The notes under the pieces were generated by a model that saw only the letters and a program-made list of their open reading frames with translations, was not told where the DNA came from and made no database searches. This document shows positions 1 to 38,215 of a stretch of 38,215 nucleotides of DNA, piece by piece. This DNA comes from a virus, in the IMG/VR virus record IMGVR_UViG_3300044695_003444, positions 1 to 38,215 of that record. The stretch is one strand, 5' to 3'. Numbering within the stretch: the stretch's first letter is position 1; each line of letters opens with the position of its first letter. The translations under genes were made by a program, and so were the position numbers.

Positions 1-96
1 AAATTGCAGCGTTAGCCGAATACAACACAACCGGCCCAGGGAAATGCAAAAGCGAAAAACTGACTGCAGAACAGGCCACAAGTTTGAGAAAAAGCA
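1..96. repeat. Terminal direct repeat, left copy (circular join)
   Basis: These 96 bases are identical to 38120-38215 at the other end. The reading frame entering base 1 continues the frame that leaves the right end, so the two copies are one locus read twice. The simplest reading is an assembly overlap of a circular or circularly permuted molecule. A true short terminal repeat on linear virion DNA is less likely, because a gene spans it. Confidence 0.9.
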
Positions 97-140
97 TATC
101 GGACATCGCTCGCGCAGCCATTGCCAAAACTACTGAATGA
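1..140 (+). CDS. 3' part of small phage protein that starts at 37933
   Basis: This is the C-terminal part of a protein of about 108 residues whose first part lies at 37933-38215. Joining the ends through the 96-base repeat gives one open frame ending in TGA at 138-140. The fragment reads ...AALAEYNTTGPGKCK... and ends IAKTTE. The stop overlaps the next start as ATGA (137-140), so the two genes are probably translationally coupled. The whole protein carries the DSRLIVAAPDLLAALL stretch common in small phage proteins of unknown function. Confidence 0.8.
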   Translation, partial: IAALAEYNTTGPGKCKSEKLTAEQATSLRKSISDIARAAIAKTTE

Positions 141-349
141 AGAAAGACACCCGCCCATCAGCCGGCCGCGTAGCCGCCCACCGCGCGCGGCTGCGCGAGC
201 AGGGCCTGCGCCCCCTGGAAGTCTGGGCGTACCCAGAGCACCATCAAGCCATCAAGGAGTTCGCCGCCAATGTACAAAGACAATCCGAATTGGCCGTTCG
301 GCAGGCTACGCAAGCCGGTGAAGCAGACCCGCCGGAAGCGCTATCCTGA
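137..349 (+). CDS. MazE-antitoxin-like small protein (DUF3018-like), no toxin partner
   Basis: A 70-residue protein that starts with the ATGA overlap of the preceding gene and has no clear ribosome site of its own. Residues 11-30 (RVAAHRARLREQGLRPLEVW) resemble the N-terminal signature of the DUF3018 / MazE-like antitoxin family, in which this arm precedes a toxin-binding tail. The remainder is rich in charged residues and Ala. No MazF-like or other toxin frame lies beside it; the next gene downstream is unrelated. It may be an orphan antitoxin that neutralises a host toxin, or only share the DNA-binding fold. The family call rests on recalled sequence pattern and was not searched. Confidence 0.6.
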   Translation: MKKDTRPSAGRVAAHRARLREQGLRPLEVWAYPEHHQAIKEFAANVQRQSELAVRQATQAGEADPPEALS

Positions 350-353
350 GGAC

Positions 354-372
354 ATGCCGCCGGCATCTTTTT
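354..372 (+). terminator. Weak terminator-like hairpin
   Basis: ATGCC-GCC-GGCAT (354-366) is followed by CTTTTT. The stem is only 5 bp, so it may be a weak terminator or a chance hairpin between the 137-349 gene and the next start. Confidence 0.25.
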
Positions 373-386
373 AGGGGAGAGTTGAG

Positions 387-647
387 ATGCGAAACCTTGA
401 CCCGTGGGAGAAGTACGATCGTGCGATCGAGCACCTCCGCGAGCTTGACGCTGGATCTGGCTCCTATCTGGAAGAAATAGCGGGCCTGATTGAGGAGCTA
501 ATCGCCAGAGTAGTTCGAGCAGAAGAGCGCCCCACGCCGCCATCGCAGCGTGAGGTCAACCTTAGAAAACACGAATTGCTGGTCGGCGAGGCCCTCGCGC
601 GTCGTGCGGCGCGCTATTCATCAGCGGCAAAGGACGAAGCCGAATAG
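387..647 (+). CDS. Small hypothetical phage protein
   Basis: An 86-residue, mostly alpha-helical, charged protein that I do not recognise. It has one of the best ribosome sites in this region, AGGGGAGAG at 373-381, six bases before the ATG, which favours it being expressed. It is the last rightward gene, and its last 34 bases overlap the 3' end of the convergent structural gene at 614-2995. No membrane segment, signal peptide or cysteine motif is visible. It may be an accessory gene expressed with the small genes that start at 37681. Confidence 0.6.
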   Translation: MRNLDPWEKYDRAIEHLRELDAGSGSYLEEIAGLIEELIARVVRAEERPTPPSQREVNLRKHELLVGEALARRAARYSSAAKDEAE

Positions 648-2995
648 CCCAGAGCGCTCAGGGCTGCCGCGGGGGCGGCACCCTTTCTAATCATATCCAC
701 GGCTCTGTTCCAATCAGCTTCTGCGAGGAAGTTGCGCGTGTTCTGGATGTCCCCCCTAGCCCCAAGCAGGCCGCCATCGCGCGCAATCTTCTGTCGGATG
801 ATGTCCCGAAGTTGCTCCGATTCCGAAATGTTACGCGCGACGTTCGGCGGCAACTGGGCGAAGTTAGAAAGCAGACCCATTGTCGCCTCGCCTGAATATG
901 GCGTGGTTGGGATGACATCCCCTACTTCGTCGAACTTTCCGATTCCCGGCACATAGCCGGAACTCATTAGGCTCTTCTCGCGCACAGCGCCAGGGAATGC
1001 GGCATCTAGCTGCGCCCCCCGTGCTTTTTCAAACTTCCGAAGGTCAGCCGGGGTTGCTTTTTGGCTAAACGGAAAGACCGAAACTCCGCGGCTTGTTGCC
1101 GTTACACCGTATCCGGTCCCGTCAACGGCCTGGCTTAGTGCCTGCATTTCCTGCAAGGTTGGTTGTCGACCGGTAGTGGCGTCGGTTGTGCGCGTATCCA
1201 TTACCAGGGCATTCTTTCCCTTCACCGAATCTGCAGACACGGGTAGGTTCCATGCGCCCGCCTCTTGTGCGTCAATGACTGCGCGGTAACGCTCCGCAGC
1301 GTTCATTGCTTCTCTGGTTAACGGCGCAACACGCCCGCCACCGCCCCCCGTTGGAAAATCCAGCAGCGGCCTGGCCACGGTCATTGGATTGTTTTCCATG
1401 ACCCCGGCGCTGTTGAGGTATGCGCCGCTTGATGAGACCGACGGCAACTGGCGAAGACCCATAGCGCTGTAAATGGCGTCCTGGTTGCCTGCTCCAACCC
1501 CTGGCGCATCAGCCAAGGAGTAGGCCGACGGAACGTCCCAGCGGCCTTGCCTTCCGTAGGCGAGCTTTTCTTCAAACGGCGCATCGAGCATCGACGGAAC
1601 GTGCCCCGTAGACGCCCCAGGAACAGCCTCATGGGTAGCCGCGGCGGCGTGCTTGTAAAAGTAGTCGCTCGCGGTGTTGTTTGCCTCGCGGATCGCCGCC
1701 TTCACACCCTCGAGTTCGTCGCCCTTAAACCGCGCGTTCTTTCCACGCGAATACAAGTCCTGCGCCTTACCGTAGACCCACGGCATTTCCTGGAGGTGTG
1801 GCCCAGCCCAGTCGGCACGGCCGCCGACCGCTGCTGCATTTGCGCGCTGTACCGTCAGGGCCGTCTCGCCGTCCATAAAAGGGTGCATTGTCCCAGACAC
1901 ACCACCTTTCCAAATCTTCCCATCTGGCGTGGTGTATCCAAATCCTTGCGCTGCGCGGAAATCGTTGACGCCGAAAAGCCCATCGTTAGGGACGCGAGGG
2001 TCGTTCTTGGCCCGGTACTCTCCGATTTTGAATCCTAACCTCGGCCCGGAGTAGTCACCCTCGGCTCCATTTACCAGGACGCTGGACATTCGCCCGTCGT
2101 CGAGGTTTTTCATCGGAGCGCCGCGGTACGCCATGGCCGGCTCGCCAAGCATCCGGCTGTTGAGATGCTTCAGCGAAAAGGTCGTTTCGCCCTCAGGAGA
2201 GACCCCTGCGCTGTAGACAGAATGGTGATCAAGAACGTCATCGAGTTGATGCGGCTGGGCGCTCATCGAAATACCGCTCTTTGCTCGGTCATACCAAGTC
2301 CCAAGCCTATCTGGGTCGGCAAGAGCAACCGCTTTTGTCGCCTCGTTGAACTGCGAATCAAGACTGCGCCGCATAGCCCCAAGGGCCTGAGGGCTGTCTA
2401 CGGTGCGCGGAGCGCCGATGTAACCACCGCTACCGTCTGGCTTTAAGTGTTCACCCCGGTTGACTGCACGAGTGACCGCATCATCACCCTGCTCGGCGGC
2501 CATCTTCCTATAGACATCCGGCTCAACCTTTTGGCGCTTCGCCTTTTTTGCTGTGACCGGCGGCGCTTTTTGAGCCTCGGTACCGACGTCCTCTGCGGCT
2601 CGCTGCACCTTCCTTTCAAGCGCAGACTCACGAACCGCTTTTTGCCCGAACGCGGCAAGTACGGCCTGTTCTTCAGCAGTCCGGACTGGAGCAATAGTTT
2701 CGGTTTTAGCCTTACCACCATTCTTGGCCAACTTCCCAACGCCCTTACCCAACAACCCACCCATGGCCACCAACGCCTCTGGAGCCTGCATAGCGGCCTT
2801 GAAGACACCAGCAGGCGCACCAACCCCTGGCATGTTGCCCAGGGCCTGAGCAGTCCTGTAAGCCTCGTCGTTGGCATAGGTTGCCTTTTCCAACCCAAGG
2901 TAGCCACGCACTGCGCCGCCTAACAGTGACGCGAACGGATCTCCGACTTTCTTTCGGTAAACGTCCAACAACCCATCACCACGTTGATCTGCCAT
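614..2995 (-). CDS. Large internal virion / ejection protein candidate
   Basis: A 793-residue protein, the last gene of the leftward virion operon. The start is ATG with GGAGAA five bases upstream, directly after the lysozyme-holin stop. The N-terminus holds a short Gly/Ala-rich hydrophobic stretch (about residues 64-90), then a basic low-complexity region rich in Lys and Ala (about 90-160). The large middle part has many YS, GY and DG motifs, and the C-terminus is Ala-rich. I recognise no enzyme motif. Position next to a lytic transglycosylase and two other long low-complexity proteins fits the group of proteins that podoviruses eject into the cell with their DNA. That role is inference from place and composition. 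Confidence 0.6.
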   Translation of the reverse strand: MADQRGDGLLDVYRKKVGDPFASLLGGAVRGYLGLEKATYANDEAYRTAQALGNMPGVGAPAGVFKAAMQAPEALVAMGGLLGKGVGKLAKNGGKAKTETIAPVRTAEEQAVLAAFGQKAVRESALERKVQRAAEDVGTEAQKAPPVTAKKAKRQKVEPDVYRKMAAEQGDDAVTRAVNRGEHLKPDGSGGYIGAPRTVDSPQALGAMRRSLDSQFNEATKAVALADPDRLGTWYDRAKSGISMSAQPHQLDDVLDHHSVYSAGVSPEGETTFSLKHLNSRMLGEPAMAYRGAPMKNLDDGRMSSVLVNGAEGDYSGPRLGFKIGEYRAKNDPRVPNDGLFGVNDFRAAQGFGYTTPDGKIWKGGVSGTMHPFMDGETALTVQRANAAAVGGRADWAGPHLQEMPWVYGKAQDLYSRGKNARFKGDELEGVKAAIREANNTASDYFYKHAAAATHEAVPGASTGHVPSMLDAPFEEKLAYGRQGRWDVPSAYSLADAPGVGAGNQDAIYSAMGLRQLPSVSSSGAYLNSAGVMENNPMTVARPLLDFPTGGGGGRVAPLTREAMNAAERYRAVIDAQEAGAWNLPVSADSVKGKNALVMDTRTTDATTGRQPTLQEMQALSQAVDGTGYGVTATSRGVSVFPFSQKATPADLRKFEKARGAQLDAAFPGAVREKSLMSSGYVPGIGKFDEVGDVIPTTPYSGEATMGLLSNFAQLPPNVARNISESEQLRDIIRQKIARDGGLLGARGDIQNTRNFLAEADWNRAVDMIRKGAAPAAALSALGYSASSFAADE

Positions 2996-2996
2996 C

Positions 2997-4061
2997 TTAT
3001 TTCTCCGCCATCAAATCGGTCTTGCGCTGCGAACTTGCAGACGTGCCAAGCCAGAACGAACCCACCATCCCGATCACTGTCAGCACCGCAGTGACAACCT
3101 GCAGCCGGATCTCAGGCGTCCATCCATCGGCCCACAGGACACTGCCGACCACCATAAACACCAAGGCAAGCAGCGCACCGCTCACCCAGATGGCAGGCAT
3201 GCGCCAGGCAGGGAGCGCTGCGACGTGTGTGTTGAACTCTCGAGCGGCCTGGATGCCACCACCAATCTCGACGAGCTCGTACCAGTTGCTCTGCAATGCA
3301 TCAGCGGCCCTCTGACGCAGCGCAGGGTCAGCCTGGACAGACTCGATCGCACCCTGCAAGTTAGTCGCACCGACTGCCTGGGTGACGATGCCTGCGACCT
3401 TTTCGGCAAGCACCAGGTTCTGCTGGGTCTTCGGGCCACTGCCGAACAACTTCCCGATCTCAGGCAGTAGGTTGATTAGGGCTGGCAGCAAGGCTGCGAC
3501 GATCGGGGCCATGTTGAAGCTCCACTCTTTGGGTTGTTCTTGGACAGGCTCTTGCACTGGCTCAGGGGTCGGCTCAGGCATGGCTACAGGGGGTGGCGGC
3601 ACTGCAGGCGCAGTGACTGGTCGGGTGAAGAGCTCGCGCTCTGCAGCGCGCCTTCTGACCAGGCCTGGTAGCACCTTGCCGGCGGCTTGGTTCCACCTTG
3701 CGAACTCGCCTGCAGCGGCAACGAACTCGTGCGCGTTGATGTAGCGAAGCAGCGTAGATTTTTGGAGAGCCTGAGCGCCACAGTTGTAGGCGAAGCTCAC
3801 CAGGGCCGAGAACTGGTTCTCGTTGACCGGCACCAGCACCATCCGCTCGACTTCACGCTCGAACGCCCGCAAGTCGTTGCGCAGGTAATCCTCGGCCTGC
3901 TGTTGCGTAATCTCGTCACCGACGAGGATTCGACGACCATTTGGGTACACGGTGGTGCCGTAGCCAATGGTCGGGACGCCTGCGGGGCACAGATACGCGC
4001 GCAGCCGCAGCCCCTCAAACTCCTTGATCAGCGCCAGGCCAGCGGCGTTGATCTGCATCAC
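2997..4061 (-). CDS. Endolysin (GH24 lysozyme) fused to a holin-like membrane domain
   Basis: A 354-residue two-part lysis protein. Residues 1-148 are a phage lysozyme (GH24) that would cut the peptidoglycan glycan strand. The T4-type triad spacing is kept as E16-x8-C25-x5-T31 in FEGLRLRAYLCPAGVPTIGY, with Cys where T4 lysozyme has Asp20. Residues 149-180 are a Pro/Glu linker. Residues 184-200 are hydrophobic. Two strong membrane helices lie at about 289-310 and 319-338, followed by FWLGTSASSQRK, resembling three-TM holins of gene-transfer-agent type. The start overlaps the transglycosylase stop as ATGA. No separate holin or Rz-type spanin gene was found nearby, so one polypeptide may supply both activities, or the domain may tether the enzyme to the membrane. 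Confidence 0.85.
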   Translation of the reverse strand: MMQINAAGLALIKEFEGLRLRAYLCPAGVPTIGYGTTVYPNGRRILVGDEITQQQAEDYLRNDLRAFEREVERMVLVPVNENQFSALVSFAYNCGAQALQKSTLLRYINAHEFVAAAGEFARWNQAAGKVLPGLVRRRAAERELFTRPVTAPAVPPPPVAMPEPTPEPVQEPVQEQPKEWSFNMAPIVAALLPALINLLPEIGKLFGSGPKTQQNLVLAEKVAGIVTQAVGATNLQGAIESVQADPALRQRAADALQSNWYELVEIGGGIQAAREFNTHVAALPAWRMPAIWVSGALLALVFMVVGSVLWADGWTPEIRLQVVTAVLTVIGMVGSFWLGTSASSQRKTDLMAEK

Positions 4062-4588
4062 AGTTCGTATGTGAGCGGCAGCAGATCGCGCACCGCCTGC
4101 TCGACGTCCAGAGCGGGCTGTGGCCGGTAGTCCAGCAGGCTTGCCAGTTGCCTGGGCTCAGGTTCTGGTGCAGCGCGACGAGGGATGTCGAACAGGCCCC
4201 TGGAAGGCGTAGGCGGCTGTTGCGACTGGACCTCGGCCATGATCCGCTTCACGTAGTTCTGGGTCTCGTTCCACGGTGGGACTCCTTTGTACTTGCGCAC
4301 AGTGCCAGGCCCTGCGTTGTACGCTGCCAGCGCCAGGTCGGTAGAGCCGAACGTCTTGAGTTGCTTGGCCAGGTAGCGCACACCACCGTCGATGTTCTGC
4401 AGTGGGTCAGTGGGATCGACGCCTAACTCTTTGGCGGTAGCAGGCATCAGTTGCATGAGCCCGGTGGCACCCTTTCCACTCACTGCGTCTTGCCGGCCCT
4501 TGGACTCCTGGCGCATCACCGCCAGGGCCAGCAGTGGCGGGACGCCGTACCGGTTTGCTGCTGCGATCACCTCGTTGCGGTATTTCAT
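4058..4588 (-). CDS. Virion-associated lytic transglycosylase (SLT family)
   Basis: A 176-residue protein whose first ~120 residues are a soluble lytic transglycosylase domain. It would cleave the MurNAc-GlcNAc bond to open the cell wall during DNA entry. Seen motifs: catalytic E28 in RQESKG, GATGLMQLMPATA (about 40-52), NIDGGVRYL, and ALAAYNAGPGTV. The C-terminal ~55 residues are Pro- and Arg-rich and may be a virion-docking tail. There is no signal peptide, as expected for a protein carried in the particle. It overlaps the 4585-6576 gene upstream and the lysozyme downstream by 4-base ATGA junctions, so the three are co-translated. A lysis role at the end of infection is possible but less likely than an entry role. 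Confidence 0.9.
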   Translation of the reverse strand: MKYRNEVIAAANRYGVPPLLALAVMRQESKGRQDAVSGKGATGLMQLMPATAKELGVDPTDPLQNIDGGVRYLAKQLKTFGSTDLALAAYNAGPGTVRKYKGVPPWNETQNYVKRIMAEVQSQQPPTPSRGLFDIPRRAAPEPEPRQLASLLDYRPQPALDVEQAVRDLLPLTYEL

Positions 4589-6576
4589 TGCTGCCTACCT
4601 CCCAGCAGTGACGGGAGGTTTTCAGTGCCGTAGTTGCCAGTTACAAGCGAGCCACCCGCAACACCACCCATGGCCGCTCTGCCGCCAGCCCACGCCCTCT
4701 TCTGCTGATCAAGTCGGGCGATCTCTCGCAGCAGGTTGTCCATCGCAGCACGGTCGGTTGAAAACAGCATCGGACCGAGTTTGTCTGCCGTCGGCTGCGC
4801 CACACCAGTGGCAGACCTGAGCATGTAATTGAATGAGCCACGCACAGGGCCTTCATTCACTACAGCGCGAAGGGTGTCTACGTTTGCCCCAAGATCATCC
4901 ATACCAGCCTGACGCTCAGCGGTCATGCTGTTACCTCGAACAAGGTCCGACGTCCTGCGCATTGACTTTTCGCGCATGAACTGTTGCTCAAGCGTGGCGA
5001 ATTCCGGCCCAACTAGCTCACGAAGAATCTGCCGCTTCTCCGGCGAACCGAACACAACCTTCACCAAGTCGCGCCCGTCTTTAACCTTGTCAATGTTTTG
5101 ACGCATCCCGCTTAGCATTCCGATCTTGAACTGCTCAAGCTCAGAGTCGCTCATACCTGCGATGCGCTCCCTCAATTCAGACAGAGGCTTAGTGGCAAAC
5201 TGCTGACCATCTTCAAGCGCAATCTTTAGAACTGTCGGGCCAGCCCAGGCTTTCCTCGCGGCTGCGTAGGTTGGAGCCTCAAAATCAAGAACCTCAAGGA
5301 ACCTGACTCGGGCATCGTTAACCTTCCTGAGCTCCGCATCCCCCATCTTTGAACTGGTCAGGTTTCGAGCATCAGTGAACAGAACATCATCAAGTCCAAA
5401 CTTGACGTAGTTCAATGTCTTCAGGTCCCAGACATCGATTTTTCGCAGGTCTTTCGGTAGTTGAACGCCGTCATACGCTGCCAGGTTCCTAGCCTTTCCA
5501 TAGGCGCGTTGGAACGCAGGCAACCGCATCAGTTGGTTGATCTCAGGGTTAGAGATAACTGCGCCCTCTTGATAGGCCTGGGCATACAGAGGGTCGGAAT
5601 CAACTTTGCGTTTTTCAGCCAAGCCTTTTGCGATGACCTTAGGATCACCTGAGACCTTAAACGCCTTTGTCAGGTCCCCAGTGACTCGACTTAGCGCACC
5701 TTCAACTCGATCATCAAGGACATCTCTCGCCATGTCTTTCGCGATACCGGGATACTTTGTAGTGACATCAGCAAGGCCAGCGGTATTACGGCCACCAAAG
5801 TCTGCAAGCACCTCGGGCTTATCACCAAGAGCACGCGCCTGCGTGACTCGCTGCTGAACGTCTTCTGGAGTAAGCCTGTCGCGTTGAAAGGCCTGCAGCA
5901 GTTTCTCTCTTGCCCTGGTTGCATAGTCAGCCGTGACTCCAGGCACAGACCTAGTCACTGTCCTGACAACCGGGCCGACCACTGGAACAGTTCCAAGTAC
6001 ATCTGAGGCAACTTGCCCAGTGCCTCTGACTACCCCGGTTGCAGCACCCAAGACTGGACCAAGAAGCGCCCCAGTGACTGCCCCACGGGCCGCGCCTGGA
6101 CCAGCCTCCCCAGGGTCAGCAGTGCCGGCTCCTGTAATAGCCCCAGCGCTGGCACCGGTAGATGAAAGGCCCAGGTACTTTGCAGCCGCAGGACTGAACC
6201 GGCTGGCTACCGCAGGGAGCCTTGCGACGTTGTAGCCACCCACAAACGGAACCATCGACGATCCAAGGGCACCGAGTAGCTCACCACCGTATGAGTAGGC
6301 CGGGTTGTCCCTGGTGTACTTCTCACGCGCGACCTTGCGGTCTTGCATGTTCGCTTCATAGGTTGTGCCAGGGTAGTTGCCGACATCGCGCATTGCGCCT
6401 AGCTCGTCGGAGAACCCCATGGACGCGCCCTGCAAGAGCGCATCACCGAATGAATACGTTGACCTGGTCTGACCAGAAAGGACCCGCAAACCTTCATCAG
6501 AAACTTTCGTCATGTCTCCCGATTTCAATGCCTGCAGGTCGCTATCAGAGAGCCTGGAAAGATCGATATCGCTCAC
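4585..6576 (-). CDS. Internal virion / DNA-ejection protein candidate
   Basis: A 663-residue protein. The start is GTG, overlapping the upstream stop as GTGA. It opens with short repeated Leu/Asp/Ser helical turns (LSRLSDSDLQALKSGDMTKV). A long Gly/Ala/Val-rich region at about residues 95-215 could cross or perturb a membrane, and the rest is an alpha-helical charged body (about 215-640) with many Arg and Lys. There are no recognisable catalytic motifs. Composition, size and coupling to the lytic transglycosylase gene match podovirus ejection proteins that build a channel for the genome. The assignment is inferred from context. A minor structural protein of another kind is the main alternative. 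Confidence 0.6.
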   Translation of the reverse strand: MSDIDLSRLSDSDLQALKSGDMTKVSDEGLRVLSGQTRSTYSFGDALLQGASMGFSDELGAMRDVGNYPGTTYEANMQDRKVAREKYTRDNPAYSYGGELLGALGSSMVPFVGGYNVARLPAVASRFSPAAAKYLGLSSTGASAGAITGAGTADPGEAGPGAARGAVTGALLGPVLGAATGVVRGTGQVASDVLGTVPVVGPVVRTVTRSVPGVTADYATRAREKLLQAFQRDRLTPEDVQQRVTQARALGDKPEVLADFGGRNTAGLADVTTKYPGIAKDMARDVLDDRVEGALSRVTGDLTKAFKVSGDPKVIAKGLAEKRKVDSDPLYAQAYQEGAVISNPEINQLMRLPAFQRAYGKARNLAAYDGVQLPKDLRKIDVWDLKTLNYVKFGLDDVLFTDARNLTSSKMGDAELRKVNDARVRFLEVLDFEAPTYAAARKAWAGPTVLKIALEDGQQFATKPLSELRERIAGMSDSELEQFKIGMLSGMRQNIDKVKDGRDLVKVVFGSPEKRQILRELVGPEFATLEQQFMREKSMRRTSDLVRGNSMTAERQAGMDDLGANVDTLRAVVNEGPVRGSFNYMLRSATGVAQPTADKLGPMLFSTDRAAMDNLLREIARLDQQKRAWAGGRAAMGGVAGGSLVTGNYGTENLPSLLGGRQQ

Positions 6577-7991
6577 TTTCTACCCCCACGGCGCTCAATC
6601 TCGCGCCTGACTGCATCATCAATGGATGGCGGTGGTGCTGCGCTAGATTGAGGGATAGGTGGCAACTGGTAGAAGTCAGCAATCGACGCCGAGTTGGGAT
6701 TCTTCTTCAGGGCCACCATGTTTCTTTCGTGGGTGGCGATTCGCCACCTTGCCGTTTTTTCCAAGCCATTCATCAAGGCATTGATTTCAGAAGCGCTCAT
6801 AGAAATGTCGCCTCCTGCTGCGCGTTTGATAAGCGCACGCTCTGCATCTGTTATCTGACCTTGACCCTTCATTGATGCCGCCACATCTAGCTCAGCTTTC
6901 GCCAGGTTTTGAATCACCGTCGCAGTTGATGCGAGGCGGGCCTTAGCGTCAGGGCCCGTGATACGAAGAGCATCAGCGACACGGGTAAGAACCTGCTCAG
7001 TTGGCGCGGCAGCACCAGTCATGGCATTAGGCAGCGCAGCCCTAATGTCACCGACAGCCCCGAGCGTAGAGATCGCTGCAGTCGCGCCAGCATGGTCAGC
7101 CGTGAGTCTTTCTGAAATACCAGTCGCCAAGCCACTGAATAGACTCTTCTCGGCATTTTGAATAACGCTTGTGTTGGCTGCGCCAGCGCGTTTTACTCCC
7201 TCGACGGTAGTTCGTAGAAGAAGACGCTGCTGGGGTGTCAGTTTGCTTGGATCAACTGTTGGCGGCACGCCGGCAAGTACGCTGGCGGTAACCAGTTCCG
7301 AAGGCACCTGTATGTTGTCGAACTCTCTGAGCGTCGGCATTGTTGGGTCAAGTTCGTTGACCAGTGTCATCCTTGACCCGTTATTGACCTCTCGAACTTT
7401 AGGTGGGGCTTGGTACGGTAGCTCTTGTGTACCTCCAAATTCACCTTGTCGAACTAAGACGGGCTTACCGTTTCTCAGAAAGACTTGACCGTCTGACCAC
7501 TTCTGATCGAGTCGCTTGATCTGCTCAGAAATCCTGTCAGCGTAGTCAAACAAGCCAGCACTTTGAAATTCATTGAATTGGCTAATTAACCTATCGCGCA
7601 TTGGATTTTGCTGCGCTTGCTCGAGGCGCGACGCGGCTGTTCTGAAGTCAGGTGCGCCAGATTCATTGCCAGGCGCGGCAAGGACAGATTGCTGAATCGG
7701 TTGATTACCACCCCTGCTTGCAATCTCAAGCGCCCTCTTCCTATCCGACTCAGCGCGCCCAACCTTGATCATGTCGACCAAGGTCTTCTGCGCCGCGTTC
7801 ATCGGGTTCTCGCCAGCAGGGTAAGCAGACAGAGCACTGCGCCTTGCAAGGGAGGCCAGTGCCGGCCTGTCGGCCTCTGGAATCATCTCGATAGAGGACG
7901 GTGGGAGGAACCGCCCAAGCATTTCCTGAGGATCAACCTGCCGTTCGATTCCAAACAGGTTGGCTACTCGTTCACCAAATGACATCGGCAT
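6573..7991 (-). CDS. Structural protein, probable ejection protein
   Basis: A 472-residue protein with ATG start and TAAGGAAT upstream. The N-terminus MSFGERVANLFGIERQ is followed by helical, Gln/Ala-rich sequence and a mixed region (about 165-215, DGQVFLRNGKPVLVRQGEFG) that looks like a small beta domain. The C-terminal half is helical and Ala-rich. No family was recognised. It is coupled to the next gene by GTGA and sits between a Gln/Asn-rich virion protein and the transglycosylase cluster, so a place in the internal/ejection complex is the most likely role. Confidence 0.55.
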   Translation of the reverse strand: MPMSFGERVANLFGIERQVDPQEMLGRFLPPSSIEMIPEADRPALASLARRSALSAYPAGENPMNAAQKTLVDMIKVGRAESDRKRALEIASRGGNQPIQQSVLAAPGNESGAPDFRTAASRLEQAQQNPMRDRLISQFNEFQSAGLFDYADRISEQIKRLDQKWSDGQVFLRNGKPVLVRQGEFGGTQELPYQAPPKVREVNNGSRMTLVNELDPTMPTLREFDNIQVPSELVTASVLAGVPPTVDPSKLTPQQRLLLRTTVEGVKRAGAANTSVIQNAEKSLFSGLATGISERLTADHAGATAAISTLGAVGDIRAALPNAMTGAAAPTEQVLTRVADALRITGPDAKARLASTATVIQNLAKAELDVAASMKGQGQITDAERALIKRAAGGDISMSASEINALMNGLEKTARWRIATHERNMVALKKNPNSASIADFYQLPPIPQSSAAPPPSIDDAVRREIERRGGRK

Positions 7992-8000
7992 AATGATTCC

Positions 8001-8942
8001 TTACAAAACTCTACCGAGACCGCTAAGGAAACTGCCCGTAGCCGGGACAATGCCCGTCGAACTCTTCGAGGTGGACGTCATCCCGCTGCCACCACCCACG
8101 TTCAGCCCCAGCGCGGCCTGGATCATCTGCTGACGCTCCATCGGCAGATTGCGGATCGCGTCCATCTGGGCCTGGCTGAGTTGCTGCTGCTCAGTGCCGA
8201 TGCCCTGCATCGCCTGGCCAGCCTGGTAGCCCATCGTCTGCTGCGCACCGCCGACATTGGCAAGGTTCACTGCAGCGCCTTGGGTCAACTGCTGGCCCTG
8301 CAGTCCTGCGTTTTGGTTCGCCATCTGCGCCCGCATGGCTTGCTCAGCATTGAACTGGTCGGCGGTCAGCGCACGGTTCTGATCGCCCTGGATCAAGTTG
8401 GTGGCCTGGCCGAATCCCTGGTTGTAGATATTGGCCAGACTGTCCAGCGAGTTGCGGTCATAGGCTTCATTGGTCTGCGAGTCCACGATACCGCGCCGGC
8501 TGTTGCTAAACGCACTTGCAGCAGTCATCTTGGCTGCGTCATTGACCTGCGCCATCTGCCGTGCGCGCTCATTGCCTTGCATGAACCGATTGGCCACCTG
8601 GTCCAGATACGGGCTCATGTACGCATTGACGTTCGCATTCAGAAACGACTGCGCACCGACGCCAGGGCCAGCGTTAACCTGCTGCGGGTTATAGCCCAGC
8701 GAGTTAGACAGAGCACCAGCCGCAGTGTTTACTGACCCGAACCCTGGGCCGTTCTGTGCGGTGTTGCGCGTCATCTGCGCGCCCTGCAACCAGTCTGGTG
8801 TGAACCCGGCGAACTGGCGAGCCTGCAGGTTCGCTGCGTCGTTTTGGACGGACCCTACGTTGCCCGTGAAGAGGTTCTTGAAGTCCCTGTCGAGTCCCGA
8901 CTTCTGCGTCGAACCACCGAATAGCGTCTGCATGAAACTCAT
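8001..8942 (-). CDS. Gln/Asn/Ala-rich internal virion protein
   Basis: A 313-residue protein with ATG start and a strong TAAGGAG upstream. It is very rich in Gln, Asn and Ala. Residues about 105-170 hold the pattern NAYMSPYLDQVANRF ... AASAFSNSRRGIVDSQTNEA, which I recall from internal or tail-associated proteins of many environmental podoviruses. The C-terminus is Gly/Ser-rich and ends in a short hydrophobic FLSGLGRVL. It probably belongs to the ejection or tail-core apparatus. No enzyme motif is present. Confidence 0.6.
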   Translation of the reverse strand: MSFMQTLFGGSTQKSGLDRDFKNLFTGNVGSVQNDAANLQARQFAGFTPDWLQGAQMTRNTAQNGPGFGSVNTAAGALSNSLGYNPQQVNAGPGVGAQSFLNANVNAYMSPYLDQVANRFMQGNERARQMAQVNDAAKMTAASAFSNSRRGIVDSQTNEAYDRNSLDSLANIYNQGFGQATNLIQGDQNRALTADQFNAEQAMRAQMANQNAGLQGQQLTQGAAVNLANVGGAQQTMGYQAGQAMQGIGTEQQQLSQAQMDAIRNLPMERQQMIQAALGLNVGGGSGMTSTSKSSTGIVPATGSFLSGLGRVL

Positions 8943-8952
8943 TGCGTACTCC

Positions 8953-9159
8953 TTAAATTGCCGTGGCGGACAACACGCCCGCGTTGCTGACCACCACGCT
9001 GAATCGAGTGCCGTTTGCTGATGTCAGGACAAGCCGCGCTGCACCGATCTCAACGTCCTGGTTGCGCTTGTGGTTCAAGTAGTCGGCCCGCTCCATCAGC
9101 ACTCGGGTCTCTGCCTGGTCGCGACGGTCGTACCCTGTTGGAGGATTCGGCAGCTTCAT
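8953..9159 (-). CDS. Small conserved tail-locus protein
   Basis: A 68-residue protein overlapping the upstream tail gene stop as ATGA. It has a polar N-terminus (PNPPTGYDRRDQAETR), a charged helix, then two probable beta strands (ARLVLTSANGTRFSVVVSN). Small proteins of this pattern are common just after podovirus tail genes but have no known function. It may be a small virion or assembly factor. Confidence 0.65.
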   Translation of the reverse strand: MKLPNPPTGYDRRDQAETRVLMERADYLNHKRNQDVEIGAARLVLTSANGTRFSVVVSNAGVLSATAI

Positions 9160-10637
9160 CGACCACCCCCCGCGACTGCCTCGAGCCGCATCGTGCCAAC
9201 GCGCCAGTCAGCATTGCGCACTGCCTCCACGCGCATGCGCACCTGCCTGCCGGTGAACCGCAAGTCGGTAGGCGCGGCCATCGCGTAGGGACCGAACGTC
9301 GTCTCTGCCGCGTTGGGATAAAACTTCAGCTTGAACTTCGCGCTGACGTCGCCCTGCGTGCGCTCGTCTGGCACCATGGATCGCACGACCATCACTTGGT
9401 CGCCATTGCCGATCTCAAGCGGGCCCGTCTCAGCAAACGGAGTAGCCGAGTCGTAGAGCCAACCAATCTCATGGTCGTAGATAAAGCCTGAGCCATCGAT
9501 TGCGATGGGGTTGTCGAACACGCCGATGTCAGAGCCGATCGTGCGGCCCAATGCGCCGACGGTCCAATGGTTCTCTCGGTAATTCCAGACCACGTAGCGG
9601 TCGCACTCAGTGCTAGAGCCGCTGGGATAAAACCACCAGACCTCGCCGAACTTTGCGTTATGCATTGCGGCGATCTTCGAGCACTGTGCAACGTTCAAGT
9701 CGCGGTACACGTAGTCGCTAATCTCGGATGCGAGAGGCTTGCTGTAGCCATCGAAGATCCAGAACCCTGACTTGCTCATCCATACCGCGAACGTCTCTGC
9801 AGCGGCCACAGCATTCGCACCTATCAAACCGCAGCCCGAGCCGACACGCTCAAACCCGTAAATGAATGGCGGGCCACTGTAGACCGCCAGGTGTACGTCA
9901 GAGTCGGTCCAGATGAGAGTGCCACTGCGCACGCGCCGACCGGCAATGATCGTCCCAGCAGTCTGCAGATCAAACGATCCCGCCTGGTTTGTCGGCAGAT
10001 CCGTCCAGACCGTGTTGTTCTCTTGGTCAGACCACGCAACCCTGCGCACGTTGCCGCCAGCACCGAGCGCGAATACAAAGCGCTCAGCAGTGACAATCAT
10101 TGCGCGGTTAAGGATCGGCGCATTGGTCACCTGCAAGGCCAGGCCTGCAGAGCCAGGCACCCACTCGTAAATCTTGCCGTCCGTAGAGGCGCAGGCCAGC
10201 AGGTTCTCGCCCCAAGTGTCCAAAGACCAAGTCGTGACGTCCAGGACGCCGCTGGTAGCGTTCTGAGGGCGTGGCACACCGTACTGGCTGGCACCAAAGG
10301 CCTGTGCCCCATAGCCAAGTGCAGCCACCGCATCGGGCCTGCCGACCGAGTAGCCGGAAGGAGTTACATCAGACAGGCTTAGGCCGCCCTCGCTGACGTA
10401 GAGCTTGGAGTGCGTACCGATCGCTGCGTACTTAATTGCGTTGTTCGCCGACCAGGTCAGCAGGCCGCGAGCCTTGCCAGTGACCGCTGACGTGATCCGC
10501 TTTCGCCAGCCGCCCACGGGGCGCATCACTCCTTCAAACCACCTGACCAAGTTGGCATCGTGCCACCGCCCTGATGCCTGGTACTCGGTGCCGTTGCGAT
10601 AGACGCCTGGCGGGATCTTGAGCGGAATGTAGGCCAT
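9156..10637 (-). CDS. Tail hub / DNA-stabilisation protein, beta-propeller-like
   Basis: A 493-residue protein beginning MAYIPLKIPPGVYRNGTEYQ, an N-terminus typical of podovirus packaged-DNA stabilisation or tail-tube proteins (P22 gp10 type; T7 gp12 occupies a similar place). The body is a chain of short beta-strand blades with W/Y-rich turns such as GFWIFDGYSKPL, WWFYPSG and YVVWNYRENHWTV (about 150-400), consistent with a propeller. The C-terminal ~90 residues form a separate beta domain. It would seal the portal channel below the adaptor and hold packaged DNA. The fold and role are inferred from motif pattern and neighbours. Confidence 0.7.
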   Translation of the reverse strand: MAYIPLKIPPGVYRNGTEYQASGRWHDANLVRWFEGVMRPVGGWRKRITSAVTGKARGLLTWSANNAIKYAAIGTHSKLYVSEGGLSLSDVTPSGYSVGRPDAVAALGYGAQAFGASQYGVPRPQNATSGVLDVTTWSLDTWGENLLACASTDGKIYEWVPGSAGLALQVTNAPILNRAMIVTAERFVFALGAGGNVRRVAWSDQENNTVWTDLPTNQAGSFDLQTAGTIIAGRRVRSGTLIWTDSDVHLAVYSGPPFIYGFERVGSGCGLIGANAVAAAETFAVWMSKSGFWIFDGYSKPLASEISDYVYRDLNVAQCSKIAAMHNAKFGEVWWFYPSGSSTECDRYVVWNYRENHWTVGALGRTIGSDIGVFDNPIAIDGSGFIYDHEIGWLYDSATPFAETGPLEIGNGDQVMVVRSMVPDERTQGDVSAKFKLKFYPNAAETTFGPYAMAAPTDLRFTGRQVRMRVEAVRNADWRVGTMRLEAVAGGGR

Positions 10638-10638
10638 G

Positions 10639-10872
10639 TCAGCGCACCGCTAGCCGATCGACCTTCTCTTCGAGCCGGTCGAACCTTGCGACGACGGTTT
10701 GCATCAAGTCCTTCATGTCATCGCGCCTGGCGTAGGTTTCGGGAAGGCTTCGCTCAAGCTCGGTGACCGTGTCGCGCAGGCTTGAGACTGCGTCCCAGAT
10801 CGTTCGCAGTGCCCATCCGCCGACCGTGCCAGCGACAAGGATCGCCACGTTGAAAGCGTCTCGCCAGTCCAT
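10639..10872 (-). CDS. Small membrane protein with coiled coil (possible holin-related)
   Basis: A 77-residue protein with one membrane helix at about residues 7-25 (AFNVAILVAGTVGGWALRTI). It is followed by a heptad-like coiled coil of about 50 residues ending RFDRLEEKVDRLAVR. Start is ATG one base after the stop of the collar-domain gene region, and the next gene begins one base after its stop, so it is inside the tail operon. Membrane-plus-coil proteins of this size occur in phages as holins, antiholins or unassigned proteins. Order is reversed from XhlA-type proteins, which carry the helix at the C-terminus. Function unknown. Confidence 0.65.
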   Translation of the reverse strand: MDWRDAFNVAILVAGTVGGWALRTIWDAVSSLRDTVTELERSLPETYARRDDMKDLMQTVVARFDRLEEKVDRLAVR

Positions 10873-10873
10873 G

Positions 10874-11641
10874 TCAGGCCGTCCTCATGATGTAGGCGAG
10901 CGCGTAGTAGGGCGGCAGGTTTGCGTTGGCGGCAGATGAGCCATCAGACGACGTACTGCCAGACACAGAAACGCTGTGGGTGTGATCGCCAGCAGCGTTG
11001 ATGCTTATGCCGGTGGCCGCTGCGTTTGTTGTGCCTGGGTAAGTAATTGCAGATCCTCCAGGCGGGTCAAAGTCGACTAAATCAACGAAAGTTCCACCGC
11101 TTGCTGAAATGACGTTTCCGTGCGTGTGTGTTGGGTCGTTGACTGAGTGGGAGTGCGAGCCGGCAGACCCAGTTGTTCCAGAAGCGCTGACTGTGTGCGA
11201 GTGGGAAACAAGCGTGGCATTGGCGCTGCCGCCCGTGTTCCCAACTGCGTACGAACTTCCAGCGCCCACCACAAACCGGTCACGCAGGTCTGGCGTTGAG
11301 CTCGCGCCGTTGCACAAGGCCCATCCGGCAGGAATCGACGCAACCGAACCAGACCAAAGAATGATGGCTCCGATCGGCAAGGCAGTCGTGATCAGGTTAT
11401 TTACATACGTCGCAATGGCGGAACCGCCCACCGTGAGCGAACCCGTCACAGCAAGAGTCCCGGCCACACTCAACGTCTTGCCTGCCCCGACGTTCAAGCC
11501 GACGGATGTACCTGAGCCTGCAGCAGCGAACACTGCATCGACCAGGTCAAGGTCCGTATTGAGCTTGGTGCCCCAGGTGTCTGAGGATGCGCCAACCTCA
11601 GGCTTAGTCAGCGCAAGGTTGGCAGTTGTCGTATCTGGCAT
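10874..11641 (-). CDS. Tail fibre protein with collar domain
   Basis: A 255-residue fibre-type protein. Residues 1-45 ([20 protein letters not shown]) are a common phage fibre N-terminal module. About 50-85 is Gly/Val-rich repeat. About 90-130 is a phage tail-collar domain ([33 protein letters not shown]). Residues about 145-230 carry H-x-H pairs (SHSHTV, SHSHSV, THTH, DHTHSV) like those that bind metal in trimeric fibre needles. The end [14 protein letters not shown] is the usual collar terminus. It probably forms a trimeric receptor-contact fibre. Confidence 0.85.
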
Positions 11642-11651
11642 GTCTGCCCCT

Positions 11652-12389
11652 TTAAGATTCGATCAGGACCGGCGTCCAGACCTCGCCCGGAGTCGTTTGA
11701 ACGCTCCAGGCAAAGCCACTTGCGCGCTTGCCAGCGGCCACCGCGTTGGCGATGAACGTGGCCACCTGAGTGTTTGAGGAGTATCCGAACGGCAGGCCTG
11801 CAGCCACAGCGTTTGCCGTTCCCATTTGAATGGCGGAATCGACAATGACCGTGGCACCGATCGGCCCGCCAGAGTTGGCATTGCCGACGTTGCACTCGAT
11901 CGTTACGTTGTCGATCAGCGGCTGGTACTCGAGCTCTGCCCACGTAACTTGCACCGAGTAAAGGTACACAGACCCGGTGCTACCCTCGGCCACCGCATTG
12001 CCAACCAGCATCGGCAGGGTGACGCTCTCGCCGATTGCAAAAGTGCTACCTGCAGCGGTTGCGTTGCCAACCAGCAGCGCCACGGATTCGTTGATGGATG
12101 TCGCCGCACCTGCCGCTACAGCATTGCCCGCGCCAGCAGAGATTGCTTCGTTAATCGCAACCGCACTGCCGCCGGCATCTGCATTGCCAACCTGCGTCGG
12201 CAAGTCGACGGGCAACGAGAACGCACTACCTGCAGCAGCCGCATCGCCAACGCCAAACACAATCGACGTTGCAATCGCCGCCTGGCCACCACCGTTGGCT
12301 ACCGCGTTGCCGACGTTGGCAGAAATGGTCGTGGGCGACGTACCTTGATACTGACCCTCTGCCCAGGTGACGCGGACGACGTACGGCAT
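11652..12389 (-). CDS. GNAVAAG-repeat tail protein
   Basis: A 245-residue protein built from about nine repeats of a (V/I)GNAxAxG motif spaced roughly 18-25 residues apart: [73 protein letters not shown] second internal duplication pairs [11 protein letters not shown] near the N-terminus with [11 protein letters not shown] near residue 148. It has no signal peptide. The repeat suggests an elongated beta-rich fibre or linker. The same motif occurs in the gene at 16019-16261. Function unknown; a structural part of the fibre locus is likely. Confidence 0.7.
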
Positions 12390-12391
12390 GG

Positions 12392-13885
12392 TTAGGCGCT
12401 CACAAACCGCAGCCGCAGGTCAGACCAGTCCGTCACAGCAGCCCAATCGCCAGGGGCGACGGCCAGAGCGTAGGTGCCGTTGGCGTTGCGAGTCGTGTCG
12501 GCCTTGATGAGCGTGCCGGCAGACCCTTGTCGTAGCGACACCGTGACCGTTGCGCCGCCGTCGACCCCTGTCACCTTGTAGTTGATAACAAGGTTTGTGC
12601 CGACCTGCGGAGGCGTCATTGACGCCAGCTTCACTTCGTCGGTCTGGCCCGCAGCGGTGGCGACGATGTAGTCGTTGTCGTCGGCTACCGTCTCATCGAT
12701 CAGGGTGTAGTGCGTGCTGCCGGATGAAGTCGACCACTGGGTGGTGATGTCGCTGGTGGGGCGAGCGTAGGTGTAGGTGATGAACGGAAATTCCCACGCG
12801 CCGATGGTCGGGGTGGTTTGATGGCGTGCGCTCCCAATGATGTCAAGGTCGTTGGTGTTCGTCTGGTCACGTGTGCCTGCGTTTATTACGTCTGCACCGG
12901 CTTTGATACGGAAATCTTCAGATCCGCCAGTCAAAGAAGTGAACTGATTGGCAGCTGTTTTGGAGACGATGTTGCCGGTAGCCGACCAACTAAAAGCCGA
13001 TAAATCTGTGATGTTGTAAGTGCTGGCAGCGGCGTTAAAAGCGCCCGCATCTCCAGCATCAAGCGTGAAGCCAAAAATTGTGCAGTTCTTTACTGTTACA
13101 TTATTGGACGAAGTAGCGGCAAACCTTGCAGCACTACCGGTATTGTAGAAAGTACAACTGTCTAGTACATAATTCTGCGCTCTCGCCCACATAAAAAATG
13201 TGGATGAAAAATTTGAATAAACTAGGCAATTAGTCATCCCTAGTCCACCAAAACTTTGCCCAAGAGCAACAGTAAAGCTACCGGTATTTACAATACATTG
13301 GCTTAGATTAAATCGGCTATTCGATCCGTCTGGAGACAGTCTGCCGCTAAGCTGCACCCCTCTTATAAAAGAAAAGCCGCCCGCATTTGCATAATAAACC
13401 GCGCCGCTCTGGCTAATCGCCACTCCATTTGCGTTATTGTAGCGAAGCGCATTCGTCAGCTTATTTGCATTATCAAGAAAACTTTGACCGCTAGCCGGCT
13501 CAAGCCAAGGGAACCTGTCAGCGTCTGTTTTTCCAGCAAAACTCGTGAAATCTATTAACGCCGACCACTGAGTTGCTCCATTCCCTTCTTTGTAAATCAA
13601 CCCTTTCCATATCTGATTTGTGGTTGTTAATGTTGGGCCTGCCGCAATCCAAGCTGCAATTGTTTGATAATCTCTTGTTGCTCCGCCGATTGTTTTTTCA
13701 ACTATCTCAACCCAAAAAGTATTAGCGCCAGTTGCCGGGGTGTTGCCGGTGCTGGTTGCCTTGCATTTGAACTTTGTGCCACCAAAAATAACTACATCAC
13801 CGTTGACGTAAGTTGTCCCGGCGCTATAAGTAAGCGGAGTGCCGCCGGTAGCCGCATATGCGGAAAGATTTACAGATAGCGCCAT
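12392..13885 (-). CDS. Tail spike-like protein with carbohydrate-binding and beta-helix regions
   Basis: A 497-residue protein. Residues about 18-62 (YSAGTTYVNGDVVIFGGTKF) resemble a small chitin-binding type module. About 95-340 has short stacked strands with Asn/Ser turns, including VLDSCTFYNTG and NVTVKNCTIFGFTLDAG, which fits a right-handed parallel beta helix of the pectate-lyase type. About 370-497 is a beta-sandwich-like C-terminal part. It would bind, and possibly cut, host surface sugars. Catalytic acids cannot be assigned by eye. Base composition changes inside this gene: the part nearest 12392 is GC-rich, while the part from about 12900 upward is AT-richer. Confidence 0.7.
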   Translation of the reverse strand: MALSVNLSAYAATGGTPLTYSAGTTYVNGDVVIFGGTKFKCKATSTGNTPATGANTFWVEIVEKTIGGATRDYQTIAAWIAAGPTLTTTNQIWKGLIYKEGNGATQWSALIDFTSFAGKTDADRFPWLEPASGQSFLDNANKLTNALRYNNANGVAISQSGAVYYANAGGFSFIRGVQLSGRLSPDGSNSRFNLSQCIVNTGSFTVALGQSFGGLGMTNCLVYSNFSSTFFMWARAQNYVLDSCTFYNTGSAARFAATSSNNVTVKNCTIFGFTLDAGDAGAFNAAASTYNITDLSAFSWSATGNIVSKTAANQFTSLTGGSEDFRIKAGADVINAGTRDQTNTNDLDIIGSARHQTTPTIGAWEFPFITYTYARPTSDITTQWSTSSGSTHYTLIDETVADDNDYIVATAAGQTDEVKLASMTPPQVGTNLVINYKVTGVDGGATVTVSLRQGSAGTLIKADTTRNANGTYALAVAPGDWAAVTDWSDLRLRFVSA

Positions 13886-13892
13886 TTGTCAA

Positions 13893-16019
13893 TTACGGAG
13901 AGGTTGCGTTGGAAATACTAAACACATGAACAACAATGCGGCCAGCTCCACCAGAGATATTGGTAACAAAAATCCTTTTGTTTGCGGCATCGTATGTCAT
14001 TCCGCCAATTTTTCCATTGTCATATATCGGCATCTGCAAGTTCCAAACGGCATATGGCTTCATGTTGTTTGGGTTGATATTTCCCAGTCTTGCTTGCTCT
14101 AACTCGTTGGCGTCATAAGCCCAGCAACGGAGAAAATAAGGATAATTATGCTCTCCGGTGCTTGATTCAGATGGGTCGTAACATTTGACTCCGCCCCTCA
14201 CTTGAGTAGGAGAAGAATACTCATAAAAGTTGTTTCCACCCCTCTCCATCATAAGCACTGATCTTGTTCCATTTGGAACAACAGTGCCCATATTTCCCCC
14301 GCTAGAAGTATCATCCCAAACACAAAGGTATGGGTAGTTTGCGGCAGTCGTTCCTTGTACGTTTTGAAAACCATTTGGCTCATACATTGCCAGGGCTTTT
14401 GCAGCAATCGGCGGAATTAAAAACCAGCTTCCGCTTGTTGGCGTTTGCGCCCAAGTAGACGGGGCAATAGATGCAACTTTTGTCCCGCCATCATATGCAG
14501 TGACAACTTTTGCAGCCGACAGCCCTTCTTTTGATGTTAGCCAATAACCATTATAAAAATTATTGGTTCCGCTCATGCCCGTTCCGCTGCTTAAAGTCAT
14601 TGTTGTTGAGTTGGCAGCGACAAAAGCCCCTTGTTTTGAATTCGCAGCCGAAGCAGTAAAGTCAGACAAATTAAAACTAGCAATAGCAGGGCCGTCAGAT
14701 GTATTAGCATCAATTGATTGAGCAGCAAGGCCACATATATGAGTGCCTCCTAGCTTTGACTGCAAAGCAGTTGGAACCGTTGTAACATACCCAGCGTAAC
14801 ATCTTGGATTGTTTCTATAAGTCGCATCCGCTACAGCAAACGGCCCTTCTAACTGACCTGTCGTGGAAAGATTTAACGGCCTTCTCCAAAACCAAGCTCC
14901 GTTAGTGATGGCGGAATAAAGAGCGTGAAGAGTAATAATCAACTTGCCGCCATCAACAAGCAGCCCGCCTAATAATTTATCTCCAGCAATCCCAGCAGGA
15001 CTTTGACCTTCAAGTGGGTCTAAAACTATATTTTGAATTGTTGACGCTGTTGGCGGAGATGTTTTTGATGGGGTTGGTATGGTTATTTCGCCAATACCAA
15101 TAGTTCCACCGCCATTTAAAAATAACGACCCAGCGCCTTCGTTTCCAGCCGGGTTGTATGCTATTGCATATCCAAACACATAATTCGGATTCGGGTAATA
15201 GTCTGGCGTAAAAAAACACCCTTCCCATACTAAATTATCTGCATAAACAAGATTTGGGTCTCTTGTTCCGGTTATTGTGCAATTAGCTGTCGTTACTGTC
15301 GTGAGGTTTGATGTTGCTGGGAAATACGCTGTTTCTTGAACTGAATATTCACTAGGGTCTGGTGGAGTGTATGCTCCTCCAATGCCACCGTTTAAGGCAG
15401 AAATAGCAACATTCCCTTTGTACCACTGATATCGCCGTTGAACAGGGTATGCATTGCATACTCCCCAAACAGTTGTATTAGCAATTGGCTCATATCCTTC
15501 CCAGGAATACAAAGCCCAAACGGTCGTATTGGCAACTGGAGCGTACCCGCCCCAATTTGCACCACTCAAAGTTGCGGTTTTTGTTCCCCCGTTGTAACTA
15601 ACAATAGTTCTTGGGGTGGGGCTATTAGTTTGGTTTTTGAACGCTAAAGTGAACCCAACATAATCACCGCTGGTTCCTGACGCATACGGCGATCCGCCAA
15701 GATAAATAGTTGTATCGCCGAACGTTGTTACCGTTCCTTGTAATGGCCTATTCTGCGGGGAAAGCGAAGACCAACCATAGGGATACAAAGTGGCAATCTT
15801 TGTACTACCATCGTATGACTCAATACCCCTATTTATTGGCGGGTTTGCTTGATTAACGTAGCACAAAGCATAATCGACATATGCGTTATTTGTTGCAGAA
15901 CCGCCGTTTAGTGTGATGCTGTATGCTGTAAATGCAGCAGTCGTGCCAGTTGCTTCATAATTAAACTGATTGTTATACTGACCTGCAAAAACCGTAAGAA
16001 TAGAACCAACGGCAGGCAT
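13893..16019 (-). CDS. Large tail fibre/spike protein in AT-rich patch
   Basis: A 708-residue protein. I place the start at the ATG at 16019, which shares a base with the upstream stop (TAATG) and has GGAGGG upstream; a TTG five codons earlier would read through that ribosome site. The protein is rich in Asn, Thr, Gly and Tyr. Repeated turns ESYDGSTKIATL (about 67-78), SYNGGTKTATL (141-151) and AYDGGTKVASI (about 510) suggest repeated beta modules, and GYAPVANTTVW is followed 17 residues later by GYEPIANTTVW. No enzymatic motif was recognised. Its base composition differs clearly from the capsid genes, consistent with exchange of host-range cassettes. Confidence 0.65.
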   Translation of the reverse strand: MPAVGSILTVFAGQYNNQFNYEATGTTAAFTAYSITLNGGSATNNAYVDYALCYVNQANPPINRGIESYDGSTKIATLYPYGWSSLSPQNRPLQGTVTTFGDTTIYLGGSPYASGTSGDYVGFTLAFKNQTNSPTPRTIVSYNGGTKTATLSGANWGGYAPVANTTVWALYSWEGYEPIANTTVWGVCNAYPVQRRYQWYKGNVAISALNGGIGGAYTPPDPSEYSVQETAYFPATSNLTTVTTANCTITGTRDPNLVYADNLVWEGCFFTPDYYPNPNYVFGYAIAYNPAGNEGAGSLFLNGGGTIGIGEITIPTPSKTSPPTASTIQNIVLDPLEGQSPAGIAGDKLLGGLLVDGGKLIITLHALYSAITNGAWFWRRPLNLSTTGQLEGPFAVADATYRNNPRCYAGYVTTVPTALQSKLGGTHICGLAAQSIDANTSDGPAIASFNLSDFTASAANSKQGAFVAANSTTMTLSSGTGMSGTNNFYNGYWLTSKEGLSAAKVVTAYDGGTKVASIAPSTWAQTPTSGSWFLIPPIAAKALAMYEPNGFQNVQGTTAANYPYLCVWDDTSSGGNMGTVVPNGTRSVLMMERGGNNFYEYSSPTQVRGGVKCYDPSESSTGEHNYPYFLRCWAYDANELEQARLGNINPNNMKPYAVWNLQMPIYDNGKIGGMTYDAANKRIFVTNISGGAGRIVVHVFSISNATSP

Positions 16020-16261
16020 TACGCAGCCCTCCAAACGTAAATGCTCGGTGCTGTAACTACAGTCGGCCCGCCAGAGCTATTAACACCGACCGTCAACCCC
16101 GCCGCCACCGCATTACCGATCCCCGTGGCAATCGGGCCGTTGCCAGGCGTCACACCTGCAGTCAGCCCCAGCGCCACCGCATTGCCGATGCTGGCGGCGA
16201 TAGACGACGCTCCGCCGCCGGCCCTTACCCAGCGCAGCGCTACGTTGACCGCACCGGACAT
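16019..16261 (-). CDS. Short GNAVAAG-motif protein
   Basis: An 80-residue Gly/Ala-rich protein with two copies of the repeat IGNAVALGLTAGV and IGNAVAAGLTVGV, about 24 residues apart, and a C-terminus IYVWRAA. The motif is that of the 245-residue protein at 11652-12389, although the two genes are 3.6 kb apart with two spike genes between them. The stop overlaps the next start as TAATG. It is probably a small structural piece of the fibre locus. Function unknown. Confidence 0.65.
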   Translation of the reverse strand: MSGAVNVALRWVRAGGGASSIAASIGNAVALGLTAGVTPGNGPIATGIGNAVAAGLTVGVNSSGGPTVVTAPSIYVWRAA

Positions 16262-16264
16262 GGC

Positions 16265-16732
16265 TTAGCTTTGGGTGATGGTCAGGATGTCGTCGTTTGC
16301 GCCGCTCCAATCAAGCGTCAGCGAGCCGGCCTGGATGCTGCGGTCAGAGCCCAGATCAACAAACGCAAGCGCTTGCTTGGCCGCGTTGGTGTTGTTGTAA
16401 ATGATTCCCCACCGTGCAGCCGTAAACCCAGTCGCATCCTGAGCAACGGTCACAGCTGCTGCGCGCAGCGTTGGCACCGTGCCGCCTACGTTGCTCCACG
16501 TCACCGATGAAAGGGTGGGGCCGCCTGCGGTGTACGACGTTCCTGCGGCCACCTGGTTGGTGGCCATGTTGGTGGTGCCGCTGCCGCCAAAATGAGGGGC
16601 TGTTGCGCCAACCGTCGGGGTCGTTGCGGACGTGATGAGCCCGATCTTTAGCGCGTCAGAACCAAGGTTGTGCAGTTTTGAGCCAAGATCGTGCAGACCC
16701 TGTGCAAACCACTTGATATCGCCTACTGCCAT
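16265..16732 (-). CDS. Conserved virion protein of unknown function
   Basis: A 155-residue protein with ATG start and TAAGGAAA upstream. It begins MAVGDIKWFAQGLHDLGSKL and then has the pattern KIGLITSATTP ... GGSGTTNMATNQVAAGTSY, ending LDWSGANDDILTI. I recall this pattern from small beta-rich phage proteins placed between head-completion and fibre genes, but no role is established to my knowledge. A baseplate, fibre-adaptor or decoration role is possible. Confidence 0.65.
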   Translation of the reverse strand: MAVGDIKWFAQGLHDLGSKLHNLGSDALKIGLITSATTPTVGATAPHFGGSGTTNMATNQVAAGTSYTAGGPTLSSVTWSNVGGTVPTLRAAAVTVAQDATGFTAARWGIIYNNTNAAKQALAFVDLGSDRSIQAGSLTLDWSGANDDILTITQS

Positions 16733-16746
16733 GATGTTTCCTTAAA

Positions 16747-17361
16747 TTAAAAGACCGGGCCTCTGGCCCTAAGTGGGGTGCTTGTGTACCGGGCGCGCTC
16801 GTCAGAGATCTGCAGATCGGCCAAGGCCTGCTTGTACAAAGTTGACCAAACCATCACCCGGTCGTCGTCACGCAGGTAAGGTGCCGATGCGATAAGCGAC
16901 CCGTACAAATACAGATCCGGCGAATTGAGCAGCAGCCAGTTGCTGGTGTTGCTGACTGACAGAGCCGGGATGCGCGCGTAATAGACGATCTCGACCGTGA
17001 CCTCGGATGAGGGGTTGGGCACGAGCTCGAGCGTGTCGCCGACGATCGTGAAGTACTTGCTCGCCCCTGCTGGATAGACCTCGCGAATCCGGTCGGCCTG
17101 GTCCATCGCAACGAACTCGAGCGGGGTCACACGCGACCCGTTAATCTGAGCGTTGGTGATCTCGAGCATGTCGCTGGGCAGCGTCGTGAATGCATCGCCG
17201 ATCGTCGCGGTAGAACGCTTGATCATTTGCCGAGTGCGTATCTGCCGGTTGTGCGCGACCTCGGCCATCGAAATGAAGGTCGGGATCGTGGTGACTAAGT
17301 CGGCCCGGTTGAGCCAGTCGCCAATCGATGACTGCAATTCCGCAAACGTCGACAGTGGCAT
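16747..17361 (-). CDS. Head-tail adaptor protein (SU10-adaptor type)
   Basis: A 204-residue protein with the pattern of the SU10-type phage adaptor family: FAELQSSIGDWLNR at the start, IPTFISMAEVAHNRQIRTRQM (about 26-46), TLPSDMLEITNAQING, a central beta part TLELVPNPSSEVTVEIVYYA, and the helix LYLYGSLIASAPYL. It would form the ring attached below the portal, to which the tail binds. Place downstream of portal, scaffold and capsid genes fits. Family call is from recalled pattern. Confidence 0.75.
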   Translation of the reverse strand: MPLSTFAELQSSIGDWLNRADLVTTIPTFISMAEVAHNRQIRTRQMIKRSTATIGDAFTTLPSDMLEITNAQINGSRVTPLEFVAMDQADRIREVYPAGASKYFTIVGDTLELVPNPSSEVTVEIVYYARIPALSVSNTSNWLLLNSPDLYLYGSLIASAPYLRDDDRVMVWSTLYKQALADLQISDERARYTSTPLRARGPVF

Positions 17362-17363
17362 CG

Positions 17364-17663
17364 CTAAACCCTTCCCTTCCAGATGCGAAATGCTTGGTTG
17401 TCAGGGTTGTTCAGCCAGCGCTTAATGGCCGCCGGATCATTCCAAGAGCCCTCCTGCATCATCCGTTCGACGACTGCAAGCGGGATCTCAGCTACATGCT
17501 TCATGTCCTTAGGACCAGGCATGTGGGCCTGCTCAGCGCAATAATCGACGATGCCAGTTACGTCCTGCTCTGTGACCAGCACCATACGATTCGACTCATG
17601 CTCGTCCACAACAACCTGGGAGAGCATCGAGCCGTGAGCATCAAGAAGTGTTTTGATCGCCAT
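17364..17663 (-). CDS. Small head-gene-cluster protein
   Basis: A 99-residue protein between the major capsid and adaptor genes. I choose ATG at 17663 because the longer frame, from GTG at 17708, would be read through the capsid terminator stem. No strong ribosome site precedes the ATG. The C-terminal part EIPLAVVERMMQEGSWNDPAAI is followed by KRWLNNPDNQAFRIWKGRV, a pattern I recall from unassigned proteins next to podovirus capsid genes. Role unknown; head completion is a guess from place. Confidence 0.65.
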   Translation of the reverse strand: MAIKTLLDAHGSMLSQVVVDEHESNRMVLVTEQDVTGIVDYCAEQAHMPGPKDMKHVAEIPLAVVERMMQEGSWNDPAAIKRWLNNPDNQAFRIWKGRV

Positions 17664-17672
17664 ATGTGTGTG

Positions 17673-17702
17673 AAAAAAGAGGACCGAGTCGCCCCGGTCC
17701 TC
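17673..17702 (-). terminator. Rho-independent terminator after the major capsid gene
   Basis: On the minus strand GAGGACCG pairs with CGGTCCTC around an 8-base loop and is followed at once by TTTTTT. It starts 12 bases after the capsid stop codon. It would reduce transcription of tail genes relative to capsid, with read-through supplying the rest. Confidence 0.85.
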
Positions 17703-17714
17703 AACCACTCACCG

Positions 17715-18656
17715 TCAGGAGGTCGTCAGATCGAAAATGGCAGCGTGAGCAGCTTCGTTGCTCACCTCAAGGCCCCACTCAGCAGTCAGCATGCGAGTAT
17801 CGGCGTCGCCGATTTTCGCAATCTCGGTCTGCTGGAAGTTGCGATAAAACGCGACCTTGGCGTATTCGGGATCGAGCAGCAGAGCAGTGCGCTCACGGGT
17901 AAAGCGCGAGGGCACAACCTTTACGTCGCCGAAGTCAGACGCATACACAGACACGGCCTGCTGGATGGTCGTTGCGCTGACGTTCTGGCGAGCCTGCGAA
18001 CGGCCAGTGAAGTCGCTCAGTTTCACCTTGTTCACGGGACCCACAACAATCATCGAGGGCTCGGCACCGTTGGTGTAGGCAGTCTGCAAAACCGTCTTGA
18101 GCAGTGCCTCAGTGAACGCACGCTGCGTGCCGTCGGTCATAACAGCGGTGTCGGACACGGCAGCAGCACCAGTAGCGCCGCGGCTCACGTTGGTCGTCAG
18201 CCAATGCTCAAGGGCGCGGGTCTTGCGGGCGGTGCTGGCATTGCCCACAACCTTAGCCTGGTTCTGCGACAGGATCGACTCCATGTCGCGCTTCAGAGCC
18301 TTGGCCGAGATCGACATTTGGCGGGCCATCTCGTCTGCCTTGCCAGCAGCGTTTGCAGCCTGCTGCGAGCCGGTCACCGTTGCATCGCGCTTGCTGATCT
18401 GAGCGATGTTGCTTACGCGAACGGTTGCCGTTGCAGCGGTACGAGAGAGCTCAAAACCTTCTTCGTAGGCGTTGGCGGTGTCGACCGAAGGCAGCGACTC
18501 GGTCTGCCAGTCGAACGTCACATTGCTAATGTTGCGACGACCGATCGAAGAAAGAATTGGCGTATCTACTGGACTGATGTTGTAGATGATGTTCGAAAGA
18601 TCCTCGCGGTTGCCTTTGGCCGTGTAGGTGTCGAATGCGTTGGTAACTTTTGCCAC
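17715..18656 (-). CDS. Major capsid protein (SU10 type, DUF5309)
   Basis: A 313-residue shell protein of the SU10 major head protein family. The N-terminal region TYTAKGNREDLSNIIYNISP and DTPILSSIGRRNISNVTFDW is the family signature, followed by a helical spine region and a beta-rich half (about 200-310). It starts with GTG, with TAAGGA upstream, a strong site fitting high expression. The upstream gene is an acidic scaffold and a terminator follows directly, both usual for a capsid gene. It would self-assemble on the scaffold into the icosahedral head. Confidence 0.9.
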   Translation of the reverse strand: MAKVTNAFDTYTAKGNREDLSNIIYNISPVDTPILSSIGRRNISNVTFDWQTESLPSVDTANAYEEGFELSRTAATATVRVSNIAQISKRDATVTGSQQAANAAGKADEMARQMSISAKALKRDMESILSQNQAKVVGNASTARKTRALEHWLTTNVSRGATGAAAVSDTAVMTDGTQRAFTEALLKTVLQTAYTNGAEPSMIVVGPVNKVKLSDFTGRSQARQNVSATTIQQAVSVYASDFGDVKVVPSRFTRERTALLLDPEYAKVAFYRNFQQTEIAKIGDADTRMLTAEWGLEVSNEAAHAAIFDLTTS

Positions 18657-18666
18657 GATGAATTCC

Positions 18667-19638
18667 TTAGATTAAAAGTCGAAAAGCAGCGGCTGCATCA
18701 GTGACCTTCCCGGTCTGTGCGAGTCGCTGTTTTGCGCGTGTGAGTTCCGACACGGTCCGAGATGAACTGGATGCAGTGCCTGGTCGAAGGGGTGCTGCAG
18801 AGAGCGTTGCGGCAGGCTTGATCGACGCCTTGCGCGCCATGATTTGGTCGTACAGGTACGCCTTGCGCAGCGCGACGACTGCCCGGTGGTCGTATGTCTG
18901 AGCGAGCTCATCGGCTGAGAAACCCAGCGTCTGTGCGTACTCAGCGATCGCCTTCTTTTCGTTTGCTGCGCGGGTACTGTCCTTCCACTCAGGGATGGCA
19001 TCGACCATCGCCTGCGCCTGCTGCTGCAAGACTTGCTGCATCTGTTGGGCCTGCTCTGCTTGCTGCAGTTGGCTGACCCGTTGCTGCTCGGCTTGCATTG
19101 CGTTGAATTGCCGCTCGCGCTGCTGGTACTCGGCCCATTGGGCTGCGTACTCAATCGGATCTTCAGCACGCAGTTGGGCCCAGTTGGGCTCTGCCTGCAT
19201 GGAACCCTTGACCTGTTGCTCCAGTGCTCCCAGAAGTTGTGCGTACTGCGCACGCTCCTGTCTGACAGACTCAAGTTGTGCCTCAACCTCTTTGCGAGTG
19301 TTAGCCACAGCCTCGGTCTTGCGGTAATAGTCGGCAGTGCGTGAATAGCCGTTCAGCAACTCAGAGAGCGGGACCTCGATCGACTTGCCGTCAACTTTGA
19401 CGGGGTACAAGGGTTCCGGTTCTTCGTTCTCTTCAGACTCTTCAGCGTCATCCGACTCGATCTCTGCATCGGCCTCGTCGGCGTCAGCAGTGACCTCTTC
19501 CGCCTCGGCCTGGGCCTCGACGGGTTGCGCATCGTCCTCTTCCTGGTTGCCGGTGTTGCCGGTCAGTACTGCGGCGAATGCAGCGGTTGCGGTATCCAAA
19601 TCAGTCCCTTGCGGGTTGCCGATTTCACTCATGTCCAT
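18667..19638 (-). CDS. Capsid scaffolding protein
   Basis: A 323-residue protein with the build of a phage scaffold. There is a strongly acidic N-terminal region (about 30-76, Glu/Asp/Ala), a short conserved patch VKVDGKSIEVPLSELLNGYS (about 80-100), and a long Gln/Glu coiled coil (about 105-215). A helical region and a basic C-terminus (SELTRAKQRLAQTGK) follow, which could bind the capsid protein. It lies directly upstream of the major capsid gene. It would guide procapsid assembly and leave before or during packaging. Confidence 0.85.
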   Translation of the reverse strand: MDMSEIGNPQGTDLDTATAAFAAVLTGNTGNQEEDDAQPVEAQAEAEEVTADADEADAEIESDDAEESEENEEPEPLYPVKVDGKSIEVPLSELLNGYSRTADYYRKTEAVANTRKEVEAQLESVRQERAQYAQLLGALEQQVKGSMQAEPNWAQLRAEDPIEYAAQWAEYQQRERQFNAMQAEQQRVSQLQQAEQAQQMQQVLQQQAQAMVDAIPEWKDSTRAANEKKAIAEYAQTLGFSADELAQTYDHRAVVALRKAYLYDQIMARKASIKPAATLSAAPLRPGTASSSSRTVSELTRAKQRLAQTGKVTDAAAAFRLLI

Positions 19639-19650
19639 GCGTGTTCCGGG

Positions 19651-19920
19651 TTAGCGCCGGCGCATGCGCTCGAGGACCGAGCGGGCAAGCTGCCCACCCT
19701 CGGCCACCGTGCGCAATTGCTGGCGAAAGTCGTTGACCAAAGCGCACTGCATCCAAGCGCGCTCGCGTACTTGCACATCGGCAGTGCCTGACTTGCGCCA
19801 GGTCTCGACGTAATGGGCTTCCATGCGCTCGAGCATCTCGAGCAGTATCGGGTCCTCAAGCAGCGCCTTGGCGTGCTCGCCACGGCGTGCCTCTTCAGCC
19901 AGGTCGCGCTCTTCATTCAT
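19651..19920 (-). CDS. Small conserved protein between portal and scaffold
   Basis: An 89-residue helical, charged protein (ALLEDPILLEMLERMEAHYV) ending in RVLERMRRR-type basic sequence. It overlaps the portal stop as ATGA, so it is translated with the portal. Genes of this size and pattern are common at this spot in podoviruses, but no function is known to me. Confidence 0.65.
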   Translation of the reverse strand: MNEERDLAEEARRGEHAKALLEDPILLEMLERMEAHYVETWRKSGTADVQVRERAWMQCALVNDFRQQLRTVAEGGQLARSVLERMRRR

Positions 19921-22232
19921 TGCGCGGGTCCTTGCATGTCAGTGGGGGGTTGCATGGCCTGCTGCTGCATGGCCTGCTCTTGCATGGCTTGCTCTTGCAT
20001 TGCCTGCTGCATGGCCTGCTCTTGCATCGCCTGCTGCTGCAGCTCGGCCTGGCCCATGGCCGTGGCGTGGGTCTGCTCGGCCTTGATCATTTCTCGATCG
20101 CGGGCCATCAGGGCCTGAATCTGCGCGGTGTCGACCGTCGACTGATACTTGAGCTCGATCTCGCGAGCACGCAGCATCACGTCGGCCTCGATGCGATCAC
20201 GCTCGCGGTCGTCCATGGCCTGCGCCTTGACCCGCTCGAGCTCCAACTTCGCAGCATCTGTGGCAATCGATGCGCGAATCTTGTCCGCCTCAACTTGCGC
20301 AAGGATCTGCGTCGGGTCTGTTGGTGCCGGGGGCGGCGGGGGTGGCGGTACTTGCGACGGGTCAGTGAAGAACTGCGATGCGTCCTTGAACCCTGCGAGC
20401 TCGACCATCTTGGCCAGCGTGTTGCGATACTGCGCCAGGCCCGCCAGTTGATTCTGCGGACCCATGGTGGCCATGATCTGCTCTTGCTTTGCAGCGACAG
20501 AACTTAGGAAGGCCATGCGGTCTTCTTCAGAGCCACGCCCGAGCGCCACGTTCACTGCGACGTCCATCTGAGCGTCCCAGGAGCGCGGGTCAATCTGCAC
20601 CCACTGGTTGCGCAGGCGCACCATGCGAGGCTTGTCCTGGTTCTCAATGATCAGCTTGAGAATGCCGCGCATGAGCCGCTTCATGCCGCCCTCTGCAAAG
20701 ACTCGGGCGATCGTCTCAACCTGCGCCTGCGCAGCGCTGATCGTCGCGGCCACAGCAGCCTTCGTGCTGGACTGCATCGCATCGGCGTCCAGGCCTGCAG
20801 CCGCCTTGCTGATGCCTGTCCTGTTTTCTTTGATCTCGTCCAGGTACGCCAGCACTGGCATCGCCGACTGACCAACGAACGGCGAACTCAGCGGCTGCAC
20901 CATGCCTGGCGCAGATGCGCGGATGATCCCGCCGACCTCGTTGTTCAAGACGTCGGCCATGGCCACCTGGCCCTCGACCACCACAGTGCGCGGATGGATC
21001 GACTGGGAGAGCGAGTCCAGCATGTTGCGGATCACGTGCGTCTTGATCCGCGCAATGTCCTGCACGACGTCCGCAGGGCACATCCCAAAAACCGTATGTG
21101 GCTCGGGATCGGGACAGAACAGCGCGAAAGGCCGCTCATCGACCGGCTCGTTGCGATAGACCTTGTACCCAGAGCCCAGCGTGCAGACGCGCCTTAGTTC
21201 AGCAATGCCGTCTCCGTCGTAGTCGACCAACACATAAGCCTCGACGTACAGAATCCGCCGCGTTGAGTCGTCCTGCGTGTCCGCTTCGAGGTAGGTCGCC
21301 TGCGGGTTGCGCGCGAACGTCTCGTCGTTGGTCAGGAACTGGTCATCGTCCCCACCAATCTCGTCGAGTTCATCAGGGTCGTAGCCCAGTGCCACGAGCT
21401 CCGACACGGTGGCCATCTGGCGGTGCGCAACGAGCGTTGCGTCTTCCAGGCTGCGCGCCCGGCGGCTGATGATGAATTCCTCGGGCGGCAGTGCCTCGAT
21501 GCGGGCCACGCCGCGCTTGATGCGCCGGGTGACCATGACGTCGCTCAGCATCTGCACTGGCGGCATCTCAGCGGGCATTGCACCCTGCTGCGCCATCTGC
21601 TCGGCCTGCATCTGCATCGCCTGCGCGGCCGCCTGGTCGGGGTACTGGGCGACTACCGATAGCTCGATGTCGGCATCGGCCAGCAGAGCGGCTACTGACT
21701 GCTCATCGAGCCCGGTGTGGTGGCTCGTCTTGACTTGCTCAGAGACGTCCCACCACCACTTCACGATCCCGCTTTTGCGTACCAGGCCGTCTTTGAACGC
21801 CGAGTGCAAAACGCTGAAACCAGGGTTGTCCTGGTTTAGTACGACGCTATTGATGTAGTCGGTGGCTTGCTCAGCGGCCTGGACGTCTTCAATCGACTGC
21901 GGGATGAACTCGCACACCCGCTCAGACGAAAAGAACACCCGCAGCAGGGACGGCATGAGCGCCGCCACGGTGTCGCGCACGTCCATGGAGACAACTTGGC
22001 TGCGCCCCTCTTCCTCGTCGCCGTACGGCTTGCCGAAGTAGCGGTTGGTCGCCTCTGCGCGGGCCGGCCCGATCTCGGAGTCGATGTAATCGACTGCATC
22101 GCTGATCTTGCTGGCGACTATCGCCTCGAACTCGGCGTCGTCCATGCCGCCGGGCATAGCCTGCTCGGCAATCTCAGAAAGACTGAGGTCGCCGTAGCCT
22201 TCGCGCTCGTCAGATTCGCCCGTTTCCAGCAC
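19917..22232 (-). CDS. Portal protein
   Basis: A 771-residue portal of the podovirus SU10/P22-like kind; it would form the dodecameric vertex through which DNA is packaged. Seen: YIDSEIGPARAEATNRYFGK (about 49-68), RDTVAALMPSLLRVFF, GLVRKSGIVKWWWD, and the clip/stem region with SLSQSIHPRTVVVEG. A Pro run (PPPPPPP) is followed by a long charged helix, and the last ~60 residues are Gln/Ala/Met repeats encoded by 15-base DNA repeats. It starts with GTG, with GAGG eight bases upstream. It is the first gene after the three-palindrome region at 22282-22346. Confidence 0.9.
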   Translation of the reverse strand: MLETGESDEREGYGDLSLSEIAEQAMPGGMDDAEFEAIVASKISDAVDYIDSEIGPARAEATNRYFGKPYGDEEEGRSQVVSMDVRDTVAALMPSLLRVFFSSERVCEFIPQSIEDVQAAEQATDYINSVVLNQDNPGFSVLHSAFKDGLVRKSGIVKWWWDVSEQVKTSHHTGLDEQSVAALLADADIELSVVAQYPDQAAAQAMQMQAEQMAQQGAMPAEMPPVQMLSDVMVTRRIKRGVARIEALPPEEFIISRRARSLEDATLVAHRQMATVSELVALGYDPDELDEIGGDDDQFLTNDETFARNPQATYLEADTQDDSTRRILYVEAYVLVDYDGDGIAELRRVCTLGSGYKVYRNEPVDERPFALFCPDPEPHTVFGMCPADVVQDIARIKTHVIRNMLDSLSQSIHPRTVVVEGQVAMADVLNNEVGGIIRASAPGMVQPLSSPFVGQSAMPVLAYLDEIKENRTGISKAAAGLDADAMQSSTKAAVAATISAAQAQVETIARVFAEGGMKRLMRGILKLIIENQDKPRMVRLRNQWVQIDPRSWDAQMDVAVNVALGRGSEEDRMAFLSSVAAKQEQIMATMGPQNQLAGLAQYRNTLAKMVELAGFKDASQFFTDPSQVPPPPPPPAPTDPTQILAQVEADKIRASIATDAAKLELERVKAQAMDDRERDRIEADVMLRAREIELKYQSTVDTAQIQALMARDREMIKAEQTHATAMGQAELQQQAMQEQAMQQAMQEQAMQEQAMQQQAMQPPTDMQGPAQ
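19951..20037 (-). repeat. 15-bp tandem repeats in the portal 3' end
   Basis: Five 15-base units of the type TGCATGGCCTGCTCT (plus strand) and one 12-base unit lie head to tail. On the coding strand they give repeated QAMQE/QAMQQ near the portal C-terminus. Copy number could vary without a frameshift, because every unit is a multiple of three. Confidence 0.85.
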
Positions 22233-22253
22233 CGCGCCGCCTCAAAAGACGGA

Positions 22254-22272
22254 CTCACCCCTATGGCTAGGG
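22254..22272. other. Hairpin in the portal leader
   Basis: The arms ACCCCTA and TAGGGGT lie around the 4-base loop TGGC (within 22256-22273), between the palindromes and the portal start. On the plus strand a short TTT follows. It could shape the portal mRNA leader or act as a weak rightward terminator. Confidence 0.35.
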
Positions 22273-22281
22273 GTTTTCCCG

Positions 22282-22346
22282 TTGCCTATATTTTAGGCAA
22301 TCAGTGCTTATAAATTAAGCAGGTGCTCTGCCTATTTTTTAGGCAG
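22282..22346. promoter_or_regulatory. Three tandem 19-bp palindromes upstream of the portal gene (candidate late operator)
   Basis: Three sites share the form NTGCYTA-N5-TARGCAN: TTGCCTATATTTTAGGCAA (22282-22300), GTGCTTATAAATTAAGCAG (22304-22322) and CTGCCTATTTTTTAGGCAG (22328-22346). Centres are 22 and 24 bases apart, close to two helical turns, so bound dimers would lie on nearly the same face. The stretch is AT-rich and sits in the 132-base gap between the large terminase stop and the portal start. I see only a weak leftward promoter (TTAATT-17-TAAAAT) inside it. A dimeric regulator of head and tail gene expression is the likely ligand. Confidence 0.7.
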
Positions 22347-22364
22347 TTGGGTCAGAAGTGAGGG

Positions 22365-23786
22365 CTACACCACCCCAGGGATGCGCCTCAGGATCGGTTG
22401 CGACCAGTTCTGGCTGTGCTGACGGCCATAGAGCGCTGTGGCTGCGTTGCCAGCGAAGGTCAAGCACAGTGCGTCAGCCATGTCGGGGGAGCCCAGGCCG
22501 CGCCTGCGCATCTCGTCCTTGGATTCCACCTTCATCTTCCCGTTGCTGCTGAACGAGAACCGTGGGCCGACCAACTCGGCGAATAGCTGGTCGTCTCGCG
22601 GGATGCGGCAGTCCCGTGCCTCGAGCCATGCCTTCACGCGAAACCACAGTTCAGCCCGCAAGTTGATGTAGGTCGTCCCCATGGCGGGTGATTCGCTGAC
22701 GTTGATCCCTCGAGCGGGCAGCTTGAGCTCCCGCAGTCGGTCCACCACCCCAGCCCCCAGGCCGATGGAGTCCACCAGAATCTCGACGGGCCTAGCGTTG
22801 CTCGGTGTGGCCTCGTACTCGGCAACGATCGCCCCAGTGAGTTGCATAAGGTCTAGGCCGGCCCACTTCCGTATCTCATGCACTACGTTCGCCTGGCGCT
22901 TGCAAAGGGCCGACTTGTCGCTGCCGAACCGCGCCACGTCCAGGCCCCAGACGGTTGGGGCAGTGGGTGAGGGCTTGGTGTCTCGGACCTGGGCACTGTC
23001 CACGAGCTCGACAGGGATAACGGTGTCGTCGTCCGCCAAGGGGAACTCGCCCAGGACCCTGATCCTGTAGGCGTTGGACTCCTCCCCATACCGGGACTTC
23101 ATCTCGTTGACGTAAGCCTCGGACACCCGCGGTGAGTCGATGCAACTCACCCGCCTGGTCCACCACTCCCCTTTCAGCCGGTGGTGGGTCTCGTAGAAGT
23201 AGCCGGACGAGCGCGTCGGGTTGCCCAGGAGGATGGTCGTCGCGTTATGCCCAGACATGCTGCCCGCAGCGGCCTCGAACACCGCCTCGGGCACGCCGCT
23301 GGCCTCGTCTGCCACTAGCAAGACATTCGGGCTATGCACACCAGCAAGTGCTTCTGGCTGCTCGGCTCGAGACGTCCTGGCACTGATAAACGCCTCTGAG
23401 GCGCTCGACTTCAGTTCCACCCTGTCGTTCTTAACCTCCAGCAGTTGGTTAAGCGCGGGTGGGAGCTCCTTGGCCCAGCGCTTGAGCTCTGCGAAGAGCG
23501 CATCGAAGAGTTGCGCTGAGGTCGGCGCGGTCACGATCACCTTGCAGGGGTACCGGGTGAGCACGTACCAGAGCATGGCCCAACTGGTCACCGCGGTCTT
23601 GCCCACGCCGTGGCCAGAGCGCACTGATATCCGCCGCTCGCCAGTGGCAATGGCCATCAGCAACTCGGCCTGCCAGGTGTCTGGCTCCACGTTCAAGACC
23701 TCCTTCACAAAGGACACAGGGTCTCGCCTGTAGGCCTTGATGAACGGGATGAACGGGTTCGGTGGGGTGGTCTGGGGTGCGGTCAC
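22365..23786 (-). CDS. terL: Terminase large subunit
   Basis: A 473-residue DNA-packaging motor. The ATPase half has Walker A SGHGVGKT (57-64) and Walker B VLLVADE (155-161), with the coupling motif LLGNPT (187-191 region). The nuclease half shows acidic residues D283 (WGLDVARFGSDKS), D339 (ILVDSIGLGAG) and D435/D438 (SPDMADAL). It would translocate DNA through the portal and cut the concatemer. It starts with GTG, overlapping the serine recombinase stop as GTGA. Overall pattern is of the P22/Sf6-like headful group, which agrees with the circular map, but the packaging mode is not proved by sequence. Confidence 0.92.
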   Translation of the reverse strand: MTAPQTTPPNPFIPFIKAYRRDPVSFVKEVLNVEPDTWQAELLMAIATGERRISVRSGHGVGKTAVTSWAMLWYVLTRYPCKVIVTAPTSAQLFDALFAELKRWAKELPPALNQLLEVKNDRVELKSSASEAFISARTSRAEQPEALAGVHSPNVLLVADEASGVPEAVFEAAAGSMSGHNATTILLGNPTRSSGYFYETHHRLKGEWWTRRVSCIDSPRVSEAYVNEMKSRYGEESNAYRIRVLGEFPLADDDTVIPVELVDSAQVRDTKPSPTAPTVWGLDVARFGSDKSALCKRQANVVHEIRKWAGLDLMQLTGAIVAEYEATPSNARPVEILVDSIGLGAGVVDRLRELKLPARGINVSESPAMGTTYINLRAELWFRVKAWLEARDCRIPRDDQLFAELVGPRFSFSSNGKMKVESKDEMRRRGLGSPDMADALCLTFAGNAATALYGRQHSQNWSQPILRRIPGVV

Positions 23787-24478
23787 TTGGCCTCGCTGCG
23801 CTTCATCACTCGGGACACGGTCGTGGCCTGCCAGGCACCACCACCACTTGGCGTCGGGATCTGGCGGTCGTTCAACGCAGCGGCGATCGCCCGGTAGCTG
23901 GCGTGGCCATCTCCAATGACCTGCTCGATCAGCACCCGCAGGTCACCAGCCCGCCGGTCGGCGGCGCTGCGCTTGCCAGCCGCACCAGCCTCGATCGTGG
24001 CGCGGGTCGGCTTGTGGCCTCGGTCACCACCCAGTACCACGCCACGGGCTCGGGCCTGGACCAGTGCCGCCTTGGTGCGCTGGGAGATCAGACCAGCCTC
24101 CAACTCAGCCACCGACGCCAGTTGCTGCAGGATGAAGGTGGGGACCGGGCCGCTTCCCAGGTTGGGGAGGTCCAGGAACACAACCTGCACACCCGACTGA
24201 AGGATTGTGCCTAAAAAATGAGCATTGCGTGCCAGCCGGTCCAACTTGGCCACCACCAGGGTCGCGCCATGCACACGACACAATGTCAGTGCCTCGGCCA
24301 GCTTGGGCCTGGTGGTGCTGCGACCCGACTCGACCTCCTCGAGCTCTGCCAGGGGTGGCCACCCTTTGCCGGCCAGGTAAGTGCGAACTGCAGATTGCTG
24401 CGCTGCAACACCCAGACCCGAATCGCCTTGCTCTTTGGTGCTGACTCGGTAGTACGCGACATGCTTGGTCGATTGCAT
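23783..24478 (-). CDS. Serine recombinase (resolvase/invertase family)
   Basis: A 231-residue site-specific recombinase. The catalytic domain begins VAYYRVSTKEQ with nucleophile S13, and continues GLGVAAQQ, ESGRSTTRP, LVVAKLDRLARNA (conserved Arg pair) and the long helix LASVAELEAGLISQRTKAAL. The C-terminal ~50 residues (YRAIAAALNDRQIPTPSG...WQATTVSRVMKR) are a small HTH. Start is ATG at 24478; an upstream extension reads through a promoter-like region and is rejected. It overlaps the large terminase start as GTGA and follows the small terminase, an odd place for a recombinase. A tyrosine integrase is present elsewhere, so this enzyme may resolve multimers, invert a segment or be a former mobile gene. 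No short inverted target repeats are evident beside it. Confidence 0.88.
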   Translation of the reverse strand: MQSTKHVAYYRVSTKEQGDSGLGVAAQQSAVRTYLAGKGWPPLAELEEVESGRSTTRPKLAEALTLCRVHGATLVVAKLDRLARNAHFLGTILQSGVQVVFLDLPNLGSGPVPTFILQQLASVAELEAGLISQRTKAALVQARARGVVLGGDRGHKPTRATIEAGAAGKRSAADRRAGDLRVLIEQVIGDGHASYRAIAAALNDRQIPTPSGGGAWQATTVSRVMKRSEAK

Positions 24479-24508
24479 TTCGTTGCTCGATTGGTGATCG
24501 TTGAACGA

Positions 24509-24538
24509 AGTGTAACACCTTGCTGGTTGTGTGTGCAA
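24509..24538 (-). promoter_or_regulatory. Sigma70-like promoter for recombinase and large terminase
   Basis: On the minus strand TTGCAC (24533-24538), an 18-base spacer, and TACACT (24509-24514) precede the recombinase ATG by about 30 bases. Each hexamer has 4 of 6 consensus bases. An AAAAAATTTTTT tract lies directly upstream. It would let recombinase and terL be expressed apart from terS. Confidence 0.5.
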
Positions 24539-24671
24539 AAAATTTTTTGGACAGGGCAAGTTGCTGGGTGTGGGATACCGCGCACACACCCGCCCCGGCA
24601 CTCGCCCCACGGCGGGGGGTTCCGCGCCCGCGGCCAGCCGCTGAGCCCTTCAGCCGTCGGTTACGCATCCG
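24539..24671. other. Intergenic stretch between small terminase and recombinase
   Basis: About 130 bases, very GC-rich except for AAAAAATTTTTT next to the promoter. It holds no frame with a ribosome site. The tract is where a pac site or recombinase target could lie, but I see no clear symmetric element. Confidence 0.4.
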
Positions 24672-25109
24672 TCACCGTTCGTTGTCGGGTTTGACAATAC
24701 CCCCTGCATCGACCTCGATCACGTCGGCATTGCGCACTGCGCGAAGGTGCATGTCGGAGATGTTGACCTGGACCATAGGCCCACGCTGATCCCCATATGT
24801 ATGCGGTGCCCACTTAGAAGCCAGCCACTTGCGCGTGTCGATGCGCAGCCTGGCCACCCGCTCGTCCTCGTTGGTCGCATTGTCCGCAATCTCGAGGGTC
24901 TCGTCGGCCAGGTGAGCGGCCGCTTCCTCGCGCGCGTGCGCGACTTTCGCCCTGCGTTCCGGCGTGTTTGTCAGCCACATTTGCAGCACCGATTGGCTCA
25001 CCCCCAACTGCTCAGCGCACCGCTTGACCGTAAACCCTGAGCGAATCAGTGCCAGCAAAGTCTCCTCGCCACCACTGTCCTCGATGACCTTGATATTCAT
25101 CTTTCGCAT
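24672..25109 (-). CDS. terS: Terminase small subunit
   Basis: A 145-residue DNA-recognition subunit of the packaging motor. The N-terminal HTH is TVKRCAEQLGVSQSVLQMWL (about 28-47). The central oligomerisation helices carry AREEAAAHLADETLEIAD and the family signature RLRIDTRKWLASKWAPHTYG (about 88-107), recalled from P22/Sf6-like small terminases. The C-terminus is polar and could contact the large subunit. I choose ATG at 25109 (a second ATG is at 25100); the longer frame depends on TTG at 25229 and lacks conserved content. It lies upstream of terL but is separated from it by a serine recombinase gene. Confidence 0.85.
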   Translation of the reverse strand: MRKMNIKVIEDSGGEETLLALIRSGFTVKRCAEQLGVSQSVLQMWLTNTPERRAKVAHAREEAAAHLADETLEIADNATNEDERVARLRIDTRKWLASKWAPHTYGDQRGPMVQVNISDMHLRAVRNADVIEVDAGGIVKPDNER

Positions 25110-25157
25110 CGGCTTACCCGCCACACCACTCTCCCTCACCCATTTCAATGCCCCTAG

Positions 25158-25185
25158 GACGCGTCTACAGCCCCTACAGCGCGTC
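25158..25185. repeat. 28-bp inverted repeat with tandem CTACAG, upstream of terS
   Basis: GACGCG (25158-25163) and CGCGTC (25180-25185) flank two copies of CTACAG (25165-25170 and 25174-25179). A further inverted copy, CTGTAG, is at 25234-25239. Place just upstream of the small terminase gene makes it a candidate regulatory or pac element. No function can be read directly. Confidence 0.4.
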
Positions 25186-25250
25186 GCCACAACCATCAAG
25201 CTACATCCGTAGCCAGAATCCTGTCGCAACGCCCTGTAGGCCCGATTCTC

Positions 25251-25589
25251 TCACCACCCCAACTCACGCCTCAGGTCGTCCGCCGAGATCGAGAAATCCT
25301 CCCCCTCGAGCTCACCCAGATCCTTGAGGTCCTCAAGCCTTCGCCGTGCCGCGGCACGCACCTTGATCCCAGGCGCGTTGTTCCTGCTCCCCTCGACCTC
25401 GGCCTTTGCCCTTGGCGCTCTGGCCCTCGGTACTCGCGCCTCGCTCACCAGCCCGTCCCTCACCACCTCGACGGTCGTCACCCGAGCCTTGCACCCCAGG
25501 CACTCCCGTCGGCGAGCAATCCACTCGCCAGTCCCCCTGGTCTCCAGCACTCGGGTCATCACCCCACACGCTCGGCAATTCAGCACCAC
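25251..25589 (-). CDS. Zinc-ribbon protein resembling the NrdR N-terminus
   Basis: A 112-residue protein with two cysteine pairs, C5-x2-C8 and C30-x2-C33, in a frame like the NrdR zinc ribbon (TRVLETRGTGEW...ARRRECLGCKARVTTVEVV). The ATP-cone domain of true NrdR is absent; instead there is a basic Ala/Arg region (about 50-85) and an acidic C-terminus (LGELEGEDFSISADDLRREL). The start is GTG, with GAGGG upstream. It lies between the origin-like repeats and terS. It probably binds DNA or RNA and may regulate phage genes. An anti-host or late-gene regulator role is a guess. Confidence 0.65.
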   Translation of the reverse strand: MVLNCRACGVMTRVLETRGTGEWIARRRECLGCKARVTTVEVVRDGLVSEARVPRARAPRAKAEVEGSRNNAPGIKVRAAARRRLEDLKDLGELEGEDFSISADDLRRELGW

Positions 25590-25623
25590 CCACCCTCACC
25601 ACCAGTTTTTGTTTTCCTTCCCA

Positions 25624-25810
25624 TGCTTCACCGAATTGCTTCACGCACTCTCCCCCTAAAGGGGGAGTGTGTGCCGTGAAGCATTAATTCGGCCGCTTCA
25701 CACTGCTTCATGAAGCATCGTGAAGCATGAAGCACCCCCATTTCGACCCACTTTGCGTCACCTGCTTCACGCTTCGCAGTGCTTCATGAAGCATCGTGAA
25801 GCGTGAAGCA
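25624..25810. repeat. Iteron-like TGCTTC/GAAGCA repeat field, candidate replication origin
   Basis: The 239-base gap after the helicase gene carries at least ten copies of TGCTTC or its complement GAAGCA, often as CGTGAAGCAT. A 31-base direct repeat occurs at 25704-25734 and 25780-25810 with one mismatch. At 25637-25683 outer arms TGCTTCACG and CGTGAAGCA enclose CTCCCCC-TAAA-GGGGGAG, giving a long hairpin. Such clustered direct and inverted repeats next to a primase-helicase gene are typical of phage origins. The origin function is inferred. Confidence 0.6.
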
Positions 25811-25828
25811 GTCCCTACCCTGGCCAAC

Positions 25829-27826
25829 TCAGAGCCCCTCGACCATCCCCTGGTTGATCCAAAACGGGGCATCCTGACCCTCAGCCAAGCTGAAGATCGT
25901 CCTCTTGGAATTACTGCGACGCTGGTCTCGCTGACCCTCTGGCGGTGCTGGCCGACGCCTCACGACCTCATCGATGAGTCTGTCCAGCGGCACTGAGCCA
26001 CTTGCATCGGCCAGTTCCTGGTAGGTCTCGACCACCAGCCGCTCGACCTGGCCGAGCTTGCGTGGCTGGTCTTCCTCCTTGGCTGGGAGCTCTGCTGGCA
26101 CGACAACACATGAGTCGATGACGTCACCGTCGTCGTCGACACCCACCGGCACGACCTCCAGGTCGAAGGCCCAGAGCGTGTTGTCCTCGGAGTCTTTGCT
26201 CTTAGTAAGTTGCATCGTGCGGCACTGATCGGTCCTCACAACCTCCAGTTCGGCGTCTGCTGCAGCGCGCAATCCAGACCACCCTCGAGCCCCTTTTGAG
26301 GAGTCCTTGCCGGCGTGGTGGATGAGCAGGACGGTCGCGCCAGTGGCCTCTTTGATCCGGTTGCAGTGCGCCAGAGCACGCCCGATGTCCTCACCTGAGT
26401 TCTCGTTCGCGCCTGGGATGACCTGGGAAAGTGTGTCGACAATGATCAGATCGGTAGGGCCCCAGCCCTTGATCGACCTGGCCAGATCGACCGAGTCGGA
26501 CTTCTCCAGCAGGTTCGGAGCCGCGTGGACGATGCCCAGGTCCTTCAGATCGTCGAAGTCGATCATGTGGTGCTTGGCATAGGCCTGCAGTCGTTTGCGG
26601 AAACCGCCAGCGCCCTCTGCCGCGATGTACACAACCCGACCGCGCTTTGTCTTGTAGTTACGCCAGGACTTGCCCTGTGTAATGTGGACCGCCAGGTCCA
26701 AGGCCATGAACGACTTGCCAGATCCGCTTGCGCCGAACATGACGATGAGGTCGGCTCTGGGGAGCACGTTCTTAATGAGCCAGGACTGTGGCGCTTGGGC
26801 AGTGAACGCCCCCGGCTCGATCACCGGGAACCGGTTGGGAGCCGCCTGGCCTGACTCAGTCAGTGAGCCTGGGGCACTGGCCGAGATCACCTCGAAGTCA
26901 GACGCCGTGGCTAGGTTGGTGTTGACATAGGCCCCGTGCTGCGTGGCCAGACGGATGAGTGACCTGGCAGTGGCGAGCTTGCCGGTGGCCCGACCGAACG
27001 ACTCCCAGCGGCTTCGCAGTGCCTCGCGGCCGGGGTACTTGGCACCGGCCGCAGACCAGGTGTCCCACAGGTCGAAGCCCTGGCCAGACGTCTCGTGGTG
27101 TAGGGCCATGCCAACGCGCAGCCACACCTCGTGCGGGGAGTCAGCATCGAGCACGTCCAGGCAGTCCTGGATCTGCTGGCCAGTCAGGCCCACCGCAGGC
27201 TCGTAGGTCATCAGCGGATCGTCCACGTCCTGCTGGGCGAAGCGCGCATGGCACAGGGCAGCGACGGCTGGCGTGACGTCCTCGATCGTCTCCTCGAGGC
27301 CGAAAACGTCGGTCGATGGGGTCGTGTTACCGGTAAAGGTTACAAAGCCGGAGGACGAGAACACTTCAAACCCGAATCGCCCGCCTTGATCCTTTGCATT
27401 GCCCAGGTGGCCACGCATGAATGCGCGCACGCCCTGGCCGGATGGGGAGAACTCGGAATACGTGGAGTCGATGAGCCGCTCGACCTCTGGGTCGATGCCG
27501 TCAGGGCCCACGCAGCGATCGAAGTCGAGTGCCACCAGGTTGAAGTCGGCGAGCAGTGCCAGGCCCACACCGTCCATGCCCCTGCGGGCAGCGGCAGCAC
27601 GCGCGGCCTCGAAGGTGGTCAGCTTGGCTCGGTCCTCAGGCCTGCCCTGGATGCCGTGCCGGCGACCACCATTGACGTAGTACGGAACCTTGCGCGGTTT
27701 GACCTCAGCGGCCACCGACTCGTAGCGCCAACAGAGCCACCCCTGGAGGTCTTTGAGGGCGGATGGGCACGTAAGAGAAGACAGGGACGGGTTGATTGAG
27801 CTCACGTTGTTCGGCCTCGCGCTCAC
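25829..27826 (-). CDS. Primase-polymerase / RepA-like helicase fusion
   Basis: A 665-residue replication protein. Residues about 20-200 form an archaeo-eukaryotic type primase-polymerase domain with LVALDFD (D101 and D103 as metal ligands) and SPSGQGVRAFMRG, where Arg134 stands at the position often held by His. About 215-295 is a PriCT-2-like region (QIQDCLDVLDADSPHEVWLR). About 350-570 is a RecA-type helicase with Walker A GASGSGKS (365-372), Walker B LIIVDTLSQ (D464) and LLIHHAGKDSSKGARG. A winged C-terminus follows. The GTG start overlaps the HTH gene stop as GTGA. It would prime and unwind at the origin, whose candidate lies just past its 3' end. Confidence 0.88.
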   Translation of the reverse strand: MSARPNNVSSINPSLSSLTCPSALKDLQGWLCWRYESVAAEVKPRKVPYYVNGGRRHGIQGRPEDRAKLTTFEAARAAAARRGMDGVGLALLADFNLVALDFDRCVGPDGIDPEVERLIDSTYSEFSPSGQGVRAFMRGHLGNAKDQGGRFGFEVFSSSGFVTFTGNTTPSTDVFGLEETIEDVTPAVAALCHARFAQQDVDDPLMTYEPAVGLTGQQIQDCLDVLDADSPHEVWLRVGMALHHETSGQGFDLWDTWSAAGAKYPGREALRSRWESFGRATGKLATARSLIRLATQHGAYVNTNLATASDFEVISASAPGSLTESGQAAPNRFPVIEPGAFTAQAPQSWLIKNVLPRADLIVMFGASGSGKSFMALDLAVHITQGKSWRNYKTKRGRVVYIAAEGAGGFRKRLQAYAKHHMIDFDDLKDLGIVHAAPNLLEKSDSVDLARSIKGWGPTDLIIVDTLSQVIPGANENSGEDIGRALAHCNRIKEATGATVLLIHHAGKDSSKGARGWSGLRAAADAELEVVRTDQCRTMQLTKSKDSEDNTLWAFDLEVVPVGVDDDGDVIDSCVVVPAELPAKEEDQPRKLGQVERLVVETYQELADASGSVPLDRLIDEVVRRRPAPPEGQRDQRRSNSKRTIFSLAEGQDAPFWINQGMVEGL

Positions 27827-28050
27827 GACTCAACCTCGAACCGCGCGGGGTACAGGATCTCGAGCTCAGTCAGGTCTGGCTGGAAGAACGTGGCCAGTCG
27901 CTCGGCCAGGGCTGGTGATGCACCACGCATCTGCCTTTCAATCTTTGAAAGGTTGGCGGGGTGAGTGCTGACGGCTGATGCCACGTCATGGATGGACAGG
28001 CCACGCTCAAGGCGAAGTCGGCGAAGGGGTGAAATAGGTACGGTGGTCAT
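27823..28050 (-). CDS. Cro-sized HTH (XRE) regulator
   Basis: A 75-residue protein consisting almost only of an XRE-type helix-turn-helix: LRLERGLSIHDVASAVSTHP, NLSKIERQMRGASPALAERL. The start is ATG at 28050; a TTG frame start at 28092 would run into the palindromes. It is transcribed away from the CI-like repressor gene and overlaps the helicase start by 4 bases. Its size, place and orientation fit a Cro-like regulator at the head of the leftward replication operon. It is a candidate ligand for the nearby 15-bp sites or for the 19-bp sites at 22282-22346. Confidence 0.8.
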   Translation of the reverse strand: MTTVPISPLRRLRLERGLSIHDVASAVSTHPANLSKIERQMRGASPALAERLATFFQPDLTELEILYPARFEVES

Positions 28051-28069
28051 GGGATGATGGGCACGTTTG

Positions 28070-28119
28070 TTGCCTTGGAGGCAGTTAGCCAAGCAATTTG
28101 GAATTTGCTTTTAAGGCAA
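28070..28119. promoter_or_regulatory. Left operator region between HTH regulator and repressor
   Basis: Two 15-bp palindromes, TTGCCT-TGG-AGGCAG (28070-28084) and TTGCTT-TTA-AGGCAA (28105-28119), lie in the divergent gap; a weaker half site (AGCAA at 28092-28096) lies between them. They match the pair on the other side of the repressor gene. No convincing -35/-10 pair was found for either direction, so promoter position is open. The sites would mediate autoregulation of the repressor and control of the leftward operon. Confidence 0.7.
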
Positions 28120-28186
28120 CTCTACCGCACCTCTCATCACTTCGAGGGATTTGCGAGATCAATCCTTACCGGTAACACTTCGCGCC

Positions 28187-28822
28187 ATGACCAACCTTCA
28201 ACGCCGTCCGACGCTCCTGCTTGGCGCAGCAATACGCCGGCTCAGGACTGAGCGCGGCATGACACTCGATCAATTAGCCTCGACGATTGGCATCGACCGA
28301 GCGACACTATCGAAGATCGAGACGGGCAGACAATCCGCGACTGTGCAGCGGGTTGAGCAGATAGCCGCAACATTAGGGCTTGCGCCGATCGACATTTACT
28401 TGGCCGGGGATAACGGCAATGTCGAGGATGGACCCGAACTGACCGGCCGGGTACCGTTGATTTCTTGGGTGCAAGCCGGGGTCTGGCAAGACGTGATCGA
28501 TAATTTACAACCTGGCCAAGGTGAGCGAATTGCAACAACTTGGCCTGCCAGAGCGCACACTTTTGCGTTGCGCGTCCGCGGCGACTCGATGGAGCCTAAG
28601 TTTCCAGACGGCTGCATCATCATCGTTGAGCCTGACGACACCGCAACCCATGGCAACTACGTGATCGTCCGCCAGAACGGCGACGAGGCCACCTTCAAGC
28701 AGTTGATCAGCGACGGTGGCACCTGGCTCTTGAAGCCGCTCAACCCGCGCTATCCGATCCTGCCGATGTCCGGCGACTCGGTGATCGTCGGCGTTGTGAA
28801 ACGCATCGAGATGGACGTCTAA
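28187..28822 (+). CDS. CI/LexA-type self-cleaving repressor
   Basis: A 211-residue lysogeny repressor. The N-terminal HTH spans about 11-68 (MTLDQLASTIGIDRATLSKI). The C-terminal S24 peptidase domain has the cleavage site A97-G98 (WVQAGVW), nucleophile S134 (RGDSMEP) and lysine K171 (ATFKQL), the full set needed for RecA-stimulated self-cleavage. It would dimerise and bind the TTGCCT-N3-AGGCAA sites on both sides of its gene, and DNA damage would induce the prophage. I prefer ATG at 28187; TTG at 28151 gives a 12-residue extension with GAGGG close upstream and cannot be excluded. A strong terminator follows. Confidence 0.92.
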   Translation: MTNLQRRPTLLLGAAIRRLRTERGMTLDQLASTIGIDRATLSKIETGRQSATVQRVEQIAATLGLAPIDIYLAGDNGNVEDGPELTGRVPLISWVQAGVWQDVIDNLQPGQGERIATTWPARAHTFALRVRGDSMEPKFPDGCIIIVEPDDTATHGNYVIVRQNGDEATFKQLISDGGTWLLKPLNPRYPILPMSGDSVIVGVVKRIEMDV

Positions 28823-28849
28823 TCCTAAGGACCTAACCCTTAAGGATTA
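28820..28849. repeat. Inverted repeat at the repressor stop codon
   Basis: TAATCCT (28820-28826, containing the stop) and AGGATTA (28843-28849) form an imperfect hairpin without a U-run. It could stabilise the 3' end of the repressor mRNA upstream of the real terminator. Confidence 0.4.
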
Positions 28850-28886
28850 GCAGCACAAATAGCGTTTCAGTTTCACCACACCGACA

Positions 28887-28915
28887 AACCACCATACATT
28901 GGTGGTTTTTTTTTT
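28887..28915 (+). terminator. Rho-independent terminator after the repressor gene
   Basis: AACCACCA pairs with TGGTGGTT around TACAT, followed by ten T residues. It separates the repressor transcript from the early operon promoter just downstream. Confidence 0.9.
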
Positions 28916-28936
28916 GTGTCTGAAATATTTTGCGGA

Positions 28937-28996
28937 TTGCCTTGCAGGCAACCCATTTTTTCCTTTAGCATCACACCCATGTTGCCTTTAACGCAC
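28937..28996 (+). promoter_or_regulatory. Right operator and early rightward promoter
   Basis: TTGCCT-TGC-AGGCAA (28937-28951) is a near-perfect 15-bp palindrome, and TTGCCT-TTA-ACGCAC (28982-28996) is a weaker second site. A possible promoter, TTGCAG (28942-28947), 18 bases, TAGCAT (28966-28971), lies between, with the expected start near the second site. A repressor at the first site would cover the -35 region. The promoter hexamers are poor matches, so operator assignment is firmer than promoter assignment. Confidence 0.6.
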
Positions 28997-29009
28997 ATGG
29001 AGAGTCGTG

Positions 29010-29165
29010 ATGCACCCCACCACCCGCCGCTTTGACCAGTCCTGGTCGCACTGCAACCCTCGGGAAGAACTCAGTACTGCAGCCGGTTTCATTGCTGGCG
29101 CAGCAGCCGGTTGTGTCTTCTGGGCTGCGCTCTTTTCGATCCTGTGCTTGTCGGAATTGTTCTGA
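29010..29165 (+). CDS. Small single-pass membrane protein, first early gene
   Basis: A 51-residue protein with a well placed ribosome site, GGAGAG six bases before the ATG. The first 22 residues are polar (MHPTTRRFDQSWSHCNPREE); residues about 25-48 are a membrane helix (GFIAGAAAGCVFWAALFSIL). Its stop and the next start share a base (TGATG). As the first gene after the early operator it is likely made at once on infection or induction. Function unknown; superinfection exclusion or a host-takeover role is possible but not shown. Confidence 0.65.
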   Translation: MHPTTRRFDQSWSHCNPREELSTAAGFIAGAAAGCVFWAALFSILCLSELF

Positions 29166-29539
29166 TGAGCACCTCGTTCGACATGATCCCGCACCTCCTG
29201 GCGGATCTGCTGGAGGAGCAACGGCGCACCAATGACGCGATCGCCGCCCTGGCCAAGTCCCTGGCCATCGCCGTCGACGCCCAGCGCTATCGCGAGCAGA
29301 AGGCGATCGTCGCAGAGCCCCCGGTCGAGGCTGTAGTGGAAGCGCCCGAGGCACCTGCGTCCACGTCTGACGAGGTCTTCAAGGAGGCCGCCGAGGCCAT
29401 CAAGAGCCTGGGACGCAAGTCGGGCGTGAAGGCCGCTGAGGCCGTCCTGTCTGAGTTCGGTGCCAAGCGATTGGGTGAGGTGCCCTCAGACCGCATCCCT
29501 GAGGTGCTGGGGCGCATTCGCGAGGCTCAAGCAGCATGA
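29165..29539 (+). CDS. Early helical protein of unknown function
   Basis: A 124-residue protein. The N-terminal helix HLLADLLEEQRRTNDAIAAL looks like a coiled coil, the middle is a Glu/Ala/Pro linker, and the C-terminal ~55 residues (EAIKSLGRKSGVKAAEAVLS, FGAKRLGEVPSDRIPEVLG) form a small helical domain I recall from phage early proteins next to recombination genes. The start at 29165 overlaps the previous stop, and the stop overlaps the next start as ATGA. A DNA-processing accessory role is inferred from place. Confidence 0.7.
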   Translation: MSTSFDMIPHLLADLLEEQRRTNDAIAALAKSLAIAVDAQRYREQKAIVAEPPVEAVVEAPEAPASTSDEVFKEAAEAIKSLGRKSGVKAAEAVLSEFGAKRLGEVPSDRIPEVLGRIREAQAA

Positions 29540-30777
29540 GCCACTCACTCCTTGCCCCATCGGGGGCTAGCAAGTGGATGGCCTGCCCTGGCTCTATCCG
29601 CATGGAGCAAGGCCTGCCCGACACCGCAGGGTTTGATGCGGCTGAGGGCACCGCGGCGCATGAGCTTGCTGCGATGTGCCTCACCAATGGCATCGCGGCC
29701 AAGGACCTTGTCGGCACAGAGATCAAGGTCCGCTCGCGAGTCTTTGTGGTCGACCAGGACATGGCCCGCCACGTCCAGACGTATGTGGACACGGTCATCA
29801 CCATGGTCGGTGGGGCACCTCAATCAGTCGAGCGGCGGGTCGACTTCAGCGACTTCCTTGGTGTGCGCGGATCAACCGGCACCGCGGACGCGATCGGGTT
29901 CCTTCACGGCGCTCGAGAGATCCAGGTCCACGATCTGAAGTTTGGACGTGGGGTGAAGGTCTACGCAGAGAACAACAAGCAACTCATGCTGTACGCACTT
30001 GGTGCGCTTGCAGGGTGCGGCTTCGACCCTGACAACCCAACGCAATTCCGCCTGGTGATTCACCAGCCGCGCCTGGACCACGTCAGCGAGTGGGTCATCA
30101 GCGTCGAGGACCTGCTTGCTTTTGGGCGTGAGGCCAAGCGCGCAGCGCAGCGGGTGATCTATTGCTTGGAAGAGGACTTCGACCCGGCCACAGACCTGCT
30201 GGCTGGCGAGGAGCAGTGCCGCTGGTGCAAGGCCAAAGCGACCTGCCCTGCCCTGCGTGAGCATGTCCTGTCCGCCGTGTCCGACGACTTTGTCGATCTG
30301 ACCAAGCCCATCAAACCGCAACTCGCTTCAGCGGTCGAGCGTCTCGAGTCATCGGACGGCACGCACATCGCGAACTGCCTGGGGGCCGTTGACCTTATCG
30401 AAGGCTGGTGCAAGTCAGTCCGCGCCAAGGCCGAGAGCGACCTGCTGGAAGGGCGTGACGTGCCCGGTTTCAAGTTGGTCGAAGGCAAGCGTGGCCACCG
30501 CAAGTGGGCCGAACCAAAGCAGGTCGAGGCACTGCTGAAGTCCATGCGGCTCAAGCACCAACAGATCTACGACTACTCATTGATTAGCCCCACCCAGGCC
30601 GAGCGTCTTGCAAAGGCAGACGCGATCGGCGAGCGGCAGTGGGCGAAGCTGCAGCAGCAGATCACCCAAGCGACGGGTGGGCCAAGTGTGGTGCCCGTTG
30701 CAGACAAGAGACCGGCCATTGGGCCGATCGCAACCATGGACGACTTCAACGTCCTCACCGACCTGGAGCAAGTATGA
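29536..30777 (+). CDS. DUF2800 nuclease, Cas4/RecB-like with probable Fe-S cluster
   Basis: A 413-residue protein of the DUF2800 family, in the PD-(D/E)XK nuclease group. Nuclease residues visible: H42 (GTAAHEL), D118 (GTADAI), D133 and K135 (VHDLKFG) and Q149 (NNKQLMLY). Cysteines C17 (ACPGS) and C228-x2-C231-x5-C237 (CRWCKAKATC) have the spacing of a Cas4/AddB-type 4Fe-4S cluster. It would process DNA ends for replication or recombination. It is coupled to the ssDNA-binding protein gene by ATGA, a pairing found in many phages. Confidence 0.88.
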   Translation: MSHSLLAPSGASKWMACPGSIRMEQGLPDTAGFDAAEGTAAHELAAMCLTNGIAAKDLVGTEIKVRSRVFVVDQDMARHVQTYVDTVITMVGGAPQSVERRVDFSDFLGVRGSTGTADAIGFLHGAREIQVHDLKFGRGVKVYAENNKQLMLYALGALAGCGFDPDNPTQFRLVIHQPRLDHVSEWVISVEDLLAFGREAKRAAQRVIYCLEEDFDPATDLLAGEEQCRWCKAKATCPALREHVLSAVSDDFVDLTKPIKPQLASAVERLESSDGTHIANCLGAVDLIEGWCKSVRAKAESDLLEGRDVPGFKLVEGKRGHRKWAEPKQVEALLKSMRLKHQQIYDYSLISPTQAERLAKADAIGERQWAKLQQQITQATGGPSVVPVADKRPAIGPIATMDDFNVLTDLEQV

Positions 30778-31307
30778 AAGTGAAGTTAGCGAATGTCCGC
30801 CTGGCGTTCCCCGCCCTGTTCGAGCCCAAGACCGTCAACGGTGAGGGCGATCCGGCCTTCTCCGCATCGTTCCTGATGCCACCCGATCACCCGGCAGTGG
30901 CCGAGATCCGCGAGGCGATGGAGACCTTGGGCAAGGAGAAGTGGGGCGCGAAGTGGCCCGCGGTGAAGAAAGAGCTCGACGCGCGCGACAAGGGCGCGCT
31001 GCATGACGGCGATAGCAAGTCGAGCTATGGCGGGTTCGAGGGGAACCTGTTCATTAGCGCACGCAGCAAGACCCGTCCCCTGGTGATCGATCGCGACAAG
31101 ACGCCCCTGGTTGAGCGTGATGGGCGTCCGTATGCGGGTTGCTTTGTGAACGCAACCGTCGACCTCTGGTGCCAGGACAACGCCTATGGCAAGCGCATCA
31201 ACGCCTCGCTGCGTGGCGTTCAGTTTGCGCGTGACGGTGATGCCTTTGGCGGTGGTGGTGTGGCCACTGCAGATGAGTTCGATGAACTGGTCGACGACCT
31301 GGTCTAA
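30774..31307 (+). CDS. Single-stranded DNA-binding protein (DUF2815 / Enc34 family)
   Basis: A 177-residue protein beginning VKLANVRLAFPALFEPKTVN and carrying PAFSASFLMPPDHP and GNLFISARSKTRPLVIDR, the pattern of the Enc34-like ssDNA-binding family. The acidic C-terminus (DEFDELVDDLV) is typical of phage SSBs that recruit partners. ATG at 30774 overlaps the DUF2800 stop. A strong terminator follows 25 bases after the stop. It would protect single strands during replication and recombination. Confidence 0.88.
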   Translation: MKVKLANVRLAFPALFEPKTVNGEGDPAFSASFLMPPDHPAVAEIREAMETLGKEKWGAKWPAVKKELDARDKGALHDGDSKSSYGGFEGNLFISARSKTRPLVIDRDKTPLVERDGRPYAGCFVNATVDLWCQDNAYGKRINASLRGVQFARDGDAFGGGGVATADEFDELVDDLV

Positions 31308-31332
31308 GTGAATCGCAAGACGTCTCCCCTTA

Positions 31333-31357
31333 CCCGGCCTACGGGCCGGGCTTTTTT
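31333..31357 (+). terminator. Rho-independent terminator inside the early operon
   Basis: CCCGGCC pairs with GGCCGGG around TACG, followed by C and six T residues. It lies between the ssDNA-binding protein gene and the DNA polymerase gene. It would lower polymerase expression unless read-through or antitermination occurs. Confidence 0.88.
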
Positions 31358-31387
31358 CGCAAGCGGTGCTTGCACTGCTGCCGAAAG

Positions 31388-33166
31388 ATGAAACCAACAG
31401 TCGTCATGGATACCGAAGTCTTTAAGGACTACTTTCTGGTGTCGTTCCTCAACGTCGACTCGGGCCGCATTAGGCACTTGGAGATGTACGAGGGGCAGGC
31501 ACTCCATGTCGATGTCCTGTCGATGATCTTCAAGAAGTACCGGATCGTCACGTTCAACGGTATCCATTTCGATCTGCCGATCCTTGCCAAGGCCATGGAG
31601 CCTGGCGCGACGACTCAGTCGATCAAAGACATCTGCGACGCGATCATCGTCACCGGCAGGAAGTACTGGCAACTAGATCTCGAGATCCCAGAGTGTGACC
31701 ACATCGACCTGATCGAGGTAGCACCAGGCAGGGCATCACTCAAGGCCTACGGTGCCCGCATGCACGCACCGACGCTGCAGGATCTGCCCATCGACCCAAG
31801 CGACTCGATCTCACCCGACGATCGCGCACTCCTTCGCGAGTATTGCGAGAACGATCTGCGCACCACCGCGCAACTCTTTGAGCGGCTGAGTCCCCAGATC
31901 GAACTGCGCGAGCAGATGAGTGCTCAGTACGGTGTGGACCTGCGCAGCAAGTCCGATGCGCAGATTGCCGAGGCGGTGATCCGGCACGAGGTGGCCAGGC
32001 TCTCAGGTGGGCAGGTCAAGCGTGAAGCGCCCGACCACCTGGCAGGGACTGAGTTTGCATATACGCCACCCGGGTTCATCTGCTTCGACACTGAGCCACT
32101 GCAGCAGGCACTGCAGACGATCCGCAGCGCAGCGTTTCGAGTCAACGATGCCGGTGCGGTGGAGATGCCAGAGGCGATTGCGAATCTGCGCATTGCAATT
32201 GGCGCATCGACATACCGACTCGGGATCGGTGGTCTGCACTCCACAGAAGAGTCGGTCGCGCACAAGGCAGGGCCTGACCATCTGCTGATCGACCGTGACG
32301 TGGCCAGCTATTACCCCTCGATCATCCTGCAGTGTGGCCTGCGCCCAGAGAACATGGGCGAGCACTTCACGACCGTCTACCGATCGATTGTTGAGCGACG
32401 CCTCGAGGCGAAGCGTGCAGGCAACAAGGTCGAGGCCGACTCGCTCAAGATCGTGATCAACGGATCGTTCGGCAAGTTTGGATCGCCTTACTCGGTCCTG
32501 TACTCACCAAGCCTGCTGATCCAGACGACTGTCACAGGGCAACTGGCACTGCTGATGCTGATCGAGATGCTGGAGCAAGACGGTATCTCGGTGGTGAGCG
32601 CAAACACCGACGGCATCGTCATCCGGTGCCCGACCAAACTCAAGCACAAGATGCTCGACCTAGTGGCCACCTGGGAGTGCATCACAGGCTTCGACACCGA
32701 GGCGACTGAGTACGCAGCGCTCTTCAGTCGCGACGTGAACAGTTACCTGGCTTTGAAGCCTGACGGCTCTACCAAGGTCAAGGGCACCTACGCATCGGCA
32801 GGCCTGGCGAAGAACCCAGTCACCGAGATCGTAGTCGATGCGGTGCTGGCCTACCTGCGTACCGGCACACCTGTCGAGGACACGATCTCGGCCTGCCAAG
32901 ACATCACCAGGTTTGCGGTCGTGCGCAACGTCAAGGGCGGCGCACTGGATCAGCAAGGCAAGTACCTGGGTCGAGTTGCGCGCTGGTACTACGCAACCGG
33001 TGGCCGCGGGCCACTGACTTACAAATTGAACGGATACACGGTCGCTCGCAGCGACGGTGCGCAGGCGTTGATGACCCTGCCCGATGAATTCCCTCGCGAC
33101 GTGGACTTTAACTGGTACGCCCGTGAGTCGTTCTCAGTCCTCAAACAGATTGGAGCCATCCAATGA
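31388..33166 (+). CDS. Family B DNA polymerase
   Basis: A 592-residue replicative polymerase with proofreading. Exonuclease motifs: Exo I D8-T-E10, Exo II TFNGIHFD (N57, D62), Exo III YCENDLRTT (Y152, D156). Polymerase motifs: A RDVASYYPSII (D304), B KIVINGSFGKFG (K354, N358), and C SANTDGI (D408), with Asn in place of the usual first Asp of DTD. Only about 40 residues separate motifs A and B, leaving no room for a TPR1 insertion, so it is not obviously protein-primed. I choose ATG at 31388; TTG at 31370 is an alternative, and neither has a good ribosome site. It follows a terminator, so expression is probably kept low. Confidence 0.9.
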   Translation: MKPTVVMDTEVFKDYFLVSFLNVDSGRIRHLEMYEGQALHVDVLSMIFKKYRIVTFNGIHFDLPILAKAMEPGATTQSIKDICDAIIVTGRKYWQLDLEIPECDHIDLIEVAPGRASLKAYGARMHAPTLQDLPIDPSDSISPDDRALLREYCENDLRTTAQLFERLSPQIELREQMSAQYGVDLRSKSDAQIAEAVIRHEVARLSGGQVKREAPDHLAGTEFAYTPPGFICFDTEPLQQALQTIRSAAFRVNDAGAVEMPEAIANLRIAIGASTYRLGIGGLHSTEESVAHKAGPDHLLIDRDVASYYPSIILQCGLRPENMGEHFTTVYRSIVERRLEAKRAGNKVEADSLKIVINGSFGKFGSPYSVLYSPSLLIQTTVTGQLALLMLIEMLEQDGISVVSANTDGIVIRCPTKLKHKMLDLVATWECITGFDTEATEYAALFSRDVNSYLALKPDGSTKVKGTYASAGLAKNPVTEIVVDAVLAYLRTGTPVEDTISACQDITRFAVVRNVKGGALDQQGKYLGRVARWYYATGGRGPLTYKLNGYTVARSDGAQALMTLPDEFPRDVDFNWYARESFSVLKQIGAIQ

Positions 33167-33285
33167 AAAAGCCTAGCCGCCACATCCTTGATCCCAAGTT
33201 CAAGTACGTGCCCGCACACATGACCGACATCCGTCGGACGTTTCGCAAGGCCCGCTTGCTGCAGCGTCTCGCTGGCCGTGCTTGA
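33163..33285 (+). CDS. Small basic protein
   Basis: A 40-residue, strongly basic protein (KKPSRHILDPKFKYVPAHMT ending LLQRLAGRA). The start overlaps the polymerase stop as ATGA and the last bases overlap the VRR-NUC gene. The TDIRRTFRKAR stretch recalls short proteins found at this spot in other phages. It may bind nucleic acid. Function unknown. Confidence 0.6.
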   Translation: MKKPSRHILDPKFKYVPAHMTDIRRTFRKARLLQRLAGRA

Positions 33286-33541
33286 GCGAGACATCGAGGA
33301 CTACCTGGTGAGACGTGTGACGGCCATGGGGGGTGAAGTGCGCAAGATCCGGTTTATCGGACGCCGCGGCGCACCCGATCGTCTCGTAATGCTCCCAGGG
33401 CGCACTGTGTGGGTCGAGCTCAAGGCACCCGGCAAAGTCGCAGCGCCTCACCAGGAGCGCGAGCACCAACGCATGCGTGGCATGGGCCAGTGCGTTGAGG
33501 TGATCGACTCGTTGGCTGGCGTTGAGGAGTTGTTGGGATGA
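33278..33541 (+). CDS. VRR-NUC domain nuclease
   Basis: An 87-residue protein that is a minimal VRR-NUC (PD-(D/E)XK) nuclease. It has GRRGAPDRLVMLPGRTVWVE with D34, E47 and K49 (VELKAPGK), then Q59. It starts with GTG inside the end of the small basic gene and overlaps the helicase start as ATGA. Phages commonly pair this nuclease with an SNF2-type helicase, suggesting a complex that processes branched DNA. Known relatives cut Holliday-junction or flap-like DNA. Confidence 0.88.
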   Translation: MLERDIEDYLVRRVTAMGGEVRKIRFIGRRGAPDRLVMLPGRTVWVELKAPGKVAAPHQEREHQRMRGMGQCVEVIDSLAGVEELLG

Positions 33542-34911
33542 CTCGGGCATTCACACCTCGCGCGTATCAGTCGGCGATGACCAACTGGTCCATCGAGCAC
33601 CCCCGCTGCGCCATCTGGGCTGGCATGGGGATGGGCAAGACGTCGGCGACGCTCAACGCACTGGCGAGCGTCGAGATCGCATCGGCTGGTCCCGCATTGG
33701 TTCTTGCACCACTGCGCGTGGCCGCGAGCACATGGCCAGATGAAGCCAGCAAGTGGGACCACCTGCGAGGTCTTGAGGTTGTGCCAGTCGTTGGCTCTGT
33801 GGCGCAACGCACCGCAGCCCTGTCGAAGCCCGCTGAGGTCTACACCACAAATTATGAAAACCTCCCCTGGCTGCGTGAGCACCTGGACGGTGAGTGGCCA
33901 TTCGCGACTGTCGTCGCCGATGAGTCCACCAGGCTCAAGTCGTTCCGGTTGCGCCAGGGTGGCAAGCGTGCGCAGGCCCTTGGTAAGGTGGCCTTCAACA
34001 AGGTCACCCGGTTCATCGAACTCACGGGCACTCCAGCGCCAAACGGACTGCAGGACCTCTGGGGCCAGGCCTGGTTCCTTGATCGCGGTGAGCGACTCGG
34101 TCGCACGCACCAGGCGTTCGTTGACAGGTGGTTTCGAACAGAGCGTGTCGGTGCTGACCCGCATGCAGTGTCGATCACACCCTTGCCGCATGCCCAGGAG
34201 CAGATCGAGTCAGCACTGTCTGACGTGTGCATGAGCCTGGATGCGCGGGATCATTTCGACATCGATGAGCCGATCGTTAACGTCATCCGCCTAGAGATGC
34301 CGCGCAAGGCCAGAGCCATGTACCGGGCCATGGAACGCGAGATGTTTCTGGCGATCGGTGAGTCTGAGATCGAGGCGCAGAACGCTGCAGCCAAGACAGT
34401 GAAGTGTCTGCAACTGGCGTCCGGCGCGATCTACACCGAGGGCCAGGCATTTGAAGAGGTCCACGATGCGAAGCTCCAAGCACTCGAGAGCATCGTCGCT
34501 GAGGCAAGCGGCGCGCCGGTCCTGGTGGCGTACCACTTCCGCTCAGACCTCGAGCGACTTAGTCGAGCCTTCCCTCGAGGCCGACACCTCGACGCAGACC
34601 CTCAGACCATCCGCGACTGGAACGCAGGACGCATCCCTCTCCTCTTCGCACATCCCGCCAGTGCCGGACACGGACTGAACCTGGCAGATGGCGGAAGCAT
34701 CCTCGTGTTCTTCAGTCACTGGTGGAACCTCGAGGAGTACCTGCAGATCATCGAGCGCATCGGTCCAACGCGCCAGGCGCAGGCCGGCCATGCACGTCCA
34801 GTGTTCATCCATCACCTGGTTGCAGCAGACACCGTCGATGAGTTGGTAATGCTGCGCCGTGAGTCAAAACGAAGCGTTCAAGACATCCTTTTGGAGGCGA
34901 TGAAACGATGA
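33538..34911 (+). CDS. SNF2-type DNA helicase/translocase
   Basis: A 457-residue ATPase of superfamily 2. Motif I GMGMGKTSAT (about 29-38), motif II VADEST (in place of DEAH), motif III LTGTPAPN, motif V ASAGHGLNLADGG and motif VI ERIGPTRQAQAG are all present in order. It would move along or remodel DNA, probably together with the VRR-NUC nuclease. The stop overlaps the next start as ATGA. Confidence 0.9.
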   Translation: MTRAFTPRAYQSAMTNWSIEHPRCAIWAGMGMGKTSATLNALASVEIASAGPALVLAPLRVAASTWPDEASKWDHLRGLEVVPVVGSVAQRTAALSKPAEVYTTNYENLPWLREHLDGEWPFATVVADESTRLKSFRLRQGGKRAQALGKVAFNKVTRFIELTGTPAPNGLQDLWGQAWFLDRGERLGRTHQAFVDRWFRTERVGADPHAVSITPLPHAQEQIESALSDVCMSLDARDHFDIDEPIVNVIRLEMPRKARAMYRAMEREMFLAIGESEIEAQNAAAKTVKCLQLASGAIYTEGQAFEEVHDAKLQALESIVAEASGAPVLVAYHFRSDLERLSRAFPRGRHLDADPQTIRDWNAGRIPLLFAHPASAGHGLNLADGGSILVFFSHWWNLEEYLQIIERIGPTRQAQAGHARPVFIHHLVAADTVDELVMLRRESKRSVQDILLEAMKR

Positions 34912-35066
34912 CTGAAATTGATTTCGCGCAGGAGGAGATCGACTATTTCGCTGCGCTTGACCGAATGCAAGAGCAAGCCGCTCGGAGGTACTCGCGGGCA
35001 CTACTTGCGCATCCCGACTGCGTTGATCCTGACCACCCAGGCTGCGGGGACTGCGATGACGAGTAA
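34908..35066 (+). CDS. Small acidic cysteine-containing protein
   Basis: A 52-residue acidic protein coupled to the helicase stop (ATGA). The C-terminus HPDCVDPDHPGCGDCDDE has three Cys and nearby His that could bind a metal ion. The next gene starts inside it, 11 bases before its end. I do not recognise a family. Confidence 0.6.
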   Translation: MTEIDFAQEEIDYFAALDRMQEQAARRYSRALLAHPDCVDPDHPGCGDCDDE

Positions 35067-35286
35067 GCCTGCGGCTTGGCTCTGCGAGAGCAAAGACGGC
35101 AGCGTGCGCTACGTCGCGATGACGCGCGATGAGAGTTCGCAGGACTGGAAGCAGACGCCGCTCTATCGCGCCGACGCGGATCTGAGTGCGCTCTTGCAGC
35201 GTCTGCTAAGTCCAGAGGACCTTGGGCACGCAGTGAGTGCAGAGGTTCGCGCAGCGTTGGCCAGAGCATTGGGGATTTCAGAATGA
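35056..35286 (+). CDS. Small hypothetical early protein
   Basis: A 76-residue protein starting with ATG at 35056, inside the end of the previous gene, and ending in an ATGA overlap. The N-terminus AAWLCESKDGSVRYVAMTRD resembles a short beta module seen in many small phage proteins; the rest is helical. Function unknown. Confidence 0.6.
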   Translation: MTSKPAAWLCESKDGSVRYVAMTRDESSQDWKQTPLYRADADLSALLQRLLSPEDLGHAVSAEVRAALARALGISE

Positions 35287-35612
35287 TCAAGGCAAACGCC
35301 TTTCACGTAGCCGGGATGCTTTCGCACTTGCAGCGAGACGGACGCACTGCATATGAACTGATGGACCTGACCGGCATGGACCGCGACACGGTCTATCGGT
35401 GGCTACGGGAACTGCATATCCAGCGCCTCATCTTCGTTGAGTCCTGGGATCAGGACGCACGCGGTCGATACGTCGTTGCGCGTTACCGGCTGGGCAAGCA
35501 GAAGGACGCACTGCGCACCTACGCAGATCCCCTTAAGCGTGCACGCGAATGGCGAGCCCGTCTCAAGCAAGTGAAGATGAATCAGATGCTCGCAGGGAGG
35601 CTGGGCACATGA
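35283..35612 (+). CDS. Winged-helix DNA-binding protein
   Basis: A 109-residue protein with a winged HTH at about residues 8-50 (YELMDLTGMDRDTVYRWLRE) followed by a beta wing (FVESWDQDARGRYVVARYRL) and a basic C-terminal helix (KRAREWRARLKQVK). It lies in a chain of ATGA-coupled small genes. It probably binds DNA and may regulate phage or host promoters. Target unknown. Confidence 0.7.
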   Translation: MIKANAFHVAGMLSHLQRDGRTAYELMDLTGMDRDTVYRWLRELHIQRLIFVESWDQDARGRYVVARYRLGKQKDALRTYADPLKRAREWRARLKQVKMNQMLAGRLGT

Positions 35613-35785
35613 GCGCGACAAAGAAAAAAGAAGTCGAGATCGACGCGATCCTCTCAGCACTCAAGGGTAAGGACCCGCGGGCATCGTTCTTACTAGGTGC
35701 CATGGCCGTCTGGTTGCACAAGCAGGACGTTGCAATGGCGAATTTCTACCTGGCCGAGTTGGTGAGGCACCTCAATGGTAAGTGA
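35609..35785 (+). CDS. Small hypothetical early protein
   Basis: A 58-residue protein with a charged start (SATKKKEVEIDAILSALKGK) and a hydrophobic helix region (ASFLLGAMAVWLHKQDVAMA) that is amphipathic rather than clearly membrane-spanning. It is coupled to both neighbours by short overlaps. No family recognised. Confidence 0.6.
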   Translation: MSATKKKEVEIDAILSALKGKDPRASFLLGAMAVWLHKQDVAMANFYLAELVRHLNGK

Positions 35786-35996
35786 CCCGATTAACCCGAG
35801 CCACTATCGAATGGGTGACGTTGAATGCATCGACGCGATCAGGTCTGCGATCGTTGGCAAGGGCTCGTTCGAGGGTTACTTGGTTGGCAACATCCTCAAG
35901 TACCTGTGGCGCTACGAAGCCAAAAACGGCATCGAAGATGTTCGCAAGGCGCAGTGGTATTTGCAGAAGTTGCTCAGTGAATTGGAACGGACATGA
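35775..35996 (+). CDS. DUF3310 protein (phage nucleotide kinase-like)
   Basis: A 73-residue protein with the DUF3310 signature: DPINPSHYRMGDVECIDAI at the start and GNILKYLWRYEAKNGIEDVR (about 38-57), followed by KAQWYLQKLL. Members are often annotated as nucleotide kinase, though the small size makes the catalytic claim uncertain. It may act in nucleotide supply for phage DNA synthesis. It overlaps the previous gene by 11 bases and the next by ATGA. Confidence 0.85.
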   Translation: MVSDPINPSHYRMGDVECIDAIRSAIVGKGSFEGYLVGNILKYLWRYEAKNGIEDVRKAQWYLQKLLSELERT

Positions 35997-36184
35997 GCGA
36001 GAACACCTTGATGCCAGCCCTAGCCGGCCTGGCCTACTGGCGCGATCCAGCGAAAGAACCACCACCGCGCGGGATGAAGTTGCTGGTGCTGACAAGTGGC
36101 GGCGTAACCGTGATTTCGGACTGGGTGACGGACAGCAATTTCGTTGCGTGGTCACCGATGCCGAAGAAGGGGATTAAAGAATGA
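35993..36184 (+). CDS. DUF551-like small protein
   Basis: A 63-residue protein with the pattern YWRDPAKEPPPRGMKLLVLT ... WVTDSNFVAWSPMPKK, which matches small phage proteins of DUF551 type (W.....PP..G..VLV). It is coupled at both ends by ATGA. Function unknown. Confidence 0.65.
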   Translation: MSENTLMPALAGLAYWRDPAKEPPPRGMKLLVLTSGGVTVISDWVTDSNFVAWSPMPKKGIKE

Positions 36185-36417
36185 GCCTGATGCTCACCGC
36201 ATACCTGATGGAAAAGTACGGCCCGCGTTTGGGCACCGATGAACTGGCAGAGGTACTGGGCATCAGCCCGCGCACGCTTGCGAACAAGGTCTACAGGTGC
36301 GAAGTTCCGCTCCCTGTCTACAAGGATCAAGGCAAGGTTTGGGCTGACTGCAGGGATGTTGCCGAGTACCTGGATGAGTGCAGGGCTAAGGCGAAGGTAG
36401 AAGCGACTCAGGCTTGA
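36181..36417 (+). CDS. HTH protein, possible excisionase or activator
   Basis: A 78-residue protein, the last rightward early gene, convergent with the integrase gene (32-base overlap). The HTH TDELAEVLGISPRTLANKVY (about 19-38) is followed by PLPVYKDQGKVWADCRDVAEYLDE, resembling MerR/excisionase-type and PrtN-like proteins. Place beside the integrase makes a recombination directionality factor plausible; a transcription activator is the alternative. Confidence 0.7.
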   Translation: MSLMLTAYLMEKYGPRLGTDELAEVLGISPRTLANKVYRCEVPLPVYKDQGKVWADCRDVAEYLDECRAKAKVEATQA

Positions 36418-37387
36418 GCTGCGTATAGCGCTTTAGCATTGCCCATGACTTGTGTCCGCTCACCAGCGCAACCTGTTCGATGCGCAGGCCAGACTCAAAC
36501 AGCCGGCTGATTCCTTCGTGGCGCAAGTCGTGGAACACCAAGTCTTCAACCTTCGCCACCCTGCAAGCCAGCAGGAAGTTGTCGCTGACCCACTCGGGTA
36601 TCACGGGAAACACTCGGTCATCAGTCTTGGGCTGACGCTGGATGATCGCCAGAGAGTCGCCCAGCAACGGAATGCGCTCATCGTTGCCAGCTTTCTTGCG
36701 CGGGTCTTTGCGGTCTTTAATCGTCAGCAGTCGAGCATCAGCATCTACGTCTGCCCATGCCATGCGTACGATTTCACCCCTGCGCATGCACGTTGCAATG
36801 GCGAAGTCGATGATGTCGCGCAGCAGAGGCTGTGCAGCCTCCCGCACTGCGGCCAGTTCGTCAGCAGTCGGCCTGCGCTCGCGGGGTGTGCCTGGGCCGA
36901 TCAACCCCAGGTGATCCAGCAGAGGGCGGGACTGCGCCACGATGTCGGGGAAGGTTTCGCCCAAGGCCATCGCCGAATACTTCAGCACCGTACCGAGCTT
37001 ACTGATCTCCATGCCGATTGTGTACGGGCCTGCGCCTGTCTTGCCACGCCTGGTGCAGTAGGTCGCCAGCCGTTGCGGCTTGATGCCAGCGACAACCTCG
37101 TCGCCGAGATCGCGCTCGAGCCAGCGCAGCATGTACACCTCGTTGGACTGCGGATTGATGGGCCTTGCGCCCTCTTCGCGCATCTGGATGTACGCAGTGA
37201 TGGCATCGCCAACCGTCGCACCTTTTGCTGACTTGACCACCGCGCCGGACTCGATGGCGGCTTCCGTTTGCCGCGCCCAGCGCTCGGCTTCCTTGCGGGT
37301 CGGAAACGTCTTGCACAGCGTTTTGCTACCCTTCTTGCGAACAAGTACGCGAAAGGTTCCCGCAGCCGTTTGGACAATGCTTGCCAT
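36386..37387 (-). CDS. int: Tyrosine integrase
   Basis: A 333-residue phage integrase. An N-terminal arm-binding domain (VLVRKKGSKTLCKTFPTRKE) precedes a SAM-like core-binding domain (about 58-150). The catalytic domain has the conserved Arg in ATCMRRGEIVRM, Lys in TIKDRKDPR, H-x-x-R in FHDLRHEG, His in SGHKSW, and nucleophile Tyr in MLKRYTQL. ATG at 37387 has GGAG eight bases upstream; the longer TTG frame is rejected. Its upstream region holds GTATCA repeats that may be its own arm sites. It would integrate the phage at the attP-like region next to it. Confidence 0.93.
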   Translation of the reverse strand: MASIVQTAAGTFRVLVRKKGSKTLCKTFPTRKEAERWARQTEAAIESGAVVKSAKGATVGDAITAYIQMREEGARPINPQSNEVYMLRWLERDLGDEVVAGIKPQRLATYCTRRGKTGAGPYTIGMEISKLGTVLKYSAMALGETFPDIVAQSRPLLDHLGLIGPGTPRERRPTADELAAVREAAQPLLRDIIDFAIATCMRRGEIVRMAWADVDADARLLTIKDRKDPRKKAGNDERIPLLGDSLAIIQRQPKTDDRVFPVIPEWVSDNFLLACRVAKVEDLVFHDLRHEGISRLFESGLRIEQVALVSGHKSWAMLKRYTQLKPESLLPSP

Positions 37388-37578
37388 CCGTATCACTCCG
37401 ATACGCCGACATATCAAAAATATCTCGGCTGTTGTGAATCAGGATGATACGGAAAGTTCTAAGGTGTGTAATTACGCGGGTTTCGCGCTAGACTGTAAGC
37501 CATTGCCTCCGTAGCTCAGTGGGACCAAAGCCGAGCATTCATGCGGCTCTTCACCCCCTCGTATCACTTTCCGTATCA
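37388..37578. other. Candidate attP region with repeated GTATCA arm sites
   Basis: Copies of GTATCA/TGATAC occur at 37390-37395, 37445-37450, 37561-37566 and 37573-37578, plus a variant GATACG at 37400-37405. The 13-mer TGATACGGAAAGT (37445-37457) is repeated in inverted form at 37566-37578. They bracket a short tRNA-like fragment (37505-37522). Clustered arm-type sites beside an integrase gene are the usual build of attP. The exact crossover core cannot be set without the host site. Confidence 0.6.
37505..37522 (+). other. tRNA 5'-half-like fragment, candidate attP core
   Basis: GCCTCCGTAGCTCAGTGG matches the acceptor 5' strand, U8-A9 and D-arm start of a bacterial tRNA (nearest in type to tRNA-Arg from memory). 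The D-loop is too long, and anticodon and T arms do not follow, so it is not a working tRNA gene. It may be the segment shared with a host tRNA gene at the integration site. Confidence 0.45.
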
Positions 37579-37605
37579 AAAATGAAACGGCCCATCAGTT
37601 TTCTG

Positions 37606-37634
37606 TTGACTGGTTACTGGTAACCATGTACAGT
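37606..37634 (+). promoter_or_regulatory. Promoter with operator palindrome in the spacer
   Basis: TTGACT (37606-37611), a 17-base spacer, and TACAGT (37629-37634) make the best sigma70-like promoter in the window. The spacer holds TGGTTAC-TG-GTAACCA (37611-37626), a 7-bp-arm palindrome where a bound repressor would block the polymerase. It differs from the TTGCCT operator families. It would drive the small rightward genes from 37681 through the join to 647. Confidence 0.7.
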
Positions 37635-37680
37635 TCACTCATGCGCTGCACGACGCGGCGCGCAAACCAGGAGCGGCAAC

Positions 37681-37881
37681 ATGGCAAAACGTAACGTCCC
37701 GACCCATCCGCAAGGCTGGAAATACGCCGGCGGTTGCGGTGCTTTTTCGTCATGGCATGTCGGCAAGAACGACTACCGGGTCACCGCACCGAGCGGCGAG
37801 GTGATTGGTCGGTTTGAGCAGTTCAGTCCAGCGTTCCACTTCGCCGCGCGCCAAAACACACTGGCAAAACTCGCCGCCTAA
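37681..37881 (+). CDS. Small protein behind an operator-controlled promoter
   Basis: A 66-residue protein with AGGAG seven bases before the ATG. Sequence features are Trp/Tyr/Gly-rich: GWKYAGGCGAFSSWHVGKND, then YRVTAPSGEVIGRFEQFSPA, probably a small beta fold. It is the first gene after the promoter at 37606-37634 and lies beyond the integrase, where phages often keep lysogeny or accessory genes. No family recognised. Confidence 0.65.
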   Translation: MAKRNVPTHPQGWKYAGGCGAFSSWHVGKNDYRVTAPSGEVIGRFEQFSPAFHFAARQNTLAKLAA

Positions 37882-37889
37882 AACAACCC

Positions 37890-37907
37890 GCCCGGCTCAG
37901 GCCGGGC
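37890..37907 (+). terminator. Hairpin without U-run after the 37681-37881 gene
   Basis: GCCCGGC and GCCGGGC pair around TCAG. The following bases (TAACTTGAA) are not T-rich, so it may be a partial terminator or a processing or stability element between two small genes. Confidence 0.4.
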
Positions 37908-37932
37908 TAACTTGAACCCGGGAAATCTGAAC

Positions 37933-38215
37933 ATGAACGCACACACACCCGCCCCTTGGGCCACGCAACCCTATACTCCCGGCCATGACGACAACGGCGA
38001 CGCGTTTGAGTCGCAGCATCGGATTGTTGCCCTTCACTGCGAAGTTGCAACCGGCATTCAATGCAGCGCCGACTCCCGCCTAATCGTAGCCGCGCCCGAT
38101 TTACTTGCTGCTTTGCTTCAAATTGCAGCGTTAGCCGAATACAACACAACCGGCCCAGGGAAATGCAAAAGCGAAAAACTGACTGCAGAACAGGCCACAA
38201 GTTTGAGAAAAAGCA
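37933..38215 (+). CDS. 5' part of small phage protein that crosses the join
   Basis: The first 94 codons of a protein of about 108 residues that continues at base 97 after the 96-base repeat and ends at 140. It begins MNAHTPAPWATQPYTPGHDD and contains CSADSRLIVAAPDLLAALLQ, a stretch found in many small phage proteins of unknown function. The ribosome site is weak (GGGAAA). It is downstream of the 37890-37907 hairpin. Confidence 0.8.
   Translation, partial: MNAHTPAPWATQPYTPGHDDNGDAFESQHRIVALHCEVATGIQCSADSRLIVAAPDLLAALLQIAALAEYNTTGPGKCKSEKLTAEQATSLRKS
38120..38215. repeat. Terminal direct repeat, right copy (circular join)
   Basis: Exact copy of bases 1-96. The gene starting at 37933 reads through this copy and on into the left end of the window. 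Confidence 0.9.

Follow-up and report, generated by a model that had tools for sequence, protein, structure and literature searches.

At the lambda operators OR and OL, three dyads of about 17 bp are spaced 22-24 bp apart, and at lambda cosB, which combines IHF sites with terminase R sites, sites for a host bending protein lie beside the terminase genes. IHF helps lambda terminase. Host Fis acts on phage and mobile DNA at lambda att and at the Hin/Gin/Cin enhancers, where its sites serve site-specific recombination, and lambda itself encodes a Fis mimic, NinH (PMC7166090). In unrelated alphaproteobacterial phages, clusters of sites for the host master regulator CtrA, with EMSA support, occupy intergenic gaps or a terminal repeat and are gained and lost between close relatives (PMC9437464).

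Here we analysed a stretch of viral DNA (38,215 bp, referred to in its whole length as the window), in which three palindromes form an array between the large terminase (terL) and portal genes. With Fis as the regulator, this array would be a parallel to the CtrA clusters, whose intergenic position, occurrence in unrelated phages and turnover between close relatives it shares; the regulator (Fis-type) and the motif differ, and the clusters described here, as read from sequence, lie mostly beside packaging genes. As at lambda att and the Hin/Gin/Cin enhancers, host Fis would sit on phage DNA, but the array is kept in phages whether or not they have a recombinase, and it is missing from a relative of the window phage that has one. 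Like NinH, it would represent a phage use of Fis-type DNA recognition; NinH, however, is a protein, and a search of the array phages for an encoded Fis (PF02954, HTH_8) gave no match above the cut-off in 35 records. The geometry is that of OR/OL, but the array is not beside a repressor gene, its motif is also found in host promoters, and both its sequence and its spacer are unlike those of the window phage's own immunity-region palindromes. Many array phages resemble lambda cosB in carrying candidate host bending-protein sites beside terminase genes, whereas the window array lies 3' of terL and its binder, motif and function are putative.

Three exact palindromes lie between the terL and portal genes

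Direct reading of the window sequence confirmed three palindromes directly 3' of terL, each a 17-mer of the form TGCYTA-N5-TARGCA, spaced by 22 bp and then 24 bp (Table 1). They had been described as 19-bp palindromes; the three dyads are present, but the outermost base pair of the middle 19-mer (G..G) is non-palindromic, so that the dyad common to the three sites is 17 bp. No other zero-mismatch copy exists in the whole window. Since matches with up to three mismatches were not enriched (32 observed, 28.6 expected), the signal consists of three exact clustered copies. The strict Fis-type core GNNYAW5TRNNC matched the window four times, at the three array sites and at 24209, whereas a first-order Markov simulation (200 runs) gave a mean of 0.34 matches per window and in no run placed more than 2 within 70 bp. 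A role of the fourth match is doubtful.

Table 1. Coordinates of the array, its flanking genes and other features of the window.
Feature	Position	Sequence	Remark
Candidate Fis-type site 1	22283..22299	TGCCTATATTTTAGGCA	19-mer TTGCCTATATTTTAGGCAA, 22282-22300
Candidate Fis-type site 2	22305..22321	TGCTTATAAATTAAGCA	22 bp from site 1; 19-mer GTGCTTATAAATTAAGCAG, 22304-22322
Candidate Fis-type site 3	22329..22345	TGCCTATTTTTTAGGCA	24 bp from site 2; 19-mer CTGCCTATTTTTTAGGCAG, 22328-22346
Fourth Fis-core match	24208..24224	TGCCTAAAAAATGAGCA	1 mismatch to array motif; inside serine recombinase gene
Hairpin	22257..22274	ACCCCTAGCCATAGGGGT	minus strand; between array and portal; separate feature from array
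Portal, SU10-type (PF23899 SU10_portal)	19917-22232		minus strand; flanks array; candidate regulated operon
terL, large terminase (minus strand)	22365-23786		flanks array
Serine recombinase gene	23783-24610		lodged between small and large terminase
NrdR-type zinc-ribbon protein	25251-25589		upstream of terS; regulator role possible
Immunity-region palindromes	28070-28084, 28105-28119, 28937-28951	TTGCYT-N3-ARGCAA	around cro/cI-like genes
Small HTH protein	36181-36417		near integrase; excisionase-like (phrog_1300)

The nearest relatives keep the flanking genes and lack the array

The nearest terminase relatives, L004 (83%) and L005 (87%), have the gene orders terS-recombinase-terL-portal and terL-portal, respectively, and no TGCYTA-type site was found in the stretches compared; their terL-portal gap holds just a short hairpin, of which the window carries its own version. 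The array was thus gained in the window lineage or lost in these relatives. Absence of the palindromes from relatives with conserved flanking genes was one half of what the original prediction had named in advance as its refutation, and this is what the two nearest relatives display. In L004 the serine recombinase (75%) is likewise present between terS and terL, so this recombinase system does not always include the array. No portal relative among the viral contigs carried an array, nor did the stretches fetched around relatives of the CI-like repressor. Among named phages, a blastn search detected no array; SAR116 phage HMO-2011 had only a single exact site.

The window helicase shares 71% identity with its counterpart in Bordetella phage BPP-1, whose gene layout is similar and which has no such site, and the DNA polymerase is about 47-51% identical to polymerases of Acidovorax, Pseudomonas and Achromobacter phages. 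The terL relatives in 399 Burkholderiales genomes reached an identity of only about 35%, and a search of 369 genomes from the class for the CI-like repressor gave two distant matches, uninformative on the host. By the helicase and polymerase similarities, the host of the window phage is likely a betaproteobacterium.

Tandem arrays recur in unrelated phages, mostly 5' of terminase genes

A search for pairs of sites in tandem, with N5 left free, retrieved 89 viral-contig stretches versus only 15 stretches in a 257-Gb bacterial collection. Among 48 distinct viral arrays, N5 was almost entirely A/T in spite of being unconstrained in the scan, and site spacings clustered at 20-23 and 29-31 bp. Thirty viral records had 2-6 sites each, mostly in one place, and the reversed control pattern matched in just one record; there is essentially one cluster per phage. 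Most arrays lie 5' of terminases from unrelated families (phrog_2, phrog_38, phrog_9), the nearest about 10 bp and the farthest about 4 kb away. When 35 records, many of them related so that the counts are not independent, were checked for terL, about 21 arrays were 5' of it within about 4.3 kb, a few were 9-16 kb away and one was 3'. The window array, 3' of terL, is therefore an exception.

No DNA-binding family was common to 14 large array-bearing phage records and the window, which suggests that the reader is a host protein. As expected for clusters of host-regulator sites of the CtrA type, the arrays are clustered, intergenic, present in unrelated phages and subject to turnover among relatives. 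The motif strings as tried returned no paper in the literature searched, which does not prove that the motif is undescribed.

One record of 48,743 bp has an array close to each contig end, in opposite orientations (L028, 14238-14274; L049, 45-121), reflecting either inverted ends or an assembly artefact.

The motif fits the Fis consensus and marks dusB-fis promoters

All three array sites fit the published Fis consensus, GnnYAnnnnnTRnnC (PMC10380432), and have an A/T-only core (W5), as almost all viral arrays do. TGCYTA-W5-TARGCA matched 119 times in 300 Burkholderiales genomes versus 4 times for the reversed control, and 28 versus 20 times in Bacteroidales, which are not known to have Fis (totals are our tallies of the scan tables). 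We fetched 41 loci with an exact site from the Burkholderiales scans; in 11 of them the site was directly upstream of dusB, in most cases with fis behind dusB. Matches with up to three mismatches were present in 12 of 23 scored dusB upstream regions, compared with 13 of 460 windows drawn at random within those loci. The motif is thus found at the fis promoters of plausible hosts, where Fis autoregulation is expected. The 79-aa protein that follows dusB in L185 is a Fis homologue: its best model matches were Fis and then NtrC, although just below the curated cut-offs (score of 113 bits against a cut-off of 122), and Fis structures were also its best structural matches. On the other side, E. coli Fis tolerates sites more degenerate than the strict TGCYTA-type motif.

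Since Burkholderiales have the motif upstream of dusB-fis and alphaproteobacteria have it before ntrB/nirB, a host protein of the Fis/NtrC type is indicated as the reader. Taken with the fit to the consensus, this makes it very probable that the array binder is Fis or a close Fis-type protein, and we give a probability of roughly 0.6 to the array being a group of host Fis boxes that serves a regulatory or architectural function of some kind. TGCYTA-W5-TARGCA is also a candidate Fis box for Burkholderiales, upstream of dusB-fis.

Nineteen of the 119 Burkholderiales copies come from a single 2.4-Mb genome (G190); most of them read TGCCTAATTAATAGGCA or the complement of this sequence, and they may be a repeat element.

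A possible growth-phase-sensitive element of the late operon

For the window we favour an element of the late operon, given that the array stops 50 bp short of the portal gene. The array would offer three high-affinity-type candidate sites to the host DNA-bending protein Fis (Fis/NtrC-type helix-turn-helix); lying about two helical turns apart, these would align three Fis dimers along almost one face of the helix, with bending of the DNA as the result. Fast-growing cells are rich in Fis, which would then modulate transcription into the portal-scaffold-capsid genes, making the array a growth-phase-sensitive element. This transcriptional role is put forward tentatively, at somewhat less than even odds: the scan of the gap found no sigma-70-like promoter in window positions 22150-22450, and a portal-operon role may be wrong, given that arrays in other phages are mostly 5' of the terminase. 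More generally, the distribution of the arrays suggests a recurrent phage reading of host growth state, with Fis-type boxes repeatedly gained near packaging genes or operon junctions.

Some other phages, mainly from one related group, have a perfect TTGACA/TATAAT promoter on the terminase side of the array, 130-380 bp away. In L018, L036, L039, L053 and their relatives, sigma-70 promoters with a perfect 12/12 match are 150-265 bp from the array and read from it toward the terminase.

Alternative readings of the array

The original prediction had seen in these dyads a lambda-like triple operator in front of the virion genes, through which a phage regulator would repress or time the late operon; the candidates are the CI-like repressor, an 89-aa HTH protein and the zinc-ribbon protein. 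The phased array is indeed there, its three 17-bp dyads following one another every two turns or so (22 and 24 bp from centre to centre), and site 1 shares its half-site TTGCYT with the palindromes around the cro/cI-like genes, which from their position are probably the immunity operators (one of them lies downstream of cI). At these probable operators, however, the half-sites are separated by a spacer of 3, not 7; the CI relatives lack an array in the stretches fetched; and the motif recurs in phages without a common regulator as well as in host dusB-fis promoters. The differing immunity palindromes, together with the lack of a DNA-binding family common to array phages, argue against a phage protein as reader, and we consider this part of the prediction quite improbable. 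The neighbouring serine recombinase gene brings up another possibility, that the array is accessory DNA of the recombinase, either as a res site or as the kind of recombinational enhancer, dependent on Fis, that Hin/Gin systems have. That gene contains a further Fis-core match, and the outer sites are 46 bp apart, near the roughly 48 bp of known recombinational enhancers; but the array is not kept with the gene, as L004 shows, and most array phages retrieved have no match to the window recombinase at all, so that such a function is very improbable. Hardly credible is a reading of the sites as RNA hairpins that act as translation or processing signals in the late transcript. Minus-strand RNA does fold into three 6-7-bp hairpins (z -4.3), but so would any palindromes of this kind. 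Across phages the asymmetric sites face both ways relative to the terminase, the sense RNA having a G-U-compatible stem at 90 sites and a C-A mismatch at 66; on this ground we rejected the hairpin reading. In addition, the motif occupies DNA promoter positions in host genomes.

Two further readings keep a host protein of this type on the array. Fis or a relative could do another job there, building a bent nucleoprotein element for packaging (cos/pac-like) or for a replication origin, which we regard as unlikely yet worth serious attention. The position of arrays 5' of terminases of unrelated families is consistent with it, as are arrays in several large records that coincide with strand switches and GC-skew minima or are close to them, but GC skew tracks gene strand anyway, and the window array is 3' of terL and missing from relatives with the same terminase. 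Within 600 bp of the sites there are 49 strict DnaA boxes, against 4 in the remaining 635 kb of the same loci, but only about five phage groups have such boxes beside their arrays. Arrays are also slightly more frequent near contig ends, an effect (P about 0.01-0.04, with related contigs counted) that we judged too weak to use as cos/pac evidence. By extension, one dedicated Fis-type box array could be a general packaging- or replication-initiation element in many unrelated phages of Fis-/NtrC-bearing hosts; we think this unlikely, though far from fanciful, and, if true, it would tie virion production to host growth rate via a nucleoid protein. Alternatively, the reader could be host NtrC or another NtrC-family activator rather than Fis, linking the phage to nitrogen status. 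Fis and NtrC are kin, an ancestral relationship having been noted (PMC7166090), and paired motif copies precede ntrB and nirB in alphaproteobacteria, with a sigma-54-like promoter at nirB. Against this, the Burkholderiales motif marks dusB-fis, the relatives of the window phage point to a betaproteobacterial host, and phage arrays had no enrichment of nearby sigma-54 promoters (none good near the window array), for which reason NtrC acting with sigma-54 was rejected; NtrC thus appears an improbable reader, and a host Fis box cluster remains our preferred reading.

Perfect DnaA boxes (TTATCCACA), often clustered, adjoin the arrays in L041, L047, L076, L029, L045, L062, L070, L074, L084, L095, L022, L032 and L044. 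These loci are candidate phage replication origins.

In marine alphaproteobacteria, paired sites 28 bp apart lie upstream of ntrB (facing ispDF) and of nirB (L110, L114, L115, L117, L120, L121; L107, L118), and are candidate NtrC boxes.
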